From NCBI RefSeq assembly GCF_900108505.1, contig NZ_FNWU01000001.1, positions 310,001 to 374,000 on the forward strand: a stretch of 64,000 nt of DNA. Direction: 5' to 3'. Source of the stretch: Halopenitus malekzadehii. GTDB taxonomy: Archaea; Halobacteriota; Halobacteria; Halobacteriales; Haloferacaceae. Position 1 is the stretch's first letter; each line of letters begins with the position of its first letter. The notes under the pieces are model-generated. The model made no database searches. It was not told where the DNA came from and saw only the letters and a list, made by a program, of their open reading frames with translations. Shown in pieces: positions 1 through 64,000 of this stretch. The position numbers and the translations under genes were made by a program.

Positions 1-482
1 ACGGCTTCTCGACCTCCCTTCCCGACGCCGCCTACGAGCGCGTCGTCCGGGGCCACTTCGACGACGAGCCGGACGCGGTCATCGCGGCGGCGATCGGCGA
101 CGACGAGTCGATCGAGATCGGGAAGAACGCCGCTGCCGACGTCGACGCGACGGGCGTCTTCCGCGCGCGAACGGACCTGCATCTCGTCACCGACGCCGAC
201 CGCGAGACGCCGGTCGCGTACGACGAGGTGAAGCGACTCGTGCTCGCGGGCGCCACGGACGAGGAGCTGGCCGCCGCGCTGTCCAGCGATCCCGAGACCG
301 TGCGGCGGTATCGCCGCGTCGCCGAGGCGGACGTCGCCTCGATGCGCGCGAACCACCGCTTCCGCGACGAGTTCCGCGATCTCCTCACCGACGCCGACAT
401 CGAGGGATCGCTCGCCGCCGGCGCTCGCGAGGACGGGCTGCGCGAGGCGGCCGAGGACATCGAGACCGACGTCTCCTTTTGA
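1..482 (+). CDS. Conditioned medium-induced protein 4-like (3' part only)
   Basis: The gene enters from outside the window; its first complete codon here is at 3 and it ends with TGA at 480-482. About 159 residues are visible. They contain a helix-turn-helix-like stretch repeated in two halves (around 'AAAIGDDESIEIGK' and 'AAALSSDPETVRRYRRV'), and the protein ends in 'DIETDVSF'. This architecture and ending match, from memory, the haloarchaeal family named conditioned medium-induced protein 4, linked to high cell density. The repeated motif suggests a nucleic-acid-binding or regulatory role, but no biochemical function is known to me. The N-terminus and promoter are missing, so length cannot be compared. 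Confidence 0.7.
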   Translation, partial: GFSTSLPDAAYERVVRGHFDDEPDAVIAAAIGDDESIEIGKNAAADVDATGVFRARTDLHLVTDADRETPVAYDEVKRLVLAGATDEELAAALSSDPETVRRYRRVAEADVASMRANHRFRDEFRDLLTDADIEGSLAAGAREDGLREAAEDIETDVSF

Positions 483-549
483 ACGACGGCCGTCCATCGA
501 TCGACCGATCCGTCCGACGGTTTATCCGGGGAGACGACGCAGACGGCCC

Positions 550-1368
550 GTGTCCGACGCCCCCTCACGACCGACTACCCCCGACACCGAGACGCCACCG
601 ACCGACACGACGGCGGACGCGTCGTCCAGCCACGCCACCCGTCCGGCATCGGCCGACCGGTCGGACCGCATCCCGTCGGGATCGGTTGCCTTCGGCGACC
701 TGACGCGTGCCGCCTACTGTCCGCGGCAGCTCTACTACGCGCGACAGGAGCCGGACCGATCGATCCCCGATGCACAGCGGTCCCGGATCGACCTCGCGTT
801 CCGATACCCGGATTCGGTCGCGGCGAGCGATGCCGACCTCGTCGATCGGACGATCGACGTCCGGCCGACCGTCTACCGCGACCGCCTTCGGACGCTTCGC
901 GACGGCGGCCTTCGTGACCGGTTCGGGATCCCGTGGCGCTCGCTCGCGATCCCGGACCGAACACGGGCGTTTCTCGTCGGCCGGTCCTGTCACGGGATCG
1001 CGCATAAGGTGCTCTCCGGAACCGACGCCGACGATCCGCCGATACCGACGTTCGCCTCGCCCGGAACGCCGCCCGATCAGGGCGTCTGGGAGCCCCAGAC
1101 CGTCCGGGCAGTTGCGATCGCGAAGGCGCTCGCCTGGGAGGAAGAACGCGAGATCCACCGCGCTCTCGTCGAGTACCCGGCGGTCGGCGTCGTCCGCGAG
1201 GTCACGCTGTCGGTTCGGACGAAGGCCGCCTATCGACGTGCGCTGCGGACCACTCGCGGGATCGACGGGCCGCCGTCACGGGTTTCCGACGACCGGTGTC
1301 AGCCCTGCGAGTATCGGGATCAGTGTGGCACCGAGACGCGCTCGCTGCGCTCCCGGCTTGGGCTGTAG
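550..1368 (+). CDS. Cas4-like Fe-S protein with degenerate nuclease motifs
   Basis: A 272-residue protein starting at GTG 550. After a Thr/Pro/Ser-rich N-terminus (1-45) comes the Cas4 signature 'YCPRQLYY' (Cys57). The C-terminus has Cys250, Cys253 and Cys259 in 'CQPCEYRDQC', giving the four cysteines of a Cas4 [4Fe-4S] cluster. In Cas4/RecB nucleases the metal-binding core has a G-x-x-D motif and an E-x-K motif. Here the matching segments read 'GRSCHGIAHKVL' and 'VEYPAVGVVREV', so the Asp and Lys appear to be missing. I infer an Fe-S protein with a Cas4 fold and little or no nuclease activity. No cas gene or CRISPR array lies nearby, so this is a stand-alone Cas4-like gene. Confidence 0.72.
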   Translation: MSDAPSRPTTPDTETPPTDTTADASSSHATRPASADRSDRIPSGSVAFGDLTRAAYCPRQLYYARQEPDRSIPDAQRSRIDLAFRYPDSVAASDADLVDRTIDVRPTVYRDRLRTLRDGGLRDRFGIPWRSLAIPDRTRAFLVGRSCHGIAHKVLSGTDADDPPIPTFASPGTPPDQGVWEPQTVRAVAIAKALAWEEEREIHRALVEYPAVGVVREVTLSVRTKAAYRRALRTTRGIDGPPSRVSDDRCQPCEYRDQCGTETRSLRSRLGL

Positions 1369-1413
1369 TCGTGGATCGACGGGAAGGGTCCCGCCGTCGA
1401 CGGCTTCGCAACC

Positions 1414-1491
1414 GATCGTCGAGCCAGGCCGCGATCAGCGATCGTCGAGCCAGGCCGCGATCAGCGATCGTCGAGCCAGGCCGCGATCGCG
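1414..1491. repeat. Three tandem copies of a 26-bp unit at the sua5 3' end
   Basis: Copies at 1414-1439, 1440-1465 and 1466-1491; the first two are identical and the third differs only in its last bases. The third copy encodes the last codons of sua5 (minus strand, 'AAWLDDR'), and the sua5 stop codon at 1461-1463 falls at a unit junction. Because 26 is not a multiple of three, the extra copies lie in other frames and do not lengthen the protein. This looks like replication-slippage duplication of the end of the gene. Confidence 0.95.
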
Positions 1492-2141
1492 TCCGCATTG
1501 GCGCCGCGTCGATGGATCGTCCCCGTTTCCGGCTCGACGACGGTGCTTTCGGTCCCCGGCGTTTCGCCGCCGTCGATCAGGACCGCCACGGCGTCACGGA
1601 TCTCCGGGTTGAGTGCCGACAGGTTACGGACGCTGCCCGTTCCCGACCGGTTCGCGCTCGTGGCGGTGATCGGTCCAGCCGCGTCGCACAGCGCGAGCGC
1701 GATCGGGTGATCCGGGATCCGGATCCCGACCCGGTCGCGGCCGGCCGTGAGCACGTCCGGAACGGTCGCCGCCCGCTCGACGATCACGGTGACCGGTCCG
1801 GGGAGGAATTCGCGGAGACAGGCAGCCTCCAGCTCGGTCGGCCGCGTGTGCTCGAGCGCCGTGTCGACGCTGTCGACGCCGAACGAGAGCGGCTTCGCGC
1901 GGTCGCGCCCCTTCGTCTCAAAGACGCGTTCGACGGCATCCGGGGCGAGCGCGTCGGCGCCGAGTCCGTAGACCGTCTCCGTGGGATACACCACGAGATC
2001 GCCGTCGGCGATCGCGGTCGCCGCACGGTCGATCGTCGACCGGACGTCCTTGGGAAGGGCCTCGCGTGCCGCAGCCGGCTCCGCCGGTTCCGCCGACTCC
2101 GCCGAACTCGTCCGTTCCGCCGTTCGTGGCTGGTCGTCCAT
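1461..2141 (-). CDS. sua5: Threonylcarbamoyl-AMP synthase (Sua5/YrdC family)
   Basis: Makes L-threonylcarbamoyl-AMP from Thr, bicarbonate and ATP, the first step of the t6A37 modification of ANN-decoding tRNAs. The 226-residue protein has a 30-residue Ala/Glu-rich N-terminal tail, then the YrdC domain with the conserved 'VVYPTETVYGLGADA', 'KGRDRAKPL' and 'TSANRSGTGS' segments that form the nucleotide- and threonine-binding cleft. It is a YrdC-type short form without the full C-terminal Sua5 domain, although the end 'STVVEPETGTIHRRGA' is typical of the family. The gene starts with ATG at 2141, 7 bp after the redoxin stop, so the three minus-strand genes from 2929 down to 1461 are probably co-transcribed. 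Its 3' end is embedded in a 26-bp tandem triplication. Confidence 0.92.
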   Translation of the reverse strand: MDDQPRTAERTSSAESAEPAEPAAAREALPKDVRSTIDRAATAIADGDLVVYPTETVYGLGADALAPDAVERVFETKGRDRAKPLSFGVDSVDTALEHTRPTELEAACLREFLPGPVTVIVERAATVPDVLTAGRDRVGIRIPDHPIALALCDAAGPITATSANRSGTGSVRNLSALNPEIRDAVAVLIDGGETPGTESTVVEPETGTIHRRGANADAIAAWLDDR

Positions 2142-2148
2142 CGGCGGA

Positions 2149-2661
2149 TCAGGCGGTCAGGTCGTCCACCGCCTCGCCGATCGCGTCATAGGGCGGGAAC
2201 TCGGGATGTTCCGCGGCGACCCACGCGTAGCGGACGGTTCGATCCTCGTCGATCGCGAACACGGCTGGGCGGGCGTCGACGATCCCGGCCATTCCGTCGA
2301 GGTCGTTGGTAACTCCGTACTCCTCGAGGACCTCCGCGCCGGGATCGGAGAACAGTCGGGCATCGACGTCGCGCTCCTCGAGCAGCGTGCCGTGTTCGTA
2401 GGGCGTCGAGATACCGATCCCGACCACGTCGATCGCGTCGGTCCACCCTCGGTCGGCGATCTCGTTCCAGACGTACGTCGCCGGGAAGGCGCCGTCCATC
2501 GGATACGCGACGAGCAGGACCGGGCCGTTCTCGAGGAGGCTCGACAGCGATCGGTCCTCCCAGAACTCCGTGGTGACGAGTGGTCGGGTGAACTCGGGGG
2601 CGGTCTCTCCCGTCTCGACGTGGTCCGCCTCCGGGAGTTCGACGACGTCGAAATCAACCAT
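2149..2661 (-). CDS. Peroxiredoxin-fold protein lacking all cysteines
   Basis: About 170 residues of thioredoxin/AhpC-TSA fold: 'GETAPEFTRPLV' near the N-terminus, a strand 'GPVLLVAYP', and a later 'RPAVFAIDEDRTVRYAW'. In active peroxiredoxins the strand is followed by P-x-x-x-(T/S)-x-x-C; here the segment is 'PMDGAFPATYVW', and the whole protein contains no cysteine. It therefore cannot use a cysteine peroxidase mechanism. I chose ATG 2661, 1 bp after the glutaredoxin stop, over the overlapping GTG at 2670. Tight coupling to the CPFC glutaredoxin suggests a shared redox task, perhaps as a binding partner or scaffold; this is inference. Confidence 0.8.
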   Translation of the reverse strand: MVDFDVVELPEADHVETGETAPEFTRPLVTTEFWEDRSLSSLLENGPVLLVAYPMDGAFPATYVWNEIADRGWTDAIDVVGIGISTPYEHGTLLEERDVDARLFSDPGAEVLEEYGVTNDLDGMAGIVDARPAVFAIDEDRTVRYAWVAAEHPEFPPYDAIGEAVDDLTA

Positions 2662-2662
2662 C

Positions 2663-2929
2663 TCAGGCACCTCCCTCGCTGTAGGTCGTCTCGAGGTACT
2701 CGACGATGTTCGCGCTCTCCGACATCGTCACGCCCGTCGTCTCGTCGACGATCGCGGGGACCGTTCGCGCGCCGGAGACGCGTTTGACGACGTTCCGCTC
2801 CGAGTGCATCGGCTCGATGAACCGTGACCGGTACGAGAGGTCGAGTTCGTCGAGGGTTCGCACGACCCGTTCACAGAACGGGCACGCCTGCAGCCGGTAC
2901 AGCGTGATGTCAGTCGTCTGGTCGGGCAT
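2663..2929 (-). CDS. Glutaredoxin-like / GST N-terminal domain protein
   Basis: An 88-residue thioredoxin-fold protein with the dithiol motif 'CPFC' at residues 16-19 directly after the first beta strand, the cis-proline segment 'ARTVPAIVDE', and the 'ESANIVEYLE' helix typical of glutaredoxins and glutathione-S-transferase N-terminal domains. Haloarchaea use gamma-glutamylcysteine rather than glutathione, so that thiol is the likely partner. It starts at ATG 2929 and is the first gene of a probable three-gene minus-strand unit (glutaredoxin, cysteine-free redoxin, sua5). Confidence 0.85.
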   Translation of the reverse strand: MPDQTTDITLYRLQACPFCERVVRTLDELDLSYRSRFIEPMHSERNVVKRVSGARTVPAIVDETTGVTMSESANIVEYLETTYSEGGA

Positions 2930-3076
2930 ATCACTCAGTATGAACGCCGACGGGGTAACCGTGTCGCCATCGGGTCCGCAGCGGGTGATCGGTCAAGTTC
3001 GTCGGTATGCGTGGCTCGGACGATCCGGACGTCAGACGTAATCATTTAACCGTTGCCACCCGCAGGTGTAACGAGA

Positions 3077-4468
3077 ATGGGCTTGTCGCCGAATATGCTG
3101 CTGGCCATCGGACCCCTCCAGATCGAGGCGGTCAGTACGACGACGTGGACGATCATCGGGACGCTCACGATCGTCGTGCTCCTGGGACTGTCCGCCTTCT
3201 TTTCCTCCTCGGAGATCGCGATGTTCTCGCTGCCGAAACATCGCGTCGACAACCTCGTCGAGGAGGGCGTCCGCGGCGCACGAACCGTCCAACAGCTCCG
3301 CGAGAACCCGCATCGACTCCTCGTGACGATCCTCGTCGGCAACAACATCGTCAACATCGCGACCTCGGCGATCGCCACGTCGATGTTCGGCTTCTACCTC
3401 TCGCAGGGCCAAGCGATCGTCGCGACGACCTTCGGGATCACGGCCGTCGTCCTGCTGTTCGCCGAGACCGCACCGAAGTCCTACGCGGTCGAACACAGCG
3501 AGTCGTGGTCGCTGCGGATCGCCCGGCCGCTGCAGTACTCCGAGTGGCTGTTGCTCCCGCTCGTGATCCTCTTCGATTACCTCACCCGTATCATCAACCG
3601 GATCACGGGCGGCCGCGCGGCGATCGAGTCGACCTACGTCACCCGCGAGGAGATCCAGAACATCATCCAGACCGGCGAGCGCGAGGGCGTCATCGAGGAG
3701 GACGAACGGGAGATGCTCGACCGCATCTTCCGGTTCAACAACACGATCGCCAAGGAGGTGATGACGCCGCGGCTCGACGTCACCGCCGTCTCGAAGTCGG
3801 CCAGCGTCGAGGAGGCGATCCAGACGTGCGTCCAGTCGGATCACGAGCGCGTTCCGATCTACGAGGGGAACCTCGACAACATCGTTGGCGTCGTCACCGT
3901 CCGGGACCTGGTCCGCGAGCTCCGATACGCCGAGGGCGAACCCTCCCTGGAACGGGTCGTCAAGCCGACGCTACACGTGCCCGAATCGAAAAACGCCGAC
4001 GAACTCCTCGAGGAGATGCAGGATAACCGGCTCCAGATGGTCATCGTCATCGACGAGTTCGGCACGACCGAGGGGATCATCACGCTCGAGGACATGGTCG
4101 AGGAGATCGTCGGCGACATCCTCGAGGGTGACGAGCCCGAACCGATCGAGTTCATCGAGGAGAACGTCGCGATGGTGCAAGGCGAAGTGAACATCGACGA
4201 GGTCAACGAGATCCTCGGGATCGACCTCCCGGAGGGCCAGGAGTTCGAGACGCTCGCCGGCTTCGTCTTCAACCGCGCCGGCCGGCTCGTCGAGGAGGGC
4301 GAGTCGATCGCCTACGACGGGGTCGACATCCGGATCGAGCGCGTCGACAACACGCGGATCATGAAGGCCCGCGTGACCGTCACCGACGAGTACGGAGCCG
4401 AGGCGTCCGTCGAGGTCGAGGATGAGGACGCGCCGGTCGAACAACCGCCGGAGTCCGACCCGAACTGA
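3077..4468 (+). CDS. CNNM/CorC-type membrane protein (DUF21, CBS pair, CorC_HlyC)
   Basis: A 463-residue protein. The first 190 residues hold four hydrophobic segments of the CNNM/DUF21 domain, including the conserved 'SAFFSSSEIAMFSL' and 'FAETAPKSYAVEHSE' regions. A CBS-domain pair follows ('MTPRLDVTAV', 'VPIYEGNLDNIVGVVTVRDL', 'QMVIVIDEFGTTEGIITLED'), then a CorC_HlyC domain ('FETLAGFVFNRAGRLVEEGE') and an acidic tail. The family is linked to Mg2+/Co2+ homeostasis and Mg2+ efflux, with ATP or Mg2+ sensed by the CBS pair. ATG 3077 is chosen; TTG 3053 is in frame but weaker, and ATG 3095 is another option. It converges on the Pit transporter gene, with 60 bp between them. Confidence 0.88.
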   Translation: MGLSPNMLLAIGPLQIEAVSTTTWTIIGTLTIVVLLGLSAFFSSSEIAMFSLPKHRVDNLVEEGVRGARTVQQLRENPHRLLVTILVGNNIVNIATSAIATSMFGFYLSQGQAIVATTFGITAVVLLFAETAPKSYAVEHSESWSLRIARPLQYSEWLLLPLVILFDYLTRIINRITGGRAAIESTYVTREEIQNIIQTGEREGVIEEDEREMLDRIFRFNNTIAKEVMTPRLDVTAVSKSASVEEAIQTCVQSDHERVPIYEGNLDNIVGVVTVRDLVRELRYAEGEPSLERVVKPTLHVPESKNADELLEEMQDNRLQMVIVIDEFGTTEGIITLEDMVEEIVGDILEGDEPEPIEFIEENVAMVQGEVNIDEVNEILGIDLPEGQEFETLAGFVFNRAGRLVEEGESIAYDGVDIRIERVDNTRIMKARVTVTDEYGAEASVEVEDEDAPVEQPPESDPN

Positions 4469-4528
4469 CGGGCGTTGGCTCCGGACCCGGACCCATCGCG
4501 AGCATACCACGCCGATTGCCGCCAGTGA

Positions 4529-5725
4529 TCACACCACACCGATCGCCGCCAGCAGCCAGTACGCACCGAAGCCGACGGTCAACGAGACCGCAAGTGACCC
4601 GATCCACGCGAGCACCGTATAGCCCATCTTCCGCTTGCTGACGCCGGCCCCGCCGGCCGCGTAGCCGGCCCCGACGATCGCCGAGACGATGATCTCGTTG
4701 AACGAGACGGGGATGCCGAACGCGACGGCGGTCTGTGCGATCGCGAACGAGGGGATGAGCGCCGCGATCGACCGTCGCGGGCCCATCGACGCGTAGTCCT
4801 GAGCGATCGCCTTGATCATCCGCGGCGCCCCGGTCCAGGATCCCAACAGGAGTCCGGTTCCGCCGCCGACGAGGACTGCCCAGAGGGGGATCGCGGCCTC
4901 ATCGAGAATCGGGACCAGCGGCCCGATCGCCAGACCCACCTGTGACCCGCCGGCCGAAAACGCCACGAGCCCGCCGAGCGCCAGCAGAAACCGTCGCTGA
5001 CCGCCGTCTCGATCGCGACCGATGTCGAGATACACGGCAGTGCCGACGATCGCTGCACACGCAAGCGTCAGGATGATCGGACCGAGGTCGATCCCGAACG
5101 GCGACCCGACCGGGAGGCCCGAACCGAGCGTTCCCGCGAGTGACCCCTGTTCGTCCGCGGCGCCGAGGAACGCGAACCCGATGTTTCCGAGGATGACGCC
5201 GACGATGCCGCCGAGGACTCCGGTCAAGGCCCGCTCGGGGATCCGGTCGTTCTGGAGCGCCCGAGCGGCGACGTACGCGCTCCCGCCGCCGACGAACGGG
5301 GTGAGGACCCAGAGCGTGGCGATCTCGGTGTATTTTGCCCATGCCGGTGCCCCGCCCATCGCGAGACCGACGCCGACGACGGCTCCCGTGACGGTGAACG
5401 CCGTGGCGATCGGATACCCGGTGAAGACCCCGATCGCGACGAGTGCGGCCGCGGTCAGCAGCGCGACGATCGCCGCGCCCGCGGTGATCGTGACGCCGCC
5501 GATCAGTTCCGTCCCGACCGCCTCGGTGACGTTTGCACCCTGCAGCACCGCGCCGAGAAAGCCGAGGACGCCGACGACGAGCCCCGCCCGCATCACGGAG
5601 ATCGCGTTGGCGCCGACCGCCGGCGCGAACGGCGTCGACCCCGACGATCCCGCACCGATAGCCCACGCCATGAAGAGGCTTGCGAGCCCTGCAACGGCGA
5701 ACGTGGCGGTTGTTTCGAGCGCCAT
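4529..5725 (-). CDS. pit: PiT-family inorganic phosphate transporter
   Basis: A 398-residue protein with about ten hydrophobic segments and the inverted duplication of the PHO4/PiT family: N-terminal 'GSTPFAPAVGANAISVMRAG' and C-terminal 'SFNEIIVSAIVGAGYAAGG'. It probably imports phosphate by cation symport in the cytoplasmic membrane. The usual GAND signature reads 'GANAIS' here, so the Asp is not at its standard place; related haloarchaeal proteins, as I recall them, look similar. The start ATG lies 2 bp after the stop of the 42-residue membrane protein at 5728-5856, so the two are translationally close and almost certainly one transcript. Confidence 0.85.
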   Translation of the reverse strand: MALETTATFAVAGLASLFMAWAIGAGSSGSTPFAPAVGANAISVMRAGLVVGVLGFLGAVLQGANVTEAVGTELIGGVTITAGAAIVALLTAAALVAIGVFTGYPIATAFTVTGAVVGVGLAMGGAPAWAKYTEIATLWVLTPFVGGGSAYVAARALQNDRIPERALTGVLGGIVGVILGNIGFAFLGAADEQGSLAGTLGSGLPVGSPFGIDLGPIILTLACAAIVGTAVYLDIGRDRDGGQRRFLLALGGLVAFSAGGSQVGLAIGPLVPILDEAAIPLWAVLVGGGTGLLLGSWTGAPRMIKAIAQDYASMGPRRSIAALIPSFAIAQTAVAFGIPVSFNEIIVSAIVGAGYAAGGAGVSKRKMGYTVLAWIGSLAVSLTVGFGAYWLLAAIGVV

Positions 5726-5727
5726 CG

Positions 5728-5856
5728 TTACCGTTGTCCGTCCTCGTAGCCCTCACGCAGGCTCAACAGCGTGCGTCGGACGAGGAGGTACGCGAAGAGG
5801 AAAAAGCCCGCCAACGCGATCAGCAGGCCGATGAACAGCGGATCGGGCGAGTCCAT
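5728..5856 (-). CDS. 42-residue single-pass membrane protein upstream of pit
   Basis: ATG 5856 to TAA 5728-5730. The protein starts 'MDSPDPLFIGLLIALAGF', has one hydrophobic helix (about residues 7-26) followed by 'LVRRTLLSLREGYEDG', so a short outside end and a positive then acidic cytoplasmic tail are expected. The pit start codon follows after only 2 bp. A weak TATA-like 'GCATAACA' lies about 28 bp upstream on the minus strand, fitting a leaderless transcript. I recall similar tiny proteins next to haloarchaeal Pit genes. A role as a transporter subunit or regulator is likely but inferred. Confidence 0.72.
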   Translation of the reverse strand: MDSPDPLFIGLLIALAGFFLFAYLLVRRTLLSLREGYEDGQR

Positions 5857-6380
5857 ATATCACCCGGCTACTTCCGGCGTGGTGTTATGCGTTTCGGCGT
5901 CCCGGTCGGCGTCAACGCCGCCGATCGATGTGTGACTAAAACCGTCGTTTGTTCTTAGCGCGGATATATACTCCCCGCAACCGTTGATTCACTCGCGACA
6001 CCCGCTTCGGCCCTCCGATCGCGGTCGTGACGCCGTGACGCGGTCACGCGTCGCCGACCGTCAGCCGCGATCTTCCCACGAACCACCATCACGAGCACGC
6101 GACGAACGATATCCCCGATACACCCGTCGTGTCCCCCCACGACGTGCGATCGACGACCCTCCCACCGTCGTGCCTGATCGACGCGATTCGAACCCCCCCA
6201 CTGACCGCACGACCCCCCGTTCCGTGCTCCGTCCCGATCGCCGAGCGCGGTGTCGTCGACCCTTTTCAGTGTCCCGTCCCGAGAGCCGGCTGCCCAGCTC
6301 CACACTGGCCGATCCGCACGTCACTCCCGGGTCGTGACCCGCGTCCGCGGGAACGATCACTCGCTCCCGGGTCGAAGTTC
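5857..6380. other. 524-bp intergenic region without a convincing gene
   Basis: Lies between two minus-strand genes. Open frames on both strands are Arg/Pro/Ser-rich with no recognisable domain and look like GC-rich noise. It holds the probable promoter of the small membrane protein and pit near 5883-5890, a 'gatatatact' TATA-like element at 5964-5973, and a C-rich segment with a hairpin (arms 6125-6131 and 6138-6144, loop of C residues). No RNA gene could be recognised. Confidence 0.6.
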
Positions 6381-6911
6381 TCACTCCTGCGCCGGGGTCC
6401 CGTGAACCCGAAACCGCTCGAAGACGTCACCGTCGGGCGTCACCAGCCGTCCCTCGAGACCGCCGTCGCCATCGATCGGCTCGAGCTCGGCGTGTGCCGG
6501 CCTGTTGCCGCGCGGCTGTGCGTGGCTCCCCGGATTCACGAGCGTCACGTCGCCCGCCTCAGTGATCGTCGGTCGGTGGCTGTGTCCAAAGACCACGACG
6601 TCGGCGGCCCGTTCGCGGCCGAACAGCGCGAGCGCCGTCTCGCCGCCGCGGCGGGTGTGGGTCACTGCGAACCTGACGCCGGCGTACTCGACGGTTCGCG
6701 CCTCGGGCAGCCGGTCGCGGATCGCGGCGTCGGCGTTGTTCCCGAACACCGCACGGAGGGTGTCCGTCTCCGCGTCGAACGCGTCGAACACCGGCTCGCG
6801 GTGGAAGTCCCCGGCGTGGATCACGATGTCGGCCTCCCGAACCGCACGCAGCGTGCGTCCAGTCAGGCGATGACCGTCCGTGCTGTGGGTGTCGGAGACG
6901 ATCGTGAGCAT
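6381..6911 (-). CDS. YfcE/MJ0936-type metallophosphoesterase
   Basis: A 176-residue calcineurin-like phosphoesterase. Metal ligands are visible in order: 'VSDTHSTDG' (Asp-x-His), 'IHAGDFH' (Gly-Asp), 'FGNNAD' (Gly-Asn-Asn), 'VTHTRRGG', and 'VVFGHSH' followed by 'LVNPGSHAQPRGNR'. The length and motif order fit the small MJ0936/YfcE phosphodiesterases, which hydrolyse phosphodiester bonds with two divalent metals; the natural substrate is unknown. It follows the RFC gene with about 10 bp spacing on the same strand, so it may be read from the same transcript. Confidence 0.88.
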   Translation of the reverse strand: MLTIVSDTHSTDGHRLTGRTLRAVREADIVIHAGDFHREPVFDAFDAETDTLRAVFGNNADAAIRDRLPEARTVEYAGVRFAVTHTRRGGETALALFGRERAADVVVFGHSHRPTITEAGDVTLVNPGSHAQPRGNRPAHAELEPIDGDGGLEGRLVTPDGDVFERFRVHGTPAQE

Positions 6912-6920
6912 CGGGGACGC

Positions 6921-9900
6921 TCAGGCCCCCTCGGCGTCGGAGTGGCGGCGCTCGGTCGTCCCTGATCCCGAATCGCCGCCATTGCCGGCATCTCCGGCCG
7001 CGGTTCCGTCCTCATCGGGCAGTGAGAGCGCGGCCAGCAGCGCCTCCAACTGGACCTGCTCGTTCGCCCCCTCGGAGATCCGGTAGTCGGCCTCGCCGAT
7101 CCGCTCCATCAGCCGGACCGCCTCGCGCTCGGAGAGGTCGAACTCCCAGACCGAGCGATGCAGCTGGTCGATCACGTCGCCGCCGGCCATCCCGGTCTCC
7201 GTGAGCAGCGTGTCCAGGGTCGCGCGCGCCTTCGAGAAGTCTCCCGAGAGCGCGTCCGTGACCATCGACTCGATCTTCTCGGGTCTGGCGGTCGCCGTGA
7301 TCGCGTAGACGGCCTGCTCGTCGACGACGTCGCCGGTCGTCGCGGCTGCCTGGAGGGAGTTGATCGCACGACGCATATCGCCGTTTGCGGCGTACACGAG
7401 CGCGTCGACGCCCGCCTCGGTCACCTCGATGTCCTCGGCAGCGGCAATCTCCCGGACCTGGGCCGCGATCGCCTCATCCGACAGCGGCGAGAACCGGAAG
7501 ACGGCACACCGCGACTGGATCGGATCGATGATCTTCGAGGAGTAGTTACACGAGAGGATGAACCGGGTGTTGTCGGAGAACTGCTCCATCGTCCGCCGGA
7601 GCGCTGACTGGGCGTCATCGGTGAGAGAGTCGGCCTCATCAAGAAATATTAGCCGGTGATCGTACCCACCGAACGACGATCGCGCGAAGTTCTTGATCCG
7701 GTCCCGAACCACGTCGATCCCGCGCTGGTCGGAGGCGTTGAGCTCGAGGAAGTTCCCGCGCCAGTCGTCGCCGTAGATCTCGCGGGCGATCGCCGTTGCC
7801 GAGGTAGTGTTGTGCATCACGGTTGGGACCTCGCCGGCGACGTAATTCCGAGTCTCCGGGACCGTCAAGTCGTAAACCCGTTCCTCGGTCTCGACGTGAT
7901 CGACCGACTCGACCCGATCATAGTAGAGCTCCGCATCTGCGATCCGACTCGCCGTCTCGAGTAGTTCGATCGTCTCGACCGACAGCCGGTCCAGCGCCGC
8001 CACCCGAAGCTGCTCGGCGACGCGCTCGAATCGTGTAACGGTCCGTACCGCGTGATCATCGGTGTTCAGCAGGTTCGTGAGATCCGGGGACTCGAACGTG
8101 AGACCCGACACGATCTCCTCGTTCGAGGCGCCGATCAGATCCCGGCAGGTCCGTAGCTCCGCTTGGACCGTCTCGAGTGCCGCCTTCTCGAGCGGTCGGT
8201 CGAGCTCATCGAGCACCTGCAGTGCACGCGTCGCGTACGGAGTTCGTCGCCCGTCGCTGTATTCGAGGAGTCGGTCGGATCGAACGCCGGTCGATTCGGC
8301 GATCGTCGACCGCGTCTCGATCGGTTCCAGGTCGCTTCGTGTGCCGACCCACGTCGCGGGGAGGCTGGTCGTTTCCGCGATCATCGGCTCCAGTCGCTCG
8401 AGCCGCTCCAGTCCTCGCTGAACGTCCTCGATCCGGTCGGTTGCGGCCGTAACGACATTGTCGAGGACCGTACAGTACCGCTCCCGTCCGGGCGTCTCCG
8501 GGTTCAGTGATTTCGGGAGGTGGTCGGTAACGGGGATGTCAAGGCGGTCACACAGTTCCCGAAGCACCATCTGTGCCGGGATCGTGTCGTGGTTCGTGTT
8601 CGCGTCCTTGGCAGCGTGTTCGTGGAGGCGGTCAGCCTTATATCCGATCGAGAAGTCGATCCGGTCGGCGAACGTCTCGAGAGTGTTCGCCCCCGAGATA
8701 TAAAGGGTGTGATAGGTCCGTTCGATCCCGGTTCCGTTCGTCGCTGCCTTTTGGGCAGTTTTTCGCCGGCACGGGACCTCGAACGTCGAAAGCAGGTAGG
8801 CCACCAACGTGATGTGGTCCGCGTTTCGCTGTGTGAGTTCGATGATCCCGTTTGCCGCGATATGAGCCTCGGCGTCGAAGACGGCACGGAGGAACGCCGC
8901 TCGCGAGGCGTCGTCCGCCGAGACGATCGCGGAACCGATCGCCGACGTCCCGGTACCCGATGCGCTGGCGAAGACGTCGAAGACCGCCTCGAGATAGTGC
9001 GTGAGCGTTCGTGAACTGATGCGAACGTATGGGACGTCCTTCCGACGGCCGCGTTCGGTATCCACCTCGAAGAGCGTCCGTGCGGTGGTTTCGAACGCAT
9101 CGAGGAGTTCCTCGTCGGTGTTGTAGAACTTGATCTCCCCGCCGTCGATGTGTGCCTCGCTGATCGTGAGCCCGACGAACCGCGCGAGCTCCGGCGTCAC
9201 GGCGGTCGGTGGCGTGATCGACCGCGATCGGTGGCCGGTGGCGTTGACGTATTCGATCGCTTCCACCGCGGGGACCCAGTCGTTCGGCTGCAAGTCACAC
9301 GCGTGAAGCTCGGAGAGGGGAATCGGCTCCGTCGCCGATCCGGTCGCCCACTCGACGTCGAGCGTTGAGATACGGCCCGAAAGCGACTCCCTCGCGAGCG
9401 TGACTTCGGTGCGGTCCGGATCCATCTCCTCGAACCAGCGGAGCTGCGACTGCGTCCCCATACTCGGTGACGACGATGGATCCGGTTCCGAGGGCGACGA
9501 CGGTTTCGGCTCCGGGAGCGACGACGGTTCCGGTGCGGGAAGTGATAGCGGACGCGCGACTCGATCGCCGGCCTCCAGATCGGCTGCCGGAACCCACTCG
9601 AGTCCGTCCTCAGTGATGATGTGCAGCTTATGTTCCGGCGTTACCCGGAACTCGCCACCATCTCGGGTTTCGATCGTCACCAGTTCGTCCGTTTCCTTCG
9701 CGAACACGTCCGAGGGTGCGACGAATTCGAACTCGTTTCGATCCGTCAACGTCGCGACCGAGAGATCGCTTGACGGCGTCGCGAACCCTTCGATGTCGCC
9801 GACGATGTCCTCGATCCGACGGACGCCATCACCCGTCAGAACCGGCGTATCTCCGGTAACACACTTCCCAACTCCGGCAGGCCCGGAGAAAAGCAGATGC

Positions 9901-10133
9901 GGCAGGTCGTCCTGCTCGATGTAGCTTTCGAGCCGCTCGATGATGTCCTCGTGACCGTGGATGTCCGAGAGGGTCTGCGGTCGATACTTCTCGATCCAGA
10001 TCTCCCGGCCGGTCGCGGTCGCGGCGTCCGCGTCCGACGTCCCTGCCTCGGTATCGGTGTCCGACGTCTTCGTCTCAGCATCCGTGTCCGACGCCCCGGC
10101 CTCGGCATCCGTCGGCTCCTCGGGCTCGCTCAT
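6921..10133 (-). CDS. rfcS: Replication factor C small subunit with an intein in the P-loop
   Basis: The precursor has 1070 residues. The N-extein (1-90) has a Thr/Asp-rich 40-residue tail and then '[21 protein letters not shown]', ending in Walker A 'GPAGVGK'. An intein (residues 91-775) separates this Lys from the next Thr. The C-extein (776-1070) continues '[16 protein letters not shown]', Walker B '[10 protein letters not shown]', '[16 protein letters not shown]' with the SRC arginine finger, and the RFC collar domain. Spliced, it would be about 385 residues, longer than usual because of the N-terminal tail and a Gly/Asp-rich C-terminal tail. It works with the RFC large subunit to load the PCNA clamp. 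The ATG at 10133 has 'GTTTATGA' about 27 bp upstream, so I prefer it over ATG 10160. Confidence 0.95.
7809..9863 (-). mobile_element. Intein (685 aa) with LAGLIDADG endonuclease inside rfcS
   Basis: Begins with Cys ('[19 protein letters not shown]', block A), has block B '[13 protein letters not shown]', and ends with '[18 protein letters not shown]' (block F) and 'VMHN' (block G), followed by Thr as the +1 residue. All splicing residues (Cys1, the block B Thr-x-x-His, penultimate His, final Asn, +1 Thr) are present. The centre has two LAGLIDADG-type motifs, '[14 protein letters not shown]' and '[12 protein letters not shown]'; each keeps the acidic residue but has Ala where Gly is usual. A Pro/Ser/Glu-rich linker joins block B to the endonuclease part. 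The coding sequence looks less GC-rich than the exteins, in line with horizontal spread. Insertion is at the Walker A Lys/Thr junction, a classical RFC intein site. Confidence 0.95.
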
Positions 10134-10329
10134 ACGATGGACCACCGCCGGCAGGGTCATAAACGAACCGAGACGCCGGTTTGGCTGGCGGCCAACCGTT
10201 CGACGGAACGGTGACCGCCAGGAACGACTCGACGGTTGCGAGCGCGGGTAGCGTCACGACGCTCAGTTATAAGCGGAATACTGCCACTGCAGCGTATATT
10301 TATCACCTCTAACCTGGTGGAATTGATCG

Positions 10330-11163
10330 CTACGTCCCGACGCGGAACCGCACCTCGATCCCGTCCGGTCCCGTGACGGAGATGCCGTCGTCCACCTCGG
10401 TGACGGCATACTCGCCGTCCGCGAGTCGGCTCTCGAGTGCCTCGATCGCCGCCGCGTCGGGGAGCACCACTTCGAACCACGATACCCCTCTCCCCTCGGT
10501 CGGTCCGGACCGGTGGTTCCACGTGTTCGCGCCGAGATGATGGTGGTAGCCGCCGGCGGAGACGAAGAGCGCGGCCGGCATGGTGGTTTGCGTTTCGAAT
10601 CCGATCCGGTCCACGTAGAAGTCCCGGAACGACGCAAGCGAGGAGACCTCGAGATGGACGTGGCCGACATCCGTTCCGGCGGGGAGTTCCGACTCGCCCG
10701 CGGCAGCGGCTGTCACTGGCTCGAGATCGAGGGGATACGTCCCCATCCGAACGGTTCCATCGTCGCTGCGGGGCCACTCCTCTCGCGGATAATCCCGGTA
10801 GATCTCGATCCCGTTGCCCTCCGGGTCGGTGAGGTATAGCGCCTCGCTCACGCCGTGGTCCGACGCGCCGCCGAGCTGCCAGCGCTCCTGGACGCGGGCT
10901 AACGCGTCGCCCAACGCGCCGCGCGAGGGGACCCTGAACGCGTTGTGAAACAGCCCCGCTCCCGACCGGTGCCGAGCGAACGCATCCGGGTCGTGCTCCA
11001 GCACGAGCAGCGGAGACCCCTCGACGCCGAGCACTGCGGTCGTCTCGGAGCGATTGAGAACGGTGAGTCCGACGACGTCCCGATAGAAGTCAATCATCTC
11101 CGTGAGCTCCGACACCGTGAGCGCGGTTCGTCCGATGCGCGTTTCCGGGGGCAATCCATCCAT
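10330..11163 (-). CDS. CatE-like extradiol ring-cleavage dioxygenase (VOC family)
   Basis: A 277-residue protein made of two vicinal-oxygen-chelate modules. Expected 2-His-1-carboxylate iron ligands are seen as 'VGHVHLEVSS', 'GYHHHLGANTW' and 'VSWFEVVLPD'. 'ALYLTDPEGNGIEIYRDYP' closes the first module. This pattern matches Bacillus CatE-type catechol 2,3-dioxygenase or related glyoxalase-family proteins; the substrate is unknown. ATG 11163 is chosen over an upstream in-frame TTG at 11217. It is divergent from an HxlR regulator with paired inverted repeats in the shared upstream region, which suggests that regulator controls it in response to an aromatic or quinone-like compound. Confidence 0.82.
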   Translation of the reverse strand: MDGLPPETRIGRTALTVSELTEMIDFYRDVVGLTVLNRSETTAVLGVEGSPLLVLEHDPDAFARHRSGAGLFHNAFRVPSRGALGDALARVQERWQLGGASDHGVSEALYLTDPEGNGIEIYRDYPREEWPRSDDGTVRMGTYPLDLEPVTAAAAGESELPAGTDVGHVHLEVSSLASFRDFYVDRIGFETQTTMPAALFVSAGGYHHHLGANTWNHRSGPTEGRGVSWFEVVLPDAAAIEALESRLADGEYAVTEVDDGISVTGPDGIEVRFRVGT

Positions 11164-11287
11164 CTTCGAGGGCACTTCGTCTCCCCCCGAGGGCACTACG
11201 CCTCCCTCCCAGTCCAAGGTCGATCGATCGTCCCGGAGGCACCGAATCCCGGCACCGTCGCGTTTTGTAGTTCCATTACGTTATCTA

Positions 11288-11325
11288 GTTTGGAACCAAA
11301 CCGACTTATAGATCCGGTTATAAGT
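11288..11325. promoter_or_regulatory. Two inverted repeats between the dioxygenase and HxlR genes
   Basis: First repeat: 'gtttgg' 11288-11293 and 'ccaaac' 11296-11301 separated by AA. Second repeat: 'acttata' 11304-11310 and 'tataagt' 11319-11325 with an 8-bp spacer. The left arm of the second repeat sits about 30 bp before the HxlR start at 11339 and is its likely TATA box. A dimeric HxlR protein bound here would block TBP/TFB, so an autoregulatory operator is likely (inference). Confidence 0.65.
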
Positions 11326-11338
11326 ATGTGACCAGGTT

Positions 11339-11695
11339 ATGGCGGCCCAACCACCCGAGACGGATGCCGAGGAGCAGTCCGACGTCGAGCGGCGCAATGC
11401 CGACGTCTGTAACGTCGTTGGAGCGGTCGAAGCGGTGGGATCGAAGTGGAAGCTCGTCGTCCTCAACGACCTCCGGGAGGGCGAGAAGCGATTCAACGAG
11501 CTCAAACGATCGACGGGAGCGAGCTCGTACACGCTGTCCCGCGTCCTCGAGGACCTGGAGGCCGACGGATTCATCGACAACCGCAAGGAGTTGGAGTCGC
11601 CGGTCGCCAGCTACTACACGCTGACTGAGAAGGGGAGTGAGCTCTGCCCCGTGTTCGACGCCCTGGACGAGTGGGGAGCGGACTGGATCGAGTGA
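11339..11695 (+). CDS. HxlR-family winged-helix transcriptional regulator
   Basis: A 118-residue DNA-binding protein. The HxlR core is clear: 'CNVVGAVEAVGSKWKLVVL' (with the early Cys), 'GEKRFNELKRSTGASSYTLS' (recognition helix), 'LEDLEADGFIDNRKE' (wing) and a C-terminal 'YYTLTEKGSEL' dimerisation segment. Family members sense aldehydes, quinones or disulphide stress, often by cysteine. Two cysteines are present (CNVVG and LCPVF). It is divergently arranged with the CatE-like dioxygenase and is followed, after an AT-rich promoter region, by an aldehyde dehydrogenase. This suggests a small electrophile or aromatic detoxification locus. Confidence 0.9.
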   Translation: MAAQPPETDAEEQSDVERRNADVCNVVGAVEAVGSKWKLVVLNDLREGEKRFNELKRSTGASSYTLSRVLEDLEADGFIDNRKELESPVASYYTLTEKGSELCPVFDALDEWGADWIE

Positions 11696-11857
11696 CGTCC
11701 GCTGCCGCGTTCACACGATGGATCTTCGTACGGTACGAGTCTTGCCACGGACGAGTAACTCTGGTACGGTGGTGTAAATATATTTGATTACTACTTCGGT
11801 CATTTTGCGCCATTTATACGCGTTTATAAATTAAATATGGTTTCATTTTGCCGAAGG

Positions 11858-11866
11858 TATTTATGA
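11858..11866 (+). promoter_or_regulatory. TATA box of the aldehyde dehydrogenase gene
   Basis: 'TATTTATGA' is centred about 27 bp before ATG 11889, fitting a leaderless transcript. The preceding 120 bp (11760-11860) is by far the most AT-rich part of the neighbourhood and has several further TATA-like runs, for example 'gcgtttataaatt' near 11820, so more than one start site or an operator is possible. Confidence 0.6.
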
Positions 11867-11888
11867 TACAACGTCATTGAAACAGCCA

Positions 11889-13328
11889 ATGTCCGTACTC
11901 GAGACCACTGGACGGGACCTGTTCATCGATGGCGACTGGACGACTGCGTCGACCGACGAACGGTTCGCGACGATGGACCCTGCGACGGAAACCGAGGTCA
12001 CGACGGTTGCGGCGGCAACGGCAGAGGACGTCGACCGCGCAGTGACCGCGGCCCGGGAGTCGGCCCCGGCCTGGCGCTCGAAACCACCTGCCGAACGGAG
12101 TCGGATCGTTCGCGCCGTCGCGGACCGTATTCGAGACGCCGCGAGCGAACTGGCTGCCATCGAGAGTCGAGACCAGGGGAAACCGCTCACACAGGCCCGC
12201 GACGACGTTGCGGACGCGGCTCGATACTTCGAATACTACGCTGGCGCCGCCGACAAGCTCGAGGGCGAAAGCATTCCGCTCGACGAGGGGAGCCTCAACC
12301 TCACCACGCGGGAACCGTACGGGGTAAGCGGCCAGATCATCCCGTGGAACTTCCCGTTGAGCATTACTGCCCGCGGGATGGCCCCGGCGTTAGTGGCCGG
12401 GAATACGGTGGTCGTCAAACCCGCACCGACGACGCCCCTCTCCGCGCTGTCTCTGGCGGAGATCTGTTCGGACGCCGGCGTTCCGGACGGCGTGGTGAAC
12501 GTCGTCACCGGTGGAGCGGAACCGGGAGCAGCGCTTTCCGCACACGATGGCGTCGATCAACTCACCTTCACGGGGAGCGTCCCGACCGGAGAAGCGGTAA
12601 TGCGATCCGCCGCGGAGACGATCACGCCGGTCACGCTCGAGTTGGGTGGAAAGAATCCCGCCATCGTAATGGCCGACGCCGATATCGATGACGCCGCGCG
12701 CTGGATCGCGACGGGGATCTTCACGAACGCCGGTCAGATCTGTTCGGCGGCCGACAGGGCGATCGTTCACGAATCGGTCTACGACGAGTTCATCGACCGC
12801 ATCGTCGACCAGGCGGAGTCGTACACGCTCGGCCCCGGGCAGGACGATCCCGATATGGGGCCGCTCAACCACGCCGAGCACTTCGAGTCCGTCCTGGAAT
12901 ACGTCGATGTCGGTCTGGAGGAGGGGGCGACGCTCGAAACCGGCGGCGAACCGCTCGACCGTGACGGCCATTTCCTCCGGCCGACGGTGCTTTCGGACGT
13001 CGAGAACGATATGCGGATCGCGCAGGAGGAGATCTTTGGGCCGGTTCTCGCGGTGATTCCGTTTTCGGACCGCGAGGAGGCGGTCGAGATTGCGAACGAC
13101 GTGGAGTTCGGACTCGCCGGTGGCGTCTTCTCCCGGGACGTCAAACGGGCATTGAACGTCGCTCGAGACGTCGACGCGGGAAGCGTCTACGTGAACGAGT
13201 GGTTCGGCGGGTCCGTCGAAACCCCGTTCGGCGGAATGGCCAAAAGTGGGATCGGCCGTGAGAAGGGATTCGAAGCCCTCGATTCGTATTCACAGACCAA
13301 GAGCATCTCGGTCAACCTCGGCGAGTAG
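11889..13328 (+). CDS. NAD(P)-dependent aldehyde dehydrogenase
   Basis: A 479-residue ALDH-superfamily enzyme. Seen: 'GQIIPWNFPLSI' (substrate and cofactor region), 'FTGSVPTGEAVM' (Rossmann turn), the general-base glutamate in 'ELGGKNPAIV', the catalytic cysteine in 'NAGQICSAADR', and 'EEIFGPVLAVIPF' near the C-terminus. It oxidises aldehydes to acids; by overall pattern it resembles betaine-aldehyde or succinate-semialdehyde dehydrogenases, but substrate cannot be assigned. ATG 11889 is preferred to TTG 11877 because of TATA spacing. Its own strong AT-rich promoter lies just after the HxlR gene. A perfect 13-bp tandem duplication follows the gene at 13377-13402. Confidence 0.9.
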   Translation: MSVLETTGRDLFIDGDWTTASTDERFATMDPATETEVTTVAAATAEDVDRAVTAARESAPAWRSKPPAERSRIVRAVADRIRDAASELAAIESRDQGKPLTQARDDVADAARYFEYYAGAADKLEGESIPLDEGSLNLTTREPYGVSGQIIPWNFPLSITARGMAPALVAGNTVVVKPAPTTPLSALSLAEICSDAGVPDGVVNVVTGGAEPGAALSAHDGVDQLTFTGSVPTGEAVMRSAAETITPVTLELGGKNPAIVMADADIDDAARWIATGIFTNAGQICSAADRAIVHESVYDEFIDRIVDQAESYTLGPGQDDPDMGPLNHAEHFESVLEYVDVGLEEGATLETGGEPLDRDGHFLRPTVLSDVENDMRIAQEEIFGPVLAVIPFSDREEAVEIANDVEFGLAGGVFSRDVKRALNVARDVDAGSVYVNEWFGGSVETPFGGMAKSGIGREKGFEALDSYSQTKSISVNLGE

Positions 13329-13376
13329 GGTCCATTTGCCGTGGCCCGTCGTCGCGCCTCGCCGTGCCTCGTCGCT

Positions 13377-13402
13377 GCGGCCCGTCGCCGCGGCCCGTCG
13401 CC
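13377..13402. repeat. 13-bp perfect tandem duplication after the ALDH gene
   Basis: 'gcggcccgtcgcc' at 13377-13389 and again at 13390-13402, in a run of related imperfect copies from about 13340. It lies in the 118-bp spacer before the SAMP2-redoxin gene. Confidence 0.9.
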
Positions 13403-13446
13403 GCGGGAACCGATCTGTTCAACCCGATCCGGGCCCGAGCACGGGT

Positions 13447-14136
13447 ATGCACGTCACCGTCGAGGTCATCGGCGAGGGGACCCACGAGCTCGCCTGCGAG
13501 CCCGAGGATACCTACGCCGATCTGATCCGGTCGGTGGGCTATAGCCCCCAGGAGGCCGCTGCGCTCGTCGACGGGTCGCCGGTTCCCGAGGACCGCGCCG
13601 TCGACGCCGAGCGCGTGACGGTCCTCCGACTCATCAAGGGCGGGTCCGGGCGCGGCTACGTGCCCGAGACGGTCGACTTCGAGGGCGCGAACGTCGGTCC
13701 GGGACCGGACCCGTTCGCCCTGTCCGACCTCGAAACGGATATTGCGGTCCTGCTGTTCCACCGCGACCACCTCTGTGGGAACTGTCGCACGCAGGTCAAG
13801 GCCGTCGTCTCGAACCACGACTCGCTCCGCGAGGCCGGCGTCGAGGCGGTGTCGATCCTGCCGGAGGACCGCGAGCGGGCTGCCGAGTGGGTGGCGGAGT
13901 ATGACGTTCCCTACCCCTTCATCGCGGACCCGGAGACCGAGATCGCGAGCCAGTACGGCCAGTCGCGCCGATTCGGCCCGATCGGCCGGCGGATCGACCT
14001 GATCGGCCGGATGCCCGAGGTCGTGCTCGTCGATCTGCGCCGGGAGCCCGAAGTTCTCTGGCGGTACACCGGGTCCCACCCTGGCGACCGACCGGGGATC
14101 GATGCGATCCTCGAGGAGGCGCGGAAGTTCGCGTGA
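13447..14136 (+). CDS. SAMP2-like ubiquitin-like modifier fused in frame to a redoxin
   Basis: A 229-residue protein. Residues 1-66 are a complete SAMP2-type beta-grasp modifier: 'MHVTVEVIGEGTHEL', 'LVDGSPVPEDRAV' and the end 'VTVLRLIKGG' at exactly position 66, where free SAMP2 stops. The reading frame continues without a stop ('SGRGY') into a thioredoxin-fold redoxin: 'PETVDFEGANVGPG', strand 'DIAVLLFHRDHL', dithiol 'CGNC' at about residues 114-117, and 'VPYPFIADPETEIAS'. Free SAMP2 attaches through its C-terminal Gly-Gly, so activity would need cleavage after Gly66, for example by a JAMM-type protease. An internal GTG at 13663 could alternatively start a free redoxin. Position 58 is Thr, whereas SAMP2 of Haloferax, as I recall, has the chain-forming Lys58. 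The downstream GNAT gene overlaps by 4 bp. Confidence 0.85.
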   Translation: MHVTVEVIGEGTHELACEPEDTYADLIRSVGYSPQEAAALVDGSPVPEDRAVDAERVTVLRLIKGGSGRGYVPETVDFEGANVGPGPDPFALSDLETDIAVLLFHRDHLCGNCRTQVKAVVSNHDSLREAGVEAVSILPEDRERAAEWVAEYDVPYPFIADPETEIASQYGQSRRFGPIGRRIDLIGRMPEVVLVDLRREPEVLWRYTGSHPGDRPGIDAILEEARKFA

Positions 14137-14627
14137 GGGTCCCCTCGAGCGACCCGCCAGCGGGGATCGCGATCCGGCCCGCCGAGGCGGGCGACGCCGT
14201 CGATGTCCTCCGAGTTCTCGAGGGTGCCTTGCTCGAGGTCGACGCCGAGACACTCCGGTCCGGGATCGAGGCCGGCCGCGTCCTCCTTGCGGAGACTGAT
14301 CCTGAGTCCGGGAACGAACGAGCCCGGACCGTCGTCGGGGCACTCTCCCTGGTGCCCTGCGACGAACCGTCTCGGAGTGCGTGCGGCGACCGACTTCACG
14401 TCGACGCCGTGGCCGTCACGCGCCACCGGCGTGAGGCCGGAATCGGCTCCGCGCTCGTGCGGGCCGCGATCGACCTGGCTGCGGCACGCGAGGTGACCCG
14501 ACTCACCGCCGCCTTCGAGAGCGATCTCCGTGAGTTCTACGCCGACCTCGGGTTCCGGATCGAGCCGGTCGAGGGAGCCGACCGGCTGCGTGGCGTCGTC
14601 GACGTCGGAGCGATCGATCGACGCTAA
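14133..14627 (+). CDS. GNAT-family N-acetyltransferase
   Basis: A 164-residue acetyltransferase. 'IAIRPAEAGDAVDVLRVLEG' begins the fold; 'VDAVAVTRHRREAGIGSALV' is the acetyl-CoA pyrophosphate-binding motif A (R/Q-x-x-G-x-G/A, here RREAGIGSA); 'LREFYADLGFRIEP' is motif B. The substrate is unknown. It begins with GTG overlapping the redoxin-fusion stop (GTGA), so the two are translationally coupled. That pairing makes a protein or modifier substrate conceivable, but nothing proves it. Confidence 0.83.
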   Translation: MRVPSSDPPAGIAIRPAEAGDAVDVLRVLEGALLEVDAETLRSGIEAGRVLLAETDPESGNERARTVVGALSLVPCDEPSRSACGDRLHVDAVAVTRHRREAGIGSALVRAAIDLAAAREVTRLTAAFESDLREFYADLGFRIEPVEGADRLRGVVDVGAIDRR

Positions 14628-14779
14628 CGGCGGGCCGGCGGGTAGCGGCGATCTGGTGTTCACACGGTGTCGACCCCATTCGACGTGCCTTTCCGGGTCG
14701 ACCACGTCACGATCGGTATGAACGTGCGTTCGTCAGCGGCCGATTCCCGGACTGATCCACGGGGATCGGGGAGGCATCC

Positions 14780-15592
14780 ATGAGCGGGAAGGACGAGTAC
14801 TACAACCGCTCCAAGCAGGAGGGCTACCGCAGCCGGGCCGCCTACAAGCTCCGGCAACTCGACGAGACGGCCTCGCTGTTCGACCGGAACGACACCGTCG
14901 TCGACCTGGGCGCGGCGCCGGGCGGCTGGCTGCAGGTCGCCGCAGAGCGCGTCGGCGCCGGTGGGACCGTGGTCGGCGTCGACCTCCAGCGAATCCGGGA
15001 TCTCGATCCGGATGCGGATGGGGGCGAGGACGACTGGGGCGACGGCGACGTCGCGAGCGTCGAGACGATCCGGGGCGATATGACCGAGGCGAAGACCCAG
15101 GACCGCCTCCGCGAGACGATCGGTGACCGTGGGGCCGACGTCGTCGTCTCGGATATGGCGCCGAATATGACTGGCGAGTACAACCTCGACCACGCCCGGT
15201 CGGTCCACCTCGCACGACAGGCGTTCGAGGTCGCGCTGGACCTCCTGGCGCCCGGCGGCGATCTCGTCGTCAAGGTGTTCCAGGGGCAGGATCTCGAGGC
15301 GCTTCAGGACGACATCGAGGCGGAGTTCGAGTACGTCCGCGTCGTCTCCCCGCCCGCCTCGCGCGACTCCTCCTCGGAGGTGTACCTCGTCGCGAAGGGG
15401 CTGATGACCGCGCCCGTCGAGGCGGGTGACCGGGTTTCGGTCGAGATCGAGGACGTCGGCGACGAGGGCGACGGGATCGCCACGGTGGACGGCTACACGC
15501 TGTTCGTGCCCGGCACCGAGGCCGGCGAGACCGTCGAGATCGTCGTCGACGACGTCAAGCCGCGGTTCGGCTTCGCCGAGCGCGTCGACTGA
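14780..15592 (+). CDS. rlmE: RlmE/FtsJ rRNA 2'-O-methyltransferase with TRAM domain
   Basis: A 270-residue SAM-dependent methyltransferase expected to methylate the ribose of a uridine in 23S rRNA. The K-D-K-E tetrad is visible: Lys in 'RSRAAYKLRQL', Asp in 'VVSDMAPNMTG', Lys in 'LVVKVFQGQD' and Glu in 'SSEVYLVAKG'. The SAM site is 'VVDLGAAPGGWLQVAAE'. Residues from about 210 form a TRAM RNA-binding domain ('DRVSVEIEDVGDEGDGIA', 'LFVPGTEAGETVEI'), a fusion typical of archaeal RlmE. It lies 138 bp upstream of alaS on the same strand. Confidence 0.93.
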   Translation: MSGKDEYYNRSKQEGYRSRAAYKLRQLDETASLFDRNDTVVDLGAAPGGWLQVAAERVGAGGTVVGVDLQRIRDLDPDADGGEDDWGDGDVASVETIRGDMTEAKTQDRLRETIGDRGADVVVSDMAPNMTGEYNLDHARSVHLARQAFEVALDLLAPGGDLVVKVFQGQDLEALQDDIEAEFEYVRVVSPPASRDSSSEVYLVAKGLMTAPVEAGDRVSVEIEDVGDEGDGIATVDGYTLFVPGTEAGETVEIVVDDVKPRFGFAERVD

Positions 15593-15730
15593 GTCCGGTC
15601 GGTTGCCCCCGGTCTCGGCAGCGGCGATCGAGACCGGTCGTTCGAGACCGCCTGCGGGCCCGATCCCGCAGTAGCGACGGATCGACCGACCCCGGAACCC
15701 TTTTGGCCGAACGCCAGCCACACAACGGTA

Positions 15731-18532
15731 ATGAGCACGCTCGAAGCCGAATATCGCCTCGACTATTTCGAGGAGGAGGGCTTTCACCGACGGGAGTGTT
15801 CCTCCTGTGGCGTCCACTTCTGGACGCGCGATCCGGACCGAACGACGTGTGGCGAACCGCCGTGTGCGGACTACAGCTTCATCGGCGACCCCGGGTTCGA
15901 CGAGGCGTACACGCTCGAGGAGATGCGGGAGGCATTCCTCTCCTTCTTCGAGGACCACGACCACGAGCGGATCGACCCCTATCCGGTCGCGGCGAACCGC
16001 TGGCGCGACGACGTCCTGTTGACGCAGGCGTCGATCTACGACTTCCAGCCGCTGGTGACCTCCGGCAAGACGCCGCCGCCGGCGAACCCGCTTGCGGTCT
16101 CCCAGCCCTGCATCCGGATGCAGGACATCGACAACGTCGGCAAGACGGGTCGGCACACGATGGCCTTCGAGATGATGGCCCACCACGCGTTCAACGTCCG
16201 GGAGGACGCCGACGAGGAGTACGCCTACGAGGGCGAGGTCTACTGGAAGGACGAGACGGTCAGGTACTGTGACGAGTTCTTCGAGTCGATGGGTGCGACC
16301 CTCGAGGAGATCACCTACATCGAGGATCCCTGGGTCGGCGGCGGCAACGCGGGCCCGGCGATCGAGGTCATCTACAAGGGTGCGGAGCTGGCCACGCTCG
16401 TCTTTATGTGTATGGAGCAGGACCCCGACGGCGACTACGAGCTCAAGGACGGGAACACCTACTCCTATATGGACACCTACATCGTGGACACCGGGTACGG
16501 CCTCGAGCGCTGGACCTGGATGAGCCAGGGGACGGCCACGGTCTACGAAGCGATCTATCCCGACGCCATCGAGTTCCTCAAGGAGCACGCCGGGATCGAC
16601 TACTCCGAGGAGGAGCAGGCGATCGTCAACCGGGCGGCGAAACTCGCCGGCCGGCTCGACATCGACGACGTCGACGATATGGAGGCCGCCCGCGGCGACA
16701 TCGCCGCGAAGCTCGACGTCGACGTCGACGAGCTGCGCGACCTCCTCGAACCGCTCGAGGACATCTACGCGATCGCCGACCACTCCCGGACGCTCGCGTA
16801 CATGTTCGGCGACGGGATCGTCCCCTCGAACGTCGGGACCGGCTACCTCGCCCGGATGGTGCTCCGACGCACCAAGCGGCTCGTGGACACGGTCGGCGTC
16901 GACGCTCCGCTCGACGAGCTGGTCGATATGCAGGCCGAGCGGCTCGGCTACGAGAACCGCGACACGATCCGCGACATCGTCCGGACCGAGGAGCGAAAGT
17001 ACCGGAAAACGCTCGACCGCGGCGCCCGGAAGGTCGAATCGATCGCCGACGAATACGCCGGCACCGGCGAAGCGATCCCCACCGAGACGCTCATCGAGAT
17101 GTACGACTCCCACGGGATCCAGCCCGATATGGTCGCCGACATCGCCGCGGAGCGCGGCGCGACCGTGGACGTCCCCGACGACTTCTACGGGCTCGTGGCG
17201 GACAGACACGAGGAAGTCACCGACGAGGAGACGGGTGAGCGTGACGACCGGCTCGCGGACCTGCCCGAGACGGAGAAGCTGTATTACGACGACCAGGACC
17301 GGCTGGAGTTCGAGGCGGTCGTCCTCGACGTCTTCGAGGTCGAGGCGGACGACGGGGAGACGACCGACGATGACGTCTACGACGTCGTCCTCGACCAGAC
17401 GATGTTCTACCCCGAGGGCGGGGGCCAGCCCGCCGACCACGGCAGCCTGACCGCCGGCGAGACGACCGTCGAGGTGACCGACGTCCAGGAGGCCGACGGC
17501 GTCGTCCTGCACCGCACCGACGGCGACCCGGGAACGGGGGAGTTCGTCCGCGGACAGATCGACGGGGAACGTCGCCGCCGGTTGATGCGCCATCACACGG
17601 CCACCCACCTCATCGGCCACGCCGCTCGCGAGGTGCTCGGCGATCACGTTCGGCAGGCCGGTGCCCAGAAAGGACTCGACTCGTCGCGGCTCGACGTCCG
17701 CCACTACGAGCGGATCTCCCGTGAGGAGGTGACGGCGATCGAGCGCGTTGCCAACGATCTCGTGATGGAGAACCTGCCGGTCGACCAGGAGTGGCCCCAC
17801 CGCCACGAGGCCGAGGCTGAACACGGGTTCGACCTCTATCAGGGCGGGATCCCGCCGGGAACGAACGTTCGCCTGATCCACGTCGGTGACGCGGACGTGC
17901 AAGCGTGCGCGGGAACGCATGTGGGACGAACCGGTGACATCGGGGCCGTGAAGGTGCTCAAGACGGAGCCGGTCCAGGACGGCGTCGAGCGTCTCGTCTT
18001 TGCCGCGGGAACCGCGGCGCTGGAGGCGACCCAACGGACCGAGGACGCCCTGTATGACGCCGCCGACGTCCTCGACGTCGACCCGCTCGACGTGCCGGAC
18101 ACGGCCGAACGGTTCTTCCAGGAGTGGAAGGAACGGGGCAAGGAGATCGACCGGCTCACCGACGAGCTGGCGGCGGCCCGTGCCTCGGGTGCCGACGACG
18201 CCGAGGAGATCGAGCTCGACGGCGTGACGGTCGTCGTCCAGCGACTCGATGCGGACTCGGAGGAACTGCGTGCCACCGCGAACGCGATGGTCGAGGAGGG
18301 GACGGTCGCGGTACTGGGATCGGGACACGACGGTTCCGCCCAGTTCGTCGTCGGAGTTCCCGACGACGTGGACGTCAACGCCGGGGAGATCGTCAGCCGG
18401 CTGGCACAGCAAGTCGGCGGCGGTGGCGGCGGGCCGCCGGACTTCGCCCAGGGGGGCGGCCCGGACGTCGACGCGCTCGACGACGCGCTCGAGGCGGCCG
18501 GCGAGACCGTTCGATCGCTCCGGCGGGCCTGA
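15731..18532 (+). CDS. alaS: Alanyl-tRNA synthetase
   Basis: A 933-residue archaeal-type class II synthetase. It has the archaeal N-terminal extension with a zinc-like site ('ECSSCGVHF' ... 'TTCGEPPC'), the catalytic core around '[19 protein letters not shown]' and '[13 protein letters not shown]', and the tRNA-recognition region. The editing domain has '[12 protein letters not shown]' and the later '[13 protein letters not shown]', together the four editing zinc ligands. A Gly-rich C-Ala end ('[16 protein letters not shown]') completes it. A 'ccttttgg' TATA-like element is about 30 bp upstream, so it probably has its own promoter after rlmE. Confidence 0.96.
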
Positions 18533-18571
18533 GTAGGCGGTCGGCGGGGGACCGCAACTCCTGATCGCGAG

Positions 18572-18778
18572 TCAGCGTTTGCGCAGCGTCCCGTCGCAGG
18601 CCGGGCAGCGATCGTGTGTCGACCCGGCGAGCTCGAGCGTTCGCTCGTTGAAGCAGTTCGAACACAGCAACGTTCCGCACTTCGAGCACTCGTACCCGTC
18701 CAGGCTGCCGATACCGAGCCGCGTGAGCAGCCCCGAGTTCGCCTCGAGCTCCTGCTCACACCGGGCACACTGTGGCAT
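18572..18778 (-). CDS. Small zinc-ribbon protein (68 aa)
   Basis: Eight cysteines are arranged as four C-x-x-C pairs: 'CARC' near the start, 'CSKC' and 'CSNC' in the middle, and 'CPAC' near the end, enough for two zinc sites. The first half resembles a double zinc ribbon and the protein ends 'GTLRKR'. Such proteins in haloarchaea are uncharacterised; nucleic-acid or protein binding is probable. It converges on alaS, with 39 bp between the stops. Confidence 0.78.
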   Translation of the reverse strand: MPQCARCEQELEANSGLLTRLGIGSLDGYECSKCGTLLCSNCFNERTLELAGSTHDRCPACDGTLRKR

Positions 18779-18930
18779 ACGTTGGCGATATGTTGAGTGG
18801 TATCAATGAACCTATCGATCCGTCGAATCGTGTTGCGGCCCCCTCCGTCGACGTATCACCCGCCTATCGTCGGACCTGCCGCTGACCCGCCACCGGAACG
18901 GTCAACACGCCCGCGTGACGATCCGGAGAC

Positions 18931-19722
18931 GTGGCATACGCCGTACACGATTCCGTCTCCATCCGGTATGCGATCGATGGTTCCGGCCCCGCGGTCGTCT
19001 TCGTCGGCGACATCGGGCTCGGTGCGTGGCAGTTCGCCTGGCAACACGGCGCGGTCGCCGGCCCGTATTCGGCGATCACACCCGAGCCGCGCGGGATCGG
19101 TCGCTCCGACGCGCCGACCGGTCCCTACACGATCAACGATCTGACGGACGACGTTACGGCCGTCCTCGCCGACGCCGGGATACGGTCGGCACATCTCGCC
19201 GGCTACGGACTCGGCGGCCTGGTCGCGATGGCGACGGCGATGGATTCGACGCGCGTACGGAGCCTCGTTCTGATCGGGACGCCGACGTGCGGCGACGCGT
19301 TCGACATCGACCGGCTGTGGGCCGATCCGGCCGACCGGACCGCGGTCGAAGCGGCCACGACCGCGATCCTGTCGGACGCCTTCCGGCGTGATCATCCCGA
19401 CGACGTCGAGCGGATCGTCGAGTGGCGGACCGCGGAGGACGCGTCCCCGGACACGGTCGCCGCCCATCGTGCCGCGTTGGCCGACGTCGATCTTTCCGAC
19501 CGGCTCCATGAACTCACCACCCCGACGCTCGTCGTTCACGGGACCGGGGACACGATCTGTTCTCCCGATCAGGGTCAACGGCTCGCTGATGGATTGCCGC
19601 GGGGGACGTTTCGGCCGATGGAGGACGTCGGTCACTTCGCCGGGATCGAGGCATCGGGTGCGCTCAACGACGCGCTCCTCGGCTGGCTCGTCGATCACGC
19701 CGATCGCGACGTCGATGCGTAG
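18931..19722 (+). CDS. Alpha/beta-hydrolase fold protein with Gly in place of the nucleophile
   Basis: A 263-residue alpha/beta hydrolase starting at GTG 18931. Fold landmarks are 'GPAVVFVGDIGLGAWQF' (oxyanion-hole region), 'YTINDLTDDVTAVLADAG', acid strand 'TLVVHGTGDTICSPDQG' and the catalytic-histidine segment 'MEDVGHFAGIE'. The nucleophile elbow, normally G-x-S-x-G, reads 'GYGLGG' (codons ggc tac gga ctc ggc ggc at 19201-19218), so Ser is replaced by Gly93. Asp and His of the triad remain. It is probably not a standard esterase and may be a binding or regulatory protein, or use a different mechanism. A 20-bp tandem duplication begins within the stop codon. Confidence 0.8.
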   Translation: MAYAVHDSVSIRYAIDGSGPAVVFVGDIGLGAWQFAWQHGAVAGPYSAITPEPRGIGRSDAPTGPYTINDLTDDVTAVLADAGIRSAHLAGYGLGGLVAMATAMDSTRVRSLVLIGTPTCGDAFDIDRLWADPADRTAVEAATTAILSDAFRRDHPDDVERIVEWRTAEDASPDTVAAHRAALADVDLSDRLHELTTPTLVVHGTGDTICSPDQGQRLADGLPRGTFRPMEDVGHFAGIEASGALNDALLGWLVDHADRDVDA

Positions 19723-19760
19723 CCGACCGATCTCGCGTGAAGTCGACCGATCTCGCGTGA
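19721..19760. repeat. 20-bp tandem duplication at the hydrolase stop codon
   Basis: 19721-19740 and 19741-19760 are identical at 19 of 20 positions ('agccgaccgatctcgcgtga' and 'agtcgaccgatctcgcgtga'). The first copy starts inside the TAG stop at 19720-19722. Confidence 0.92.
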
Positions 19761-19838
19761 TCGATCCCGCGTCGGGAGTCGCGGCAGCGATCGCGAGGGG
19801 CACAACCGTTTTTACACCCAGACGGCTATCCACGCACG

Positions 19839-20579
19839 ATGGCACGACCCCGCATCGCCCTGCTCAACGCGGCCCACGACGCCGCGAACACCCGTCGGAA
19901 CTTCCGCCGGGAGCTCGACGCGGCTCTCGTCGAGTTCCACGCCGCAACGGGTGAGCTCCCGAACGGATACGACTTCGACGCCCTCGTCATCACCGGCTCC
20001 CGGTCGTCGGTGTACTGGGACGAGGAGTGGATCCCGCCGCTCATCGAGTACGTCGCCACGGCAACCGACCGCGGGATCCCGACGCTCGGCGTCTGTTACG
20101 GGCATCAGGTGCTCGCTGAAGCGCTCGGTGGACGGGTCGCCGGGATGGACGACTTCGAACTTGGCTACTCGGAGATCACCCACCACGGCGACGAGCTGTT
20201 CGCGGGCATCGACGAGGAGTTCACCGTGTTCACCTCCCACGGCGACGCCGTCGTCGAGCTTCCGCCGGGAGCGGAACTGCTCGCGGAGAACGAGTACGGC
20301 ATCCACGCCTTCCGCGACGGCCACAACTGGGGGCTGCAGTTCCACCCCGAGTACGATATGGAGACGGCCGCGGACGTCGCCGACGGCAAACGCGATCGGA
20401 TCGGGGACGCTCGCGTCGACGCCGCGATCGCGGGGATAACGCCGGAGAACTACGCGGCGGCCTGCGAGGTCAAGCAGGTGTTCCGGAACTTCACCGAGTA
20501 CGTTCGGGACGTTTCGGGACTCACTGCGGACGGTTCGGCACCTGATCGCGCAGTGGCCGAACCCCGCGCCGACGACTGA
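19839..20579 (+). CDS. Class I glutamine amidotransferase domain protein
   Basis: A 246-residue GATase-1 protein, similar in style to stand-alone GMP-synthase-like amidotransferases. 'YDFDALVITGSRSSVY' is the oxyanion region, 'GVCYGHQVLAEALGG' carries the nucleophilic Cys, and 'WGLQFHPEYDMETA' carries the catalytic His and Glu. It hydrolyses glutamine to ammonia, or acts as a peptidase of related substrates such as gamma-glutamyl compounds; there is no synthetase partner next to it, so the acceptor is unknown. A 'gtttttac' TATA-like sequence is about 28 bp before the ATG. A 13-bp tandem duplication begins at its stop. Confidence 0.87.
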   Translation: MARPRIALLNAAHDAANTRRNFRRELDAALVEFHAATGELPNGYDFDALVITGSRSSVYWDEEWIPPLIEYVATATDRGIPTLGVCYGHQVLAEALGGRVAGMDDFELGYSEITHHGDELFAGIDEEFTVFTSHGDAVVELPPGAELLAENEYGIHAFRDGHNWGLQFHPEYDMETAADVADGKRDRIGDARVDAAIAGITPENYAAACEVKQVFRNFTEYVRDVSGLTADGSAPDRAVAEPRADD

Positions 20580-20604
20580 ACCGTCGACTCCAACCGTTGA
20601 CTCC
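20579..20604. repeat. 13-bp tandem duplication at the amidotransferase stop
   Basis: 'aaccgtcgactcc' at 20579-20591 and 'aaccgttgactcc' at 20592-20604 (12 of 13 identical). The first copy begins with the last base of the TGA stop. Confidence 0.85.
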
Positions 20605-20749
20605 GTATCGTCGCCACTAGACCGACGATCACGATCGAAACGCCAGCGGCGGGACTCCGAACCCGGAGACGTTGCCCGGCCGGCGCACCGCCACGCGGGT
20701 GTGACCCGTTTGCAAACATCTTTTGCCGTCGTCCACGTCGGATCGACCA

Positions 20750-21928
20750 ATGCTCGATTACGTGGGTCTCGAGGACGACCTGACCGAGGAGGAGCGGATG
20801 ATCCGGGACACGGCGCGTCGGTTCGTCGACGAGAACGTCCGGCCGACGATCGGCGACCACTTCGAGGCGGGGACGTTCCCGACGGAGCTCATCCCCGAGA
20901 TGGGTGAGTTGGGGTTTTACGCCCCGAACCTGGAGGGCTACGGGTCGCCGAACGTCTCCGAGACGGCCTATGGACTGTTGATGCAGGAGCTCGAAGCGGG
21001 CGATTCGGGGCTGCGATCGATGGCCAGCGTTCAGGGGGCGCTCGTGATGTATCCCATCCACGCCTTCGGTAGCGAGGACCAGAAGGAGGAGTGGCTCCCC
21101 GACCTCGGCACCGGCCAGGCGGTGGGTTGTTTCGGGCTTACCGAACCCGAACACGGGTCGAACCCCTCGAGGATGGAAACGTATGCCGAACGGGACGGCG
21201 ACGAGTACGTGCTCAACGGCTCGAAGACGTGGATCACGAACTCTCCCATCGCTGACGTCGCCGTCGTCTGGGCCAGGGATCGCTCCGCGGCCGGCGACGC
21301 CGACGATGACGGTCCGGTTCGAGGCTTCCTCGTCGAGACCGACCGGGACGGCGTGACGACGAACGAGATCACGGAGAAGCTGTCGCTGCGGGCGTCGATC
21401 ACCGGCGAGATCGGGCTCCAGAACGTCCGTGTGCCCGAATCGAGCGTCCTCCCGGGCGTCGACGGGATGAAGGGACCGCTGTCGTGTCTCACGCAGGCCC
21501 GGTACGGCATCGCCTGGGGCGCCGTCGGCGCGGCCCGCGACTGCTTCGAAACGGCCCGGGAGTACGCCACCGATCGCGAGCAGTTCGGCGGCCCGATCGC
21601 CCGGTTCCAGCTCCAACAGGAGAAGCTGGCCGAGATGGCGACCGAGATCACGACGAGCCAGCTGCTCGCCCATCGGCTCGCCGAGCTGAAGGAACGCAGC
21701 GACCTCCGTCCCCAGCACGTCTCGATGGCGAAACGGAACAACGTCCGGATGGCCCGCGAGCAGTCCCGGGTCGCCCGCGAGATGCTCGGCGGCAACGGGA
21801 TCACCACGGACTACTCGCCGATGCGCCATCTCGCCAACCTCGAGACCGTCTACACCTACGAGGGAACCCACGACATCCACACGCTCATCCTGGGCCAGGA
21901 CCTCACCGGAATCGCGGCGTTCGAGTGA
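20750..21928 (+). CDS. Acyl-CoA dehydrogenase, glutaryl-CoA dehydrogenase-like
   Basis: A 392-residue FAD enzyme of the acyl-CoA dehydrogenase family. The segments 'CFGLTEPEHGSNPSRMET', 'NGSKTWITNSPIADVAVVWA', 'LTQARYGIAWGAVGAA' and 'ARQ..LGGNGI' type end, here 'VAREMLGGNGITTDY', are very close to what I remember of mitochondrial glutaryl-CoA dehydrogenase. The catalytic base Glu is in 'VYTYEGTHDIHTLILG'. It would oxidise glutaryl-CoA or a short-chain acyl-CoA and pass electrons to ETF; etfBA lies in this window at 37081-38828. ATG 20750 is chosen over an in-frame TTG at 20723; 'atcttttgcc' at about 20718-20727 is the TATA-like element. A 13-bp tandem duplication spans the stop. Confidence 0.88.
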   Translation: MLDYVGLEDDLTEEERMIRDTARRFVDENVRPTIGDHFEAGTFPTELIPEMGELGFYAPNLEGYGSPNVSETAYGLLMQELEAGDSGLRSMASVQGALVMYPIHAFGSEDQKEEWLPDLGTGQAVGCFGLTEPEHGSNPSRMETYAERDGDEYVLNGSKTWITNSPIADVAVVWARDRSAAGDADDDGPVRGFLVETDRDGVTTNEITEKLSLRASITGEIGLQNVRVPESSVLPGVDGMKGPLSCLTQARYGIAWGAVGAARDCFETAREYATDREQFGGPIARFQLQQEKLAEMATEITTSQLLAHRLAELKERSDLRPQHVSMAKRNNVRMAREQSRVAREMLGGNGITTDYSPMRHLANLETVYTYEGTHDIHTLILGQDLTGIAAFE

Positions 21929-21945
21929 CGTGTTCGAGTGACGCG
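21920..21945. repeat. 13-bp tandem duplication across the acyl-CoA dehydrogenase stop
   Basis: 'ttcgagtgacgtg' at 21920-21932 and 'ttcgagtgacgcg' at 21933-21945 (12 of 13 identical); the TGA stop at 21926-21928 is inside the first copy. Confidence 0.88.
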
Positions 21946-22104
21946 TCCACGATCGATGGGGTTTCTCCCCGATACGGTCGAACTATTCCGTCGCTGCCCC
22001 TCCGTTTCGGGCTGCACGTTCCCGACGGGATACCCACCGATTCCGTCGTTCGGATGTGGTAATGAGACGCATACTTTTATCCCCGGATGAAATAGCGACT
22101 CACG

Positions 22105-22425
22105 ATGACGACGTCAGCCCGCAAGGGACCGACGACGCTCGACCTGTCCCGGGAGGGATCGTGGGTTGCACACGCAGCGCTCGTCCGCTCGGGGCGCGAG
22201 GCGACCGAGGCGGGTGAAGCGCGGCCGATCGAGTGTCGGTTGTTGGAGAAGCTCGAGGACGACGACCCGTTCAAGGCGGCCGAGCTCTCGGCGCTGCGTG
22301 ACGCGTTGGTGGTCTATCTCGGCGACGCACCGCTGCGTGACCGGGCTCCGGGTCGAGAGGCATTGCGGGCGGTCACCGCTGCCATCGACCCGGCGGACCC
22401 GACGTCGACGTCGACGGCACCGTGA
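22105..22425 (+). CDS. Uncharacterised haloarchaeal protein (106 aa)
   Basis: I do not recognise a named family. The protein is soluble and helical, with 'LDLSREGSWVAHAALV', 'ARPIECRLLEKLEDDDPF' and 'LSALRDALVVYLGDAPLRDR', followed by a Thr/Ser tail. Composition and third-position GC look like real haloarchaeal coding sequence. An 'acttttatcc' TATA-like element lies about 28 bp before the ATG, consistent with a leaderless transcript. It precedes the L39e ribosomal operon on the same strand by about 160 bp. Confidence 0.65.
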   Translation: MTTSARKGPTTLDLSREGSWVAHAALVRSGREATEAGEARPIECRLLEKLEDDDPFKAAELSALRDALVVYLGDAPLRDRAPGREALRAVTAAIDPADPTSTSTAP

Positions 22426-22587
22426 CCGGCGACGTCGACCGGTGGCTGCTCGATCGTGTCTCCCGACCGGCTGGTTCGATGGGGAACCTGTCGGTTCGGA
22501 TTGACGGGACCGATCGGATCGGGTGGACGAAACCGGCCGGGTCGGATGGAAGAGGTTTTAACGACGCCGCGGAAAGTACGGGCCACT

Positions 22588-22740
22588 ATGGGTAAGAAAT
22601 CGAAGGCCAAGAAGAAGCGTCTGGCCAAAAAGGAGCGCCAGAACCAGCGTGTCCCCTCGTGGGTTATGATGAAGACCGATATGAACGTCACCCGCAACCC
22701 GAAGCGGCGCAACTGGCGGCGAAGCGACCTCGACGAGTAA
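22588..22740 (+). CDS. rpl39e: Large-subunit ribosomal protein eL39
   Basis: A 50-residue basic protein: '[18 protein letters not shown]', 'VPSWVMMKT' and '[14 protein letters not shown]', the full length and typical ending of archaeal L39e. It lies at the peptide exit tunnel of the large subunit. 'aggttttaacg' about 30 bp upstream is the TATA-like element. It opens a cluster of translation and protein-targeting genes, with L31e 12 bp downstream. Confidence 0.97.
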
Positions 22741-22752
22741 GGATCCATACGA

Positions 22753-23031
22753 ATGAGCACCAACGACTTCGAGGAACGCGTCATCACGGTCCCGATCGGC
22801 GGCATCTCGGACAAGCCGGTCCAGAAGCGAGCCGACTACGCGATGCGAACGGTTCGGTCGCATCTCGCACAACACTTCTCGGTCGAGGAGGACGAGGTCC
22901 GCCTGGATCCGAACATCAACGAGGCGGTTTGGGCCAATGGCCGACAGAACCCGCCGAGCGATCTCCGCGTCCGCGCCGCCCGGTTCGTCGAGGACGAGGA
23001 GCCGATCGTCGAAGCAGAGCACGCGGAGTAA
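22753..23031 (+). CDS. rpl31e: Large-subunit ribosomal protein eL31
   Basis: A 92-residue protein with '[20 protein letters not shown]', '[16 protein letters not shown]' and '[20 protein letters not shown]', all characteristic of L31e, plus an acidic haloarchaeal tail '[13 protein letters not shown]'. It sits near the exit tunnel of the 50S subunit. It is the second gene of the cluster and is followed after 7 bp by IF-6. Confidence 0.97.
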
Positions 23032-23038
23032 CCGTTTC

Positions 23039-23704
23039 GTGCTACGGACGTCCTTCGTCGGGTCGTCGTACGTCGGCGTGTTCGCACGGGTCACGGACGA
23101 CGTCCTCCTGGTACGACCGGACATCGACGACGACCTGCAGGCGGATCTCGAAACGGAACTCGGCGCGACGGCCGTCGCGACCACGGTCGGCGGGTCGAAC
23201 ACCGTCGGTGCGCTCGCAACCGGCAACGAGAACGGCATCGTCGTCTCCCCGCGGACCACCGACCGCGAGATGCGGCGCATCGAGGAGACCGCCGACCGTG
23301 AGGTCCGTGAACTCCCCGGCACGCTCAACGCCGCCGGCAACGTGATCCTCGCGAACGACTACGGCGCGTACGTCCACCCGGACCTCGATCGGGAGGCCGT
23401 CCAGCTGGTCCGGGAGACCCTCGAGGTCCCCGTCCAGCGCGGCGACCTCGCCGACGTCCGGACCGTGGGAACGGCGGCCGTCGCGAACAACACGGGCGCG
23501 CTGTGTCACCCCCAGTCCCGTGAACCCGAACTCGAGGCGATCGAGGAGCACCTCGACGTCTACGCCGATCTCGGGACGATCAACTACGGCGGCCCGCTCG
23601 TCGGTTCCGGGCTCGTCGCCAACGACACGGGCTACGTGGTCGGAGAGGATACGACCGGTCCGGAGCTTGGCCGCATCGAGGACACGCTCGGCTTCATCGA
23701 CTGA
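23039..23704 (+). CDS. tif6: Translation initiation factor IF-6
   Basis: A 221-residue protein built of five repeats of the aIF6/eIF6 pentein fold. Repeat landmarks include '[17 protein letters not shown]', '[20 protein letters not shown]', '[16 protein letters not shown]', '[16 protein letters not shown]' and '[17 protein letters not shown]'. It binds the 50S subunit and blocks joining with 30S, so it controls ribosome assembly or recycling. The start is GTG 23039, 7 bp after the L31e stop; no in-frame ATG fits the family N-terminus '[12 protein letters not shown]'. Confidence 0.96.
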
Positions 23705-23767
23705 CGACGGTCTTGCCGTCGGCATCCTTTAGGAAGATACTTCCCTGTCCCTCCCGGATTCGGGGAT

Positions 23768-23959
23768 ATGAGTCACTTCACGGTTAGCGGACGGTTCCAG
23801 ACGCGCTACGGCCACCAGGAGTTCACCAAGACGGTCGAGGCGCCCAACGAGAACGTCGCCCGTGACCGAATCTACTCCCAGGTCGGCAGCCAGCACGGCG
23901 TCAAGCGACCCAAGATCGACCTCGAGTCGGTCGCCGAAGCCGAGGAGGCCGCAGCATGA
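23768..23959 (+). CDS. rpl18a: Large-subunit ribosomal protein eL18a (LX)
   Basis: A 63-residue protein beginning 'MSHFTVSGRFQTRYGHQEF' and containing 'VEAPNENVARDRIYSQVGSQ' and 'RPKIDLESVAEAEEAA', the compact archaeal form of L18Ae/LX. It lies between IF-6 and prefoldin alpha, the usual haloarchaeal order. The prefoldin start codon overlaps its stop (ATGA). Confidence 0.95.
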   Translation: MSHFTVSGRFQTRYGHQEFTKTVEAPNENVARDRIYSQVGSQHGVKRPKIDLESVAEAEEAAA

Positions 23960-24414
23960 TGGGTGGCGGCGGACAGCAGGAACTCCAGCAGCTCTCCCAG
24001 GAACTGCAGGCGCTTGAAGAACAGATCGAGGCGCTCGAGGGCGAGGTCAACGCCTACCGCCAGGAGCAGCAGGGGATCGACGAGGCGATCGAGGCGATCG
24101 AGACCCTCGAGACCGGATCGACGATCCAGGTCCCCCTCGGCGGCGGCGCTCACGTCCGTGCGGAGGTTCAGGACATCGACGAGATCGTCGTCTCCCTCGG
24201 CGGCAACTACGCGGCCGAACAGGAACAGACGGACGCGATCGAGTCCCTGCGAACCAAACAGGACGCCCTCGACGACCGCATCGAGGAGACCCAGGCGGAG
24301 ATCGACGAGCTCGAGGACGAAAGCAGCGAGCTCGAACAGCAGGCCCAGCAGATGCAACAGCAGATGCAGCAACAGCAGATGCAGCAGCTGCAGCAGCAGG
24401 CCGACGACGAGTAA
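23956..24414 (+). CDS. pfdA: Prefoldin alpha subunit
   Basis: A 152-residue subunit of the hexameric prefoldin chaperone that hands unfolded proteins to the thermosome. Two long coiled-coil helices flank a beta-hairpin core ('GSTIQVPLGGGAHVRAEV', 'EIVVSLGGNYAAEQEQTDAI'). The C-terminal end is unusually glutamine/methionine-rich ('QQMQQQMQQQQMQQLQQQ'). The ATG overlaps the L18Ae stop, so translation is coupled. FtsY follows 79 bp downstream. Confidence 0.95.
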   Translation: MMGGGGQQELQQLSQELQALEEQIEALEGEVNAYRQEQQGIDEAIEAIETLETGSTIQVPLGGGAHVRAEVQDIDEIVVSLGGNYAAEQEQTDAIESLRTKQDALDDRIEETQAEIDELEDESSELEQQAQQMQQQMQQQQMQQLQQQADDE

Positions 24415-24493
24415 TCACGCTCCCGACCCCACGTAGGCGGGCAGCTGCAGGTGCTGATCGACGACCGACGGCGACCATTCAGGAGCGATCATC

Positions 24494-25642
24494 GTGTTTG
24501 ACGGACTGAAGGACAAACTGAACGACTTCCGCAAGGACGTCGAGGAGACGACCGACGAGCAGGACCCGGATGCGACCGACGACGCACCCGACGATGCGTC
24601 CGGAACGGACTCGGACGCCGCCGATCCCGGCGCCGCGTCGGCCGAACCGGCGACGGAGTCGGCTGATCGCGGGACTGGCGGCGCTCCGGGCGACCCGGAC
24701 GACGACTCGCCGGCCGAAACGGATGCAGCCGCCGACGACGGCTCGGAGCCGAGCACCCTCCAGCGCGCGAAGGCGTTCGCGACCGGCCGCATCATCATCG
24801 AGGAGGAGGACCTCGAGGACCCGCTGTGGAACCTCGAGATGGCCCTCCTCGAAAGCGACGTCGAGATGAGCGTCGCCGAGGCGATCCTCGACACCGTTCG
24901 CGAGACGATGCTCGGCGAGACGCGCAAGCAGGTCGAAACGACCGGCGAGCTCGTCGAGGAGGCGCTCCACGACGCGTTGTTGGACGTGATCGCGGTCGGG
25001 CAGTTCGACTTCGAGGAGCGGATCGCGAACGCGGACAAACCCGTCACCATCGTCTTCACCGGCGTCAACGGCGTCGGCAAGACCACCTCGATCGCGAAGC
25101 TCTCGGAGTGGCTCGCCGACCACGGCTATTCGTCGGTGTTGGCCAACGGCGACACCTACCGCGCCGGCGCGAACGAACAGATACGCGAGCACGCAGACCG
25201 GCTCGACCGCAAGATCATCAGCCACGAGCAGGGCGGCGATCCGGCGGCCGTGATCTACGACGGCCTCGAGTACGCGAAGGCCAACGACGTCGACGTCGTC
25301 CTCGGCGACACGGCCGGCCGGCTCCACACCTCCGACGACCTGATGGCCCAACTCGAGAAGATCGACCGCGTCGTCGACCCCGACCTCACGCTGTTCGTCG
25401 ACGAGGCGGTCGCGGGTCAGGACGCAGTCACGCGCGCCGAGCAGTTCAACGAGGCGGCCGCGATCGACGGCGCCATTCTCACCAAGGCCGACGCCGACTC
25501 CTCGGGAGGGGCGGCGATCTCCATCGCGTACGTCACCGGCAAGCCGATCCTCTTTCTGGGCACCGGGCAGGGGTACGACGACATCGAGCGGTTCGACCCC
25601 GAGCGGCTGGTCGACCAGCTCCTCGGCGCCGACGAGTCGTAG
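24494..25642 (+). CDS. ftsY: Signal recognition particle receptor FtsY
   Basis: A 382-residue SRP GTPase. Residues 1-80 form an acidic, Asp/Ala/Thr-rich membrane-associated A domain; the N domain is a four-helix bundle; the G domain has 'VFTGVNGVGKTTSIAKL' (G1), 'DTYRAGANEQ' (insertion-box start), 'DVVLGDTAGRLHTSDDL' (G3), 'TKADADSSGG' (G4) and 'YVTGKPILFLGTGQGYDD' (closing loop). It receives SRP-ribosome complexes at the membrane by GTP-dependent pairing with SRP54, which is encoded next. The start is GTG 24494, just after 'ggagcgatc'. Confidence 0.97.
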   Translation: MFDGLKDKLNDFRKDVEETTDEQDPDATDDAPDDASGTDSDAADPGAASAEPATESADRGTGGAPGDPDDDSPAETDAAADDGSEPSTLQRAKAFATGRIIIEEEDLEDPLWNLEMALLESDVEMSVAEAILDTVRETMLGETRKQVETTGELVEEALHDALLDVIAVGQFDFEERIANADKPVTIVFTGVNGVGKTTSIAKLSEWLADHGYSSVLANGDTYRAGANEQIREHADRLDRKIISHEQGGDPAAVIYDGLEYAKANDVDVVLGDTAGRLHTSDDLMAQLEKIDRVVDPDLTLFVDEAVAGQDAVTRAEQFNEAAAIDGAILTKADADSSGGAAISIAYVTGKPILFLGTGQGYDDIERFDPERLVDQLLGADES

Positions 25643-25723
25643 CCGGGTCCGTTCTCGGCGGACGTCCCCATCGCGACCGCGACGAACAAAGCCTTTAGCG
25701 TTCGGGTCCCCTACTGGTGACAA

Positions 25724-27124
25724 ATGGTACTCGACGATCTCGGGAGCTCCCTTCGCGGCACGCTCGATACGCTGCAAGGGAAATCCCGGCTGAGCGAGGA
25801 CGACGTCGAGGCGATCGTCAAGGAGATCCAACGGTCGCTGCTGTCGGCCGACGTCGACGTCTCGCTCGTGATGGAGCTATCGGACGCGATCGAATCCCGG
25901 GCGCTCGAGGAGGAGCCGCCCGGCGGAACGACCGCCCGCGACCACGTCCTCAAGATCGTCTACGAGGAGCTCGTGGACCTGGTGGGTGATTCGACCGAGT
26001 TACCCCTCGAGTCACAGACGATCCTGCTTGCGGGCCTGCAGGGGTCGGGGAAGACGACCTCCGCGGCCAAGATGGCCTGGTGGTTCTCGAAGAAGGGACT
26101 CCGTCCCGCGGTGATCCAGACGGACACCTTCCGCCCCGGCGCCTACGACCAGGCGAAGCAGATGTGCGAGCGGGCGGAGGTCGAGTTCTACGGCGATCCC
26201 GATGCGGAGGATCCCGTTCAGATCGCCCGCGACGGGCTCGAGGAGACGGCCGACGCCGACGTCCACATCGTCGACACCGCCGGCCGCCACGCGCTCGAGG
26301 ACGACCTCATCGCGGAAATCGAGGCGATCGAGACCGCCGTCGACCCGGACCGGTCGCTGCTGGTGCTCGACGCGGCGATCGGCCAGGGCGCCAAGGAGCA
26401 GGCGAGCCAGTTCGAGCAGTCGATCGGGATCGAGGGCGTCGTCATCACCAAGCTGGACGGAACCGCCAAGGGTGGCGGGGCGCTCACCGCGGTCAACGAA
26501 ACCGACTCCTCCATCGCCTTCCTCGGGACCGGCGAGACGGTTCAGGACATCGAACGGTTCGAACCCTCCGGGTTCATCTCCCGGCTGCTCGGAATGGGCG
26601 ATCTCAAGCAGCTCTCCGAGCGCGTCGAACGCGCGATGGCCGAAACCGGCGATGATGACGAGGACTGGGACCCCGAGGACCTGCTTGAGGGGAGTTTCAC
26701 CCTGAAGGACATGCAAAAGCAGATGGAGACGATGAACAAGATGGGGCCCCTCGACCAAGTGATGGACATGATCCCCGGGATGGGTGGCGGGATGATGGAC
26801 CAACTGCCCGACGACGCCATGGACGTCACCCAAAACCGGATGCGGGATTTCGAGGTGGCGATGGACTCGATGACCGACGAGGAACTCGAGAACCCGCGGG
26901 TCATCGGCCAGTCACGTGTCGAGCGGATCGTCCGTGGCTCCGGCATCGAGGAGGAGACGGTCCGGGAACTGCTCGAACAGCACAAGATGATGGATCAGAC
27001 CATCTCACAGTTCCAGGGGATGGGCGACGGAGATATGCAGCGGATGATGAAGAAGCTTGAACAGGGCGGCGGTGGCGGCGGCCTCGGCGGGATGATGGGC
27101 GGCGGCAAGGGCCCGTTCGGCTGA
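25724..27124 (+). CDS. srp54: Signal recognition particle protein SRP54 (Ffh)
   Basis: A 466-residue SRP GTPase. NG domain: '[20 protein letters not shown]', '[17 protein letters not shown]', '[17 protein letters not shown]', '[17 protein letters not shown]' and '[14 protein letters not shown]'. The M domain (from about 300) is rich in methionine ('[14 protein letters not shown]') for signal-peptide and 7S RNA binding, and the C-terminus ends in a Gly/Met-rich tail. With FtsY and the Sec translocon it delivers nascent membrane and secreted proteins. It has its own 'gcctttagc' TATA-like element about 30 bp upstream. Confidence 0.97.
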
Positions 27125-27172
27125 CTCCCGTCCCGAGCACCGTACGTCGATCGGGGGCGGCCGCTCGCTCGA

Positions 27173-28987
27173 CTACGCGGTGTAGTAGTACTCGCCGGTC
27201 CGTTTCTGTTCGCGGTCCTTCTGCGACTCGGGTTTGTTGATGCGTGGCCGACCGGTTCGTTCGTCGCGCCGGAACGTGATGTCCAGGTTCGCCAGGAAAT
27301 CGTTCATCCCCGCGCGCATCTCCTGTGGGGGCGTCGCGTGACCGTGATCGGCCGGCTCGCCGTCGAAGACCATCAGCCGGTCCGCGAGCAGGTCGACCAC
27401 GTAGATGTCGTGGTCGATGACGAGAACGGTCGCGTCGTGGTTCTCGGCGTAGCGACGGATCGCCGAGGTCGCCTGCACGCGCTGTTCGACGTCGAGGTGT
27501 GCGGAGGGTTCGTCGAGCACGTACAGGTCGGCGTCCTCCGAGAGGCACGCGGCGATGGCGACGCGCTGGCGCTCGCCGCCCGACAGGTCCGTGAGGTTCT
27601 GTTCCATGATCCGGCCGAGCTGGAGCGGCTCGGCGATCTCCGTGTTCCAGTAGGAGGTTCCGACCCGGTCGGTGATCGACGAGAGGAACGCGTCGACCCG
27701 GATCGGCTGGTCGATCTCGATGTACTGCGGCTTGTAGGCGATGTCGAGCGCGAACTCCAGGGATCCCTCGTCGGGTTCGAGCGATCCGGCGAACAGCTTC
27801 GCGAGCGTCGACTTGCCGATCCCGTTCGGACCGACGATCCCGAGGACCTCCGACTCGTAGATGGTTCCGCCCTCGACTTCGAGGGAGAACTCGCCCTCGC
27901 CGTAGGACTTCCGGAGATCCGGGTACTCCACGAGCGCGGTTTCCTTCGAGGAGACGCGAGGCGCGTGCTCCTCGAAGGTGATCGAGTCGGGCCGGATTCG
28001 CATGTTCTCGTTGTCGAGATATCCCTCCAGGTACTCGTTGATCCCGTTTCTGACGGACTTCGGATCGGTGATCACGCCGTAGGCACCGGGTTCGCCGTAG
28101 GCGACGTGGAGGGTGTCCGCAAGCAGGTCGAGGATCGCGAGGTCGTGTTCGACGACCAGCATCGACCGGTCGTCGTCCTCGGCGAGCTCCCGGATGAGTC
28201 GGGCAGCGGTCATCCGCTGGCCGATGTCGAGATAGGGCGTGATCTCATCGAGGAAGTAGAAGTCGGCGTCCCGAGCCAGACAGGCGGCGATCGCCACCCG
28301 CTGGAGCTCGCCGCCGGAGATCGAGTCGATGTCCTGGTCCATCACCGGTCGGATGTTGAGCCGGTCGATGAGTTCATCGAGTGCCCCCCGCTCGTCGGTG
28401 TGTTCGAGCAGGTCGCGGGTGTTGCCGTCGAACTGTTTCGGGATCTGGTCGACGTACTGGGGCTTTCGCGCGACCGAGATCGACCCCTCTCGGAGCGTCT
28501 CGAGGTAGGTCTGGAGCTCGGTGCCGCGGAACCGGTCGATGACGGCTTCCCAGTCCGGTTCGTCGCCGTGCCGACCCAGGTTCGGGGTCAATTCGCCGGC
28601 GAGCGCGTGAACGGCGGTCGATTTCCCGATCCCGTTCGGACCCAGGATCCCCGTCACTGAACCCGGCTCCGGAACCGGCAGGCCGTACAGCGAGAAGGCG
28701 TTCTCGCCGTATCGGTGGACGGGGTCCTCCGAGAGCTCGGACGGGAGGTTGATGATCTCGATCGCGTCGAAGGGACACTTCTCGACGCAGATACCGCACG
28801 TCTCGCCGAGACAGATCTCCTCGGAGATGTGGACCTGGTCGGGATCGCCGTCGTCGGCGTCCTCCCCACGCAGCGTGATACACTCCTTGCCCGTTCTGTT
28901 CGGCGGGCAGTAGTTCATACACTCGTAGTTACACCGGTCCGGCTGGCAGCGGTCGAGGTCGACGACCGCGATGCTGTCGTCGGCCAT
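27173..28987 (-). CDS. rli1: Ribosome recycling ATPase ABCE1 (RLI)
   Basis: A 604-residue protein. The N-terminus carries two [4Fe-4S] sites: 'CQPDRCNYECMNYCP' region and 'CLGETCGICVEKCPFDAI'. Two ABC domains follow, with Walker A 'GILGPNGIGKSTAVHALAG' and 'GIVGPNGIGKSTLAKLFAG', signatures 'ISGGELQRVAIAACLA' and 'LSGGERQRVAIAACLS', and 'FYFLDEITPYLD' and 'LYVLDEPSAHLD' Walker B segments. It splits 70S ribosomes after termination together with aRF1/Pelota. It faces the SRP gene cluster from the opposite strand and shares a transcript with the EMC6-like gene, which ends 3 bp upstream. Confidence 0.97.
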   Translation of the reverse strand: MADDSIAVVDLDRCQPDRCNYECMNYCPPNRTGKECITLRGEDADDGDPDQVHISEEICLGETCGICVEKCPFDAIEIINLPSELSEDPVHRYGENAFSLYGLPVPEPGSVTGILGPNGIGKSTAVHALAGELTPNLGRHGDEPDWEAVIDRFRGTELQTYLETLREGSISVARKPQYVDQIPKQFDGNTRDLLEHTDERGALDELIDRLNIRPVMDQDIDSISGGELQRVAIAACLARDADFYFLDEITPYLDIGQRMTAARLIRELAEDDDRSMLVVEHDLAILDLLADTLHVAYGEPGAYGVITDPKSVRNGINEYLEGYLDNENMRIRPDSITFEEHAPRVSSKETALVEYPDLRKSYGEGEFSLEVEGGTIYESEVLGIVGPNGIGKSTLAKLFAGSLEPDEGSLEFALDIAYKPQYIEIDQPIRVDAFLSSITDRVGTSYWNTEIAEPLQLGRIMEQNLTDLSGGERQRVAIAACLSEDADLYVLDEPSAHLDVEQRVQATSAIRRYAENHDATVLVIDHDIYVVDLLADRLMVFDGEPADHGHATPPQEMRAGMNDFLANLDITFRRDERTGRPRINKPESQKDREQKRTGEYYYTA

Positions 28988-28990
28988 CGG

Positions 28991-29299
28991 TTACAGTTGC
29001 ACCCCCGAGTTGAGGAGGACCGCATACGAGATGAACCACAGCGTGAACGTCATGAACGCCACGTAGAGCGTATCCTTCACGCCGAAGTCGGTGACGTCGA
29101 CGCCGACAACCTTCAGGATCGGGAACTGAACGGCCACGAACCCGGCCAGAACGAACAATGCCGTCGTCGATCCGGCATCGGCTGGGGCCGTCCCGACGTA
29201 GCTGGCCGACGCGATTCCGGCACCGATTCCGGCCAGACAGGCGATGGTCGTGACGACCACGCTGCGAGCGTGGCCCGTGATCCCCGAGTCGTCGCTCAT
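28991..29299 (-). CDS. EMC6-like membrane protein
   Basis: A 102-residue protein with three hydrophobic segments ('SVVVTTIACLAGIGAGIASA', 'TTALFVLAGFVAVQFPIL', 'YVAFMTFTLWFISYAVLL'). Topology and size resemble EMC6/Rab5-interacting family proteins, whose eukaryotic members belong to the membrane protein insertase EMC; I recall haloarchaeal homologues carrying this name. ATG 29299 is chosen because the upstream in-frame extension is Arg/Pro-rich and non-coding in character. It is first in a two-gene unit with ABCE1 and is next to SRP genes, which suits a role in membrane protein insertion. Confidence 0.72.
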   Translation of the reverse strand: MSDDSGITGHARSVVVTTIACLAGIGAGIASASYVGTAPADAGSTTALFVLAGFVAVQFPILKVVGVDVTDFGVKDTLYVAFMTFTLWFISYAVLLNSGVQL

Positions 29300-29611
29300 A
29301 CGTACGCGTCCGCTGGCGGCGGTGAAAAGGCGTTCGTTCCCGTACGACTGCCGATCGCCGGTCGGTGTCGGCGGGTCACCCGGACTCGCCCGCCGACGTC
29401 CCAGTGGTTCCGACGGTTCTCGGGACGACATCTCGAGCGCGCGCGAGCCATATCGCTGACTGCCCGGTCAGTTCACGTCCGGATCCACGCCATCGTACCA
29501 GCAACAATATCCGGTTTATCCGTCGAATCCCACCCCAATATCCGCCCACATCCCCCCGAAATCGGGGTTCCGCATCAACCTTTATCACGATGTGCTTTTT
29601 CGAGGCGAACA
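29300..29611. other. 312-bp divergent intergenic region
   Basis: Separates the EMC6-like gene (minus) from a winged-helix gene (plus). The right half (29490-29590) is pyrimidine-rich and less GC-rich, with 'caacaatatccggtttatccg' type AT patches, and 'aacctttatcac' at about 29578-29589 is the TATA element of the downstream gene. No coding sequence or RNA was recognised. Confidence 0.6.
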
Positions 29612-29911
29612 ATGGCTGAAACAGAACAGGACGCGCTCGACGATGCCGAAACCCTCGAGGACCTACCGCCGAGCGCGAAGCTCGTGTTCAAGGTGCTCGA
29701 GTACAACGGAGCGCTCACACAGAAGGGGATCGTCGAGGAATCGATGCTTTCGGCACGGACGGTTCGATACGCTCTCGAACGTCTCGAACGGATCGGGGTC
29801 GTCGACGAGGACGTCTACTTTGCGGACGCCAGACAGAACCTCTATGAACTCACCGAGCCCGGGATCGAGGCCACCGCCGAGGAGGGTGAGGCCTGCTGTC
29901 ACGCGGATTGA
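29612..29911 (+). CDS. Winged-helix transcriptional regulator (MarR-like)
   Basis: A 99-residue DNA-binding protein: 'LPPSAKLVFKVLEYNGALTQ' (helices 1-2), 'ESMLSARTVRYALERLERIG' (recognition helix) and 'NLYELTEPG' (wing). It ends 'EEGEACCHAD', with a vicinal cysteine pair and a nearby His that could bind metal or sense redox. Target genes are unknown. ATG 29612 fits a TATA box about 28 bp upstream. Confidence 0.83.
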   Translation: MAETEQDALDDAETLEDLPPSAKLVFKVLEYNGALTQKGIVEESMLSARTVRYALERLERIGVVDEDVYFADARQNLYELTEPGIEATAEEGEACCHAD

Positions 29912-30000
29912 CGCCGCTCGGCATCACGACTCCGATCCCGACCCCGCCGACCCCACCGACCCCGACGACCCCACCCACCACGCCGGTGTTCGTCGACGCG

Positions 30001-30315
30001 TCACCCGTCTTCGCTGTGGTTCTCGGTTGGCTCGCGGAGCCGTGTGATCGCCGACCGAACGGTCAACCCGATCGTGGCGAGCAGTCCGCTCGTCACCGCC
30101 AGCACGAACGCGAGCAACAGAAACCACCCGTCCGGCCCGAACACCGGATACTCGCGCGTGCCCGCCACGGGGCCGAACAGCTCGAGTACCCGGACCGCGT
30201 ATGCGCCACCCCCAACCACGAGGCCGGCGATCCCGCCGATCGCGGCGTTCCGGCGGACGCCGAGGGCGACGAAGAAGGCCGATAGCGACGCGTCATCGGG
30301 ATGATCCTCGCTCAC
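30001..30315 (-). CDS. Two-helix membrane protein, uncharacterised
   Basis: About 104 residues from GTG 30315. After 'MSEDHPDDASLSAFFVAL' come two hydrophobic segments, 'NAAIGGIAGLVVGGGAYAV' and 'WFLLLAFVLAVTSGLLATI', and a charged C-terminus ending 'ENHSEDG'. The layout resembles short haloarchaeal membrane proteins of unknown function. Longer in-frame starts exist up to 30507, but they would overlap the kinase gene on the other strand, so I prefer 30315. Confidence 0.6.
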   Translation of the reverse strand: MSEDHPDDASLSAFFVALGVRRNAAIGGIAGLVVGGGAYAVRVLELFGPVAGTREYPVFGPDGWFLLLAFVLAVTSGLLATIGLTVRSAITRLREPTENHSEDG

Positions 30316-30491
30316 GATCGGATCCACCGGTTGCTCGAGTATAGGGCCGTCGACATCTCGCCCCACAGCCACTGACCGGAGTCGGTTCCCAGCAGCAACT
30401 GGTTCCCATAACCGGTTCCCACAACCGGTTCCGTCCGATGACTGCGTCGATCGGATCCACTCAAGTGGTCGTCTCCCGAACCGACGGCCGT

Positions 30492-31643
30492 ATGGATCGC
30501 CGGCCATCGCCTGCTTCGGTCTACGCCGACCTCCGGGATCGCCTCCGTGACGGTCCGTCCGACGTCTCGATCACGTCACTACCGGACGGATCGATCGACG
30601 TCCGCTGCCGCGTCGAGTTCGGTTCCGGGGGCGTGGTACGGTCCCGGAAACGGTTCGGCGAGGCGATCGCCTCGGGTGCTCACAAATCGGCTCGTCTCAT
30701 CCCGACTGCCCGTGATTCCGGCGGACAGGCGGTGAACCTAGCGATCGGTGCCGACGCACTCGGCGCGGAGGTGTGTCTTCTCGGCCACCTCGACGCCGAC
30801 GAACTGTCCTCGTTTCCGTTCCCGACCTACTCCTTCGGCAAGCCCGCGACCGTCCGCCTGCTTGAGTTCGCGGACGAAACCGTGATGCTTGCCGAGGAGA
30901 CGCCGACGCTCCGCTCGTGGGGACGGACCGATCTATCCGCCGCCGTCGAGGCGATGGATGAACCGCTGTGTGCCGACGTCGTCTGTTGGGGCAACTGGGT
31001 GTCGGTTCCAGGAACCACCGCAATGCTTCGGCACGTCGCCGAGCGGCGTGACTCGGTTCCCGGGATCGTCCTCGTCGATCCGGGCGACCTCGTCGACAGC
31101 GATCCCGACGCGATCCGGGACCTGTTTGATGCACTGTCGGCGCTCGAGTCGGTTGCGGACGTCGTGTTCAACGCCAACCGACGCGAGATCCGTGCGTGCA
31201 CCTCGGTCCTCGACCCGCCGGTGAAACCACCCGGAGACGAACCCCGTGCCGATCCCGAGTCGGTCGAGATCAGCACGGCCGACGACGACACACGGCTTCG
31301 GTCCCTTCGTGCGGCGGTCGGGCTCTCCGGCGTCGTGATGCACGCGGCCGACCGGAGCGCGATGGCGACTGCCGACCGTGACGCGGTCGTTTCGGTCCGG
31401 AACCTCGAAACGACCTCGCCGATCCGATGGACCGGCGGCGGAGACCGGTTCGGCGCCGGTCTCGCGGTCGGCCTCGGCGCCGGCTGGCCGGCTGAGACCG
31501 CGCTCGCCTGCGGCAACACGGCCGCATCGTACTACCTCACGCACGATCGGACCGGTGACGCCGCCGATCTCGCCAACTTCATCGAGGAGACGATCGATGA
31601 GTCCGACCGATCGGACTCTCACGACGACGTCGACCGTCGCTGA
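30492..31643 (+). CDS. PfkB-family sugar or nucleoside kinase
   Basis: A 383-residue ribokinase-fold protein. 'DSGGQAVNLAIGADALGAEV' is the N-terminal PfkB glycine motif and 'WTGGGDRFGAGLAVGLGAGW' is the C-terminal signature with the catalytic Asp and anion hole. 'VDPGDLVDSDPDAI' and 'VVFNANRREI' mark the core strands. It phosphorylates a sugar, nucleoside or similar alcohol with ATP; the substrate cannot be read from the sequence. ATG 30492 gives the family N-terminus; earlier in-frame starts overlap the opposite gene's upstream region. Confidence 0.85.
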   Translation: MDRRPSPASVYADLRDRLRDGPSDVSITSLPDGSIDVRCRVEFGSGGVVRSRKRFGEAIASGAHKSARLIPTARDSGGQAVNLAIGADALGAEVCLLGHLDADELSSFPFPTYSFGKPATVRLLEFADETVMLAEETPTLRSWGRTDLSAAVEAMDEPLCADVVCWGNWVSVPGTTAMLRHVAERRDSVPGIVLVDPGDLVDSDPDAIRDLFDALSALESVADVVFNANRREIRACTSVLDPPVKPPGDEPRADPESVEISTADDDTRLRSLRAAVGLSGVVMHAADRSAMATADRDAVVSVRNLETTSPIRWTGGGDRFGAGLAVGLGAGWPAETALACGNTAASYYLTHDRTGDAADLANFIEETIDESDRSDSHDDVDRR

Positions 31644-31675
31644 ACACCCGGGCGTGTCCTTCGATTCGGCGTGTC

Positions 31676-32500
31676 TTACAGCGGTGACTCGACGTCGCCG
31701 CCGGTGCGGTCGTCGCCGTCCTCATCTCCGCCATCGCTGCCGGTGTGGCCGTCGCCGGCGTCGCTCTCGGACGTCCGGACCGTCCCTTCGTCGGCCGCAT
31801 AGACGCCGGTCTCGTCGGTGACGTGCTCGAGGCGATCGGCCAACGCCGATCCCATATCGTAGGTATCCCGGACTGTCCGGGCGAGGATCCCGTCGTCGTC
31901 AAAGGCGACGAGCACCGCGACGTAGGGGTCGGCCGTCGGCCGCAGCAGAAACACTGCCCTGTCGCGATCGTCGTCGAGCCGGTCGTTGACCCGCGCTATC
32001 AGCGGTTCGATCGGGATCCGTCCGCTCCGGAGCTCGGCCAGGGTGTCCCGGTCGGATGCATCGGGGAACAGGTACAACGCCCCGTTCGGATCGCCGTCCT
32101 GGCCGCGGGTGGTCGTCGACACCACCGATTCCCCAGCGGCGCGGGCCCCGTTCCACGCCTCCCGTGCGGCCTCGAACATCCCGGTGACCTCGTCGGCGGC
32201 GTACAGACGCGTCCGGGAGACGATCTCAAACTCGATGAACCGGGCGGTTCCGTCCGTCCAGCCGACCGTCGCGTCGACGACGTACCCCGGTTCGAGGGGA
32301 GCCGTCGGGACCGCGTGCGGGCCGTCGATGTGCAGCGGTGCGTACGCCTCGGCCGCGTCCGGATCGTCCGGGGCGACCGGTTCCGACGGAAGCTCGACGA
32401 CCGTGAACGAGGGCGACCGGTCATCCTCCGCCGACTCGTCATCATCCCCCCCGACACGTCGCTCCTGTATCCGAAACCGTCCCGACGTCGTCGGTTCCAT
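31676..32500 (-). CDS. Uncharacterised haloarchaeal protein (DUF6663-like)
   Basis: A 274-residue acidic soluble protein. It begins 'MEPTTSGRFRIQERRVGGDD' and has 'YVVDATVGWTDGTARFIEFE', 'YAADEVTGMFEAAREAWNGA', 'GALYLFPDASDRDTLAELR' and 'YDMGSALADRLEHVTD'; the last 40 residues are a low-complexity Asp/Gly/Ser tail. I recall this as a haloarchaea-restricted family (DUF6663) without known function. It overlaps nothing and lies divergent from the VTE3-like methyltransferase, with 117 bp between the two starts. Confidence 0.68.
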   Translation of the reverse strand: MEPTTSGRFRIQERRVGGDDDESAEDDRSPSFTVVELPSEPVAPDDPDAAEAYAPLHIDGPHAVPTAPLEPGYVVDATVGWTDGTARFIEFEIVSRTRLYAADEVTGMFEAAREAWNGARAAGESVVSTTTRGQDGDPNGALYLFPDASDRDTLAELRSGRIPIEPLIARVNDRLDDDRDRAVFLLRPTADPYVAVLVAFDDDGILARTVRDTYDMGSALADRLEHVTDETGVYAADEGTVRTSESDAGDGHTGSDGGDEDGDDRTGGDVESPL

Positions 32501-32617
32501 ACGGCGATCCAGTCGGTCCTGCCGGATAAGCCGGCTGATCCGGGCTACAGGTGTGAACACGTTTCGTCGTCCGGATCCGCATCGTTATGGGGGCGCGGCC
32601 CCAACGCCACGCCACGA

Positions 32618-33241
32618 ATGGGATTTCTGGAGGACAAGGGCCGCGCGCGGCTCTTCTACAAGTATCTCTCGACGGTGTATGACCGGATCAACCCCTTCGT
32701 GTGGGACGAACGAATGCGCGCGGAGGCGCTCGACTGGCTCGACGTCGAGGCCGGTGATCGCGTGCTCGACGTCGGCTGCGGGACCGGGTTCGGCACCGAG
32801 GGATTGCTCGAGCACACCGACGACGTACACGCTCTCGACCAGAGCGTCCACCAGATGGAGAAGGCGTTCGCCAAGTTCGGCACACGCGATCGCGTCGCCT
32901 TCTACCGCGGGGACGCCGAACGGCTGCCCTTCGCCGACGACACCTTCGACGCCGTGTGGTCCTCCGGCTCCATCGAGTACTGGCCACATCCCGTGGCGGG
33001 GCTTCGTGAGATCCGCCGCGTCGCCAAGCCCGGCGCGTCGGTTCTCGTCGTGGGGCCGGACTACCCCAACTCCCACCTGCTACAGCGGCTGGCCGACGCG
33101 ATCATGCTCTTTTATGACGCCGAGGAAGCCGACCGGATGTTCGAACGGGCCGGGTACGAGACCTATGAGCACCACATTCAGCAGGCCAAACCCGGGAGCC
33201 CGAAGGCGATTACGACGGTTGCGACCGTCCCCGACAGCTGA
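32618..33241 (+). CDS. VTE3-like quinone-ring SAM methyltransferase
   Basis: A 207-residue class I methyltransferase. SAM-binding motif 'VLDVGCGTGFGTEGLLEHTD'. The segments 'LFYKYLSTVYDRINPFVWDE', 'ALDQSVHQMEKA', 'GDAERLPFADDTFD' and 'SSGSIEYWPHPVAGLREI' line up closely with plant MPBQ/MSBQ methyltransferase (VTE3), which methylates the ring in plastoquinone and tocopherol synthesis. In haloarchaea the likely substrate is a menaquinone-type ring (inference). The plant enzyme has a C-terminal membrane anchor; here the protein stops right after the domain. ATG 32618 is chosen. A 12-bp repeat with 21-bp period spans the stop. Confidence 0.82.
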   Translation: MGFLEDKGRARLFYKYLSTVYDRINPFVWDERMRAEALDWLDVEAGDRVLDVGCGTGFGTEGLLEHTDDVHALDQSVHQMEKAFAKFGTRDRVAFYRGDAERLPFADDTFDAVWSSGSIEYWPHPVAGLREIRRVAKPGASVLVVGPDYPNSHLLQRLADAIMLFYDAEEADRMFERAGYETYEHHIQQAKPGSPKAITTVATVPDS

Positions 33242-33336
33242 GCCCTCGCTCCCGACAGCTGATCCGTCGCCACCGTCTTCGGGACCGTCGTCCCGCTCCC
33301 GACCGCGTACCTTCGGCTCCCGACCGCGCTCCTTCT
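33230..33336. repeat. 21-bp-period repeats after the methyltransferase gene
   Basis: 'cccgacagctga' occurs at 33230-33241, where it contains the stop codon, and again at 33251-33262. Further on, 33295-33315 and 33316-33336 are two tandem 21-bp copies starting 'gctcccgaccgcg' (18 of 21 identical). Confidence 0.85.
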
Positions 33337-33344
33337 GGCCCCGA

Positions 33345-33848
33345 TCACGTCGCCGTCGTCGTCAGCTTCGCCACCGGCTGGTCGCCGTCGAAGATGCGTA
33401 GTTCAACGGTCGTTCCCGGCGTGGGAACCGGATCGTTGGTCCCGGCGACGCGAAACGACGCGCTCTCTCCGGGGGAGAGCGTGGTGGTTCCGGCGCTGTT
33501 GAATGCCCCGGTCGGCCCCGGATCGAATCCGGCGGCCGAAAAGAAGGGTACGGGCGGTTGGTCAGCCAGCGGCTCCCCGTCGACACGCAGTCGAATCCGG
33601 AGGTCCGGGATGGAGAGCGCGTCACCGCCGCGGTGTCTCAGGGTGACCGTCCGGTCCTCGACGGACAGCGATACCGACGCCGTTGGTGCTGGCTCCATCG
33701 GGTCGACGGCGCTCGTGACGAGCACCGCCGATCCGCCGGCAAGGACCGTGACGAGCAGGATCAACAGCACGGTCCCGATCGGGGCGAACCCACGGGACGA
33801 TCGGTTAGGCCGACGAGTTGGCGGGTCGGCGTCCGCGGTCGGTTTCAT
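33345..33848 (-). CDS. Type IV pilin-like secreted protein
   Basis: A 167-residue protein. A charged leader ('MKPTADADPPTRRPNRSSRG') precedes the hydrophobic stretch 'FAPIGTVLLILLVTVLAGGS', the class III signal/pilin helix pattern cleaved by the PibD-type prepilin peptidase. The remaining 120 residues are a beta-rich domain with 'SVSLSVEDRTVTLRHRGGDA' and 'TTTLSPGESASFRVAGTND', as in haloarchaeal pilin-like proteins. It is probably exported and surface-anchored. It starts 40 bp after the upstream secreted-protein gene and is likely in the same transcript. Confidence 0.78.
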   Translation of the reverse strand: MKPTADADPPTRRPNRSSRGFAPIGTVLLILLVTVLAGGSAVLVTSAVDPMEPAPTASVSLSVEDRTVTLRHRGGDALSIPDLRIRLRVDGEPLADQPPVPFFSAAGFDPGPTGAFNSAGTTTLSPGESASFRVAGTNDPVPTPGTTVELRIFDGDQPVAKLTTTAT

Positions 33849-33888
33849 ACCCCGTCTGCGTCGACTTCCGGTTAAAACCCTCGGCCGG

Positions 33889-35271
33889 TCATTCACTCTC
33901 GGACGACGGTTCCGGAACCCGGGGTAGATCCGTCGGCCTGATCTCGGAGATCCACGCGACGCGTGGGTCGTCGACGACCGTCACCCGGTGTGGTCGATCG
34001 GGTGACAGCAGCCAGAGCTCACCGTCGCGATCGGTCGTTCCGACTTCGCGACTGTCGTTGTCAGCGATCGCGACCGTCACGGTGGCGTTGGCGATCGGAT
34101 CGCCGCCCGTTCGGTCGATCGCCTGCACCCGAACCGGTCCGGCAGGATACGTCCGCTCGACGACGAGATCGATGCCGTCCTGTGTCGTCGTGATCGTGTC
34201 GCCGTCGGCGAACGTCTCGAGGTCCCGTTGCTGGTGCTCGATGAAGATATCACCGTCCCCGGCGCTGACGAACGTCCGGAGCCGCCCTCCGTCGAACGGG
34301 ACGGTCACCCGCGTCACGCCGCCGGTCCCGAGTGTGTCGGCCGACCCGCTCCGCTCGTCGATCCGTGGATACGCCGAGAGGGTCCGGTCGAGCGCCCGTT
34401 GGCTGTCACGGCCGCTCCCCTCGGCGGCTCGGTCCCAGCGGTCGCCGCGATACACCTCTCGAAGGTACTGGTCCCCGTCGATCGCCGCGAGGACCATCCC
34501 GTCCGCGTGCGTCTCGACGGCGATCCGATCGGGGGACGCCCCGCCGCGAAGCGTTTCGACGGCGTAGTCTCGAACTGGACCGGAGTAGACGGTGAGCCGG
34601 AACGCCAGCGATTCGGTTTGTAGGTCCGTCTCCGGCGTCTCCGATGCAAGCGCGTTCAGGACTTCGAGCCTCGTCCGGAGGACCTCCGCCGTCGACGAGA
34701 TCCGAGCCAGCTCGATCACGAACTCCTGGTCGGTCAACTCCCCGTTCGTGTGTGCCTCGATCGCTTGGTGTTGTCGCTCGTAGAGCGTCGTTTCCGCCTC
34801 CCGGATCGCGTTTTTGGCGGCGACGAGGCGCCGCTCCCGTCCGCGTGCGCTCTCGGCGGCGCTGACGCGTTCGATGATCTCCGCGGTTCCGATCTCGGCC
34901 GTCGTCTCCGTCGTTTCGAGTCGACTTGCCGGACCGAGGCTCGCGCCGTGATGGGCGATCGAGACCGTCGTCGCACGGTCGATCGGCGGACCGAGGACGT
35001 GAATACGGGTATCGTTTTCGTCGGTCCCGTTCGATTCGGCCTGTGGAATTCCCCCGGTCTGGGTGATTCGCGCTGCGGGGTTCCCTGCCGATCCCGAACT
35101 GCGATCGCTGCCGATCGTGACTTCGCCATCGATCGTGGGTTCGTCTATGGACTCGCCCGGGTCGGCAGATCCCCCGGTGCCGACACCCCCGCCCCAGCCG
35201 ACGACACCGGCCGGTCCCATCACGGCCGCAACCACCAGCGCTGCCGCACACAGGACAGGGAGGGCCCTCAT
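33889..35271 (-). CDS. Secreted surface protein with coiled-coil core, uncharacterised
   Basis: A 460-residue protein from ATG 35271. The N-terminus 'MRALPVLCAAALVVAAVMGP' is a Sec signal peptide. A Gly/Asp-rich linker follows, then a helical region (about 125-225) rich in Glu/Arg and likely coiled-coil ('ESARGRERRLVAAKNAIRE', 'ISSTAEVLRTRLEVLNAL'), then beta-rich domains including a carboxypeptidase-regulatory-like end ('IDRTGGDPIANATVTVAIAD'). ATG 35271 is chosen over ATG 35292 because the 'CTTTTTATT' element on the minus strand lies about 26 bp upstream of it. Haloarchaea-specific; function unknown. It is divergent from the membrane-bound winged-helix regulator. Confidence 0.72.
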   Translation of the reverse strand: MRALPVLCAAALVVAAVMGPAGVVGWGGGVGTGGSADPGESIDEPTIDGEVTIGSDRSSGSAGNPAARITQTGGIPQAESNGTDENDTRIHVLGPPIDRATTVSIAHHGASLGPASRLETTETTAEIGTAEIIERVSAAESARGRERRLVAAKNAIREAETTLYERQHQAIEAHTNGELTDQEFVIELARISSTAEVLRTRLEVLNALASETPETDLQTESLAFRLTVYSGPVRDYAVETLRGGASPDRIAVETHADGMVLAAIDGDQYLREVYRGDRWDRAAEGSGRDSQRALDRTLSAYPRIDERSGSADTLGTGGVTRVTVPFDGGRLRTFVSAGDGDIFIEHQQRDLETFADGDTITTTQDGIDLVVERTYPAGPVRVQAIDRTGGDPIANATVTVAIADNDSREVGTTDRDGELWLLSPDRPHRVTVVDDPRVAWISEIRPTDLPRVPEPSSESE

Positions 35272-35463
35272 CGAGCGGAGATCCGTCGGCATCGAATAAA
35301 AAGCCCCGTATCGCTTCGTCGTCGCGTATCGGCATTGGCCCCGTCGTCACGTGCCGGTGCTGCTTCGCCGTCGGCGCTCGATCGATGCCATCGCGTACCG
35401 GTCGTGGCACGGAAATCAACCGATGAAAAGGATTTTGCCACCCGCACGTGAGTGAACGCCTGT

Positions 35464-36969
35464 ATGCGGTCGTCCGCCCTCCCTATCGTTCTCGCCTTCC
35501 TGCTCCTCCTCTCCGGAGGGCCCATCGCCGCCGTCGCCGGGGCCCAGTCGGGTGGCCCGACACCACTCGACTCCGATGACGTCGCCTCCGTCGGCGGCGG
35601 CCCGACGGAACCGGGCGACAGCGCCGCCGCCGTCGGATCACGACCGCGACAGATCGCCGATCTCGACGTCCGTTCTCGGACGGTCTTCGAGATCGACCTC
35701 CAGTCGGATCGTGATGCGCGCTGGACGGTCACCGTTCGATACGTCCTCACGGACGACAACGAGACCGCGGCCTTCGAGCGCATCGCCGGTCGATTCGGAT
35801 CCGGTGACGTCGGCCCCTCGGCTGACCTCTATCGAAACCTCGCCGCCGGCGCCTCCGCGGCCGCGGGTCGGGAGATGTCCATCGATGACGTCGACCGTGA
35901 GACGGCCCTCGATCGCGGCGTCGATCTGGATGACGTCGACGGGATCGACTCCCTCGAGGGTCTCGAGGACGGCGAGACGGTCGCGGTCGGTGAGCTCCGC
36001 CTCACGTTCACGTGGACGGCGTTCCTCAGAGCTGACGGCGATCAGCTCGTCCTCGACGACGCCTTTCGAACGGCCGATGGCGGCACGTGGCTGCCGTCGC
36101 TCGATGCCACCCAGCGAATGGTGATCCATCCGCCGGATGGCTATCAGGCCGATTCCTTCCCCGGGATCGGGCTTTCGCTGTCGGACCGCGCGGTGGTTAT
36201 CGATGGGCCGCGAACCTTCGGTCCGGACGACCACATCGAGGTGGTCTACTCGCCTGCGCCGGGTGCGATCTCCGGACCGCCGTGGCTGCTTTTGGCCGGC
36301 GCGATCGTCCTCGCGGCGATGGTGATCGCGATCGGTTTGGTTCGGTATCGCCGTCACGAGGTGTCGGCACCCGAATCGACCGCCGGAACGGACCAGTCCA
36401 CGGCCAGCGAGTCCGGCGAGACGGAGTCGGGAATGGCCGTCGAATCCACCGAACCGACCGGTGGAGCGGCTGATGTCGAGGACGCCGAAGCTCCCGATAC
36501 CGCTCCTGGAGCCGATTCGACGGATGTGTCCCTCGAATCCGGGGCAGGAGACGGGACGGCGGCCGGATCGGACGAGACGGTTGACGAACCGGACGAGTCG
36601 GTTGACGAACCGGACGAACCGGAAGATACGGACGGGACGACGGAAACCGGTGCAGCGGAGACGGCGGATGGAACCGAAACAGCGGACGAAGCGGATGAGG
36701 CCGACGATGAGAAGGCCGGCGATGAGGGGGCTGCGACGGCGCCGGATCCCTCCCTGCTCTCCGACGAGGAGCGCGTGGAGGCGCTGCTCGAACGCAACGG
36801 TGGCCGAATGCGGCAGGCCGACATCGTCTCCGAAACCGGCTGGTCGGACGCGAAGGTGTCCCAGCTCCTCTCCGCGATGGCCGACGAGGAGCGTGTCGAG
36901 AAGCTTCGCCTCGGTCGTGAGAACCTCATCTCCCTTCCGGACCACACGCCCGAGGACGTGGAGGAATAG
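35464..36969 (+). CDS. Membrane-tethered winged-helix regulator with extracellular domain
   Basis: A 501-residue type I membrane protein. Residues 1-30 are a signal peptide ('MRSSALPIVLAFLLLLSGG'). An ectodomain (about 60-270) is beta-rich ('WTVTVRYVLTDDNETAAFER', 'GELRLTFTWTAFLRADGDQL', 'MVIHPPDGYQADSF'). One membrane helix (about 275-296, 'LLLAGAIVLAAMVIAIGL') leads to a 130-residue acidic low-complexity linker with 'VDEPDE' repeats, then a winged helix (about 431-490: 'EERVEALLERNGGRMRQADI', 'SDAKVSQLLSAMADEERVEK'). This layout fits a one-component system that senses outside and binds DNA inside. GTG 35452 is a possible alternative start. It is divergent from the secreted-protein/pilin operon, its likely target. 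Confidence 0.78.
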   Translation: MRSSALPIVLAFLLLLSGGPIAAVAGAQSGGPTPLDSDDVASVGGGPTEPGDSAAAVGSRPRQIADLDVRSRTVFEIDLQSDRDARWTVTVRYVLTDDNETAAFERIAGRFGSGDVGPSADLYRNLAAGASAAAGREMSIDDVDRETALDRGVDLDDVDGIDSLEGLEDGETVAVGELRLTFTWTAFLRADGDQLVLDDAFRTADGGTWLPSLDATQRMVIHPPDGYQADSFPGIGLSLSDRAVVIDGPRTFGPDDHIEVVYSPAPGAISGPPWLLLAGAIVLAAMVIAIGLVRYRRHEVSAPESTAGTDQSTASESGETESGMAVESTEPTGGAADVEDAEAPDTAPGADSTDVSLESGAGDGTAAGSDETVDEPDESVDEPDEPEDTDGTTETGAAETADGTETADEADEADDEKAGDEGAATAPDPSLLSDEERVEALLERNGGRMRQADIVSETGWSDAKVSQLLSAMADEERVEKLRLGRENLISLPDHTPEDVEE

Positions 36970-37080
36970 CGCGCTCCGGGCTCCGACGACGTGGTGAGCC
37001 CCATTCCGTGTGTGGTCCGACGACGGCGCGGGGAGAACGGTTTCGAAAGTCCTTACAGGGGGTGCTGGTAGGTATTCACT

Positions 37081-37869
37081 ATGAAGGTGCTGGTAACCGT
37101 CAAGGAGGTGGCCGAAGTCGGGGACGACTTCGCGATCGAGGGAACCGACATCGCCGAGGGCGACCTCGAGTACGACCTCAACGAGTGGGACGACTACGCG
37201 ATCGAGGCGGGCGTCCAACTCGCCGAGGCCGGGGTCGCCGACGAGGTCGTCGCGCTCACGATCGGACCCGAGCGGTCCGAGGAAACGATCCGGATGGCGC
37301 TCGCGAAAGGTGCCGACCGCGCCGTCCGCGTCTGGGACGACGCGATCGAGGACGCCTTCCTCGACGTCGAGACCAAGGTCGGCCTGCTCGAGGCGATCGT
37401 CGACGAGGAGGAGCCGGACCTCGTGCTCTCGGGCGTCCAGGCCGCCGACGACGCCTTCGGTGCGACCGGCGTCGCGCTCGCCGACCGGATCGGGTTCGAA
37501 CACGCCGCCGTCGTCAACGACCTCGACCTCGACGCTGATGCGGGCGTCGCGAACGTCCGCCGCGAGCTCGAGGGCGGCGTCGAGGAGCTGACCGAGGTCG
37601 ATATGCCGGCCGTTCTCACCGTCCAGACCGGGCTCAACGAGCCTCGGTACGCGAGCCTCCGCGGGATCCGGCAGGCACAGCGCAAGGAGATCGCGACACG
37701 GGACCTCGCCGATATCGGGCTGTCCCCCGCCGACGTCGACGGCGCGTTGACCGTCACCGAGATGTACGAGCCCGAAAGCGAATCCGACGCGGAGATCATC
37801 GAGGGCGACGCCGGAGAGGCCGCCGGGCGCCTTACCGAGGTCCTGCGTGAGAAGGGGGTCGATGCCTGA
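37081..37869 (+). CDS. etfB: Electron transfer flavoprotein, beta subunit
   Basis: A 262-residue EtfB/FixA protein with 'MKVLVTVKEVAEVGDDF', 'YDLNEWDDYAIEAGVQLAEA', 'DLVLSGVQAADDAFGATGVA' and 'TVQTGLNEPRYASLRGI', the last being the family signature region contacting AMP or FAD. With EtfA it accepts electrons from acyl-CoA dehydrogenases and similar flavoenzymes and passes them to the membrane quinone pool. The glutaryl-CoA dehydrogenase-like protein at 20750-21928 is a possible donor. The stop overlaps the EtfA start (TGATG). Confidence 0.95.
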   Translation: MKVLVTVKEVAEVGDDFAIEGTDIAEGDLEYDLNEWDDYAIEAGVQLAEAGVADEVVALTIGPERSEETIRMALAKGADRAVRVWDDAIEDAFLDVETKVGLLEAIVDEEEPDLVLSGVQAADDAFGATGVALADRIGFEHAAVVNDLDLDADAGVANVRRELEGGVEELTEVDMPAVLTVQTGLNEPRYASLRGIRQAQRKEIATRDLADIGLSPADVDGALTVTEMYEPESESDAEIIEGDAGEAAGRLTEVLREKGVDA

Positions 37870-38828
37870 TGGCCGACCCAGCCGTTCTCGCCGTCGCCGA
37901 ACACCGTCGAGGGGAGCTTCGCGACGTCTCCTTCGAGCTGCTCACCGCAGGCCGAGAACTCGCGGACGCCATCGGTGGCGAGTTACACGTTGCGGTGATA
38001 TCCGGCGACGTCGAGGCACACGCGGACGCGCTGAACCGTGAGGGCGTCGACGCGATCCACACGGTCCCGGTGGGCGAGGAGTTCGATCACACCGTCTACC
38101 AGGGCGCCGTCGAGGAACTGGTGGACGCTCACGACCCGGCGACCGTCCTGTTCCCCAACTCGGTCAACGGGCTCGATTACGCACCCGCGGTCGCGGAGAG
38201 TCTCGGCGTTCCGCTCGTCACCGACGCCATCGATGTCGCCTACGACGACGAGCTGACCGTCACCCGCGAGCAGTACGGCTCGAAGGTCGAGACCACGCTC
38301 GCGGTCGAGGGCGACCGATACGCGCTCACGGTTCGTGGCGGCGAGTGGCCGGCCGCGGACGGCACCGGGGACGCGGTCGTCGAGTCGTTCACCGTCGACG
38401 TGGATCCCGCCGACTCGGGTGCACGCGTCCAAGGGTACGAGGAGGTCGGCGGCGGCGACGTGGACATCGCCGATGCGGACGTCCTCGTGTCGGTCGGCCG
38501 CGGGATCGAGGAGGAGGACAACCTCGAGTTGATCTTCGATCTCGCGGAGGCGATGGATGCGACGGTCTCCTCCTCGCGCCCGATCGTTGACAACGGTTGG
38601 CTGCCGAAGAACCGGCAGGTCGGCCAGTCGGGGAAGGTCGTGACGCCGGACGTCTACCTCGCGATCGGGATCTCGGGCGCCGTCCAACACGTCGCCGGGA
38701 TGAAGGGAGCCGAGACGATCATCGCGATCAACACGGACCCGAACGCGCCCATCTTCGACATCGCGGATTACGGCATCGTCGGCGACCTCTTCGACGTCGT
38801 TCCCGAGCTCATCGACGACTTCGAGTAG
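37869..38828 (+). CDS. etfA: Electron transfer flavoprotein, alpha subunit
   Basis: A 319-residue EtfA/FixB protein. The N-terminal domain has 'ELRDVSFELLTAGRELADAI' and 'PATVLFPNSVNGLDYAPAVA'; the C-terminal FAD domain has 'ADVLVSVGRGIEEEDNLELI', 'SSSRPIVDNGWLPKNRQVGQ' and 'GISGAVQHVAGMKGAETII', ending 'DYGIVGDLFDVVPELID'. It forms a heterodimer with EtfB and carries the electron-shuttling FAD. Its ATG uses the last base of the EtfB TGA stop, so translation is coupled. Confidence 0.95.
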   Translation: MADPAVLAVAEHRRGELRDVSFELLTAGRELADAIGGELHVAVISGDVEAHADALNREGVDAIHTVPVGEEFDHTVYQGAVEELVDAHDPATVLFPNSVNGLDYAPAVAESLGVPLVTDAIDVAYDDELTVTREQYGSKVETTLAVEGDRYALTVRGGEWPAADGTGDAVVESFTVDVDPADSGARVQGYEEVGGGDVDIADADVLVSVGRGIEEEDNLELIFDLAEAMDATVSSSRPIVDNGWLPKNRQVGQSGKVVTPDVYLAIGISGAVQHVAGMKGAETIIAINTDPNAPIFDIADYGIVGDLFDVVPELIDDFE

Positions 38829-38888
38829 CGCATCGGCCGGGGACGACCGGCCGGTGACGCAACGACGTTCCAGCCGCGATCGGAGCCC

Positions 38889-39170
38889 TCACCGGTACGT
38901 GATGAGGCTGTAAACGACGAACACGAACCCGAGCGCGGTGAGTCCGTTGTTGACCGTCAGCAGCGACGGCGTCGCGGTGAACTGCGTGAGGAACGCGCTG
39001 ATGGAGGTTGCGACCGCGGCGGCGACGACGAGCGAGAAGCCGATCGACAGATGGATCATCGCGTACCGTTCGGTGTGCCGGTACGCCTGGAGGGCGAGCG
39101 TGACCATCGTGAGTCCGGCGACGACGAGTGCGAGGGTCACGAACAGGTAGAGGCCCTCTGCGAGTTCCAT
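38889..39170 (-). CDS. Three-helix membrane protein, uncharacterised
   Basis: A 93-residue protein of three hydrophobic helices ('GLYLFVTLALVVAGLTMVTL', 'IHLSIGFSLVVAAAVATSIS' and 'NGLTALGFVFVVYSLITYR') with a charged loop 'QAYRHTERYAMIH'. I recall similar haloarchaeal proteins beside HTH regulators (DUF7521-like). Its minus-strand TATA box 'GTTTTATTT' lies at about 39193-39200, some 26 bp upstream of the ATG. It is divergent from the HTH gene at 39331, with a palindrome in between. Confidence 0.7.
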   Translation of the reverse strand: MELAEGLYLFVTLALVVAGLTMVTLALQAYRHTERYAMIHLSIGFSLVVAAAVATSISAFLTQFTATPSLLTVNNGLTALGFVFVVYSLITYR

Positions 39171-39208
39171 ATCCTCCCTGCACCGGGCCGGGAAATAAAA
39201 CCACGGAT

Positions 39209-39235
39209 CACGGTATCAGATCTGATAACACCGTG
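39209..39235. promoter_or_regulatory. Nested palindrome between membrane protein and HTH genes
   Basis: A perfect 14-bp palindrome 'tatcagatctgata' (39214-39227) is enclosed by a second inverted repeat, 'cacgg' 39209-39213 and 'ccgtg' 39231-39235. It lies just upstream of the TATA box of the minus-strand gene and some 50 bp upstream of a 'gagtatatac' TATA-like element (39287-39296) of the HTH gene. It is the likely operator of the divergent pair. Confidence 0.7.
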
Positions 39236-39330
39236 CCGGCAGGAGCGCGGAGATCCTCGACGTCGAGGTGCGTCGCACCGGAGGGAAGAGTATATACCCA
39301 TCGACCCGCAGAATCAACACGAAGAATCGG

Positions 39331-39666
39331 ATGTCGGGGGAAGACTTGATCGAGGTACTCGGAAACAAGTACAACACGGAGATCCTCGCGGCGGCCGACG
39401 ACCCGAAGTCGGCCCAGGAGCTCAGCGACGAGCTCGACGTCCCGATCGCGACCTGTTACCGTCGGATCGACGAACTGGAGGAGGCCGATCTGATCGAACT
39501 CCACGATCGACCGCTTTCGGACGACCACCGGCGAGTGAAGGTCTACCGACGACGGGTCGATAGCGTCGCCGTGGAGTTTCACGACGGCGTCTCGATCGAC
39601 CTCACCGAGCGGACGACCGCCGCGAACCGACTCGACGAGGTCTGGCGGAACCTCTCGAACGCTTGA
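39331..39666 (+). CDS. ArsR-like winged-helix regulator
   Basis: A 111-residue DNA-binding protein. 'LIEVLGNKYNTEILAAADDP' (helix 1), 'SAQELSDELDVPIATCYRRI' (helix-turn-helix) and 'LIELHDRPLSDDHRRVKVYR' (wing) are clear, and the C-terminal helix probably dimerises. The single Cys is in the recognition helix region. The palindrome at 39209-39235 is its likely binding site, and the divergent three-helix membrane protein its likely target. Confidence 0.85.
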   Translation: MSGEDLIEVLGNKYNTEILAAADDPKSAQELSDELDVPIATCYRRIDELEEADLIELHDRPLSDDHRRVKVYRRRVDSVAVEFHDGVSIDLTERTTAANRLDEVWRNLSNA

Positions 39667-39690
39667 ATCCCCTCGTCACGATCGAGGCCC

Positions 39691-40416
39691 TCAGAACGGC
39701 GATTCCGACCGCTCCATCATCGCGAACCCGCCGGCCTGGTCGTGAACGGTGAGCCCCCCGGTTCCGATCTCGAGCGGGAAGATGTCGGTATCGATGTCCT
39801 GTTTCCGCATCTTGGCCACCCAGACGTATCGGTTGACGCCGGATTCCGTCGGCGTCTGAATGAGGTAGATGTTCCCGTCGGTGAGGAAGTTCTCCAGGCC
39901 GATCTCCGTGTCGGGGAAGACGGCGCCCTGTTCGTTGATCAAAAGCGACGTCAGCCCGCTCTCCTTGAGGATGTCGGAGAACTTCAGCAGGGAGGTTCGT
40001 TTCTCGTGTTCGTCCTCGAAGAACAGCTGAAACATCGACAGCGAGTCGAGCACCAGCCGGTCGAACTCGCCCTCGGCGACCGTCTCGAGGAGCCGGTCGA
40101 TCGTCTCGGTGAAATCCTCGATGCGGAGCATCTCCCGTTTGTCCAGGATCACGATCTCGCCGTCGTCGACGAGGTCGCCGAAATCCTCGAACCCGACGGA
40201 TTCGGCGGCCTCCCGGATATCCTCCTCGTTCTCCTCGAAGGAGACGTACACCCCGCGGTCGCCGTGTTCGGTCACCCCGGTATAGAGGTACTGAATGCCG
40301 AAGATGCTCTTCCCGGTTCCCGGGTTTCCGGAGACGAGCACCGTCGACCGTTCGGTGATCCCGCCGCCCAGGATCGAGTCGAGGCCGTCGACGCCGGTGG
40401 AGACGAGGTGTGGCAT
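39691..40416 (-). CDS. KaiC-like RecA-superfamily ATPase
   Basis: A 241-residue single-domain KaiC/RAD55-type ATPase: 'VSTGVDGLDSILGGGITERS' start, Walker A 'VSGNPGTGKSIFGIQ', acidic pair in 'GVYVSFEENEEDIRE', Walker B 'FDRLVLDSLSMFQLFF', and 'LLINEQGAVFPDTEIG'. Archaeal members act in signal transduction, often with histidine kinases or motility; the partner is not identifiable here. It converges on the HTH gene at 39331-39666. Confidence 0.88.
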   Translation of the reverse strand: MPHLVSTGVDGLDSILGGGITERSTVLVSGNPGTGKSIFGIQYLYTGVTEHGDRGVYVSFEENEEDIREAAESVGFEDFGDLVDDGEIVILDKREMLRIEDFTETIDRLLETVAEGEFDRLVLDSLSMFQLFFEDEHEKRTSLLKFSDILKESGLTSLLINEQGAVFPDTEIGLENFLTDGNIYLIQTPTESGVNRYVWVAKMRKQDIDTDIFPLEIGTGGLTVHDQAGGFAMMERSESPF

Positions 40417-40573
40417 ACCGTCTCCCCATCCGGCAGCGATGGATAAAGTCCTCCCGGTCGATCCGGGCACACGACGGGTTGATCGGAACGCTCCGTGGCC
40501 GATCGGGCTGTCCGATGTCACGTCTGGATACGCACGACAACCCCTATAGGTGTTCGTCCCGAACGTCCCGAGA

Positions 40574-41479
40574 ATGACCGAGGAGTTCGACCTGCTCGAG
40601 TCCGATGGCCAGCCGGGCGACGAGTGGGAGGAACTCGACGTCTCCGACACGGAGGCCGACCGTATCGCCCGCCGGCAGGACCGGGAGTTCAACGAGTTCC
40701 GCAAGCGGCTGAAGGACGCCGACCAGTTCAAACTCGACGGCTCCGTCTTCGACGACGCCACGCTGGCGGCGATCTACAAGCTCGTGCAGGACGGCTACAT
40801 CACCGCCTTCGGCGGGCCGGTCTCGACGGGCAAGGAGGCCAACGTCTTCGAGGCGTTCGGCGAGGACGAAGACCAGGAGGTCGCCGTGAAGATCTACCGG
40901 ATCAACTCCTCGAACTTCACCCAGATGCGCGAGTATCTCGAGGGTGACCCGCGATTCGAGGGCATCGCCTCGGACAAGAAGGCGACCGTGCTAGCCTGGA
41001 CGAAAAAGGAGTTCGCGAACCTCCGTCGTGCTCGCGACGCCGGCGTGCGCGTCCCCGAGCCGATCGCCGTCCAACGGAACGCGCTCGTGATGGAGCTCGT
41101 TGGCCACGCCGACGACCGCGCGCGGCGGCTCTCGGAGGTGACCGTCGAGAACCCCGAAACGGCCTACGAGGTCGTTCGGGAGTATATGCGCCGGCTCTAT
41201 CGGGCCGGGTTGATCCACGGCGACCTCTCGGAGTACAACCTGATCATTCACGACGGGGAGCTCGTCGTCATCGATCTCGGTCAGGCGGCCACCATCCACC
41301 ACCCGAACGCCCGGACGTTCCTCGAGCGGGACTGCCGGAACGTGGCGGCCTTCTTTTCCAGACTGGGGATCGACGTCGACGATGGCGATCTGTGGGATTA
41401 CGTGACCGAACCGGAGCCGGATCCCGAAGCCGGTCGTGACGACGACTCGGGAGTCGACGACGCGATCATCGACTCGTAG
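40574..41479 (+). CDS. rio1: RIO1-family serine/threonine protein kinase
   Basis: A 301-residue atypical kinase. The Rio1 signature 'STGKEANVFEAFGED' forms the P-loop, 'VAVKIYRINSSNFTQM' has the catalytic Lys and Rio1 flexible-loop start, 'GLIHGDLSEYNLIIHDGEL' is the catalytic loop and 'VVIDLGQAATIHHPNA' is the metal-binding Asp. Rio1 works in late small-subunit maturation. ATG 40574 is chosen over an in-frame GTG at 40550. A 17-bp tandem duplication covers the stop codon. Confidence 0.94.
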   Translation: MTEEFDLLESDGQPGDEWEELDVSDTEADRIARRQDREFNEFRKRLKDADQFKLDGSVFDDATLAAIYKLVQDGYITAFGGPVSTGKEANVFEAFGEDEDQEVAVKIYRINSSNFTQMREYLEGDPRFEGIASDKKATVLAWTKKEFANLRRARDAGVRVPEPIAVQRNALVMELVGHADDRARRLSEVTVENPETAYEVVREYMRRLYRAGLIHGDLSEYNLIIHDGELVVIDLGQAATIHHPNARTFLERDCRNVAAFFSRLGIDVDDGDLWDYVTEPEPDPEAGRDDDSGVDDAIIDS

Positions 41480-41508
41480 CGCCGTCGCGGACGTAGCGTC
41501 GTCGCGGA
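41475..41508. repeat. 17-bp tandem duplication at the rio1 stop codon
   Basis: 'cgtagcgccgtcgcgga' (41475-41491) and 'cgtagcgtcgtcgcgga' (41492-41508) are identical at 16 of 17 positions; the TAG stop (41477-41479) is in the first copy and repeated in the second. Confidence 0.92.
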
Positions 41509-41539
41509 ACGCTTTTCGCCGGGCGCACGAAGGGACGGT

Positions 41540-41848
41540 ATGGCGCTTGCATCGATCGTCGCCGGGTCCGGACTGTTGCTCGCCGCGGCGGCCGCGATCG
41601 CGGTCTACTGGGACGCCGACCGGCTCGGGATCGCCCGGGCTCCGCTGTGGGCGGCGTTCGTCTTCTCCACGGTCGCGGTCGGACTGACGCTGCCGGTTCT
41701 CATCCCGACGGTCCCGATCGCCGGCACGCTCGTGGTTCTGGTGATGGGCCCCGCGATCTACGCCTTCGAGCGCGACGACACGCTTCACGGCGGCGACGCC
41801 GACCCGTCCTCGCTACCGGACGAGGCTGACGGAAACGATCGCGACTGA
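41540..41848 (+). CDS. Small membrane protein, uncharacterised (102 aa)
   Basis: Three hydrophobic segments ('IVAGSGLLLAAAAAIAVYW', 'PLWAAFVFSTVAVGLTLPVL' and 'IAGTLVVLVMGPAIYAF') followed by an acidic, Asp/Ser-rich cytoplasmic-type tail. No family recognised. 'acgcttttcgcc' about 30 bp before the ATG is a TATA-like element, so it may have its own promoter after rio1. It converges on larE. Confidence 0.65.
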   Translation: MALASIVAGSGLLLAAAAAIAVYWDADRLGIARAPLWAAFVFSTVAVGLTLPVLIPTVPIAGTLVVLVMGPAIYAFERDDTLHGGDADPSSLPDEADGNDRD

Positions 41849-41874
41849 CCGCTTGGCTCCGAGACGGTCGGCCG

Positions 41875-42870
41875 CTACCGGCCACCACGTGGGTACGTGC
41901 GGCCGAGGTCGACCGGTGAGTCAGTCCCTCCTTCGGGAGCGTCGCCCCCGTTGACTCGGTCGCCCTCGTCGATCTCGTCATCCTCGTCGTCCTCGTCAGG
42001 GCTGACGCTCCCGGTTCGGTACCCCTCCAGATCGAGCGTGACGTGGTCGAAGCCGATCTCCCGAAGCCGGTCGGCGACCGCGTCAGCGAAGTCCGGATCG
42101 AGCGCAGCCGGAAGTTCGTCGGGGGAGACCTCGATGCGGGCCAGCCCGTCGTGGTCGCGGACGCGAAACTGGCTAAAGCCCCGCTCTCGAAGCGCCTGCT
42201 CCGCCCGCTCGACGCGCGTCAACCGTTCCTCGGTCACCTCGAGGCCGGTCGGGATCCGCGAGGAGAGACACGCCATCGACGGTTTGTCGGCGACCGAGAG
42301 GCCGTAGGCGTCGGCGATCTCGCGGACCTCCGCTTTGTCGATGTCGTGGGTCAAAAGCGGCGATCGAACCGACAGCTCCTCGACGGCACGGAGCCCGGGG
42401 CGGTGTCCCTCGCCGGGATCGGAGGCGTTCGTCCCGTCGCAGACCGTCTCGATGCCCAGATCCGTAGCCGTCTCGTACATCCGTCCCAGCCGCATCGTCC
42501 GGCAGTGGTAACATCGGTCCCCGTCGTTGGCGACGAACGCGGGGTCATCGAGCTCGGAGAACTCGACGATCTGGTGGGAGATCCCGATCTCCTCGGCGAC
42601 CCGGGTCGCATCGTGCAGCTCGGCTGCCGGGAGCGTTTCGCTTTTTGCGGTGCAGGCCACCGCGTCCTCCCCGAGCGCGTCGTGGGCAAGGGCGGCGACG
42701 ACCGAGGAGTCAACGCCGCCGGAGAAGGCGATCACGGCGCCGTCGAGGTCGGCAAGCGACTCCCGAACGAGGTCGACCTTCCGGGCGAGCGGGGTCGCGA
42801 GCGCGTCGCGATCGAGGCCGTCGGTCATCGTGTCCGCCGGCGCCCCGGGCGTGTCCGTAGCCGGATCCAT
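41875..42870 (-). CDS. larE: LarE-type ATP-dependent sacrificial sulfur transferase
   Basis: A 331-residue PP-loop enzyme. 'AVIAFSGGVDSSVVAALAHD' is the PP-loop, 'DRCYHCRTMRLGRMYE' and 'PSMACLSSRIPTGLEVTEER' carry the conserved cysteines, the last in the position of the sacrificial Cys of lactobacillal LarE or of a [4Fe-4S]-dependent variant. LarE thiolates pyridinium bis-carboxylic acid mononucleotide for the nickel-pincer cofactor of lactate racemase-type enzymes. No larA, larB or larC is in this window. The last 40 residues are an acidic tail. Divergent from the MutS-like gene. Confidence 0.85.
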   Translation of the reverse strand: MDPATDTPGAPADTMTDGLDRDALATPLARKVDLVRESLADLDGAVIAFSGGVDSSVVAALAHDALGEDAVACTAKSETLPAAELHDATRVAEEIGISHQIVEFSELDDPAFVANDGDRCYHCRTMRLGRMYETATDLGIETVCDGTNASDPGEGHRPGLRAVEELSVRSPLLTHDIDKAEVREIADAYGLSVADKPSMACLSSRIPTGLEVTEERLTRVERAEQALRERGFSQFRVRDHDGLARIEVSPDELPAALDPDFADAVADRLREIGFDHVTLDLEGYRTGSVSPDEDDEDDEIDEGDRVNGGDAPEGGTDSPVDLGRTYPRGGR

Positions 42871-42967
42871 ACTCGACGCTTGGGCACTGTGCAGGAAAAA
42901 GGGCGTCGTCGCCGTCGTGGTGACGGACCCGCACCCTTTTGATGGTTCCCGCGATACCCCGGAGTGA

Positions 42968-44941
42968 ATGGAGCTGGAGGCGATCCCCGGCGTCGGGGCG
43001 AAGACGGCCGACGCCCTGCGGGAACTCGACGATCCGGAGGCGGCGCTGCACAACGGCGACGTCGCCGCCATCGCACGGGCGCCGGGCGTTACCCACGGTC
43101 GGGCCGTGCAGGTCGCTCGGGGTGCGATCCGGAAGCGGCACGATGACGACGGCCGCGTGGTGGCAACCGATCGTGCCCGCGAGATCTACCGCGACGCGGT
43201 CGGTCTCCTCCAGGATCGGACGGTCACCGACTACGCGGCACAGCGGATCGAGACGTTCTATCCCTCTGCGTCGCCGTCACGGATCGAGTCGGTCCAGTCG
43301 GTCGTCGAAACCGCGATGGACCGCGATCCGGACCCCGAGACACTCGAGGCGCTCGCGGGCGTCGAACCGCTCGTGTCGCCGCCGACGGTCCGCGTCCGGG
43401 AGCGCTGTCTCGCGACCGCCGACGCGGAGCGATACGCCGAGGCCGAGGATGCGGTGCCTGAGATCTCGGTGGAGATCGTCGAGGACGGCCGCGACGTCGC
43501 GGAGCTCGCGCGCTCGTACGCGACGGTCGTCGTGCTCGACGAGTCGTTTGCCGGCCTCGACGTCGAAGGGGACGTACGGGTTCGCCCGGACGCCCTTGAG
43601 ACGCCGGGCGAGACGGTTCCCGAACGTCTCCTCGCGTTTTTCGCCGAGAACCGCGATCGGCTGCTCGCAGCCGCGAGCGTCCACGAGACGGCCGGGATGG
43701 AGCCGGCCTGTGACCTCGCGGCGCTCCGGGACGCGCTCTCGCGGCTCGACGACGACGGCACTGTGATCGGGGACGAGGAGCACGAGCGGCTGGCGGTCGC
43801 GGTCGACGACCTCGACGCGGCGGTCGGCACCGCCGAATCGGTCGCCAACGACCACCTTCGGGATGCGATCCGCGAACAGGACGTGACGATCGAGGGACAG
43901 GACTTTCTCTCGCTCGTCGAGCAGGGCGCCCGCGTCGATTCGCTGCTCTCGCGGGAACTCGCCGACGAATACGACGCGGCCCTCGAGGCCGCCACCGACC
44001 ACGTGGTCGACAGCCTGCGACTTGCACCCGGCGAGGCGGAGATCGCGGATCGGATATTCCGCGGTGATCCGACGTTTCCGGTCGAACACGACGAGGACGC
44101 CGTCTCCAGGCTCCGAACGGAGCTAACGGCGGCTCGCGACCAGCGTGCGACAAGTCTCAAGGAGACGCTCGCCGCCGACCTCGCCGACCTCCGCGAGCCC
44201 GCCGCCGACCTCGTCCACGACGCGCTCGAGCGCGACGTCGAGCTGGCGATCGCCCGCTTCGCCCGTGACTTCGAGTGCACGCTGCCGACGTTCGCCGACG
44301 GCGACGGGTTCGCCATCGTCGGCGGCCGGTCGCCGCTGCTCGACGTCGACTTCCCGGCCGTCGAACCGGTCGACTACGCGGTCGAGGGGGCGACCCTGCT
44401 CTCGGGCGTCAACTCCGGCGGAAAGACGTCGACGCTCGATCTGGTCGCGCTCGTGACGATCCTCGCACAGATGGGAATGCCCGTCCCCGCCGAGCGGGCT
44501 CGACTCGAGCGGTTCGAGGAGATCCACTACTACGCGAAGTCACAAGGGACCCTCGACGCGGGCGCCTTCGAGGCTACCCTCAGTGAGTTCGGCGACCTCG
44601 TGGCGGGCGCCAGCGGTCGGCTCGTGTTGGTCGACGAGCTCGAGTCGATCACCGAGCCCGGCGCCTCCGCAAAGATCATCGCCGGCATCCTGGAGGCGCT
44701 TGAGGGGCAGGACGCGACCGCCGTGTTCGTCTCTCACCTCGCCAGGGAGATCCGCGACGCCGCCGACTTCGACGTCGCGGTCGACGGCATCGAGGCGGTC
44801 GGACTCGTCGACGGCGAGCTCCGCGTGAACCGCTCGCCACAGACGGACCACCTCGCCAGATCCACTCCCGAACTCATCGTCGAGAAGCTCGCCGACGAGC
44901 GGGGCGAGACGTTCTACGACGACCTGTTGGAGAAGTTCTGA
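42968..44941 (+). CDS. MutS-related ATPase with N-terminal helix-hairpin-helix
   Basis: A 657-residue protein. Residues 1-60 form a helix-hairpin-helix DNA-binding unit ('LEAIPGVGAKTADALRELDD'), unusual at the start of a MutS protein. A middle helical lever/clamp region follows with several coiled-coil stretches, then the ABC-type MutS ATPase: Walker A 'LLSGVNSGGKTSTLDL', 'YYAKSQGTLDAGAFEATLSE', Walker B 'GRLVLVDELESITEPG' and 'TAVFVSHLAREIRDAADFD'. No mismatch-recognition domain or Smr nuclease is seen, so it is closer to the MutS2/MutS5-like archaeal group than to MutS1. The last base of its stop is the first base of the M48-like start. Confidence 0.85.
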   Translation: MELEAIPGVGAKTADALRELDDPEAALHNGDVAAIARAPGVTHGRAVQVARGAIRKRHDDDGRVVATDRAREIYRDAVGLLQDRTVTDYAAQRIETFYPSASPSRIESVQSVVETAMDRDPDPETLEALAGVEPLVSPPTVRVRERCLATADAERYAEAEDAVPEISVEIVEDGRDVAELARSYATVVVLDESFAGLDVEGDVRVRPDALETPGETVPERLLAFFAENRDRLLAAASVHETAGMEPACDLAALRDALSRLDDDGTVIGDEEHERLAVAVDDLDAAVGTAESVANDHLRDAIREQDVTIEGQDFLSLVEQGARVDSLLSRELADEYDAALEAATDHVVDSLRLAPGEAEIADRIFRGDPTFPVEHDEDAVSRLRTELTAARDQRATSLKETLAADLADLREPAADLVHDALERDVELAIARFARDFECTLPTFADGDGFAIVGGRSPLLDVDFPAVEPVDYAVEGATLLSGVNSGGKTSTLDLVALVTILAQMGMPVPAERARLERFEEIHYYAKSQGTLDAGAFEATLSEFGDLVAGASGRLVLVDELESITEPGASAKIIAGILEALEGQDATAVFVSHLAREIRDAADFDVAVDGIEAVGLVDGELRVNRSPQTDHLARSTPELIVEKLADERGETFYDDLLEKF

Positions 44942-45717
44942 TGACGGTCGCCATCTCCCTCCCCGTCTTCCCCCTCGTCGTTGCGACCGATCCGGTCCTC
45001 GTCCTCGCCGGGTCCTCTCTCCCCCTCATCGCTGCGATCGATCCGGTCCTCATCGTCGTCGCGCTCGTCCCGATCCTCGCCGTCCTCGCGGTCACCGTCG
45101 GGCCGCTGTACGTCGCCGACAGATACCGAACGACCCGCGACCCGACACGGGCCGAGCGCGCCCAGCTCGATGAGTTGCGGTCGGCCGCAGGCCTCGACGT
45201 CGAACCGGCCGCGATCCTCGAATCCGATGGATCGAGCGGCTCCGCCGCCGACGAAACGGCTTCCGTCGAGATATCGGTTCGCGGACCGCCCGGACGACGC
45301 GTGCTGTTCGTCTCCGAGGCCGTACTCTCGTCGCTCGACGAGGACACCGCGGTCGCCCTTCTGGCCGCCGAGGCGGGACGCCTCGGGACGCGCTACACCG
45401 AGGTGCGTGCGTTCGGGATCGCCGGTGTAACCACGATCCTCGCGGCGATCGTCACGACGCTCGTCCCCTTCGAGGCGGGATTCACCGCGATCGCGGTCGT
45501 CGGCGTCGTCTCCCTGTGGGCCGGCCGACGAGTGCAGTACGCCGCCGACGAGCGGGCGGCCGACCGCGTCGGCTCCTCCCGACTGGCCGACGCCTTCGAG
45601 CAAATGGCCGACCGCAGGGGCGTCGTGCCCGAACGCGGGGACTGGCGGACCTGGTTCGAGGTCCAGCCCCCGCTCGGGGACCGGATCGACCGGCTTCGGG
45701 ACCGAGGTGGAGCGTGA
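44941..45717 (+). CDS. M48 peptidase-like membrane protein without HExxH
   Basis: A 258-residue protein. Hydrophobic N-terminal segments ('PLVVATDPVLVLAGSSLPLI', 'IVVALVPILAVLAVTVGPLY') and a later pair match M48/HtpX topology, as do 'RRVLFVSEAVLSSLDEDTAV' and the third-ligand region 'YAADERAADRVGSSRLADAF'. The zinc motif, normally H-E-x-x-H, reads 'AEAGR' at 143-147, so both His are gone while Glu144 remains. It is therefore probably an inactive peptidase homologue. Translationally coupled to the MutS-like gene. Confidence 0.75.
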   Translation: MTVAISLPVFPLVVATDPVLVLAGSSLPLIAAIDPVLIVVALVPILAVLAVTVGPLYVADRYRTTRDPTRAERAQLDELRSAAGLDVEPAAILESDGSSGSAADETASVEISVRGPPGRRVLFVSEAVLSSLDEDTAVALLAAEAGRLGTRYTEVRAFGIAGVTTILAAIVTTLVPFEAGFTAIAVVGVVSLWAGRRVQYAADERAADRVGSSRLADAFEQMADRRGVVPERGDWRTWFEVQPPLGDRIDRLRDRGGA

Positions 45718-45802
45718 TCGTCCCGCGGACGCCGCCGTGGATCGGCGGGCTTTAGGTCCGGATGCTCGCAACGATCACACGAGCGATCGATCCGCGCTCC
45801 AC

Positions 45803-45871
45803 GGGACACGATCCAAGGGACACGATCCACGGGACACGATCCAGGAGCCGCAACCCAGGAGCCGCGATCCG
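45803..45871. repeat. 14-bp tandem repeat array upstream of metG
   Basis: Three copies of 'gggacacgatcca' plus one variable base at 45803-45816, 45817-45830 and 45831-45844, then two diverged units starting 'gagccgc' at 45845-45858 and 45859-45871. The array fills the non-coding spacer between the M48-like gene and metG (45718-45909). There are no spacers, so it is not a CRISPR array. Confidence 0.92.
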
Positions 45872-45909
45872 CAACGCGCGATCACGACGATCACACCCGA
45901 CACATACCT

Positions 45910-48039
45910 ATGAGCCACGAAGACTTCCCCACGGACGACCCCGCGGTGGTGACCTGCGGGTTGCCCTACGCCAACGGCGACCTCCACGTGGGTCACCTCC
46001 GCACCTACGTGGGCGGCGACGTCTACGCCCGCGCACTCGAACGACTCGGCCAGCAAACCGCCTTCGTCAGCGGTTCGGATATGCACGGCACGCCCGTCGC
46101 CGTCAACGCCGAACAGGAAGGCGTCTCCCCCGAGGACTTCGCCCTCGAGTGGCACGAGCGGTACGCCGAGACGTTCCCGAAGTTCAACGTCGACTTCGAC
46201 AACTACGGGCACACCCACGACGAGACGAACACGGAACTCACACGCGATCTCGTCCGGGAGCTCGACAAGCGCGGCCACGTCTACGAGAAGGAGATTATGG
46301 TCGCGTACGATCCCGTCGACGACCAGTACCTTCCGGACCGGTACGTCGAGGGGACCTGCCCCTACTGCGGCGCCCACGCACGCGGCGACGAGTGCGACGA
46401 GGGCTGTCAGCGCCACCTCGAGCCCGGCGAGATCGAGGACCCCGTCTCGACGATCACCGGGAACCCAGCCGAATACCGCAAGCGGACCCACAAGTTCTTC
46501 GCGGTCTCCGAGTTCGCCGACTACCTCTCGGACTTTCTCGACCGGCTCGAAGGGACCTCGAACGCCCGCAACCAGCCACGGGAGTGGATCGAGCAGGGCC
46601 TGCAGGACTGGTGTATCACCCGCGATATGGACTGGGGGATCGATTATCCCGACGCCGAGGGCGAGGAGACCGACCTCGTCCTCTACGTCTGGGTCGACGC
46701 CCCGATCGAGTACGTCTCCTCGACGAAGCAGTACACCGACCGGGCCGGCGCCGACGTCTTCGACTGGGAGGCCGCCTGGCGGGACGACGCCGATCACGAC
46801 GGTGGCCAGATCGTCCACGTGATCGGCCGCGACATCATCCAGCATCACACGATATTCTGGCCCGCGATGTTGCACGCCACCGACCACGTCGAGCCCCGTG
46901 CCGTGATGGCCTCCGGGTTCGTCACCCTTGGCGGGAAGGGCTTCTCGACGAGCCGCGACCGGGCCGTCTGGGCCGACGAGTATCTCGAGGAGGGCTTCCA
47001 CCCCGACCTGCTGCGGTACTACCTCGCCACGAACGGTGGCTTTCAGCAGGACGTCGACTTCTCCTGGGAGCGGTTCCGCGAGCGCGTAAACACCGAGCTG
47101 GTGGGGACGATCGGCAACTTCCTCTACCGGTCGCTGCTGTTCGCCCACCGCAACTACGACGGCGCGCCCGAAGGCGTCGAAACCGCAAGCGAGGAGGTCA
47201 CGACGGCGATCGACGAGGCCGTCGCCGACGTCACCGACGCGGTCAACGACTACTCGGTCCGCGATCTGGGCGACGCCGTCACCGACCTCGCCAGGTTCGG
47301 GAACGAGTACATCCAGCGCAACGAGCCGTGGGCGCTCGTCGACGACGATCCGGATGCCGCCGCGCAGGTCATCTACGACTGTGTCCAGATCGCGAAGGCG
47401 ATCGCGGTCCTCTTCGAGCCGATCGCCCCCGACACATGCGAACGGCTCTGGAACCAGCTCGGCGAGGACGGCTCCGTGCACGACGTCACCGTGGGTGCGG
47501 CGACGGAATCGCCCGCGGGCGCCTTCGAGGAACCTGGCGAGCTGTTCGAGAAGATCCCCGAAGAGCGCGTCGAGGAGCTGAACGAGAAGCTCGAGGAGCG
47601 TGTCGCAGAAGCGACCGACGAGGACACGGCGGACGCCGACGAGGACGCGGACACGGCCGACGACGGGACCGCCGACGAGTCCGGCGAGTCAGCGGCGAGC
47701 GACCTCGAGCCGCTCGCCGAGGAGCGCATCGGCTTCGAGGAGTTCGAGGACCTCGATCTCCGAGTCGGCCGGATCGTCTCCGCGGAGGGTATCGAGGGCG
47801 CCGACAAGCTCGTGCGCCTCGAGGTCGACCTGGGGATCGAGACGCGACAGATCGTCGCCGGGATCAAACAGCTCCACGACCTCGAGTCGCTGCCTGGGAC
47901 GCGCGTGATCGTGCTCGCGAATCTGGAGCGCGCGGAACTGTTCGGCGTCGAGTCGAACGGAATGGTGCTCGCCGCGGGCGAGGGGGCCGACCTCCTCACG
48001 ACCCACGGCGACGCCGCGCCCGGGACGCAGGTCAAGTAA
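45910..48039 (+). CDS. metG: Methionyl-tRNA synthetase
   Basis: A 709-residue class I synthetase. HIGH motif in 'PYANGDLHVGHLRTYVGG'; zinc knuckle 'CPYCGAHARGDECDEGC'; KMSKS-equivalent 'GGKGFSTSRDRAVW'; anticodon-binding helices with 'LARFGNEYIQRNEPWALVDD'. A 45-residue Asp/Ala/Thr linker (about residues 560-600) joins a C-terminal tRNA-binding EMAPII/Trbp111 domain ('LDLRVGRIVSAEGIEGADKL', 'VIVLANLERAELFGVESNGM'). It charges initiator and elongator tRNA-Met. Confidence 0.97.
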   Translation: MSHEDFPTDDPAVVTCGLPYANGDLHVGHLRTYVGGDVYARALERLGQQTAFVSGSDMHGTPVAVNAEQEGVSPEDFALEWHERYAETFPKFNVDFDNYGHTHDETNTELTRDLVRELDKRGHVYEKEIMVAYDPVDDQYLPDRYVEGTCPYCGAHARGDECDEGCQRHLEPGEIEDPVSTITGNPAEYRKRTHKFFAVSEFADYLSDFLDRLEGTSNARNQPREWIEQGLQDWCITRDMDWGIDYPDAEGEETDLVLYVWVDAPIEYVSSTKQYTDRAGADVFDWEAAWRDDADHDGGQIVHVIGRDIIQHHTIFWPAMLHATDHVEPRAVMASGFVTLGGKGFSTSRDRAVWADEYLEEGFHPDLLRYYLATNGGFQQDVDFSWERFRERVNTELVGTIGNFLYRSLLFAHRNYDGAPEGVETASEEVTTAIDEAVADVTDAVNDYSVRDLGDAVTDLARFGNEYIQRNEPWALVDDDPDAAAQVIYDCVQIAKAIAVLFEPIAPDTCERLWNQLGEDGSVHDVTVGAATESPAGAFEEPGELFEKIPEERVEELNEKLEERVAEATDEDTADADEDADTADDGTADESGESAASDLEPLAEERIGFEEFEDLDLRVGRIVSAEGIEGADKLVRLEVDLGIETRQIVAGIKQLHDLESLPGTRVIVLANLERAELFGVESNGMVLAAGEGADLLTTHGDAAPGTQVK

Positions 48040-48070
48040 TTGTCCCGGTCACGGACCGTTGCGTTTTGGG

Positions 48071-49309
48071 TTATAGAGCGTCGGAGAGCGCCTCGAGCGC
48101 CACCGTCTCCGTCCGGACGTCGGTCGGGTCGCCGACGGACTCCTTGAACCCCGATCCGGTGGCGATGCAGATGACGTCCTCGTCAGGACCGATCTCCCCG
48201 TCCCGAGCGAGTCGACGAGCACCGGCCAGTGATGTCGCCGAAGCGGCCTCGACGGTGAGGCCGGCCGTGGTCGCGAGTCGTCGTTTCGCCTCGCGGATGG
48301 CGTCGTCGGCGACGGCGATCGCCGTGCCGCCGGTCTCGCGAGCGCCGAACAGGGCACGGGTTCCACTCGGCGGGTCGGGATTCGCGATGGAGTAGGCGAT
48401 CGTCTCGCCGGGTTCGACGGGGTCGACCGTCTCCGCTCCGCGTGCGGCCGCTTCGGCGATCGGCGCGCACGCTGCCGCCTGGACGAGGTGGAGCCGGGGC
48501 ATCGCGTCCGCCGCGCCCGGCTTCGCGTCCGTATCGATGAGTCCGGCCGCTTGGAGCTCCGAGAGACCCTTGTACGCGCCGCTGGCGTGGCCGCCCGAGG
48601 AGGTCGGAAGAACGATCGCGTCCGGGAGCATCCCGGTTCGCCGGCGGTGCTGTGCGAGCGCCTCCAGCACCGTCGTCTTTTGGCCGGCGACGCGGCCCGG
48701 CGAGTCGGAGTTGATGAATCGGATTCCCCGCTCGGCACCGGCCTCGATCGCGTCGTGATAGAGTCGGCCGTAATCGCCGTCGATCCGAAGGATCCGGGGG
48801 TCGTATCGGCCGATGTGTCGGATCCGCTCGTCCGAGATGTCGCTTGGGATGCAGACGGTACACTCGAGGCCGGCGGCCGCGGCGTGTGCGGCGACGGACA
48901 TCGCCATGTTTCCGTGTGAGACCGTTCCAACCGCGTCCGCGCCCTCCGCCAGGGCGATCTCGATCCCGACCGCGGTGCCGCGGTCCTTGAACGAGCCGGT
49001 CGGGTTCCGGCCCTCATCCGCGACCGAGACCGCTGCACCCGCGTAGTCGTCGAGCGCCGGCGTTCTGACGAGCGGCGTTCCCCCGCTGGCGGTCGCGAGC
49101 CCGTCCGCCGGTGGGTCGGCCAGCAACAGGTCCGCGAACGCCCACGTTCCGGCGTCGAGATCGGACGGCCACTCGATGTCGGCGACGTCGTCGGCGGCGG
49201 TCGGTGGCGTCTCATACCACCGCGGCTCGCCGCAGGAACAGCGGGGCGATGCGGGCGCTTCGACCGTCTCGCCGCAGGCGTAACACGCGAGCATCGGGAG
49301 CGGCTGCAT
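48071..49309 (-). CDS. Threonine synthase-like PLP enzyme with zinc ribbon
   Basis: A 412-residue fold-type II PLP enzyme. An N-terminal zinc ribbon ('CYACGETVEAPASPRCSCGE') precedes the catalytic domain, whose Schiff-base Lys is in 'GRNPTGSFKDRGTAVGIE', with 'VGTVSHGNMAMSVAAHAAAA' and the phosphate-binding 'LPTSSGGHASGAYKG'. This fits threonine synthase (O-phosphohomoserine to Thr) or a related threonine dehydratase-like paralogue; haloarchaea usually have several copies, so the exact reaction is uncertain. ATG 49309 has 'CTTTTCTC' about 28 bp upstream; GTG 49402 would add 31 residues of plausible coding sequence. Divergent from pyruvate kinase. Confidence 0.82.
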   Translation of the reverse strand: MQPLPMLACYACGETVEAPASPRCSCGEPRWYETPPTAADDVADIEWPSDLDAGTWAFADLLLADPPADGLATASGGTPLVRTPALDDYAGAAVSVADEGRNPTGSFKDRGTAVGIEIALAEGADAVGTVSHGNMAMSVAAHAAAAGLECTVCIPSDISDERIRHIGRYDPRILRIDGDYGRLYHDAIEAGAERGIRFINSDSPGRVAGQKTTVLEALAQHRRRTGMLPDAIVLPTSSGGHASGAYKGLSELQAAGLIDTDAKPGAADAMPRLHLVQAAACAPIAEAAARGAETVDPVEPGETIAYSIANPDPPSGTRALFGARETGGTAIAVADDAIREAKRRLATTAGLTVEAASATSLAGARRLARDGEIGPDEDVICIATGSGFKESVGDPTDVRTETVALEALSDAL

Positions 49310-49437
49310 GGTTCGGGTCGCGTCGGCGTCGAGAAAAGCGTCGCGGTCGGCACGCGGTTCGTACTCGGGGACGCCTTCGTCGGGGACATCGAGGCGGTTC
49401 ACGGAGGGGTTTTGAGGGGCCCTCGACAACGGTAACT

Positions 49438-51198
49438 ATGCGAAACGCCAAGATCGTCTGTACGCTCGGACCAGCGTCGGACGACGTCGAAACGATCCGT
49501 GCGCTCGCGGACGCCGGAATGTCGGTCGTCCGGCTCAACGCGAGCCACGGGACCACGGACCACCGTCGGGACGTGATCGACCGCGTTCGGTCCGTCGACG
49601 ACGCCACCGACTCCCCCATCGCGGTGATGGTCGACTTGCAGGGACCGGAGATTCGAACCGCCGAGACGGACGAATCGGTGACCCTCGAAGCCGGAACCGA
49701 CGTCCGGTTCGTCGTCGGCGAGACCGTGACGCCGACGGCGGTCGGGCTCTCCCACTCGATCGCCGCTGCCGAGGCCGGGGATACGGTCCTGCTCGATGAC
49801 GGGCGGATCGAGGCGACCGTCGCACGTGTCGAGGCTGACGGCACCGTCGTCGCCACCGTCGACTCCGGCGGCGAGCTCGGCTCCCGGAAGGGCGTCAACC
49901 TTCCGGGCGTCGCGATCGACGTCGACCTCGTCACCCCGAGCGATGAACGTGAACTCGAACTCGCGGCGGAGACGAACGCGGACTTCGTTGCCGCCTCGTT
50001 CATCCGCAACGCTGCCGACATCTACACGATCGCGGATCGGTTGGACGCGTTCGGCGGCGGGAACATCCCGATCCTCGCGAAGATCGAGCGAGCCGGCGCC
50101 GTCGAGAACCTCACCGAGATCGTCGACGCCGCCGACGGCGTGATGGTCGCGCGCGGCGATCTCGGCGTCGAGTGTCCCCTCGAGGACGTGCCGATGATCC
50201 AGAAGCGGATCATCAGAATCTGCGTCGACGCCGGCGTGCCGGTGATCACCGCGACCGAGATGCTCGACTCGATGGTGCACTCCCGGCGACCGACGCGGGC
50301 GGAGGCCTCCGACGTCGCCAACGCCGTCCTCGACGGCACCGACGCGGTGATGCTCTCGGGAGAGACGGCCGTCGGCGATCATCCGATCCGCGTGGTCGAG
50401 ACGATGGACCGGATCGTTCGACAGGTCGAACGGAGCGACGAATACGCCGAGACCCGCGATCAGCGCGTGCCCGCGGCGAACGAGGATTCTCGGACCGAGG
50501 CGCTTGCGCGATCGGCACGATACCTCGCGCGTGACGTCGGCGCGAGCGCGATCGTCGCCGTCTCCGAGTCGGGATATACGGCTCGCAAGACGGCGATGTT
50601 CCGTCCTGGGGTCCCCGTCGTTGCGACGACCCCGACCGATCGGGTTCGCCGGCAGTTGGCGCTCTCGTGGGGCGTTTCCCCGCAGTACGCTGACTACGCC
50701 GCCGACATCGAACACGTGCTCGACAACGCCGTGGACGCCGCGATCGACGCCGGCGTCGCGAGCTCGGGCGATACGCTGGTCGTGCTCTCCGGGATGATGA
50801 CCGAGATCGAGGGAACCGACACGACGAACACCCTGAAGGTCCACGTCGCCGCCGAGACGATCGCCACGGGCAAGGCGGTCGTGAGCGGTCGCATCGCAGC
50901 GCCGATCGTTCGCCTTCCGGATGGTGACCTCTCGGGCTTGACGACCGACTCGATCGTCGCCCTGCCGGCATCGTTCGACGGCGAGTTCACAGGCGACCTC
51001 TCGCGGATCGCCGGCGTCGTCGGGGAGCGGCCGGGAATGACCGGCTATCCGGCGGTCATCGCCCGCGAACTCGGCGTCCCGATGGTGTCGGGCGTGACGC
51101 TCCCGCGTACCGTCGCTGATGGCGATACCGTGACCGTCGACGGCGAGCGTGGGGTCCTCTATGAGGGCGACGTCACCCTTCAGACCCGCCGTCGGTGA
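49438..51198 (+). CDS. pyk: Pyruvate kinase with C-terminal PEP-utiliser-like domain
   Basis: A 586-residue glycolytic enzyme making pyruvate and ATP from PEP and ADP. 'MRNAKIVCTLGPASDD' start, 'VRLNASHGTTDHRRDVIDRV', 'MVDLQGPEIRTAE', catalytic Lys in 'NIPILAKIERAGAVENL', 'VMVARGDLGVECPLEDVPMI' and 'PVITATEMLDSMVHSRRPTR' are all present. The length exceeds the 470-480 of a basic pyruvate kinase because of an extra domain from about 480 with 'VVSGRIAAPIVRLPDGDL' and 'RPGMTGYPAVIARELGVPMV', similar to the mobile phosphohistidine domain of PEP synthase. The histidine usual in that domain (often T-x-H-A) is not seen ('TGYPAVIA'). Confidence 0.94.
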   Translation: MRNAKIVCTLGPASDDVETIRALADAGMSVVRLNASHGTTDHRRDVIDRVRSVDDATDSPIAVMVDLQGPEIRTAETDESVTLEAGTDVRFVVGETVTPTAVGLSHSIAAAEAGDTVLLDDGRIEATVARVEADGTVVATVDSGGELGSRKGVNLPGVAIDVDLVTPSDERELELAAETNADFVAASFIRNAADIYTIADRLDAFGGGNIPILAKIERAGAVENLTEIVDAADGVMVARGDLGVECPLEDVPMIQKRIIRICVDAGVPVITATEMLDSMVHSRRPTRAEASDVANAVLDGTDAVMLSGETAVGDHPIRVVETMDRIVRQVERSDEYAETRDQRVPAANEDSRTEALARSARYLARDVGASAIVAVSESGYTARKTAMFRPGVPVVATTPTDRVRRQLALSWGVSPQYADYAADIEHVLDNAVDAAIDAGVASSGDTLVVLSGMMTEIEGTDTTNTLKVHVAAETIATGKAVVSGRIAAPIVRLPDGDLSGLTTDSIVALPASFDGEFTGDLSRIAGVVGERPGMTGYPAVIARELGVPMVSGVTLPRTVADGDTVTVDGERGVLYEGDVTLQTRRR

Positions 51199-51288
51199 GC
51201 CCTCGCCAGCTCCCTCCACCGCAGCCGTGTGGAACGGCGAGCGGCCGACCCCACCAGCCATTTATCCGTCGCCCGCGAAGCAACGGGT

Positions 51289-51525
51289 ATGAGTCGGAGT
51301 GACGACGGGCGCGAACGCGCGAACACGGCGGCCGGGGATGGAACGGACACCGAGACGGAGACCGAGTGGCGGTTCGGCATCGACGACGTCGGTCCCGACG
51401 GCATCGTCGAGGAGACGAGCCCGGGCGAGGGCCCCATCGAACCCGAGGCGATCGAACCGATGCACGCCGTGTTCGTCGCTCTCGGGGTCGTCCTGACGGT
51501 CGGACTTCTCGCGACCGCGCTGTAA
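51289..51525 (+). CDS. Short tail-anchored membrane protein (78 aa)
   Basis: An acidic soluble part with 'WRFGIDDVGPDGIVEE' and 'GPIEPEAIEPMHA', then one C-terminal helix 'VFVALGVVLTVGLLATAL' at the very end, as in a tail-anchored protein. I recall it as a haloarchaea-only family (DUF7312-like), function unknown. ATG 51289 is chosen from within a longer open frame; 'gccatttatccg' about 30 bp upstream is the TATA-like element. Confidence 0.7.
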   Translation: MSRSDDGRERANTAAGDGTDTETETEWRFGIDDVGPDGIVEETSPGEGPIEPEAIEPMHAVFVALGVVLTVGLLATAL

Positions 51526-51563
51526 GACCCGGCGGGATCCGGCTCGCCCGCCCACGACCGTCC

Positions 51564-51597
51564 GTGCCGTGGGGTCACTTGTGCCGTGGGATCACTT
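51564..51597. repeat. 17-bp tandem duplication in the nfeD promoter
   Basis: 'gtgccgtggggtcactt' (51564-51580) and 'gtgccgtgggatcactt' (51581-51597) are identical at 16 of 17 positions. The second copy ends in the 'cacttaatcgg' TATA-like element of nfeD, about 28 bp before ATG 51624, so the duplication has doubled the promoter-proximal sequence. Confidence 0.88.
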
Positions 51598-51623
51598 AAT
51601 CGGCTGGAACCCGTACGTCGCGT

Positions 51624-52244
51624 ATGGTGCTTCCCTTTCAGGCCGGCGTTCTCGACCCGGGAACCCTGCCGATGCTGCTCGTGGTCGCGGGGCTCCTCCT
51701 GTCGCTCGCCGAGGCGATCGCCCCCGGCGCGAACTTCATCGTGGTCGGGGTCTCCCTGCTCGGGGCGGGGATCGTCGGACTGGCGTTCACGCCGCTCGCC
51801 AGCCCGTTCGCTCTCGGCCTGTTCGTGCTCGTCTTCGGCGCGATCGCCTTCTACGGCTACCACGAGCTCGACGTCTACGGCGGGAAGGGCCAGCCGCAGA
51901 CGCGCGACAGCGAGTCGCTCACCGGGGTAACCGGTCGTGTGACCGAGCGCGTGACCGAGACCGACGGACAGGTCAAACTCGACGAGGGCGGGTTTAACCC
52001 GTACTACTCGGCCCGTACTATGGACGGCGAGATCCCGGAGGGAACCGAGGTGTTCGTCGTCGACCCGGGGGGCGGAAACGTGCTCACCGTCGAGTCGGTT
52101 GCGGCGGTCGAGGACGACATCGATCGCCAGCTGGCCGTGGACCGGGAGCGGACGGCCGACGACGACGCCGGGACGACGGCTGACGGCGACGACGCCGGGA
52201 CGGGAGTCCAGGACGACGACGCGACCGAACGCGAGCGCGCGTAA
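51624..52244 (+). CDS. NfeD-family membrane protein
   Basis: A 206-residue protein with three or four hydrophobic segments ('LPMLLVVAGLLLSLAEAIAP', 'IVVGVSLLGAGIVGLAF', 'ALGLFVLVFGAIAFYG') and a C-terminal OB-fold ('LTGVTGRVTERVTETDGQVK', 'EIPEGTEVFVVDPGGGNVLT', 'VESV'), then a 45-residue Asp/Thr/Arg tail. NfeD proteins act with stomatin/SPFH partners in membrane-domain organisation; the SPFH gene follows 54 bp downstream, which supports that pairing. Confidence 0.87.
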   Translation: MVLPFQAGVLDPGTLPMLLVVAGLLLSLAEAIAPGANFIVVGVSLLGAGIVGLAFTPLASPFALGLFVLVFGAIAFYGYHELDVYGGKGQPQTRDSESLTGVTGRVTERVTETDGQVKLDEGGFNPYYSARTMDGEIPEGTEVFVVDPGGGNVLTVESVAAVEDDIDRQLAVDRERTADDDAGTTADGDDAGTGVQDDDATERERA

Positions 52245-52298
52245 TCGATCAGAACCGGCGGACCGAACGCTTATCATTGTCCTGTGGTAACGATCGGT

Positions 52299-53432
52299 AT
52301 GGATACACTGGTCCTCCAAGCGCTGTTCGGCCTCGCGCCGATCGGCTTTCTGTTCCTTCTGTTGGTGGTGGTGGTGGTCTGGCAATCCGTCGAGATCGTC
52401 GACGCCTACGAGAAGAAGGCCCTCACCGTCTTCGGGGAGTACAGACAGCTGTTGGAGCCGGGAATCAACGTCGTTCCGCCGTTCGTCTCGCGGACCTATC
52501 CGTTCGATATGCGGACCCAAACCCTCGACGTTCCGCGTCAGGAGGCGATCACCCGCGATAACTCCCCGGTGACCGCCGACGCCGTCGTCTACATCAAGGT
52601 GATGGACGCCAAGAAGGCCTTCCTCGAGGTCGATAACTACAAGAAGGCCGTCTCGAACCTCGCCCAGACGACGCTTCGCGCCGTCCTCGGCGATATGGAA
52701 CTCGATGACACCCTGAACAAACGGCAGGAGATCAACGCGAAGATCCGCAAGGAGCTCGACGAGCCGACCGACGAGTGGGGGATCCGCGTCGAGAGCGTCG
52801 AGGTCCGGGAGGTCAACCCCTCCAAGGACGTCCAGCAGGCGATGGAGCAGCAGACCTCCGCCGAGCGCCGTCGCCGCGCGATGATCCTCGAGGCTCAGGG
52901 TGAACGCCGCTCCGCCGTCGAGCAGGCGGAGGGTGACAAGCAGTCGAACATCATCCGAGCGCAGGGTGAAAAGCAAAGCCAGATCCTCGAGGCGCAGGGT
53001 GACGCGATCTCGACGGTCCTCCGCGCGAAATCCTCCGAGGCGATGGGCGAGCGTGCGATCATCGAACGCGGGATGGAGACGCTCGAGGCGATCGGACAGG
53101 GAGAATCGACGACGTTCGTCCTCCCACAGGAGCTCACGAGCCTCGTCGGTCGGTACGGCAAACACCTGACCGGCTCCGACGCCGCGACCGACACCGAGCC
53201 CCTCGACGGACTGGAGTTCGACGACGAGACCCGACAGCTGCTCGGCCTCGACGACATCGACGAGATCCTCGGACAGATCGACGCGGCCGCCGAGATGGAC
53301 GTCGAGGAACTCGAGCAGGAGGCTGAAGCGATCAAATCCGGTGACACGAGCGGCATCAAGTCGGCCGACGAGCTCATTCAGGAGATGGACGAGGAAGCAC
53401 CCGCGACCGACGTCGAAACCGAACCCGAGTAG
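52299..53432 (+). CDS. SPFH/stomatin-like membrane protein
   Basis: A 377-residue protein with an N-terminal membrane anchor ('APIGFLFLLLVVVVVWQSVE'), an SPFH domain ('KALTVFGEYRQLLEPGINVV', 'LDVPRQEAITRDNSPVTADA', 'NLAQTTLRAVLGDMELDDTL', 'WGIRVESVEVREVNPSKDVQ') and a long charged coiled coil ('AEGDKQSNIIRAQGEKQSQI'), followed by a conserved C-terminal segment and an acidic Asp/Glu extension. It oligomerises on the membrane as a scaffold. Located directly after nfeD, the classical partnership. Confidence 0.93.
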   Translation: MDTLVLQALFGLAPIGFLFLLLVVVVVWQSVEIVDAYEKKALTVFGEYRQLLEPGINVVPPFVSRTYPFDMRTQTLDVPRQEAITRDNSPVTADAVVYIKVMDAKKAFLEVDNYKKAVSNLAQTTLRAVLGDMELDDTLNKRQEINAKIRKELDEPTDEWGIRVESVEVREVNPSKDVQQAMEQQTSAERRRRAMILEAQGERRSAVEQAEGDKQSNIIRAQGEKQSQILEAQGDAISTVLRAKSSEAMGERAIIERGMETLEAIGQGESTTFVLPQELTSLVGRYGKHLTGSDAATDTEPLDGLEFDDETRQLLGLDDIDEILGQIDAAAEMDVEELEQEAEAIKSGDTSGIKSADELIQEMDEEAPATDVETEPE

Positions 53433-53526
53433 TTCGGTTCACCGCCTCGGCCGGTATGAATCACGTTCCTTCCGGGCGATCGAAACGAGCGACGTGTTTT
53501 TAGCCCCCGGCCGACACCCTTCGACA

Positions 53527-54192
53527 ATGAGTGACGGCGTCGACGAACGGAAACGGCGGACGCTCCGACGCTTTGCAGCCCTCGGAGCGGCCGGCTCGTT
53601 CGTCGGCGGCGCACGTGCGGCCACCGACGCGGAGGGGGAGACGGATGCGGACGCCGGAACGCCGTCCCCGGACGGTGACCGCTCGGAGACGAACGAGACC
53701 CGCGAGGCGATCCGCGGGTACGTCGCCACGACGCCCGGCGCACACTTCTCGAAGCTTCGCGACGACCTCCGGCTTGGAACCGGTGAGACGCAGTACCACC
53801 TCCGGAAGCTCGTCGACGCCGCAACCATCGAAACGGCGAAGGACGGGGAGTTTCGCCGGTACTTCCCGGCCGGGCGATTCGATGCCGCCGACAAGCGAGC
53901 CCTCGGTGCGCTTCGACGCGAGACGCCCCGCGGCGTCGTCCTCCATCTCCTCAGGGAGCCGGACGCGACCGGCTCCCGGATCGCCGACGCGCTCGACGTG
54001 TCCCGGCCGACGATCAGCGCGGCCGCCGGCGAGCTTGAGGACGCCGGCCTCCTCGATCGAACCGACGGTTACACGCTCCGTACCCCGGAGCGGCTCATCA
54101 CGCTCGTCGTTCGATACGCGGACTCGTTCGGCCCCGATGCGCGGGCGTTCGCCGACGACGCGGCCGCGTACGTGCGGTACGACCCGGAGTAG
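53527..54192 (+). CDS. Two-winged-helix regulator with Tat-like N-terminus
   Basis: A 221-residue protein. Residues 1-33 read 'RKRRTLRRFAALGAAGSFVG' then 'GARA', a twin-arginine-plus-hydrophobic pattern like a Tat signal or membrane anchor. An acidic linker follows (35-55), then winged helix 1 ('YVATTPGAHFSKLRDDLRLG', 'TGETQYHLRKLVDAATIETA') and winged helix 2 ('VVLHLLREPDATGSRIADAL', 'SRPTISAAAGELEDAGLLDR'), with a C-terminal helix. DNA binding by the C-terminal part is expected; whether the N-terminus is exported, membrane-held or merely fortuitous is unknown. Its target is unknown. Confidence 0.78.
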   Translation: MSDGVDERKRRTLRRFAALGAAGSFVGGARAATDAEGETDADAGTPSPDGDRSETNETREAIRGYVATTPGAHFSKLRDDLRLGTGETQYHLRKLVDAATIETAKDGEFRRYFPAGRFDAADKRALGALRRETPRGVVLHLLREPDATGSRIADALDVSRPTISAAAGELEDAGLLDRTDGYTLRTPERLITLVVRYADSFGPDARAFADDAAAYVRYDPE

Positions 54193-54194
54193 GG

Positions 54195-54904
54195 TCAGCC
54201 GTCGATCACGGCCTCGATCCCGTACAGGGAATCGACGACGTGGTCGGGAGCGATCGCGAATCCGTCGGAGTCGGCGTGTGGTCTATCGATCACGATCGAC
54301 TCGATCCCGGCTCGCTGGGCAGCGATCACGTCGGTTTCCCGGTCGCCGATGTAGCATCCAGACTCCGTATCCAGCGCCGCGAGGCCACGCTTTAGGAACT
54401 CCGGTTCCGGCTTTCGTCGCCGGTACGACTCGATCGTCGGCTTTCGGCCGACGACGGCGTCGAACAGGCCCGGGAGGCAGTAGGTCGCGACGAACTCGGC
54501 GGTCGCCGTCCGGTTGTTCGTCACCAGCGCGAGCGGCTGATCGGCCGAGAGCGTCGAGAGCGCGCCGACGTCCGGGTACGTCGGCCGTTCACCGGACCGA
54601 ACACGGGCGTTCGTTCGTCGCGATGCGTGTCGTTCACGCGCCCGCCACCACGCGTCCCGATCCACGCCCAATCGCGAGCACGCTTCGTCGACGGCCGGCG
54701 AGTAACGGACCGCCTCGAGCGCATCGAGGACCCCGGGATCGGGCGGCTCTGCAGCGTCGGATCGCCCGGTAGTTCCGTTCGAGTCCGGGTGTCCACGCCC
54801 GAGTCACGGAGAGCATCGTGTGCGGCCGCTCGGTAGACGCCGGGATGGGTCCCCCGGCCAGACAGGATCACGCCGTCCATATCGAACAGCAACGCAGGTG
54901 TCAC
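54195..54904 (-). pseudogene. HAD-family hydrolase, frameshifted
   Basis: The start is in one frame from GTG 54904: 'VTPALLFDMDGVILSGRG' with the HAD motif I 'DMDGV', then 'GVYRAAAHDALRDSGVDT'. The rest is in another frame: 'DPGVLDALEAVRYSPAVDEA', 'GVDRDAWWRARERH', motif II 'ALVTNNRTATAEF', motif III Lys in 'ESYRRRKPEPEFLKRGLAAL' and motif IV 'CYIGDRETDVIAAQRAG', ending at 54195. The two frames meet near 54745-54800 and differ by a net loss of one base (or gain of two). All motifs are intact, so this is a recent disruption or a sequencing error. Converges on the winged-helix gene. Confidence 0.8.
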
Positions 54905-54981
54905 GGGTTCCACTCGGCCGTCTTTGGTGGAAAACCCATCGCTCGATCCGGGGTGTTGGCGCTGATCGACACTCGCCCCGA

Positions 54982-55227
54982 TCAACGCTCGACCATCCAC
55001 GTGGTCCCCGAGGAATATCCCCATTTCTCGATCGATAGATCCGTGTCTGCTTGACGGACCGTTCGGAGGTTCGCACCCACCTCCTTCGCCGACAGGCCCA
55101 GCTCGTCGGCGATGAGCCGCGATTTGAAGTACGTCTGCGTGTCAGCTCGTGCCCGGAGGTACGTGAGGATGCGCCGCTGTTTCTCCGTCAGCGTCGCGTC
55201 GCCGGACTGTGAGGTCGTCGCGCTCAT
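54982..55227 (-). CDS. Small HTH protein (DUF7123-like)
   Basis: An 81-residue protein starting at ATG 55227: 'TLTEKQRRILTYLRARADTQ', 'TYFKSRLIADELGLSAKEVG', 'EKWGYSSGTTWMVER'. The pattern is a compact winged helix, and the ending 'KWGYSSGTTW' matches a widely conserved haloarchaeal family that I recall as DUF7123. DNA binding is expected; the regulon is unknown. Lies 77 bp upstream of the frameshifted HAD gene on the same strand. Confidence 0.8.
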   Translation of the reverse strand: MSATTSQSGDATLTEKQRRILTYLRARADTQTYFKSRLIADELGLSAKEVGANLRTVRQADTDLSIEKWGYSSGTTWMVER

Positions 55228-55511
55228 GGACGATCCTACGGTGTGACCCCATAAGCACCGTTTGGTAGGATCGGTTAACACGGTGCAGTCCGTCGATTTC
55301 TCCGTCTTGGAGGGCTCGATCCGACGCCGATCGCACCGGCGTGGGTACGATCCCCAAATCCTCGCTGCCACCGTCGAGACCACGCGTGTCGATCGTCGAA
55401 CCCACGAACGCCGATCGACTCACAGCATCCCTGAACGGTTCGATCCACGACGTCTCCGAACCGTCCCATGCTTCAGAAGGTACTTACCTCGCCCGGAGCG
55501 AAGTGGCGGTG

Positions 55512-57329
55512 ATGACGGACTCCGACGGTGTTCGTGTGAGCGTGGTCCTTCCCGCGTACAACGAGGCGGCCACGATCGAGGACACCGTCGGGCGAACGAT
55601 CGCCGCACTTGAGGGGTTTCTCCCGCGAAACGGTTTCGAGGTGATCGTCGCCGAGGACGGCTGTGAGGACCGGACCCCCGAGATCGCCGACCGGCTCGCG
55701 GCCGCCGACGATCGGGTTCGGCACGTCCACAGCGACGAGCGACTCGGACGCGGCGGGGCGCTCGAACGCGCCTTCAGGGAGGCCGACGGCGACGTCCTCG
55801 TCTACTTCGACACCGATCTAGCGACCGACCTCGACCACCTCGAGGAGCTCGTCGAATCGATCCGGTCCGGCGAGTACGACGTCGCCACCGGATCGCGATG
55901 GATGCCGGGCCGTGAGGCCGACCGGCCGGCCAAACGGGGTGTCCCCTCCCGCGTGTTCAACCTGCTCGTCCGAGGAGTCCTCCGGTCGGACGTTCGGGAT
56001 CACCAGTGTGGGTTCAAGGCGATGTCGCGGGACGCGTTCCGGGCGCTCATCGACGACGTTGAGGACGACCACTGGTTCTGGGATACCGAGTTGCTGGTTC
56101 GGGCACAGCGGTCGGGGCTCGCGGTCACGGAGTTTCCCGTCAACTGGGAGCCGAAGGGCGACACGAAGGTCGACCTCGTCCGTGACGTCTTCGGGATGGG
56201 CTCACAGCTGCTGCGGCTCTGGTGGCAACTGTCGGTCCAACCACGGATCACCCCGCGTGCGAGCTTCACGGCCGGGCTCCTGCTCGTTGCAGTCGCGGTC
56301 GCGTTGATGTCGACGTACATCGACTTCGGCGCCGTGATCGCGGAGATGCGCCGTGCTGACACGACGCTTCTTGCGGTCGCGACCGTCGTGTATCTCCTGT
56401 CGTGGCCGCTCCGGGGCTATCGGTACCGGGACATCCTTCGGGAACTCGGATTCACCGAACGGACCGGGTTCCTGACCGGTGCGGTCTTCGTCTCGCAGAC
56501 GGGCAACCTCGTGTTGCCGGCCCGGGGTGGCGACGCGATCCGCGCGTACATCGTGAAGGTCCGCCGCGGGATCCCGTATCCGTCGGGGTTCGCCTCGCTG
56601 GCGGCCGAGCGCGTCTTCGATCTGTTGACCCTTGCTGGACTCTCGGGGGCCGTTCTCGTCGGATACGCCGCCTCCGGTCGGCTCGGTGAGGTGGTCACTG
56701 CACTCACCGACAGTGAGACGGCGGGCAACGCCGGCTGGACTGCCGCACTTGTCGCGATGGGCGTCGGTCTCGTCGCGGTCGGCGCCGTGATCGGGATCGT
56801 GTTGTCGGCGCGGTCGGACTCGAACCACATCCGGTCGGCGATCGCGCGGGTGAGCACCGACTCCTACGGCAAGGCGGTGGCGGACGTCCTCGAACGGTTC
56901 GTCGGTGACGTCCAACGCGTGGGCGGCGACCCGATCGCCTTCTCCCGGGTCGGTGCCACCAGCGTGGTCATCTGGGTGCTCGACGTGCTCGTCGCGGCGA
57001 TCGTTCTCGCCGCCTTTACCGTCGAGTTGGACACGATAACGCTGCTTGCCGTCTGTTTCTTTGCGGTCAGCGTCGGCAACCTCGCGAAGGTGATCCCGAT
57101 CTCCCCGGGCGGGATCGGCCTCTATGAGGGAGCCTTCACCGCGATCATGGTCGGATTGACGCCGATCGGCGTCTCCACGGCTCTCGGCGCGGCGGTCCTC
57201 GATCACGCACTGAAGAACGTTGTCACGCTCGTCGGGGGCGTCGGATCGATGCTTGCGCTCAACGTCTCGCTGACGACGGCGGTCGAGGAGACCGCGGACG
57301 TGAACGAGACCGAGGCGCTCCAGGAGTGA
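55512..57329 (+). CDS. aglD: AglD-like glycosyltransferase fused to a flippase-like membrane domain
   Basis: A 605-residue protein. Residues 1-235 form a GT2 domain like dolichol-phosphate mannosyltransferases: 'VSVVLPAYNEAATIEDTV', 'FEVIVAEDGCEDRTPEIADR', 'DVLVYFDTDLATDLDHLEEL' (the D-x-D type metal site), 'RSDVRDHQCGFKAMSRDAF' and 'HWFWDTELLVRAQRSGL'. Residues 255-590 have eight or so membrane helices of the UPF0104/flippase-like family ('GNLVLPARGGDAIRAYIVK', 'LAKVIPISPGGIGLYEGAF'). In Haloferax, AglD adds the last mannose to the dolichol carrier for S-layer N-glycosylation. No other agl genes are in the window. Confidence 0.9.
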   Translation: MTDSDGVRVSVVLPAYNEAATIEDTVGRTIAALEGFLPRNGFEVIVAEDGCEDRTPEIADRLAAADDRVRHVHSDERLGRGGALERAFREADGDVLVYFDTDLATDLDHLEELVESIRSGEYDVATGSRWMPGREADRPAKRGVPSRVFNLLVRGVLRSDVRDHQCGFKAMSRDAFRALIDDVEDDHWFWDTELLVRAQRSGLAVTEFPVNWEPKGDTKVDLVRDVFGMGSQLLRLWWQLSVQPRITPRASFTAGLLLVAVAVALMSTYIDFGAVIAEMRRADTTLLAVATVVYLLSWPLRGYRYRDILRELGFTERTGFLTGAVFVSQTGNLVLPARGGDAIRAYIVKVRRGIPYPSGFASLAAERVFDLLTLAGLSGAVLVGYAASGRLGEVVTALTDSETAGNAGWTAALVAMGVGLVAVGAVIGIVLSARSDSNHIRSAIARVSTDSYGKAVADVLERFVGDVQRVGGDPIAFSRVGATSVVIWVLDVLVAAIVLAAFTVELDTITLLAVCFFAVSVGNLAKVIPISPGGIGLYEGAFTAIMVGLTPIGVSTALGAAVLDHALKNVVTLVGGVGSMLALNVSLTTAVEETADVNETEALQE

Positions 57330-57626
57330 GTTCACGTTCGACGGGACTCGATCCGGCGGTATGACTCGACCCGGGAAGCCCCCGATCGGGGACTGTGTGT
57401 GGCGAACAGGCGACACGGGCCTCGAACCGGGCCATCGACCCGACGGCGGAGCCAGTCCCTGAGTCCGTCCGACCGAGGGTCGTCGGTTCGATCACGTCGA
57501 AGACGCCGATCCCGGACCGTCCGTGTCGCACACCCGCGTGCCGTCCCGGGACGGAAACCACTGCACGGGCCGTCTGGCTCGTGATCGGTGAAAAGGGTCC
57601 GGGGAAGTCGAGTGCCGCGTGCCGGA
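57330..57626. other. 297-bp intergenic region, nothing recognised
   Basis: Lies between the convergent aglD and NTPase genes. Short open frames are Arg/Pro/Thr-rich and have no recognisable domain. I see no RNA gene, repeat or clear promoter. Confidence 0.6.
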
Positions 57627-58139
57627 TCACCGCGAGGACTCGTACAGGTCCGTCTCGATGGGACCGAGGGCGCCGGCGACGGCGCTCGCGAGCGCGTCGG
57701 TGCGGTCGATCCGCCCGTTAGTTAAAACCGAGATCGCACCGTCCGTCTTCGCGAGACCGGATCTCCCGGTGACGTCGTCCATCACCGGGCCTAATTCCTC
57801 GTCGTTTCGGACCCGATCCGCGACGGGATCGGGGAGACGAACGCTCGGACCGGCGCCACGCCCGACCGTCGTTCCGTCGTCGATCGCGGCCCACATGATC
57901 AGGTAGAGTCCGACGGTTCCGTCGATCGGTGAGACGCCGCCTTCGAGCCCGACGCCGACATCGTAGCCCGCCTCGCGGGCGGCCGCGGCGCGTGTCTCGG
58001 CCCCGCGGACGGTCTCGGCGTGGCTCCACGGCTGCTCGGAGACGCCGCTGTCGACCGCCACGGCTTCGATGTCTCCCTCAAGAATCAACGCGACCGCCGC
58101 GCGTTTCACCGGATTCCCGCTTCCGACGCCGATCTGCAT
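57627..58139 (-). CDS. YjjX-type inosine/xanthosine triphosphatase (DUF84)
   Basis: A 170-residue protein with 'QIGVGSGNPVKRAAVALIL', 'ETVRGAETRAAAAREAGYDV', 'GVGLEGGVSPIDGTVGLYL', 'GRGAGPSVRLPDPVADRV' and 'SGLAKTDGAISVLTNGRIDR'. These match the YjjX/NTPase-1 family, which hydrolyses the non-canonical nucleotides ITP and XTP to keep the pool clean. The size fits the family (170-180). ATG 58139 is chosen. Confidence 0.9.
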   Translation of the reverse strand: MQIGVGSGNPVKRAAVALILEGDIEAVAVDSGVSEQPWSHAETVRGAETRAAAAREAGYDVGVGLEGGVSPIDGTVGLYLIMWAAIDDGTTVGRGAGPSVRLPDPVADRVRNDEELGPVMDDVTGRSGLAKTDGAISVLTNGRIDRTDALASAVAGALGPIETDLYESSR

Positions 58140-58257
58140 AGTCGACGATCCGTCGCCGCCGAGGATACGCGTGTCGGTCGATCGACCGTTCGGTTCGTCG
58201 TTTCGGGCCGATCCGTGCCGTCTGTCCGGGTCGTCGATCCCGAGTCGATCCGGATCG

Positions 58258-59049
58258 TCAGTCCTCGGGCATCTCCGTCGCGTCGACGACGTCGGGATGA
58301 AGGATCCGTGCCACTCGCTCAACCCCGTCGATCAGGGTGGGACCGGGCTGGTTCAGGAGGTCGTCGTCGATGGCGTGGACCGATGCGTCGAGGTCCCAGT
58401 CGCGGTCGTGGATCGTACTCGGGTCGGCACGGTCGCCGTAGCCACAGGGGTGTAGAATCACGTGGTTTGGGTCGTGTCGTTCGACTTCCTCACGGGTGAT
58501 CTCCCGGGAGCGCTCGCCGGGATCGACGAACGGGTACCGGCCGCCCGCGGTCTCGACCACGTCGGGGACCCAGTTTCCGGCGGCCATCGGCGGGTCTGAC
58601 CATTCCTCGCAGTAGACGACCGGTCGATCGGTCGTTCCGGCGGCGCGAGCCGAGTCGATGCTCGCCTCGACGGCGTCGAGCCTGGCGCGGAGATCGTCGG
58701 CAAACCGGGTCCCTGCGGTCGGTCGGCCGATCGCCTCGCCGATCGCCACGACGGATCCGATCACGTCGGGGAGCCGTTCGGGTTCGTGATGGACGACCTG
58801 GTGGCCCCGGGTCCGGAGCCTCGTCGCGATCTCAGCTTGCAGCGCGTCGCTCGTGATCACGAGGTCGGGAGCGAGTTCGTCGACACGGTCGAGATCGGGG
58901 GTCGTCCATCCTCCGACGCGGGCCGGTGATGGGTTGACGTCGCCGGGGTCACAGTGATGGCTCACCCCGACGAGCCGGTCGGCGGCTCCCAGATCGCGGA
59001 CGATCGCGGTCGCGCTCGGCGCGAGGGAAACGACGCGTGGCCCGTCCAT
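58258..59049 (-). CDS. B12/iron-siderophore-binding-like protein without signal peptide
   Basis: A 263-residue helical-backbone metal-receptor fold. 'RVVSLAPSATAIVRDLGAAD', 'LVGVSHHCDPGDVNPSPARV', 'LDRVDELAPDLVITSDALQA' and 'GHQVVHHEPERLPDVIGSV' match BtuF-like binding lobes, and 'VVYCEEWSDPPMAAGNWVPD' with 'HDPNHVILHPCGYG' the second lobe. Real transporter-linked BtuF proteins begin with a lipoprotein signal; this one starts directly with the fold at ATG 59049 and no upstream in-frame signal is evident. No ABC transporter genes lie nearby, so a cytoplasmic cobalamin or metal-binding role is more likely than uptake (inference). Confidence 0.78.
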   Translation of the reverse strand: MDGPRVVSLAPSATAIVRDLGAADRLVGVSHHCDPGDVNPSPARVGGWTTPDLDRVDELAPDLVITSDALQAEIATRLRTRGHQVVHHEPERLPDVIGSVVAIGEAIGRPTAGTRFADDLRARLDAVEASIDSARAAGTTDRPVVYCEEWSDPPMAAGNWVPDVVETAGGRYPFVDPGERSREITREEVERHDPNHVILHPCGYGDRADPSTIHDRDWDLDASVHAIDDDLLNQPGPTLIDGVERVARILHPDVVDATEMPED

Positions 59050-59244
59050 AGCGATCGATCACACGTCCACCCGCAATGGGTCTTCGGTATCTCTCCACGT
59101 CCGTGTGGGTCGATACCATCGTATGTCGTGATCATTCGTTCGGTTCGGTGGCTCCGGATTCCGGTCGATTTAAGTGTCGTTCCACCGTCTTTCGGGTAAG
59201 CACTTCCTTGGGATCTTATTGACCCACCCAGGGGGATGGCATCT

Positions 59245-60201
59245 ATGAGTGAACGCACACATACGCGGGAGAGAACCTCCCAGCGCGAAACGGAATCCGA
59301 CGAAGGGCTCACGTGCCCGGAGTGTAACGGCCACGTCGTCACCGACGAGGAGCACGGCGAGACGGTCTGTTCGGACTGTGGACTCGTCGTTGAGGCCGAC
59401 TCGGTCGATCGAGGACCCGAATGGCGGGCCTTCGACTCACGCGAGAAGGACGAGAAGTCCCGCGTGGGCGCCCCGACCACGAACACGATGCACGACAAGG
59501 GGCTCTCGACGAACATCGACTGGCGCGACCAGGACGCCTACGGCCGATCCCTGTCGGGTCGCCAGCGCCAGAAGATGCAGCGGCTCCGCAAGTGGAACGA
59601 GCGCTTCCGCACCCGTGACTCCAAGGAGCGCAACCTCAAGCAGGCGCTCGGCGAGATCGACCGGATGGCCTCCGCGCTCGGCCTCCCGGACAACGTCCGC
59701 GAGACCGCCTCCGTCATCTACCGGCGCGCGCTCGACGAGGATCTCCTTCCCGGCCGCTCGATCGAGGGCGTCTCGACGTCGTGTGTCTACGCCGCCGCCC
59801 GGATGGCCGGCGTCCCGCGCAGCCTCGACGAGATCTCCGACGTCTCCCGCGTCGAGAAGTCCGAGATCGCCCGGACGTACCGCTACGTCGTCCGCGAGCT
59901 CAAGCTCGAGGTCAAGCCTGCGGACCCCGAACAGTACGTCCCACGGTTCGCCTCCGCACTCGAGCTCTCGGATGAGGCCGAGATGCGTGCCAAGCAGCTG
60001 CTGAAGAACGCAAAGGAGAAGGGCGTCCACTCCGGGAAATCGCCGGTCGGTCTCGCGGCCGCCGCCGTCTACGCCGCCGCGCTGCTCACCAATGAGAAGA
60101 CGACGCAGGCCGCGGTCTCGGAGGTCGCCGACATCTCCGAAGTAACGATCCGGAATCGCTACCACGAGTTGCTCGAGGCCGAGGAAGGCCTGATCGCCTA
60201 A
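59245..60201 (+). CDS. tfb: Transcription initiation factor TFB
   Basis: A 318-residue TFIIB-type factor. The zinc ribbon 'CPECNGHVVTDEEHGETVCS' plus 'DCG', the B-reader/linker with 'PEWRAFDSREKDEKSRVGAP', and two cyclin repeats ('LKQALGEIDRMASALGLPDN', 'RSIEGVSTSCVYAAARMAGV' and 'VPRFASALELSDEAEMRAKQ', 'SPVGLAAAAVYAAALLTNEK') are complete. It bridges TBP-TATA to RNA polymerase and reads the BRE. Haloarchaea have several TFBs; which paralogue this is cannot be told. ATG 59245 (MSERTH) is preferred; ATG 59236 adds three residues. Confidence 0.96.
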   Translation: MSERTHTRERTSQRETESDEGLTCPECNGHVVTDEEHGETVCSDCGLVVEADSVDRGPEWRAFDSREKDEKSRVGAPTTNTMHDKGLSTNIDWRDQDAYGRSLSGRQRQKMQRLRKWNERFRTRDSKERNLKQALGEIDRMASALGLPDNVRETASVIYRRALDEDLLPGRSIEGVSTSCVYAAARMAGVPRSLDEISDVSRVEKSEIARTYRYVVRELKLEVKPADPEQYVPRFASALELSDEAEMRAKQLLKNAKEKGVHSGKSPVGLAAAAVYAAALLTNEKTTQAAVSEVADISEVTIRNRYHELLEAEEGLIA

Positions 60202-60231
60202 CCGCGGTCCGTTTGGCTTTCCACTCCACCG

Positions 60232-60639
60232 GTGTCCCCCCGACTCGTTCATCGTCCCGCCTCGTTCGACGAGGATCGTTCGTCCGCGATCGAGGCTGAT
60301 GCCCTCGCCACCAGGGTCGACCGTGCCGACTCGTTCCTTTCGCGGGCCCGTGGACTGATGTTTCGTCGATCGATCCCCGACGAGCACGCGCTCGTGTTTC
60401 CGTTTGGGGAACCGAAATCGCGGACGCTGCACATGGCGTTCGTTCCGTTCGCGATCGACGCCGTCTGGGTGATCGATGGGGAGGTGACCGCCGTCACCCG
60501 GCTGCGACCCTTCTTCGGGTTCGGCCGCGGCCGCGGCGACGCCGTCATCGAACTGCCTGCTGGCGCGGCCGCCGCCGTCGAGCCGGGCGACCGGATCGAG
60601 CTCGTTCACCCGGACGGAACGACCGACGTTCCCGGGTGA
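60232..60639 (+). CDS. DUF192-family protein
   Basis: A 135-residue protein with 'VDRADSFLSRARGLMFRRSI', 'EHALVFPFGEPKSRTLHMAF', 'PFAIDAVWVIDGEVTAVTRL' and 'DAVIELPAGAAAAVEPGDRI', the core of DUF192. No exact function is known for this family. The haloarchaeal version lacks a signal peptide. It starts with GTG 60232, 30 bp after the tfb stop, so it may be co-transcribed. Confidence 0.85.
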   Translation: MSPRLVHRPASFDEDRSSAIEADALATRVDRADSFLSRARGLMFRRSIPDEHALVFPFGEPKSRTLHMAFVPFAIDAVWVIDGEVTAVTRLRPFFGFGRGRGDAVIELPAGAAAAVEPGDRIELVHPDGTTDVPG

Positions 60640-60771
60640 GGACGTCGCCGACCGCAGGCGGTCGGACCCGATGCATCGCGTCGGCCCCTCCTCGGTGATC
60701 GTTCGTTCGAAAACCCGATACCTTATTAGGATGGGCACCGTTCACACGAGCACGAATGACACGAGATACTC

Positions 60772-62409
60772 GTGGTAATTCGGAGGATAGAGGAAGTCGC
60801 CACACGGCGGCTGGCCGTGAAATTCTCCGGTAACACCGACTACCCGGCTCGTCCTTCTCACGACGGGCCAGCAGACGATGCCGTTCTCACACCGCTTTCC
60901 GATCGCGATTCCGTTCGACTGCTCGACACCACGTTACGCGACGGCGAGCAGATGCCGGGCGTCTCGTTGACTCCCGAGCGGAAGCTCGAGATCGCGCGTG
61001 AACTCGACGCAACCGGCGTCCACGTGATCGAGGCGGGGTCGGCGTGCACCTCCGAGGGTGAACGCGAGGGGATCCGGCGGGTCGCCAACGCCGGGCTCGA
61101 CGCGACGGTGACGAGCTTCGCCCGCGGCGTGCAGGCGGACATCGACCACGCCCTCGACTGTGACGTCGACGGCGTCAATCTCGTGGTGCCGGCTTCGGAC
61201 CGACACGTCGAGACGAAGGTCGGATCGACCCGCGAAGACGTACTGACGAACGTCGAGGAGCTCATCGCGTACGCCAAGGACCACGGCCTCTGGGTCGAGC
61301 TGCTCGGTGAGGACGGCTCCCGGGCGGACCGGTCGTACCTCCACCGAATGGCCGAAACGGGCCACGACGCCGGTGCCGACCGGTTCTGTTACTGTGACAC
61401 CGTCGGCGCCGCCAGTCCCGAACGCACCCTCGAGATCGTCTCCGGCCTCGCCGACCTCGGTCCGACCGGCGTGCACACCCACGACGACCTCGGGTTCGGA
61501 ATGGCGAACGTTCACGCCGGCCTCCGTGCGGGTGCGGACTTCGTCCACGCCACGGTCAACGGCGTGGGCGAGCGCGCAGGCAACGTCGCGCTCGAGGAGG
61601 TCGCCATCGCGCTGGACCGGTGTTACGACGTCGAGACCGTCGAGCTCGAGCGGCTGTACCGACTCGCCCGGCTCGTTTCGGAGGCGACGGGCGTGTCGCT
61701 GCCGCCGAATAAGGCGGTCTGCGGGGCGAACGCCTTCGCCCACGAGTCCGGCATTCACACGGACGGCACGCTCAAGGACGGCGCGATGTACGAGCCGTAC
61801 CCGCCCGAGGTCGTCGGGCGTGAGCGCCGGCTCGTGCTCGGCAAACACGCCGGTCGCGCCGGCGTGGCGGCCGCGCTGTCGGAACACGACGTCGACGTCG
61901 ACGAGGACGAGCTCTCGGCGATCGTCGAGCACGTCAAGGATCTCGGCGACCGCGGCAAGCGCGTCACCGACGCCGATCTGTTGGCGATCGCCGACGACGT
62001 CCAGGAACGCGATCGCGACCGCCAGGTCGAACTGCTCGATCTCACCGCGTCCTCCGGATCCGGCCTCCCGACCGCTTCGGTCCGACTGCGCGTCGGCGGC
62101 GAGGAACGCGTGGCTTCCGGTCACGGTTCCGGGCCGGTCGATGCGGCCGTCACGGCGGTCCGCGAGGCGCTCGCCGACGAGAACGTCGAGTTCGAGCTCG
62201 ACTCCTACCACGTCGACGCGATCACCGGCGGGACCGACGCCGTCGTCACCGTCGTCGTCGAGCTCTCGCGTGGCGATCGGACCGTCACCGTCGAGGCTGC
62301 CGAGGCCGACATCACCCGCGCGAGCGTGATCGCGATGGTTGACGCGCTCGACCGGCTCTGTGGCGACGTGCTTGAGTCGGGCACCGAACCCGCCCCGGCT
62401 GACGACTGA
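60772..62409 (+). CDS. 2-isopropylmalate / (R)-citramalate synthase family enzyme
   Basis: About 545 residues from GTG 60772; the family core starts near residue 45. 'VRLLDTTLRDGEQMPGVSLT' is the catalytic start, 'EAGSACTSEGEREGIRRVAN', 'GVNLVVPASDRHVETKVGST', 'GVHTHDDLGFGMANVHAGLR' (metal His pair), 'NGVGERAGNVALEEVAIALD' and 'FAHESGIHTDGTLKDGAMYE' complete the aldolase barrel. A C-terminal LeuA dimer domain ('SVRLRVGGEERVASGHGSGP') suggests end-product feedback. It makes 2-isopropylmalate for leucine or citramalate for isoleucine; the sequence alone does not decide. GTG 60817 is another start; a TATA-like 'ccttatta' lies at 60721-60728. No leuCD/ilv genes follow here. Confidence 0.88.
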   Translation: MVIRRIEEVATRRLAVKFSGNTDYPARPSHDGPADDAVLTPLSDRDSVRLLDTTLRDGEQMPGVSLTPERKLEIARELDATGVHVIEAGSACTSEGEREGIRRVANAGLDATVTSFARGVQADIDHALDCDVDGVNLVVPASDRHVETKVGSTREDVLTNVEELIAYAKDHGLWVELLGEDGSRADRSYLHRMAETGHDAGADRFCYCDTVGAASPERTLEIVSGLADLGPTGVHTHDDLGFGMANVHAGLRAGADFVHATVNGVGERAGNVALEEVAIALDRCYDVETVELERLYRLARLVSEATGVSLPPNKAVCGANAFAHESGIHTDGTLKDGAMYEPYPPEVVGRERRLVLGKHAGRAGVAAALSEHDVDVDEDELSAIVEHVKDLGDRGKRVTDADLLAIADDVQERDRDRQVELLDLTASSGSGLPTASVRLRVGGEERVASGHGSGPVDAAVTAVREALADENVEFELDSYHVDAITGGTDAVVTVVVELSRGDRTVTVEAAEADITRASVIAMVDALDRLCGDVLESGTEPAPADD

Positions 62410-62529
62410 CCACGGTTCCGCTCGTCGGTCGTCGGGTGTATGCGTCTCCGTTTCCGCGACCGCCGATCGCTGCCTGCACCGGACGTGCGTCTGACGGGGT
62501 TTTTATTTGATCGCCGTCCACGACCGCGT

Positions 62530-62838
62530 GTGAGCGTCGTCGTCGCGATCAAGCCGTCCGCACGCAAACGAAACGCGAAGGCCGGGACGCTCGTCTTCGA
62601 GGACGGCGTTTGCCATACCTTTCCGAGTCGTGACGCCGCCGAGCGGTGGGCTGATGACCTGTCGGCCGGTGACGGCCACGTTTGGGTCGCGACAGCTCAT
62701 CCCGCGGACGACAGCCCGGTCGACTGTTATCTCGTCTCGCGGGCGACGAACGCGAAGCTCGAGGCGGCCTACGACAAGCGTCGTCGACGAACACGCGGCG
62801 ATCTGAAATCGGATCAACGGTCGCTGGACGGAGCGTGA
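62530..62838 (+). CDS. Uncharacterised haloarchaeal protein (102 aa)
   Basis: Starts at GTG 62530, with 'gtttttatttgatc' TATA-like sequence about 25 bp upstream, so leaderless. The protein is compact: 'VVVAIKPSARKRNAKAGTLV', 'FPSRDAAERWADDLSAGDGH', 'VWVATAHPADDSPVDCYLVS', with a basic tail 'KRRRRTRGDL'. I recognise no named family. The basic tail and small size suggest nucleic-acid or ribosome association, but this is a guess. The next feature is tRNA-Ser on the opposite strand. Confidence 0.65.
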   Translation: MSVVVAIKPSARKRNAKAGTLVFEDGVCHTFPSRDAAERWADDLSAGDGHVWVATAHPADDSPVDCYLVSRATNAKLEAAYDKRRRRTRGDLKSDQRSLDGA

Positions 62839-62868
62839 CCTCGGCGTTCGAGCACGAAGACGAAAAAG

Positions 62869-62953
62869 CGCCGAGGAAGGGATTTGAACCCTTGAGTCCG
62901 AACGGACAGCAGATTTCGAATCTGCCGCCTTGGCCAGGCTAGGCTACCTCGGC
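62869..62953 (-). tRNA. tRNA-Ser(CGA)
   Basis: Read on the minus strand from 62953: acceptor GCCGAGG pairs with CCTCGGC at the other end, with G as discriminator. The anticodon stem is GCAGA/TCTGC with loop TTCGAAA, giving anticodon CGA (serine, UCG codons). The variable region after the anticodon arm is long with its own stem, as in class II tRNA-Ser. The T arm has GGTTCAAATCC. CCA is not encoded. No intron is visible in the anticodon loop. Confidence 0.93.
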
Positions 62954-63067
62954 TCGTTCGGGCGTAATCGCGGTCCGATGAAAGGAGTTTCGATCCCGAC
63001 TCCGTCCCCTCGGTCGATCGCGCTGCGTCCCGTGTCACTTTTAGGACATCGCGGTCAGGTGCGATCA

Positions 63068-63835
63068 ATGGTCGAAGCGTTCGCGGTCGCCAGCGGGAAG
63101 GGCGGGACCGGTAAGACGACGAGCACCCTCGCGCTCGGAATGGCGCTGGCTGCAGAACACGACGTGACCGTCATCGACGCCGACACCGGGATGGCGAACC
63201 TGCTGTTTCACGCGGGGCTGGCGGACGTGGAGGTGACCCTCCACGACCTGCTCGTCGCCGAAACCGCGACGAGCGTGGCGGACGCGACCTACGACCGCTT
63301 CGGGATGTCGGTCGTCCCCTGTGGGACCTCGCTTGCGGGGTTCGACCGGGCCGATCCGGGGCGACTGCGGGACGTCGTCGCCGAGCTGGCGGCCGACGCC
63401 GACGTCATCCTGTTGGACTCGCCGGCTGCGCTCGGGTCGAAATCCGCGGTTCTCCCGGTCGTCCTGGCCGATCGCGTCATCATCGTGGTCCAGCCGACGA
63501 TCCCTGCGCTCTCGGACGGCCTGAAGGTCCAGGAGTACGCCCGCTCGTACGGCACCGGAACCGCCGGCGTCCTGTTCAACAAGGTTCGCGAGGACATCGA
63601 TCGGATCGCCGAGCAGGCCGACCGCCACTTCGGCGGACCGACCCTGGCACGGATCCCCGCCGCCGACGTCGTGCGGAGCGCGCGACAGGCGGGTGAACCG
63701 CTGCTGTCACACGCGCCCGACAGTCCCGCGGCGGCAGCGTTCAGACGCGCGGCGGCGTCGATCTCGGTTCGGGAGGGTGGCGGTGCGGATCTCGCCGATC
63801 GATTCCGGAGTGCCGTCGTTCCGGAGACGATATGA
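63068..63835 (+). CDS. MinD/ParA-like ATPase
   Basis: A 255-residue deviant Walker A ATPase: 'FAVASGKGGTGKTTSTLALG' (KGGTGKTT), 'VTVIDADTGMANLLFHAGLA' (switch I and A' region), 'DVILLDSPAALGSKSAVLPV' (Walker B and switch II) and 'TAGVLFNKVREDIDRIAEQA'. Haloarchaeal MinD homologues position surface structures such as archaella and chemosensory arrays; others do chromosome partition. The specific role is unknown. ATG 63068 is chosen; 'cacttttagg' about 30 bp upstream is the TATA-like element. The next gene overlaps by 4 bp (ATGA). Confidence 0.9.
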   Translation: MVEAFAVASGKGGTGKTTSTLALGMALAAEHDVTVIDADTGMANLLFHAGLADVEVTLHDLLVAETATSVADATYDRFGMSVVPCGTSLAGFDRADPGRLRDVVAELAADADVILLDSPAALGSKSAVLPVVLADRVIIVVQPTIPALSDGLKVQEYARSYGTGTAGVLFNKVREDIDRIAEQADRHFGGPTLARIPAADVVRSARQAGEPLLSHAPDSPAAAAFRRAAASISVREGGGADLADRFRSAVVPETI

Positions 63836-64000
63836 CCGGCGCCGAGCCGCCGCCCGGCTCGGGCACTCTCGACGCGGAGCCGTCCGAGTCGGACACCGTG
63901 AACGCGGATCGTTCGCTCACGCTCGACCATCTCCCGGTGCCTAACGGCGATCTCCGTCGATCACGGGTGCTCACCGATCCGGGCGTGGCGTTGCGCTCGG
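63832..64000 (+). CDS. Uncharacterised gene downstream of MinD-like ATPase (5' part only)
   Basis: Starts ATG 63832, overlapping the MinD-like stop, and runs off the window edge. The 56 visible residues are acidic with 'MTGAEPPPGSGTLDAEPSES', then 'LTLDHLPVPNGDLRRSRVLT'. No family is recognisable from this much. The 4-bp overlap indicates co-translation, so it may be a partner or regulator of the ATPase. Confidence 0.6.
   Translation, partial: MTGAEPPPGSGTLDAEPSESDTVNADRSLTLDHLPVPNGDLRRSRVLTDPGVALRS

What the first reader, a model, noticed from the sequence alone, without database searches (positions are those of the whole stretch)
13447..14136. Ubiquitin-like SAMP2 domain encoded as an in-frame N-terminal fusion to a redoxin
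Residues 1-66 are a full-length SAMP2-type modifier ending exactly at the conjugation-competent 'LIKGG', but the frame continues into a CxxC redoxin. This mirrors eukaryotic ubiquitin-fusion precursors, where a protease frees the modifier after Gly-Gly. If cleaved, one gene yields a modifier plus a redoxin; if not, the redoxin is permanently tagged and the modifier cannot conjugate. Thr58 replaces the Lys58 that I recall as the chain-forming site of Haloferax SAMP2. The GTG at 13663 leaves open that the redoxin is also made alone. The next gene, a GNAT acetyltransferase, is coupled by a 4-bp overlap.
Basis: partly seen in the sequence, partly recalled or inferred. Interest (0 to 1): 0.75.

Follow-up and report, generated by a model that had tools for sequence, protein, structure and literature searches.

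The report
Archaeal ubiquitin-like modifier fused to redoxin
In this salt-loving archaeon (Halopenitus) the only copy of SAMP2, a ubiquitin-like tag protein, is made as the front half of a longer protein that ends in a peroxiredoxin-like domain, and because similar fusions arose several times and keep the tag's working end (Gly-Gly), the tag is probably cut free by a protease, as eukaryotic ubiquitin is.

Summary
Window 13447-14136 encodes 229 aa: a full SAMP2 (residues 1-66, ...LIKGG) joined in frame to a CxxC redoxin of peroxiredoxin fold. All three genomes of the genus (Halopenitus; one is H. persicus) carry the fusion without indels, so it is not a sequencing error. It is the only SAMP2 in each. 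The redoxin tree requires three separate SAMP2-redoxin fusion gains (Halopenitus plus a sister genus; another genus of the family; a genus of another family, 17 of 18 genomes). SAMP2 is also fused to the next operon gene, a GNAT, in all 12 genomes of the Haloplanus genus and in two Halorubrum-like genomes. Of 146 SAMP2 loci read, 96 have residues after Gly-Gly, 37 of them whole domains; Gly-Gly is lost in one, a broken copy. Every fused genome tested keeps NcsA (which uses SAMP2's free C-terminus) and a JAMM protease. Best reading: a linear precursor cut after Gly66, most likely by the JAMM desampylase, giving conjugation-ready SAMP2 plus a redoxin. Cleavage itself is inferred. An internal start for the redoxin is not supported. 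I found no report of these fusions. New variant of a known kind (processed ubiquitin-like precursors).

The parts
13447..13644 (+). SAMP2 domain (residues 1-66) ending in Leu-Ile-Lys-Gly-Gly
   Evidence: NF041919 103.6 bits (cut-off 70), PF21965 97.8 bits; PDB 2l32/4hrs; only SAMP2 in the genome
13639..13644 (+). Gly65-Gly66, the conjugation/thiocarboxylation end; predicted cleavage point between Gly66 and Ser67
   Evidence: Gly-Gly kept in 145 of 146 SAMP2 loci read, including 36 of 37 fusions, the exception being the damaged L085; residues 64-69 are the only segment below pLDDT 50 in the model
13645..13674 (+). linker, residues 67-76 (SGRGYVPETV)
   Evidence: variable between species; no standard start codon in H. 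persicus or the third species
13660..13662 (+). in-frame GTG (Val72), the suggested internal start; not conserved (GCG, Ala, in H. persicus and in the third species)
13675..14133 (+). redoxin domain (residues 77-229), AhpC/TSA superfamily, SelL-related
   Evidence: PF00578 60.9 bits; NF040769 53.7 bits, below its cut-off of 120; peroxiredoxin fold by Foldseek
13774..13785 (+). CxxC motif Cys110-Gly-Asn-Cys113 of the redoxin
   Evidence: sequence; conserved in the non-fused relatives
14133..14627 (+). GNAT acetyltransferase, start GTG overlapping the fusion's stop by 4 bp; the gene that is fused to SAMP2 in Haloplanus
   Evidence: PF00583 40.2 bits; adjacency in most loci

Best explanation
A linear ubiquitin-like precursor. 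The ribosome makes SAMP2 and a peroxiredoxin-fold CxxC redoxin as one chain; a protease, most likely the JAMM/MPN+ desampylase of the same genome, cuts after Gly66. The released SAMP2 has a free Gly-Gly end that UbaA adenylates for tRNA thiolation through NcsA and for conjugation to lysines; the redoxin is released in equal amount. The fusion arose by loss of the stop codon in an old operon SAMP2-redoxin-GNAT, and the same thing happened repeatedly with whichever gene came next, which is tolerable only if trimming after Gly-Gly is routine. Shown here: the fusion, its conservation, at least three SAMP2-redoxin gains plus SAMP2-GNAT fusions, kept Gly-Gly, absence of a second SAMP2, presence of E1, NcsA and JAMM genes. 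Inferred: the cleavage, the protease, and the roles of the products.
For: Only SAMP2 in the genome; one match per genome in the fused genera. The window genome has UbaA (NF047750, 514 vs 450 bits), a desampylase (NF041370, 152 vs 130 bits) with the HSHP..PSETD JAMM motif, and NcsA/TIGR00269. All 27 other fused genomes tested have NcsA and at least one JAMM over cut-off. Gly-Gly kept in 145 of 146 loci, including every fusion but one damaged copy. In genus g44 SAMP2 is strongly constrained (dN/dS 0.09), whereas the linker starting at the next residue is nearly free (0.62) and the redoxin intermediate (0.35). Junction residues 64-69 are the only segment below pLDDT 50 between two confidently folded domains. 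Other Gly-Gly-bearing Ubls of this genome (L155-L157) also carry extra residues after GG. Precedents from papers: HvJAMM1 hydrolyses isopeptide and linear SAMP1-3 linkages, and SAMP2, UbaA and NcsA are needed for tRNA-Lys thiolation (PMC4048286); CsJAMM cuts C. subterraneum SAMP precursors (PMC6043591); JAMM cut-activates MoaD-MoaE (PMC8832034).
Against: No direct evidence of cleavage (no proteomics or enzyme assay). ubaA and samp2 are not essential in Haloferax under standard conditions (PMC12625751), so an uncut fusion would not be lethal. PMC12625751 also states that Urm1 is made mature without cleavage. The protease could be another one. The fused partner varies (redoxin or GNAT), so fusion itself may carry no regulatory meaning.
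Confidence: 0.72

Rival explanations
1. Permanent fusion: the chain is never cut. SAMP2 has become a fixed N-terminal domain of the redoxin (a built-in tag, docking or localisation domain) and its C-terminus no longer conjugates or carries sulfur.
For: Some Ubls do occur as parts of fusion proteins: PMC2948915 reports a conserved Ubl-Cgi121 fusion in Thaumarchaea. The frame is conserved in the genus.
Against: The internal Gly-Gly is kept in every intact fusion in several independent lineages, although a fixed domain would not need it; no second SAMP2 exists to serve NcsA; the sequence turns from near-invariant to nearly free exactly after Gly-Gly; linear SAMP linkages are known JAMM substrates.
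Confidence: 0.15
2. Regulated partial cleavage: the uncut form is a built-in 'urmylated' peroxiredoxin and the cut form supplies SAMP2; oxidation shifts the balance, as with conjugation of Urm1 to the peroxiredoxin Ahp1 in yeast.
For: Yeast Urm1 conjugates to the peroxiredoxin Ahp1, and Sulfolobus Urm1 does so in yeast (PMC12645042); two peroxiredoxins are Urm1 targets in Saccharolobus (PMC12625751); delta-samp2 Haloferax is hypersensitive to oxidants and hypochlorite raises SAMP2 conjugates (PMC5587910); SAMP2 and this redoxin are neighbours in many genera.
Against: The same architecture occurs with a GNAT partner; 7 of 16 fused redoxins of g44 have lost one of the two CxxC cysteines; the redoxin is not Ahp1 itself.
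Confidence: 0.1
3. Artefact or translational separation: a missed stop codon, or redoxin made from an internal start with SAMP2 ended by other means.
For: An in-frame GTG lies at 13660 in the window.
Against: Three assemblies of the genus share the frame; three separate gains elsewhere; no ATG/GTG/TTG in the linker of H. persicus, the third species, G062 or G170.
Confidence: 0.03

Closest known systems
Haloferax volcanii SAMP2 (HVO_0202; PDB 2l32, 4hrs), the Urm1-like modifier and sulfur carrier
   Same: Full-length SAMP2 domain with the LIKGG end; same genome holds UbaA, NcsA and a JAMM desampylase
   Different: Haloferax SAMP2 ends at Gly-Gly (own knowledge and the conjugation literature); here 163 more residues follow; Lys58 is Thr
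MoaD-MoaE linear fusions activated by JAMM proteases (e.g. Deinococcus DR2607 cut by DR0402)
   Same: A beta-grasp sulfur carrier fused by its Gly-Gly end to a pathway partner; JAMM cleavage frees the C-terminal Gly
   Different: Partner here is a peroxiredoxin-fold CxxC redoxin (or a GNAT), not MoaE; modifier is SAMP2, not MoaD; cleavage not shown here
Caldiarchaeum ubiquitin and SAMP precursors cut by CsRpn11 / CsJAMM (PMC6043591)
   Same: Residues after Gly-Gly that a JAMM-family enzyme removes
   Different: For CsUb the extension is a nine-residue peptide; here it is a whole conserved domain
Eukaryotic ubiquitin-ribosomal protein precursors
   Same: N-terminal modifier, C-terminal unrelated protein, junction directly after Gly-Gly
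   Different: Not the same system; no eukaryotic-type deubiquitinase, a JAMM candidate instead; E1 only, no E2/E3 known for SAMPs
Ubl-Cgi121 fusion of Thaumarchaea (PMC2948915)
   Same: Archaeal Ubl domain fused to another protein
   Different: Different Ubl and partner
Yeast Urm1-Ahp1 urmylation
   Same: An Urm1-type modifier covalently joined to a peroxiredoxin-fold protein
   Different: Lysine-directed conjugation made after translation; here a genetically encoded peptide bond

Membership tests
SAMP2 (NF041919 / PF21965) | Full-length profile match above curated cut-off | tested here: met
   103.6 bits vs 70, profile 1-66 of 66; 97.8 bits vs 27
SAMP2 (NF041919 / PF21965) | Gly-Gly at the end of the modifier domain | tested here: met
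   LIKGG at residues 62-66, internal in the chain
SAMP2 (NF041919 / PF21965) | Gly-Gly is the end of the translated chain, as in Haloferax (a trait of the model protein, not of the family profile) | tested here: not met
   Frame continues 163 residues; also not met in 96 of 146 relatives read
SAMP2 (NF041919 / PF21965) | Activation by UbaA, sampylation, sulfur transfer to tRNA through NcsA | not testable with these tools
   UbaA and NcsA genes are present
Processed ubiquitin-like precursor | Extension begins directly after Gly-Gly | tested here: met
   Ser67 follows Gly66
Processed ubiquitin-like precursor | A plausible cognate processing protease is encoded | tested here: met
   Desampylase NF041370 152 vs 130 bits with JAMM motif
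Processed ubiquitin-like precursor | Cleavage after Gly-Gly occurs | not testable with these tools
   No proteomics or enzyme assay available
AhpC/TSA peroxiredoxin superfamily | Profile match and fold | tested here: met
   PF00578 60.9 bits vs 26; best Foldseek hits are peroxiredoxins of the Bcp/AhpC kind, E 6e-10
AhpC/TSA peroxiredoxin superfamily | Typical PxxxT/SxxC peroxidatic motif (from general knowledge) | tested here: not met
   Sequence reads FHRDHLCGNC, a CxxC instead; SelL-related model NF040769 only 53.7 of 120 bits
MoaD-MoaE fusion | MoaE as the C-terminal partner | tested here: not met
   Partner is AhpC/TSA; no MoaE match

The most novel reading that the evidence does not exclude
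Haloarchaea use an obligatory ubiquitin-style maturation step for SAMP2: in many lineages the modifier is made only as a precursor (short tail, redoxin fusion or GNAT fusion) that the JAMM desampylase must cut after Gly-Gly before any tRNA thiolation or sampylation, making JAMM an activating as well as a reversing enzyme, and making the downstream operon product stoichiometric with the modifier.
Probability: 0.6. Interest if true: 0.72.

Novelty: new variant of a known kind. Interest (0 to 1): 0.62.

Why it matters
One of the cited papers states that Urm1 is made mature without cleavage (PMC12625751), and the model haloarchaeal SAMP2 ends at Gly-Gly. If many haloarchaeal SAMP2 genes instead encode precursors, as the sampled loci suggest, a processing step may have been missed because Haloferax happens to lack the tail. 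Repeated stop-codon loss into the next operon gene also gives a natural series of examples for how ubiquitin-type fusion precursors can arise. The SAMP2-redoxin operon and fusions add genome-scale evidence that the link between Urm1-type modifiers and peroxiredoxin-like proteins, known from yeast Ahp1, may reach back into archaea.

Tried and rejected
Internal translation of the redoxin: rejected, no conserved start codon. Sequencing error: rejected, three assemblies and three separate gains. A second, free SAMP2 elsewhere in the genome: searched, none; other Ubls are SAMP1/MoaD/ThiS types. Thr58 as a special trait: rejected, common variation. A single ancient fusion: rejected, starred branches of the redoxin tree force three gains. 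L085 (G292) looked like a fusion in another family, but its SAMP2 is frame-damaged and lacks Gly-Gly, so it is not counted as an intact fusion. The strong Ser/Ala preference right after Gly-Gly (73 of 96 tailed loci, counted) was considered as a protease signature, but close relatives inflate it, so it stays a hint. Literature searches for SAMP2 with redoxin or peroxiredoxin gave no report of these fusions, and a 2024 survey of archaeal fusion families does not mention SAMP or ubiquitin in its main text; its supplementary tables could not be read. Subscription papers are mostly not covered.

Full report
What is there. Window 13447-14136 is one open frame of 229 codons. Residues 1-66 are a complete SAMP2 (NCBIfam equivalog NF041919, 103.6 bits against a cut-off of 70; Pfam PF21965; Haloferax SAMP2 structures, E 2e-20) ending in LIKGG. 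Ten linker residues follow, then a redoxin domain (Pfam AhpC-TSA above cut-off) with a Cys110-Gly-Asn-Cys113 motif. The next gene, a GNAT acetyltransferase, starts at GTG 14133 and overlaps the stop by four bases.

It is not an error. The genome belongs to the genus of Halopenitus persicus (92% identity over all 229 residues; the contig length shows that H. persicus is G065). All three genomes of the genus have the same frame without any indel. Both halves are under purifying selection there: dN/dS about 0.20 for SAMP2 and 0.12 for the redoxin (few changes, so rough). There is no second SAMP2 in the genome.

How it arose. In 171 genomes of the family and 392 of the order, SAMP2 is often followed by this redoxin and then the GNAT; in some genera the SAMP2 stop abuts or overlaps the redoxin start. 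In-frame SAMP2-redoxin fusions occur in the three Halopenitus genomes, in one genome of genus g15, in one of g28, and in 17 of 18 genomes of genus g44 in another family. A maximum-likelihood tree of 63 redoxins needs three separate changes to the fused state, forced by well supported branches: Halopenitus with g15, g28, and g44 (the tool notes that three changes could in principle be one gain and two losses, which would need many more losses among the adjacent-gene genera here). SAMP2 is also fused in frame to the GNAT in all 12 genomes read of the Haloplanus genus (identified through L003/L131, H. ruber) and in two Halorubrum-like genomes. In many other genomes SAMP2 carries a short tail of 2 to 21 residues after Gly-Gly. 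In all, of 146 loci read, 50 stop right after Gly-Gly, 59 have short tails, 23 are SAMP2-redoxin fusions and 14 SAMP2-GNAT fusions; Gly-Gly is missing only in one damaged copy, L085. The sample leans towards the window's family and includes close relatives, so these are not frequencies for haloarchaea at large.

How it most likely works. SAMP2 acts through its C-terminal glycine: UbaA adenylates it for sulfur transfer to tRNA with NcsA and for conjugation to lysines (PMC4048286). A SAMP2 that is always followed by other residues could not do this without cleavage. The window genome encodes UbaA (514 bits, cut-off 450), a desampylase (152 bits, cut-off 130) with the JAMM motif, and an NcsA-family protein; all 27 further fused genomes tested have the NcsA and JAMM families. 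Haloferax JAMM1 is reported to hydrolyse linear as well as isopeptide SAMP linkages (PMC4048286), CsJAMM cuts SAMP precursors of Caldiarchaeum (PMC6043591), and JAMM cleavage activates MoaD-MoaE fusions (PMC8832034). The AlphaFold2 model shows two confidently folded domains with residues 64-69 (KGGSGR) as the only segment below pLDDT 50, so the junction is probably flexible and exposed. In g44 SAMP2 is held tightly (dN/dS 0.09), the linker beginning at the very next residue is almost free (0.62) and the redoxin is in between (0.35). This is what one expects if Gly-Gly is a functional end and the rest is cut off. Cleavage itself has not been shown.

Why a redoxin. The domain has a peroxiredoxin fold (best Foldseek hits Bcp/AhpC) but a CxxC rather than the usual peroxidatic motif; the best specific model is SelL-related redoxin, below its cut-off. 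Urm1-type modifiers conjugate to peroxiredoxins in yeast and Saccharolobus (PMC12645042, PMC12625751), and Haloferax lacking SAMP2 is hypersensitive to oxidants (PMC5587910), so a functional link is plausible. Two facts caution against reading too much into the fusion itself: the partner is simply the next gene of the operon, redoxin or GNAT, and in g44 seven of 16 fused redoxins have lost one of the two cysteines while the non-fused relatives keep CxxC (two adjacent rows were mis-anchored by the pattern and read CTNC). Stop-codon loss tolerated because trimming is routine would explain the pattern without a special role for the partner.

What is not supported. Separate translation of the redoxin from GTG 13660: H. 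persicus and the third species have GCG in that codon, and neither linker holds any ATG, GTG or TTG; G062 and G170 have none either. Thr58 is ordinary variation.

Novelty. Ubiquitin-like precursors and JAMM processing are known, and Ubl fusions with MoaE and Cgi121 are known (PMC8832034, PMC2948915). I found no report of SAMP2-redoxin or SAMP2-GNAT fusions, or of widespread SAMP2 tails, in the open-access library. I rate it a new variant of a known kind.

Noticed in passing
L128-L132, L180-L186 (Haloplanus genus), L147, L191: SAMP2 is fused in frame to the downstream GNAT acetyltransferase in all 12 genomes read of the Haloplanus genus and in two Halorubrum-like genomes, always with Gly-Gly kept.
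   Followed up: partly
L006-L032, L187-L190 and others: Most Halorubrum-like SAMP2 genes encode a short Gly/Asp/Ser/Ala/Thr-rich tail after Gly-Gly (about 2-21 aa), often running into the start of the next gene.
   Followed up: partly
L155, L156, L157 (window genome, contigs C20, C21, C26): The other Gly-Gly-bearing Ubls of this genome also have residues after GG: a SAMP1 ending GGS, a SAMP1-type protein with about 100 more residues, and a ThiS-family protein with a 21-residue tail.
   Followed up: partly
L163, L171, L172, L173, L176, L177, L179 (genus g44): Seven of 16 fused redoxins have lost one CxxC cysteine (six SxxC, one CxxS), whereas the non-fused relatives keep both.
   Followed up: no
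all tailed and fused SAMP2 loci: The residue right after Gly-Gly is Ser or Ala in 73 of 96 cases, a possible protease preference or shared ancestry.
   Followed up: no
L085 (G292): A SAMP2-redoxin frame in another family whose SAMP2 end is scrambled, probably by a frameshift, and lacks Gly-Gly; decay or assembly error.
   Followed up: no
L178 (G244, genus g44): The one g44 genome without the fusion: SAMP2 ends GG-Ala-Val and the redoxin is a separate neighbour.
   Followed up: no

Follow-up and report, generated by a model that had tools for sequence, protein, structure and literature searches.

A membrane-fixed regulator of salt-loving archaea and a co-inherited secreted protein that is its probable partner outside the cell

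In salt-loving archaea, a membrane-fixed regulator (Reg) is co-inherited with a secreted protein (Sec) that, judging from comparison of sequences, is probably its partner outside the cell. The two genes constitute a nearly universal single-copy haloarchaeal pair, for which the literature searched describes no function. We consider it moderately likely that Reg is a transmembrane transcription regulator working with Sec as its dedicated secreted partner.

The Reg-Sec locus and its proteins

Coordinates are positions in the window, i.e., the whole 64,000-nt stretch of Halopenitus malekzadehii NZ_FNWU01000001.1 that was analyzed. The Reg gene is located head-to-head with the Sec gene, and a pilin gene lies 3' of Sec:

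35464..36969, + strand: Reg, membrane-tethered regulator with signal peptide, DUF7345, transmembrane (TM) helix, acidic linker, and DUF7343 (Pfam, structure model, 43-ortholog alignment)
33889..35271, - strand: Sec, secreted protein with signal peptide, DUF7096 helical domain, DUF7094, and Fn3_arc (Pfam, structure model, co-occurrence, paralogous pairs)
33345..33848, - strand: pilin-like protein (Pilin_N), on the same strand as Sec and downstream of it (Pfam, gene order)
32618..33241, + strand: SAM methyltransferase (MT; Methyltransf_11/UbiE-type), convergent with pilin (Pfam, gene order)
37081..38828, + strand: EtfB and EtfA, following Reg on the same strand (Pfam, gene order)

Reg, Sec, and pilin are genuine genes, each lying where the preliminary description had placed it. 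Signal peptides and conservation favor ATG 35464 over GTG 35452 as the start of Reg, ATG 35271 over ATG 35292 for Sec, and ATG 33848 over GTG 33896 for pilin. The matches of Reg to DUF7345 (E 4.9e-42) and DUF7343 (E 1.5e-30) and those of Sec to DUF7096 and DUF7094 pass the curated Pfam cut-offs, and Pfam assigns no function to these families; no paper naming them was found in a literature search for the families or their accessions, and an NCBIfam search gave no match above the cut-off. The Reg protein is divided as follows:

35674..36279, + strand: DUF7345 ectodomain, residues ~71-272 (Pfam; model, block pLDDT mostly >80)
36280..36366, + strand: single TM helix, residues 273-301 (hydrophobic stretch in the sequence, model)
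36367..36753, + strand: acidic linker, 129 residues (sequence; model at low confidence)
36754..36939, + strand: DUF7343 winged helix, residues 431-492 (Pfam, alignment, model, fold matches)

The Pfam matches and the model bear out the original view of Reg as a type I membrane protein, in which a beta-rich ectodomain and a cytoplasmic winged helix are joined by an acidic linker of about 130 residues, and this anatomy also supports the idea that one protein spans from the outside to DNA. The ectodomain is fast-evolving and is modeled mostly confidently as beta-rich with two helices; the Foldseek matches listed for it, namely FMO protein, OST subunits, M1 peptidases, and LppM, are mutually inconsistent and have TM-scores by query of at most 0.20. 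All matches listed by VIA-align are to the winged helix, for which the best structural matches reach Z 10.4 (rmsd 1.7, 62 aligned; rmsd 2.6, 65 aligned). Its recognition helix, WSDAKVSQLLS, is nearly invariant in the alignment of 43 orthologs. The linker contains 43 Asp/Glu residues and one Lys/Arg residue; its length is not conserved among the same orthologs (31 to 151, median 59), and the long linker of the window Reg is species-specific.

The description of Sec as a secreted helical protein holds for secretion, as indicated by the signal peptide, and for the N-terminal half of the model, whereas the C-terminal half is beta. No C-terminal anchor was seen in Sec. The last beta domain matches Ig-like/macroglobulin folds, with no lipocalin among the matches listed. 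A weak likeness of Sec to YpeB (Z 7.8, rmsd 4.8, 124 aligned) and helical matches to STAT (Z ~10, rmsd mostly ~5 or more) were left unused; PepSY (PF03413) is below its cut-off in one locus, L261. Profile searches from the Sec side found no solved relative at a useful E-value (none at 0.01 for one profile, best 0.024 for the other). The pilin-like nature of the gene next to Sec was confirmed by its match to Pilin_N (PF07790, 32.4 bits versus a cut-off of 25.2). A class III signal peptide, defined by our own loose pattern as a basic residue and then Gly/Ala ahead of a hydrophobic stretch, is found as SSRG-FAPIG in the window and in 106 of 114 orthologous ORFs.

Pairing of Reg and Sec across the order

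Among loci holding both genes, Reg and Sec are divergent in all 51 cases in one locus set and in 72 out of 73 in the named set, an arrangement that far exceeds chance. Since this neighborhood is conserved, a functional link between Reg and the divergent Sec gene is supported. Sec is present in 286 of the 293 genomes of the order, nearly always in a single copy. Six of the seven genomes without Sec by Pfam (no DUF7094 match) also lack an orthologous Reg and encode only regulators from paralogous clades; in the seventh, G204, the two genes lie side by side and are both unusually diverged. The orthologous Reg scores 350-453 bits in five Sec-bearing comparison genomes, and the regulators of the seven Sec-less genomes reach at most 257.5 bits. 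The number of independent events behind these Sec-less genomes is small (f9 three times), and loss of two linked genes in one deletion can imitate such co-occurrence. Haloferax volcanii, a control genome from a species easily handled in the laboratory, has both DUF7345 and DUF7094; its locus does not correspond to the tags HVO_0300-0305. Rearranged placement of the two genes is confined to Halohasta, Salinigranum, and the locus L146; in Halohasta and Salinigranum, Reg and Sec are unlinked and both are retained.

The evolution of the two proteins was compared in 50 of 112 loci left after removal of near-identical ones, with fewer loci where a gene is missing. The distances of the ectodomain are correlated with those of Sec beyond MT (r 0.55, n = 50, permutation p 0.0005) and beyond ETF (r 0.51, n = 36, p 0.0005), although these distances are near saturation and fast-evolving proteins may correlate via a shared rate. 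The correlation of the ectodomain is lower with pilin (0.24 and 0.12), and it amounts to 0.09 with EtfA and 0.31 with EtfB; that of the HTH domain with Sec is 0.36 and 0.45.

The pairing recurs among Reg paralogs. A Sec-like gene adjoins the P6-type paralogs in 18 out of 27 loci and the P7-type ones in 0 out of 14; in the window's own genus, none was seen beside the P6 paralog. The P6 pairs are mostly encoded on the same strand with the Sec-like gene downstream, in contrast to the divergent genes of the window. Fourteen Sec-like neighbors (13 of these 18 and the one in L310), taken as a profile, match the helical domain of Sec across 144 columns (hhalign probability 98, E 3e-13). Some individual P6 partners score under the Pfam DUF7096 cut-off of 27 (19.5 bits in L240 and 24.7 bits in L243), and the Sec-like neighbor in L282 has no DUF7096 match.

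Linkage often reflects a gene lying next to the regulator that controls it, and the mostly same-strand P6 pairs could be co-transcribed; both observations would suit an explanation, rather unlikely in our judgment, in which Sec is an ordinary envelope protein and a regulated target of Reg rather than its signaling partner. It is opposed by the retention of both genes when unlinked and by the strongest correlation of Sec being that with the Reg ectodomain. Moreover, HTH-less DUF7345 proteins also adjoin DUF7096 genes, which points to pairing of the extracellular parts.

Promoter element and neighboring genes

A conserved element precedes the Reg gene:

35422..35439, + strand: Reg promoter element, here GATGAAAAGGATTTTGCC, order-wide consensus GATGGAAAGCGTTTT (conservation across loci)

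The element overlaps the position at which the BRE/TATA of a leaderless promoter is expected. The spacing between its end and the Reg start is 25-30 nt in 60 of 64 loci and 35-36 nt in the other four, and the distance separating the element from Sec varies widely. Motif statistics were obtained for 47 of 50 loci, three being left out for doubtful starts or poor matches; start assignment found no start in two loci. In an exact-site search, 27 of 60 genomes each gave a single site, which comparison of coordinates placed at Reg in every case; the window carries a diverged form of the element, with 0 sites by the searched pattern in G000. With one mismatch allowed, 35 of the 43 sites are located at Reg by coordinates and 8 elsewhere, and this search gave no second target recurring across genera, with one same-sequence pair in the genus g3. 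In a control comparison of 36 random loci per gene, promoter conservation was 19.5 bits for Reg, 17.6 bits for EtfB, 14.5 bits for MT, and 10.7 bits for Sec, the EtfB and MT promoters being conserved at about the same distance as the Reg element. Thus, at least part of what is conserved in the Reg element is a leaderless core promoter. This ordinary core-promoter conservation led us to give up an autoregulatory operator as a firm claim; we infer from the sequence pattern that the element is a candidate operator of this kind. The neighboring surface genes, initially named as the likely targets, are unsupported in this role, because the element is locked to Reg and the control shows a core-promoter share.

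It is also quite unlikely that the locus is a sense-and-adhere module, in which Reg would sense a surface and switch on the divergent Sec-pilin operon. Such a module would be consistent with the conserved divergent promoter region, with the Pilin_N match, with the shared orientation of pilin and Sec (43/43 and 68/68 loci having both in two locus sets), and with the binding of pilus promoters by the archaeal membrane regulator ArnR in Sulfolobus, as recounted in passages of PMC6396743. However, Sec has the lowest promoter conservation among the four genes tested, and the element stays with Reg where Sec has relocated. In Halohasta, the Sec-pilin genes are away from Reg, and G022, a Halohasta-like genome, yielded a single exact site, at Reg. 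Furthermore, pilin was not found beside several Reg-Sec pairs, and no tie of the locus to adhesion was found.

Pilin was rejected as a core member and is a looser member of the block, because it was found neither at these pairs nor beside the paralogous P6-type regulator/Sec-homolog pairs, and because it co-evolves weakly with Reg. The MT gene, convergent with pilin in 41/41 and 68/68 loci having both (two locus sets), is a conserved flank of the block; EtfB/EtfA form a looser conserved flank, located near Reg on the same strand in 38/42 and 42/50 such loci. A function in ETF or quinone metabolism was rejected because several lineages lack ETF or carry it at a distance. Conservation of these flanks, with Reg adjoining ETF too, would fit a mere conserved order of core genes (MT, ETF, pilin, Sec, and Reg) lacking any special functional link, which is very improbable given the co-absence of Reg and Sec, their retention when unlinked, and the recurrence of homologous pairs without adjacent pilin, MT, or ETF, e.g., in Halohasta salina (L312).

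Proposed mechanism and relation to known systems

Returning to Sec as the dedicated partner of Reg, we infer physical contact between the two: Sec would be exported, and its DUF7096 helical domain would bind or modulate the DUF7345 ectodomain immediately outside the membrane. The single TM helix would relay the state of this complex to the winged helix in the cytoplasm; this domain would act on DNA from the membrane and probably control Reg's own promoter. The pilin, methyltransferase, and ETF genes would be long-standing neighbors rather than required parts. If Sec is indeed dedicated to Reg, the pair would constitute an archaeal two-gene outside-to-DNA sensor whose topology is the reverse of that in bacteria. 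More tentatively, there may be a lineage-wide class of haloarchaeal two-gene sensing systems, in which a secreted DUF7096 signal or sentinel is read by DUF7345 receptors carrying their own transcription factor; such a class might have arisen independently of bacterial co-component systems, with paralogous pairs as parallel channels in one cell.

Mining of 404 archaeal species gave 1,384 archaeal transmembrane transcription regulators (TTRs), according to passages of Demey et al. (2023; PMC10269533). Like these, Reg unites in one protein a DNA-binding domain, here the predicted DUF7343, and at least one TM region, and it is predicted to regulate transcription from the membrane. The passages of this account on TTRs describe neither the Reg family nor its ectodomain or secreted partner, and "Halobacteri" is absent from the main text.

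The bacterial ToxR/ToxS and VtrA/VtrC systems, as presented in parts of Kinch et al. (2022; PMC9214523) and PMC13042144, similarly combine a membrane-tethered winged-helix regulator with an adjacent gene for a fast-evolving extracytoplasmic partner. Their regulators have an N-terminal HTH, a TM segment, and a C-terminal periplasmic domain; the lipocalin-like partner, which forms an obligate heterodimer with the regulator, is encoded by a co-transcribed downstream gene that often overlaps. Reg has the reverse order, with an N-terminal ectodomain and a C-terminal winged helix. Sec, likewise the extracytoplasmic product of a neighboring gene and the presumed partner of Reg, is a secreted helical/Ig-like archaeal protein, and its gene is divergent rather than downstream in the same operon. 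Reg and Sec probably work in analogy to ToxR/ToxS-type co-component systems, with reversed topology and other folds.

Hlac_0605, a winged-helix protein in a biofilm proteome table of Halorubrum lacusprofundi (in the part of PMC5118699 considered), could not be equated with Reg. Archaeal one-component membrane regulators, some acting on pili, are already published (passages of PMC10269533 and PMC6396743). Among them, the membrane-bound HTH regulators ArnR/ArnR1 of Sulfolobus act on archaellum and pilus promoters; in the passages of PMC6396743 ArnR has an N-terminal HTH, a putative HAMP domain, and two C-terminal TM helices, with no secreted partner described, whereas Reg has a single TM helix and a C-terminal winged helix.

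Reg and its conserved neighbourhood

The account with the best support for this locus is that of a transmembrane regulator (Reg) with a dedicated secreted partner (Sec). The genes concerned are arranged as follows:

35464-36969, + strand: Reg, with signal peptide, DUF7345 ectodomain, one TM helix, acidic linker of 129 residues and DUF7343 winged helix
33889-35271, - strand: Sec, divergent from Reg, secreted, with DUF7096, DUF7094 and Fn3_arc domains
33345-33848, - strand: pilin, with a Pilin_N match

The anatomy of Reg in the preliminary description, a membrane protein whose ectodomain is connected to a winged helix by a long acidic linker, was right. The genome is haloarchaeal, and the nearest named relative found is Halopenitus persicus (Reg 61% identical in the best segment). 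Across 43 orthologues the winged helix is almost unvarying; the linker ranges from 31 to 151 residues, thus a long acidic linker is not a defining trait of Reg.

The orthologue set comprises 56 candidate loci: the one in the window and 55 others, drawn from 60 compared loci of which the remaining five are paralogue loci or a repeat. The neighbourhood claimed earlier is conserved: Reg and Sec are divergent in 51 of the 51 candidate loci that hold both, and in 72 of 73 such loci in the named set of 80. Wherever both members are present, Sec and the pilin gene share a strand (43/43 and 68/68, orthologue and named set), and the pilin gene is convergent with the SAM methyltransferase gene (41/41 and 68/68). 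The position of the EtfB-EtfA genes, on the same strand after Reg, is looser (38/42 and 42/50). All 194 class members sampled carry DUF7345; of 14 control genomes, Haloferax volcanii alone has it. The window also encodes a KaiC-like ATPase (39691-40761); the KaiC-like CirA is described as regulating motility in H. volcanii (PMC13286277).

Co-occurrence and correlated evolution of Reg and Sec

Within the order, 286 of 293 genomes carry the Sec domain DUF7094. On the tree of the regulator family, the syntenic Reg orthologues (O) separate from two paralogue clades, P7 and P6. In six of the seven genomes with no DUF7094 match, all regulators group with P6 or P7, and the seventh, G204, encodes an O-type regulator with an adjoining diverged Sec, recovered by a more sensitive profile; five of five Sec-bearing comparison genomes have O-type regulators. 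Both genes are retained in Halohasta, where the Sec-pilin-methyltransferase group lies away from Reg, and in Salinigranum, where only Sec is relocated. Compared with its congener G298 (L316), G204 (L315) has strongly diverged Reg and Sec and normal flanking genes.

Distances of the ectodomain and Sec are correlated at 0.55 (n=50, methyltransferase as control) and 0.51 (n=36, EtfA and EtfB as control), both at the floor of 2,000 permutations, and pairs involving pilin, EtfA or methyltransferase are more weakly correlated. The values for ectodomain-EtfB (0.31) and HTH-Sec (0.36 and 0.45) indicate that the signal is not restricted to the ectodomain, and the Reg-Sec correlation calls for caution because both proteins evolve fast.

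Recurrence of the pair among paralogues

A Sec-like gene adjoins P6-type paralogues in 18 of 27 loci, on the same strand in 15 (13 downstream, 2 upstream) and divergent in three; none was found beside P7 paralogues (0/14 loci). Most of the P6 neighbours have a signal peptide, none an obvious C-terminal TM helix, and no pilin gene was found beside P6 pairs within loci extending just ~1.5 kb per side. A profile built from 14 Sec-like proteins, 13 of them from these 18 loci and the other from L310, matched the Sec helical domain with a probability of 98 and E of 3e-13. Moreover, DUF7345 proteins lacking the winged helix adjoin DUF7096 genes in two loci (L312 and L311) and, in L282, a weaker Sec-like gene with no DUF7096 match. 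These arrangements point to a pairing between extracellular parts, and less to one in which a regulator accompanies its target.

On the favoured account, the Reg-Sec pair would work like bacterial co-component systems; however, domain order and gene arrangement both differ, thus we do not class it among them. The Reg and Sec families and accessions are unnamed in the open-licence PubMed Central papers searched, where archaeal TTRs in general (PMC10269533) and ArnR acting on pili (PMC6396743) are already described.

A second set is present in the Halohasta salina genome (L312:386-4012), where a full regulator in divergent orientation accompanies a DUF7096 gene and a DUF7345 gene that lacks the HTH. 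In the window's genome the P6 paralogue (L006, contig 21) lies near OapC and 2'-5' RNA ligase genes, and the P7 paralogue follows the proteasome alpha gene (L007:4625-7180, contig 26). Unlike most other P6 loci, that of the window's genus has no Sec-like neighbour.

Promoter elements of Reg and its relatives

An element with consensus GATGGAAAGCGTTTT lies upstream of Reg in 47 of 50 loci. Its exact form, ATRGAAARCGTTTT, occurs once per genome in 27 of 60 genomes, by coordinate comparison at Reg in all 27. Among 64 named loci, the gap between the end of the element and the Reg ATG is 25-30 nt in 60 and 35-36 nt in four, and the spacing of the element to Sec is highly variable. With the element fixed to Reg in this way, the proposal that the neighbouring surface genes are the targets is not supported, and neither is an adhesion role for the locus. 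Promoter conservation (36 loci per gene) amounts to 19.5 bits for Reg, 17.6 for EtfB, 14.5 for the methyltransferase and 10.7 for Sec; given the EtfB and methyltransferase values, much of the Reg element is core-promoter conservation.

The element in P7 promoters (L206-L219) occupies the same place as that of Reg, about -40 to -25, but is another sequence and partly palindromic (GTCAAAAGGTCTTTTGAC in L211), and the P7 recognition helix differs from that of Reg. These differences would be consistent with autoregulation.

Two congeneric genomes share an identical one-mismatch copy of the Reg element at a site other than Reg (G004:C1:233357 and G031:C1:2075127). The EtfB core promoter, upstream of 37081 in the window, is kept order-wide as TTnCGAAAnnGTTTA (17.6 bits, 36 loci); in haloarchaea, the particular sequence of a given leaderless promoter seems to be long-lived. 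In the window's genus, the three genomes have a dyad-like GACGGATCTCCG just upstream of 35271 (- strand), in the interval from the Sec TATA box to the ATG.
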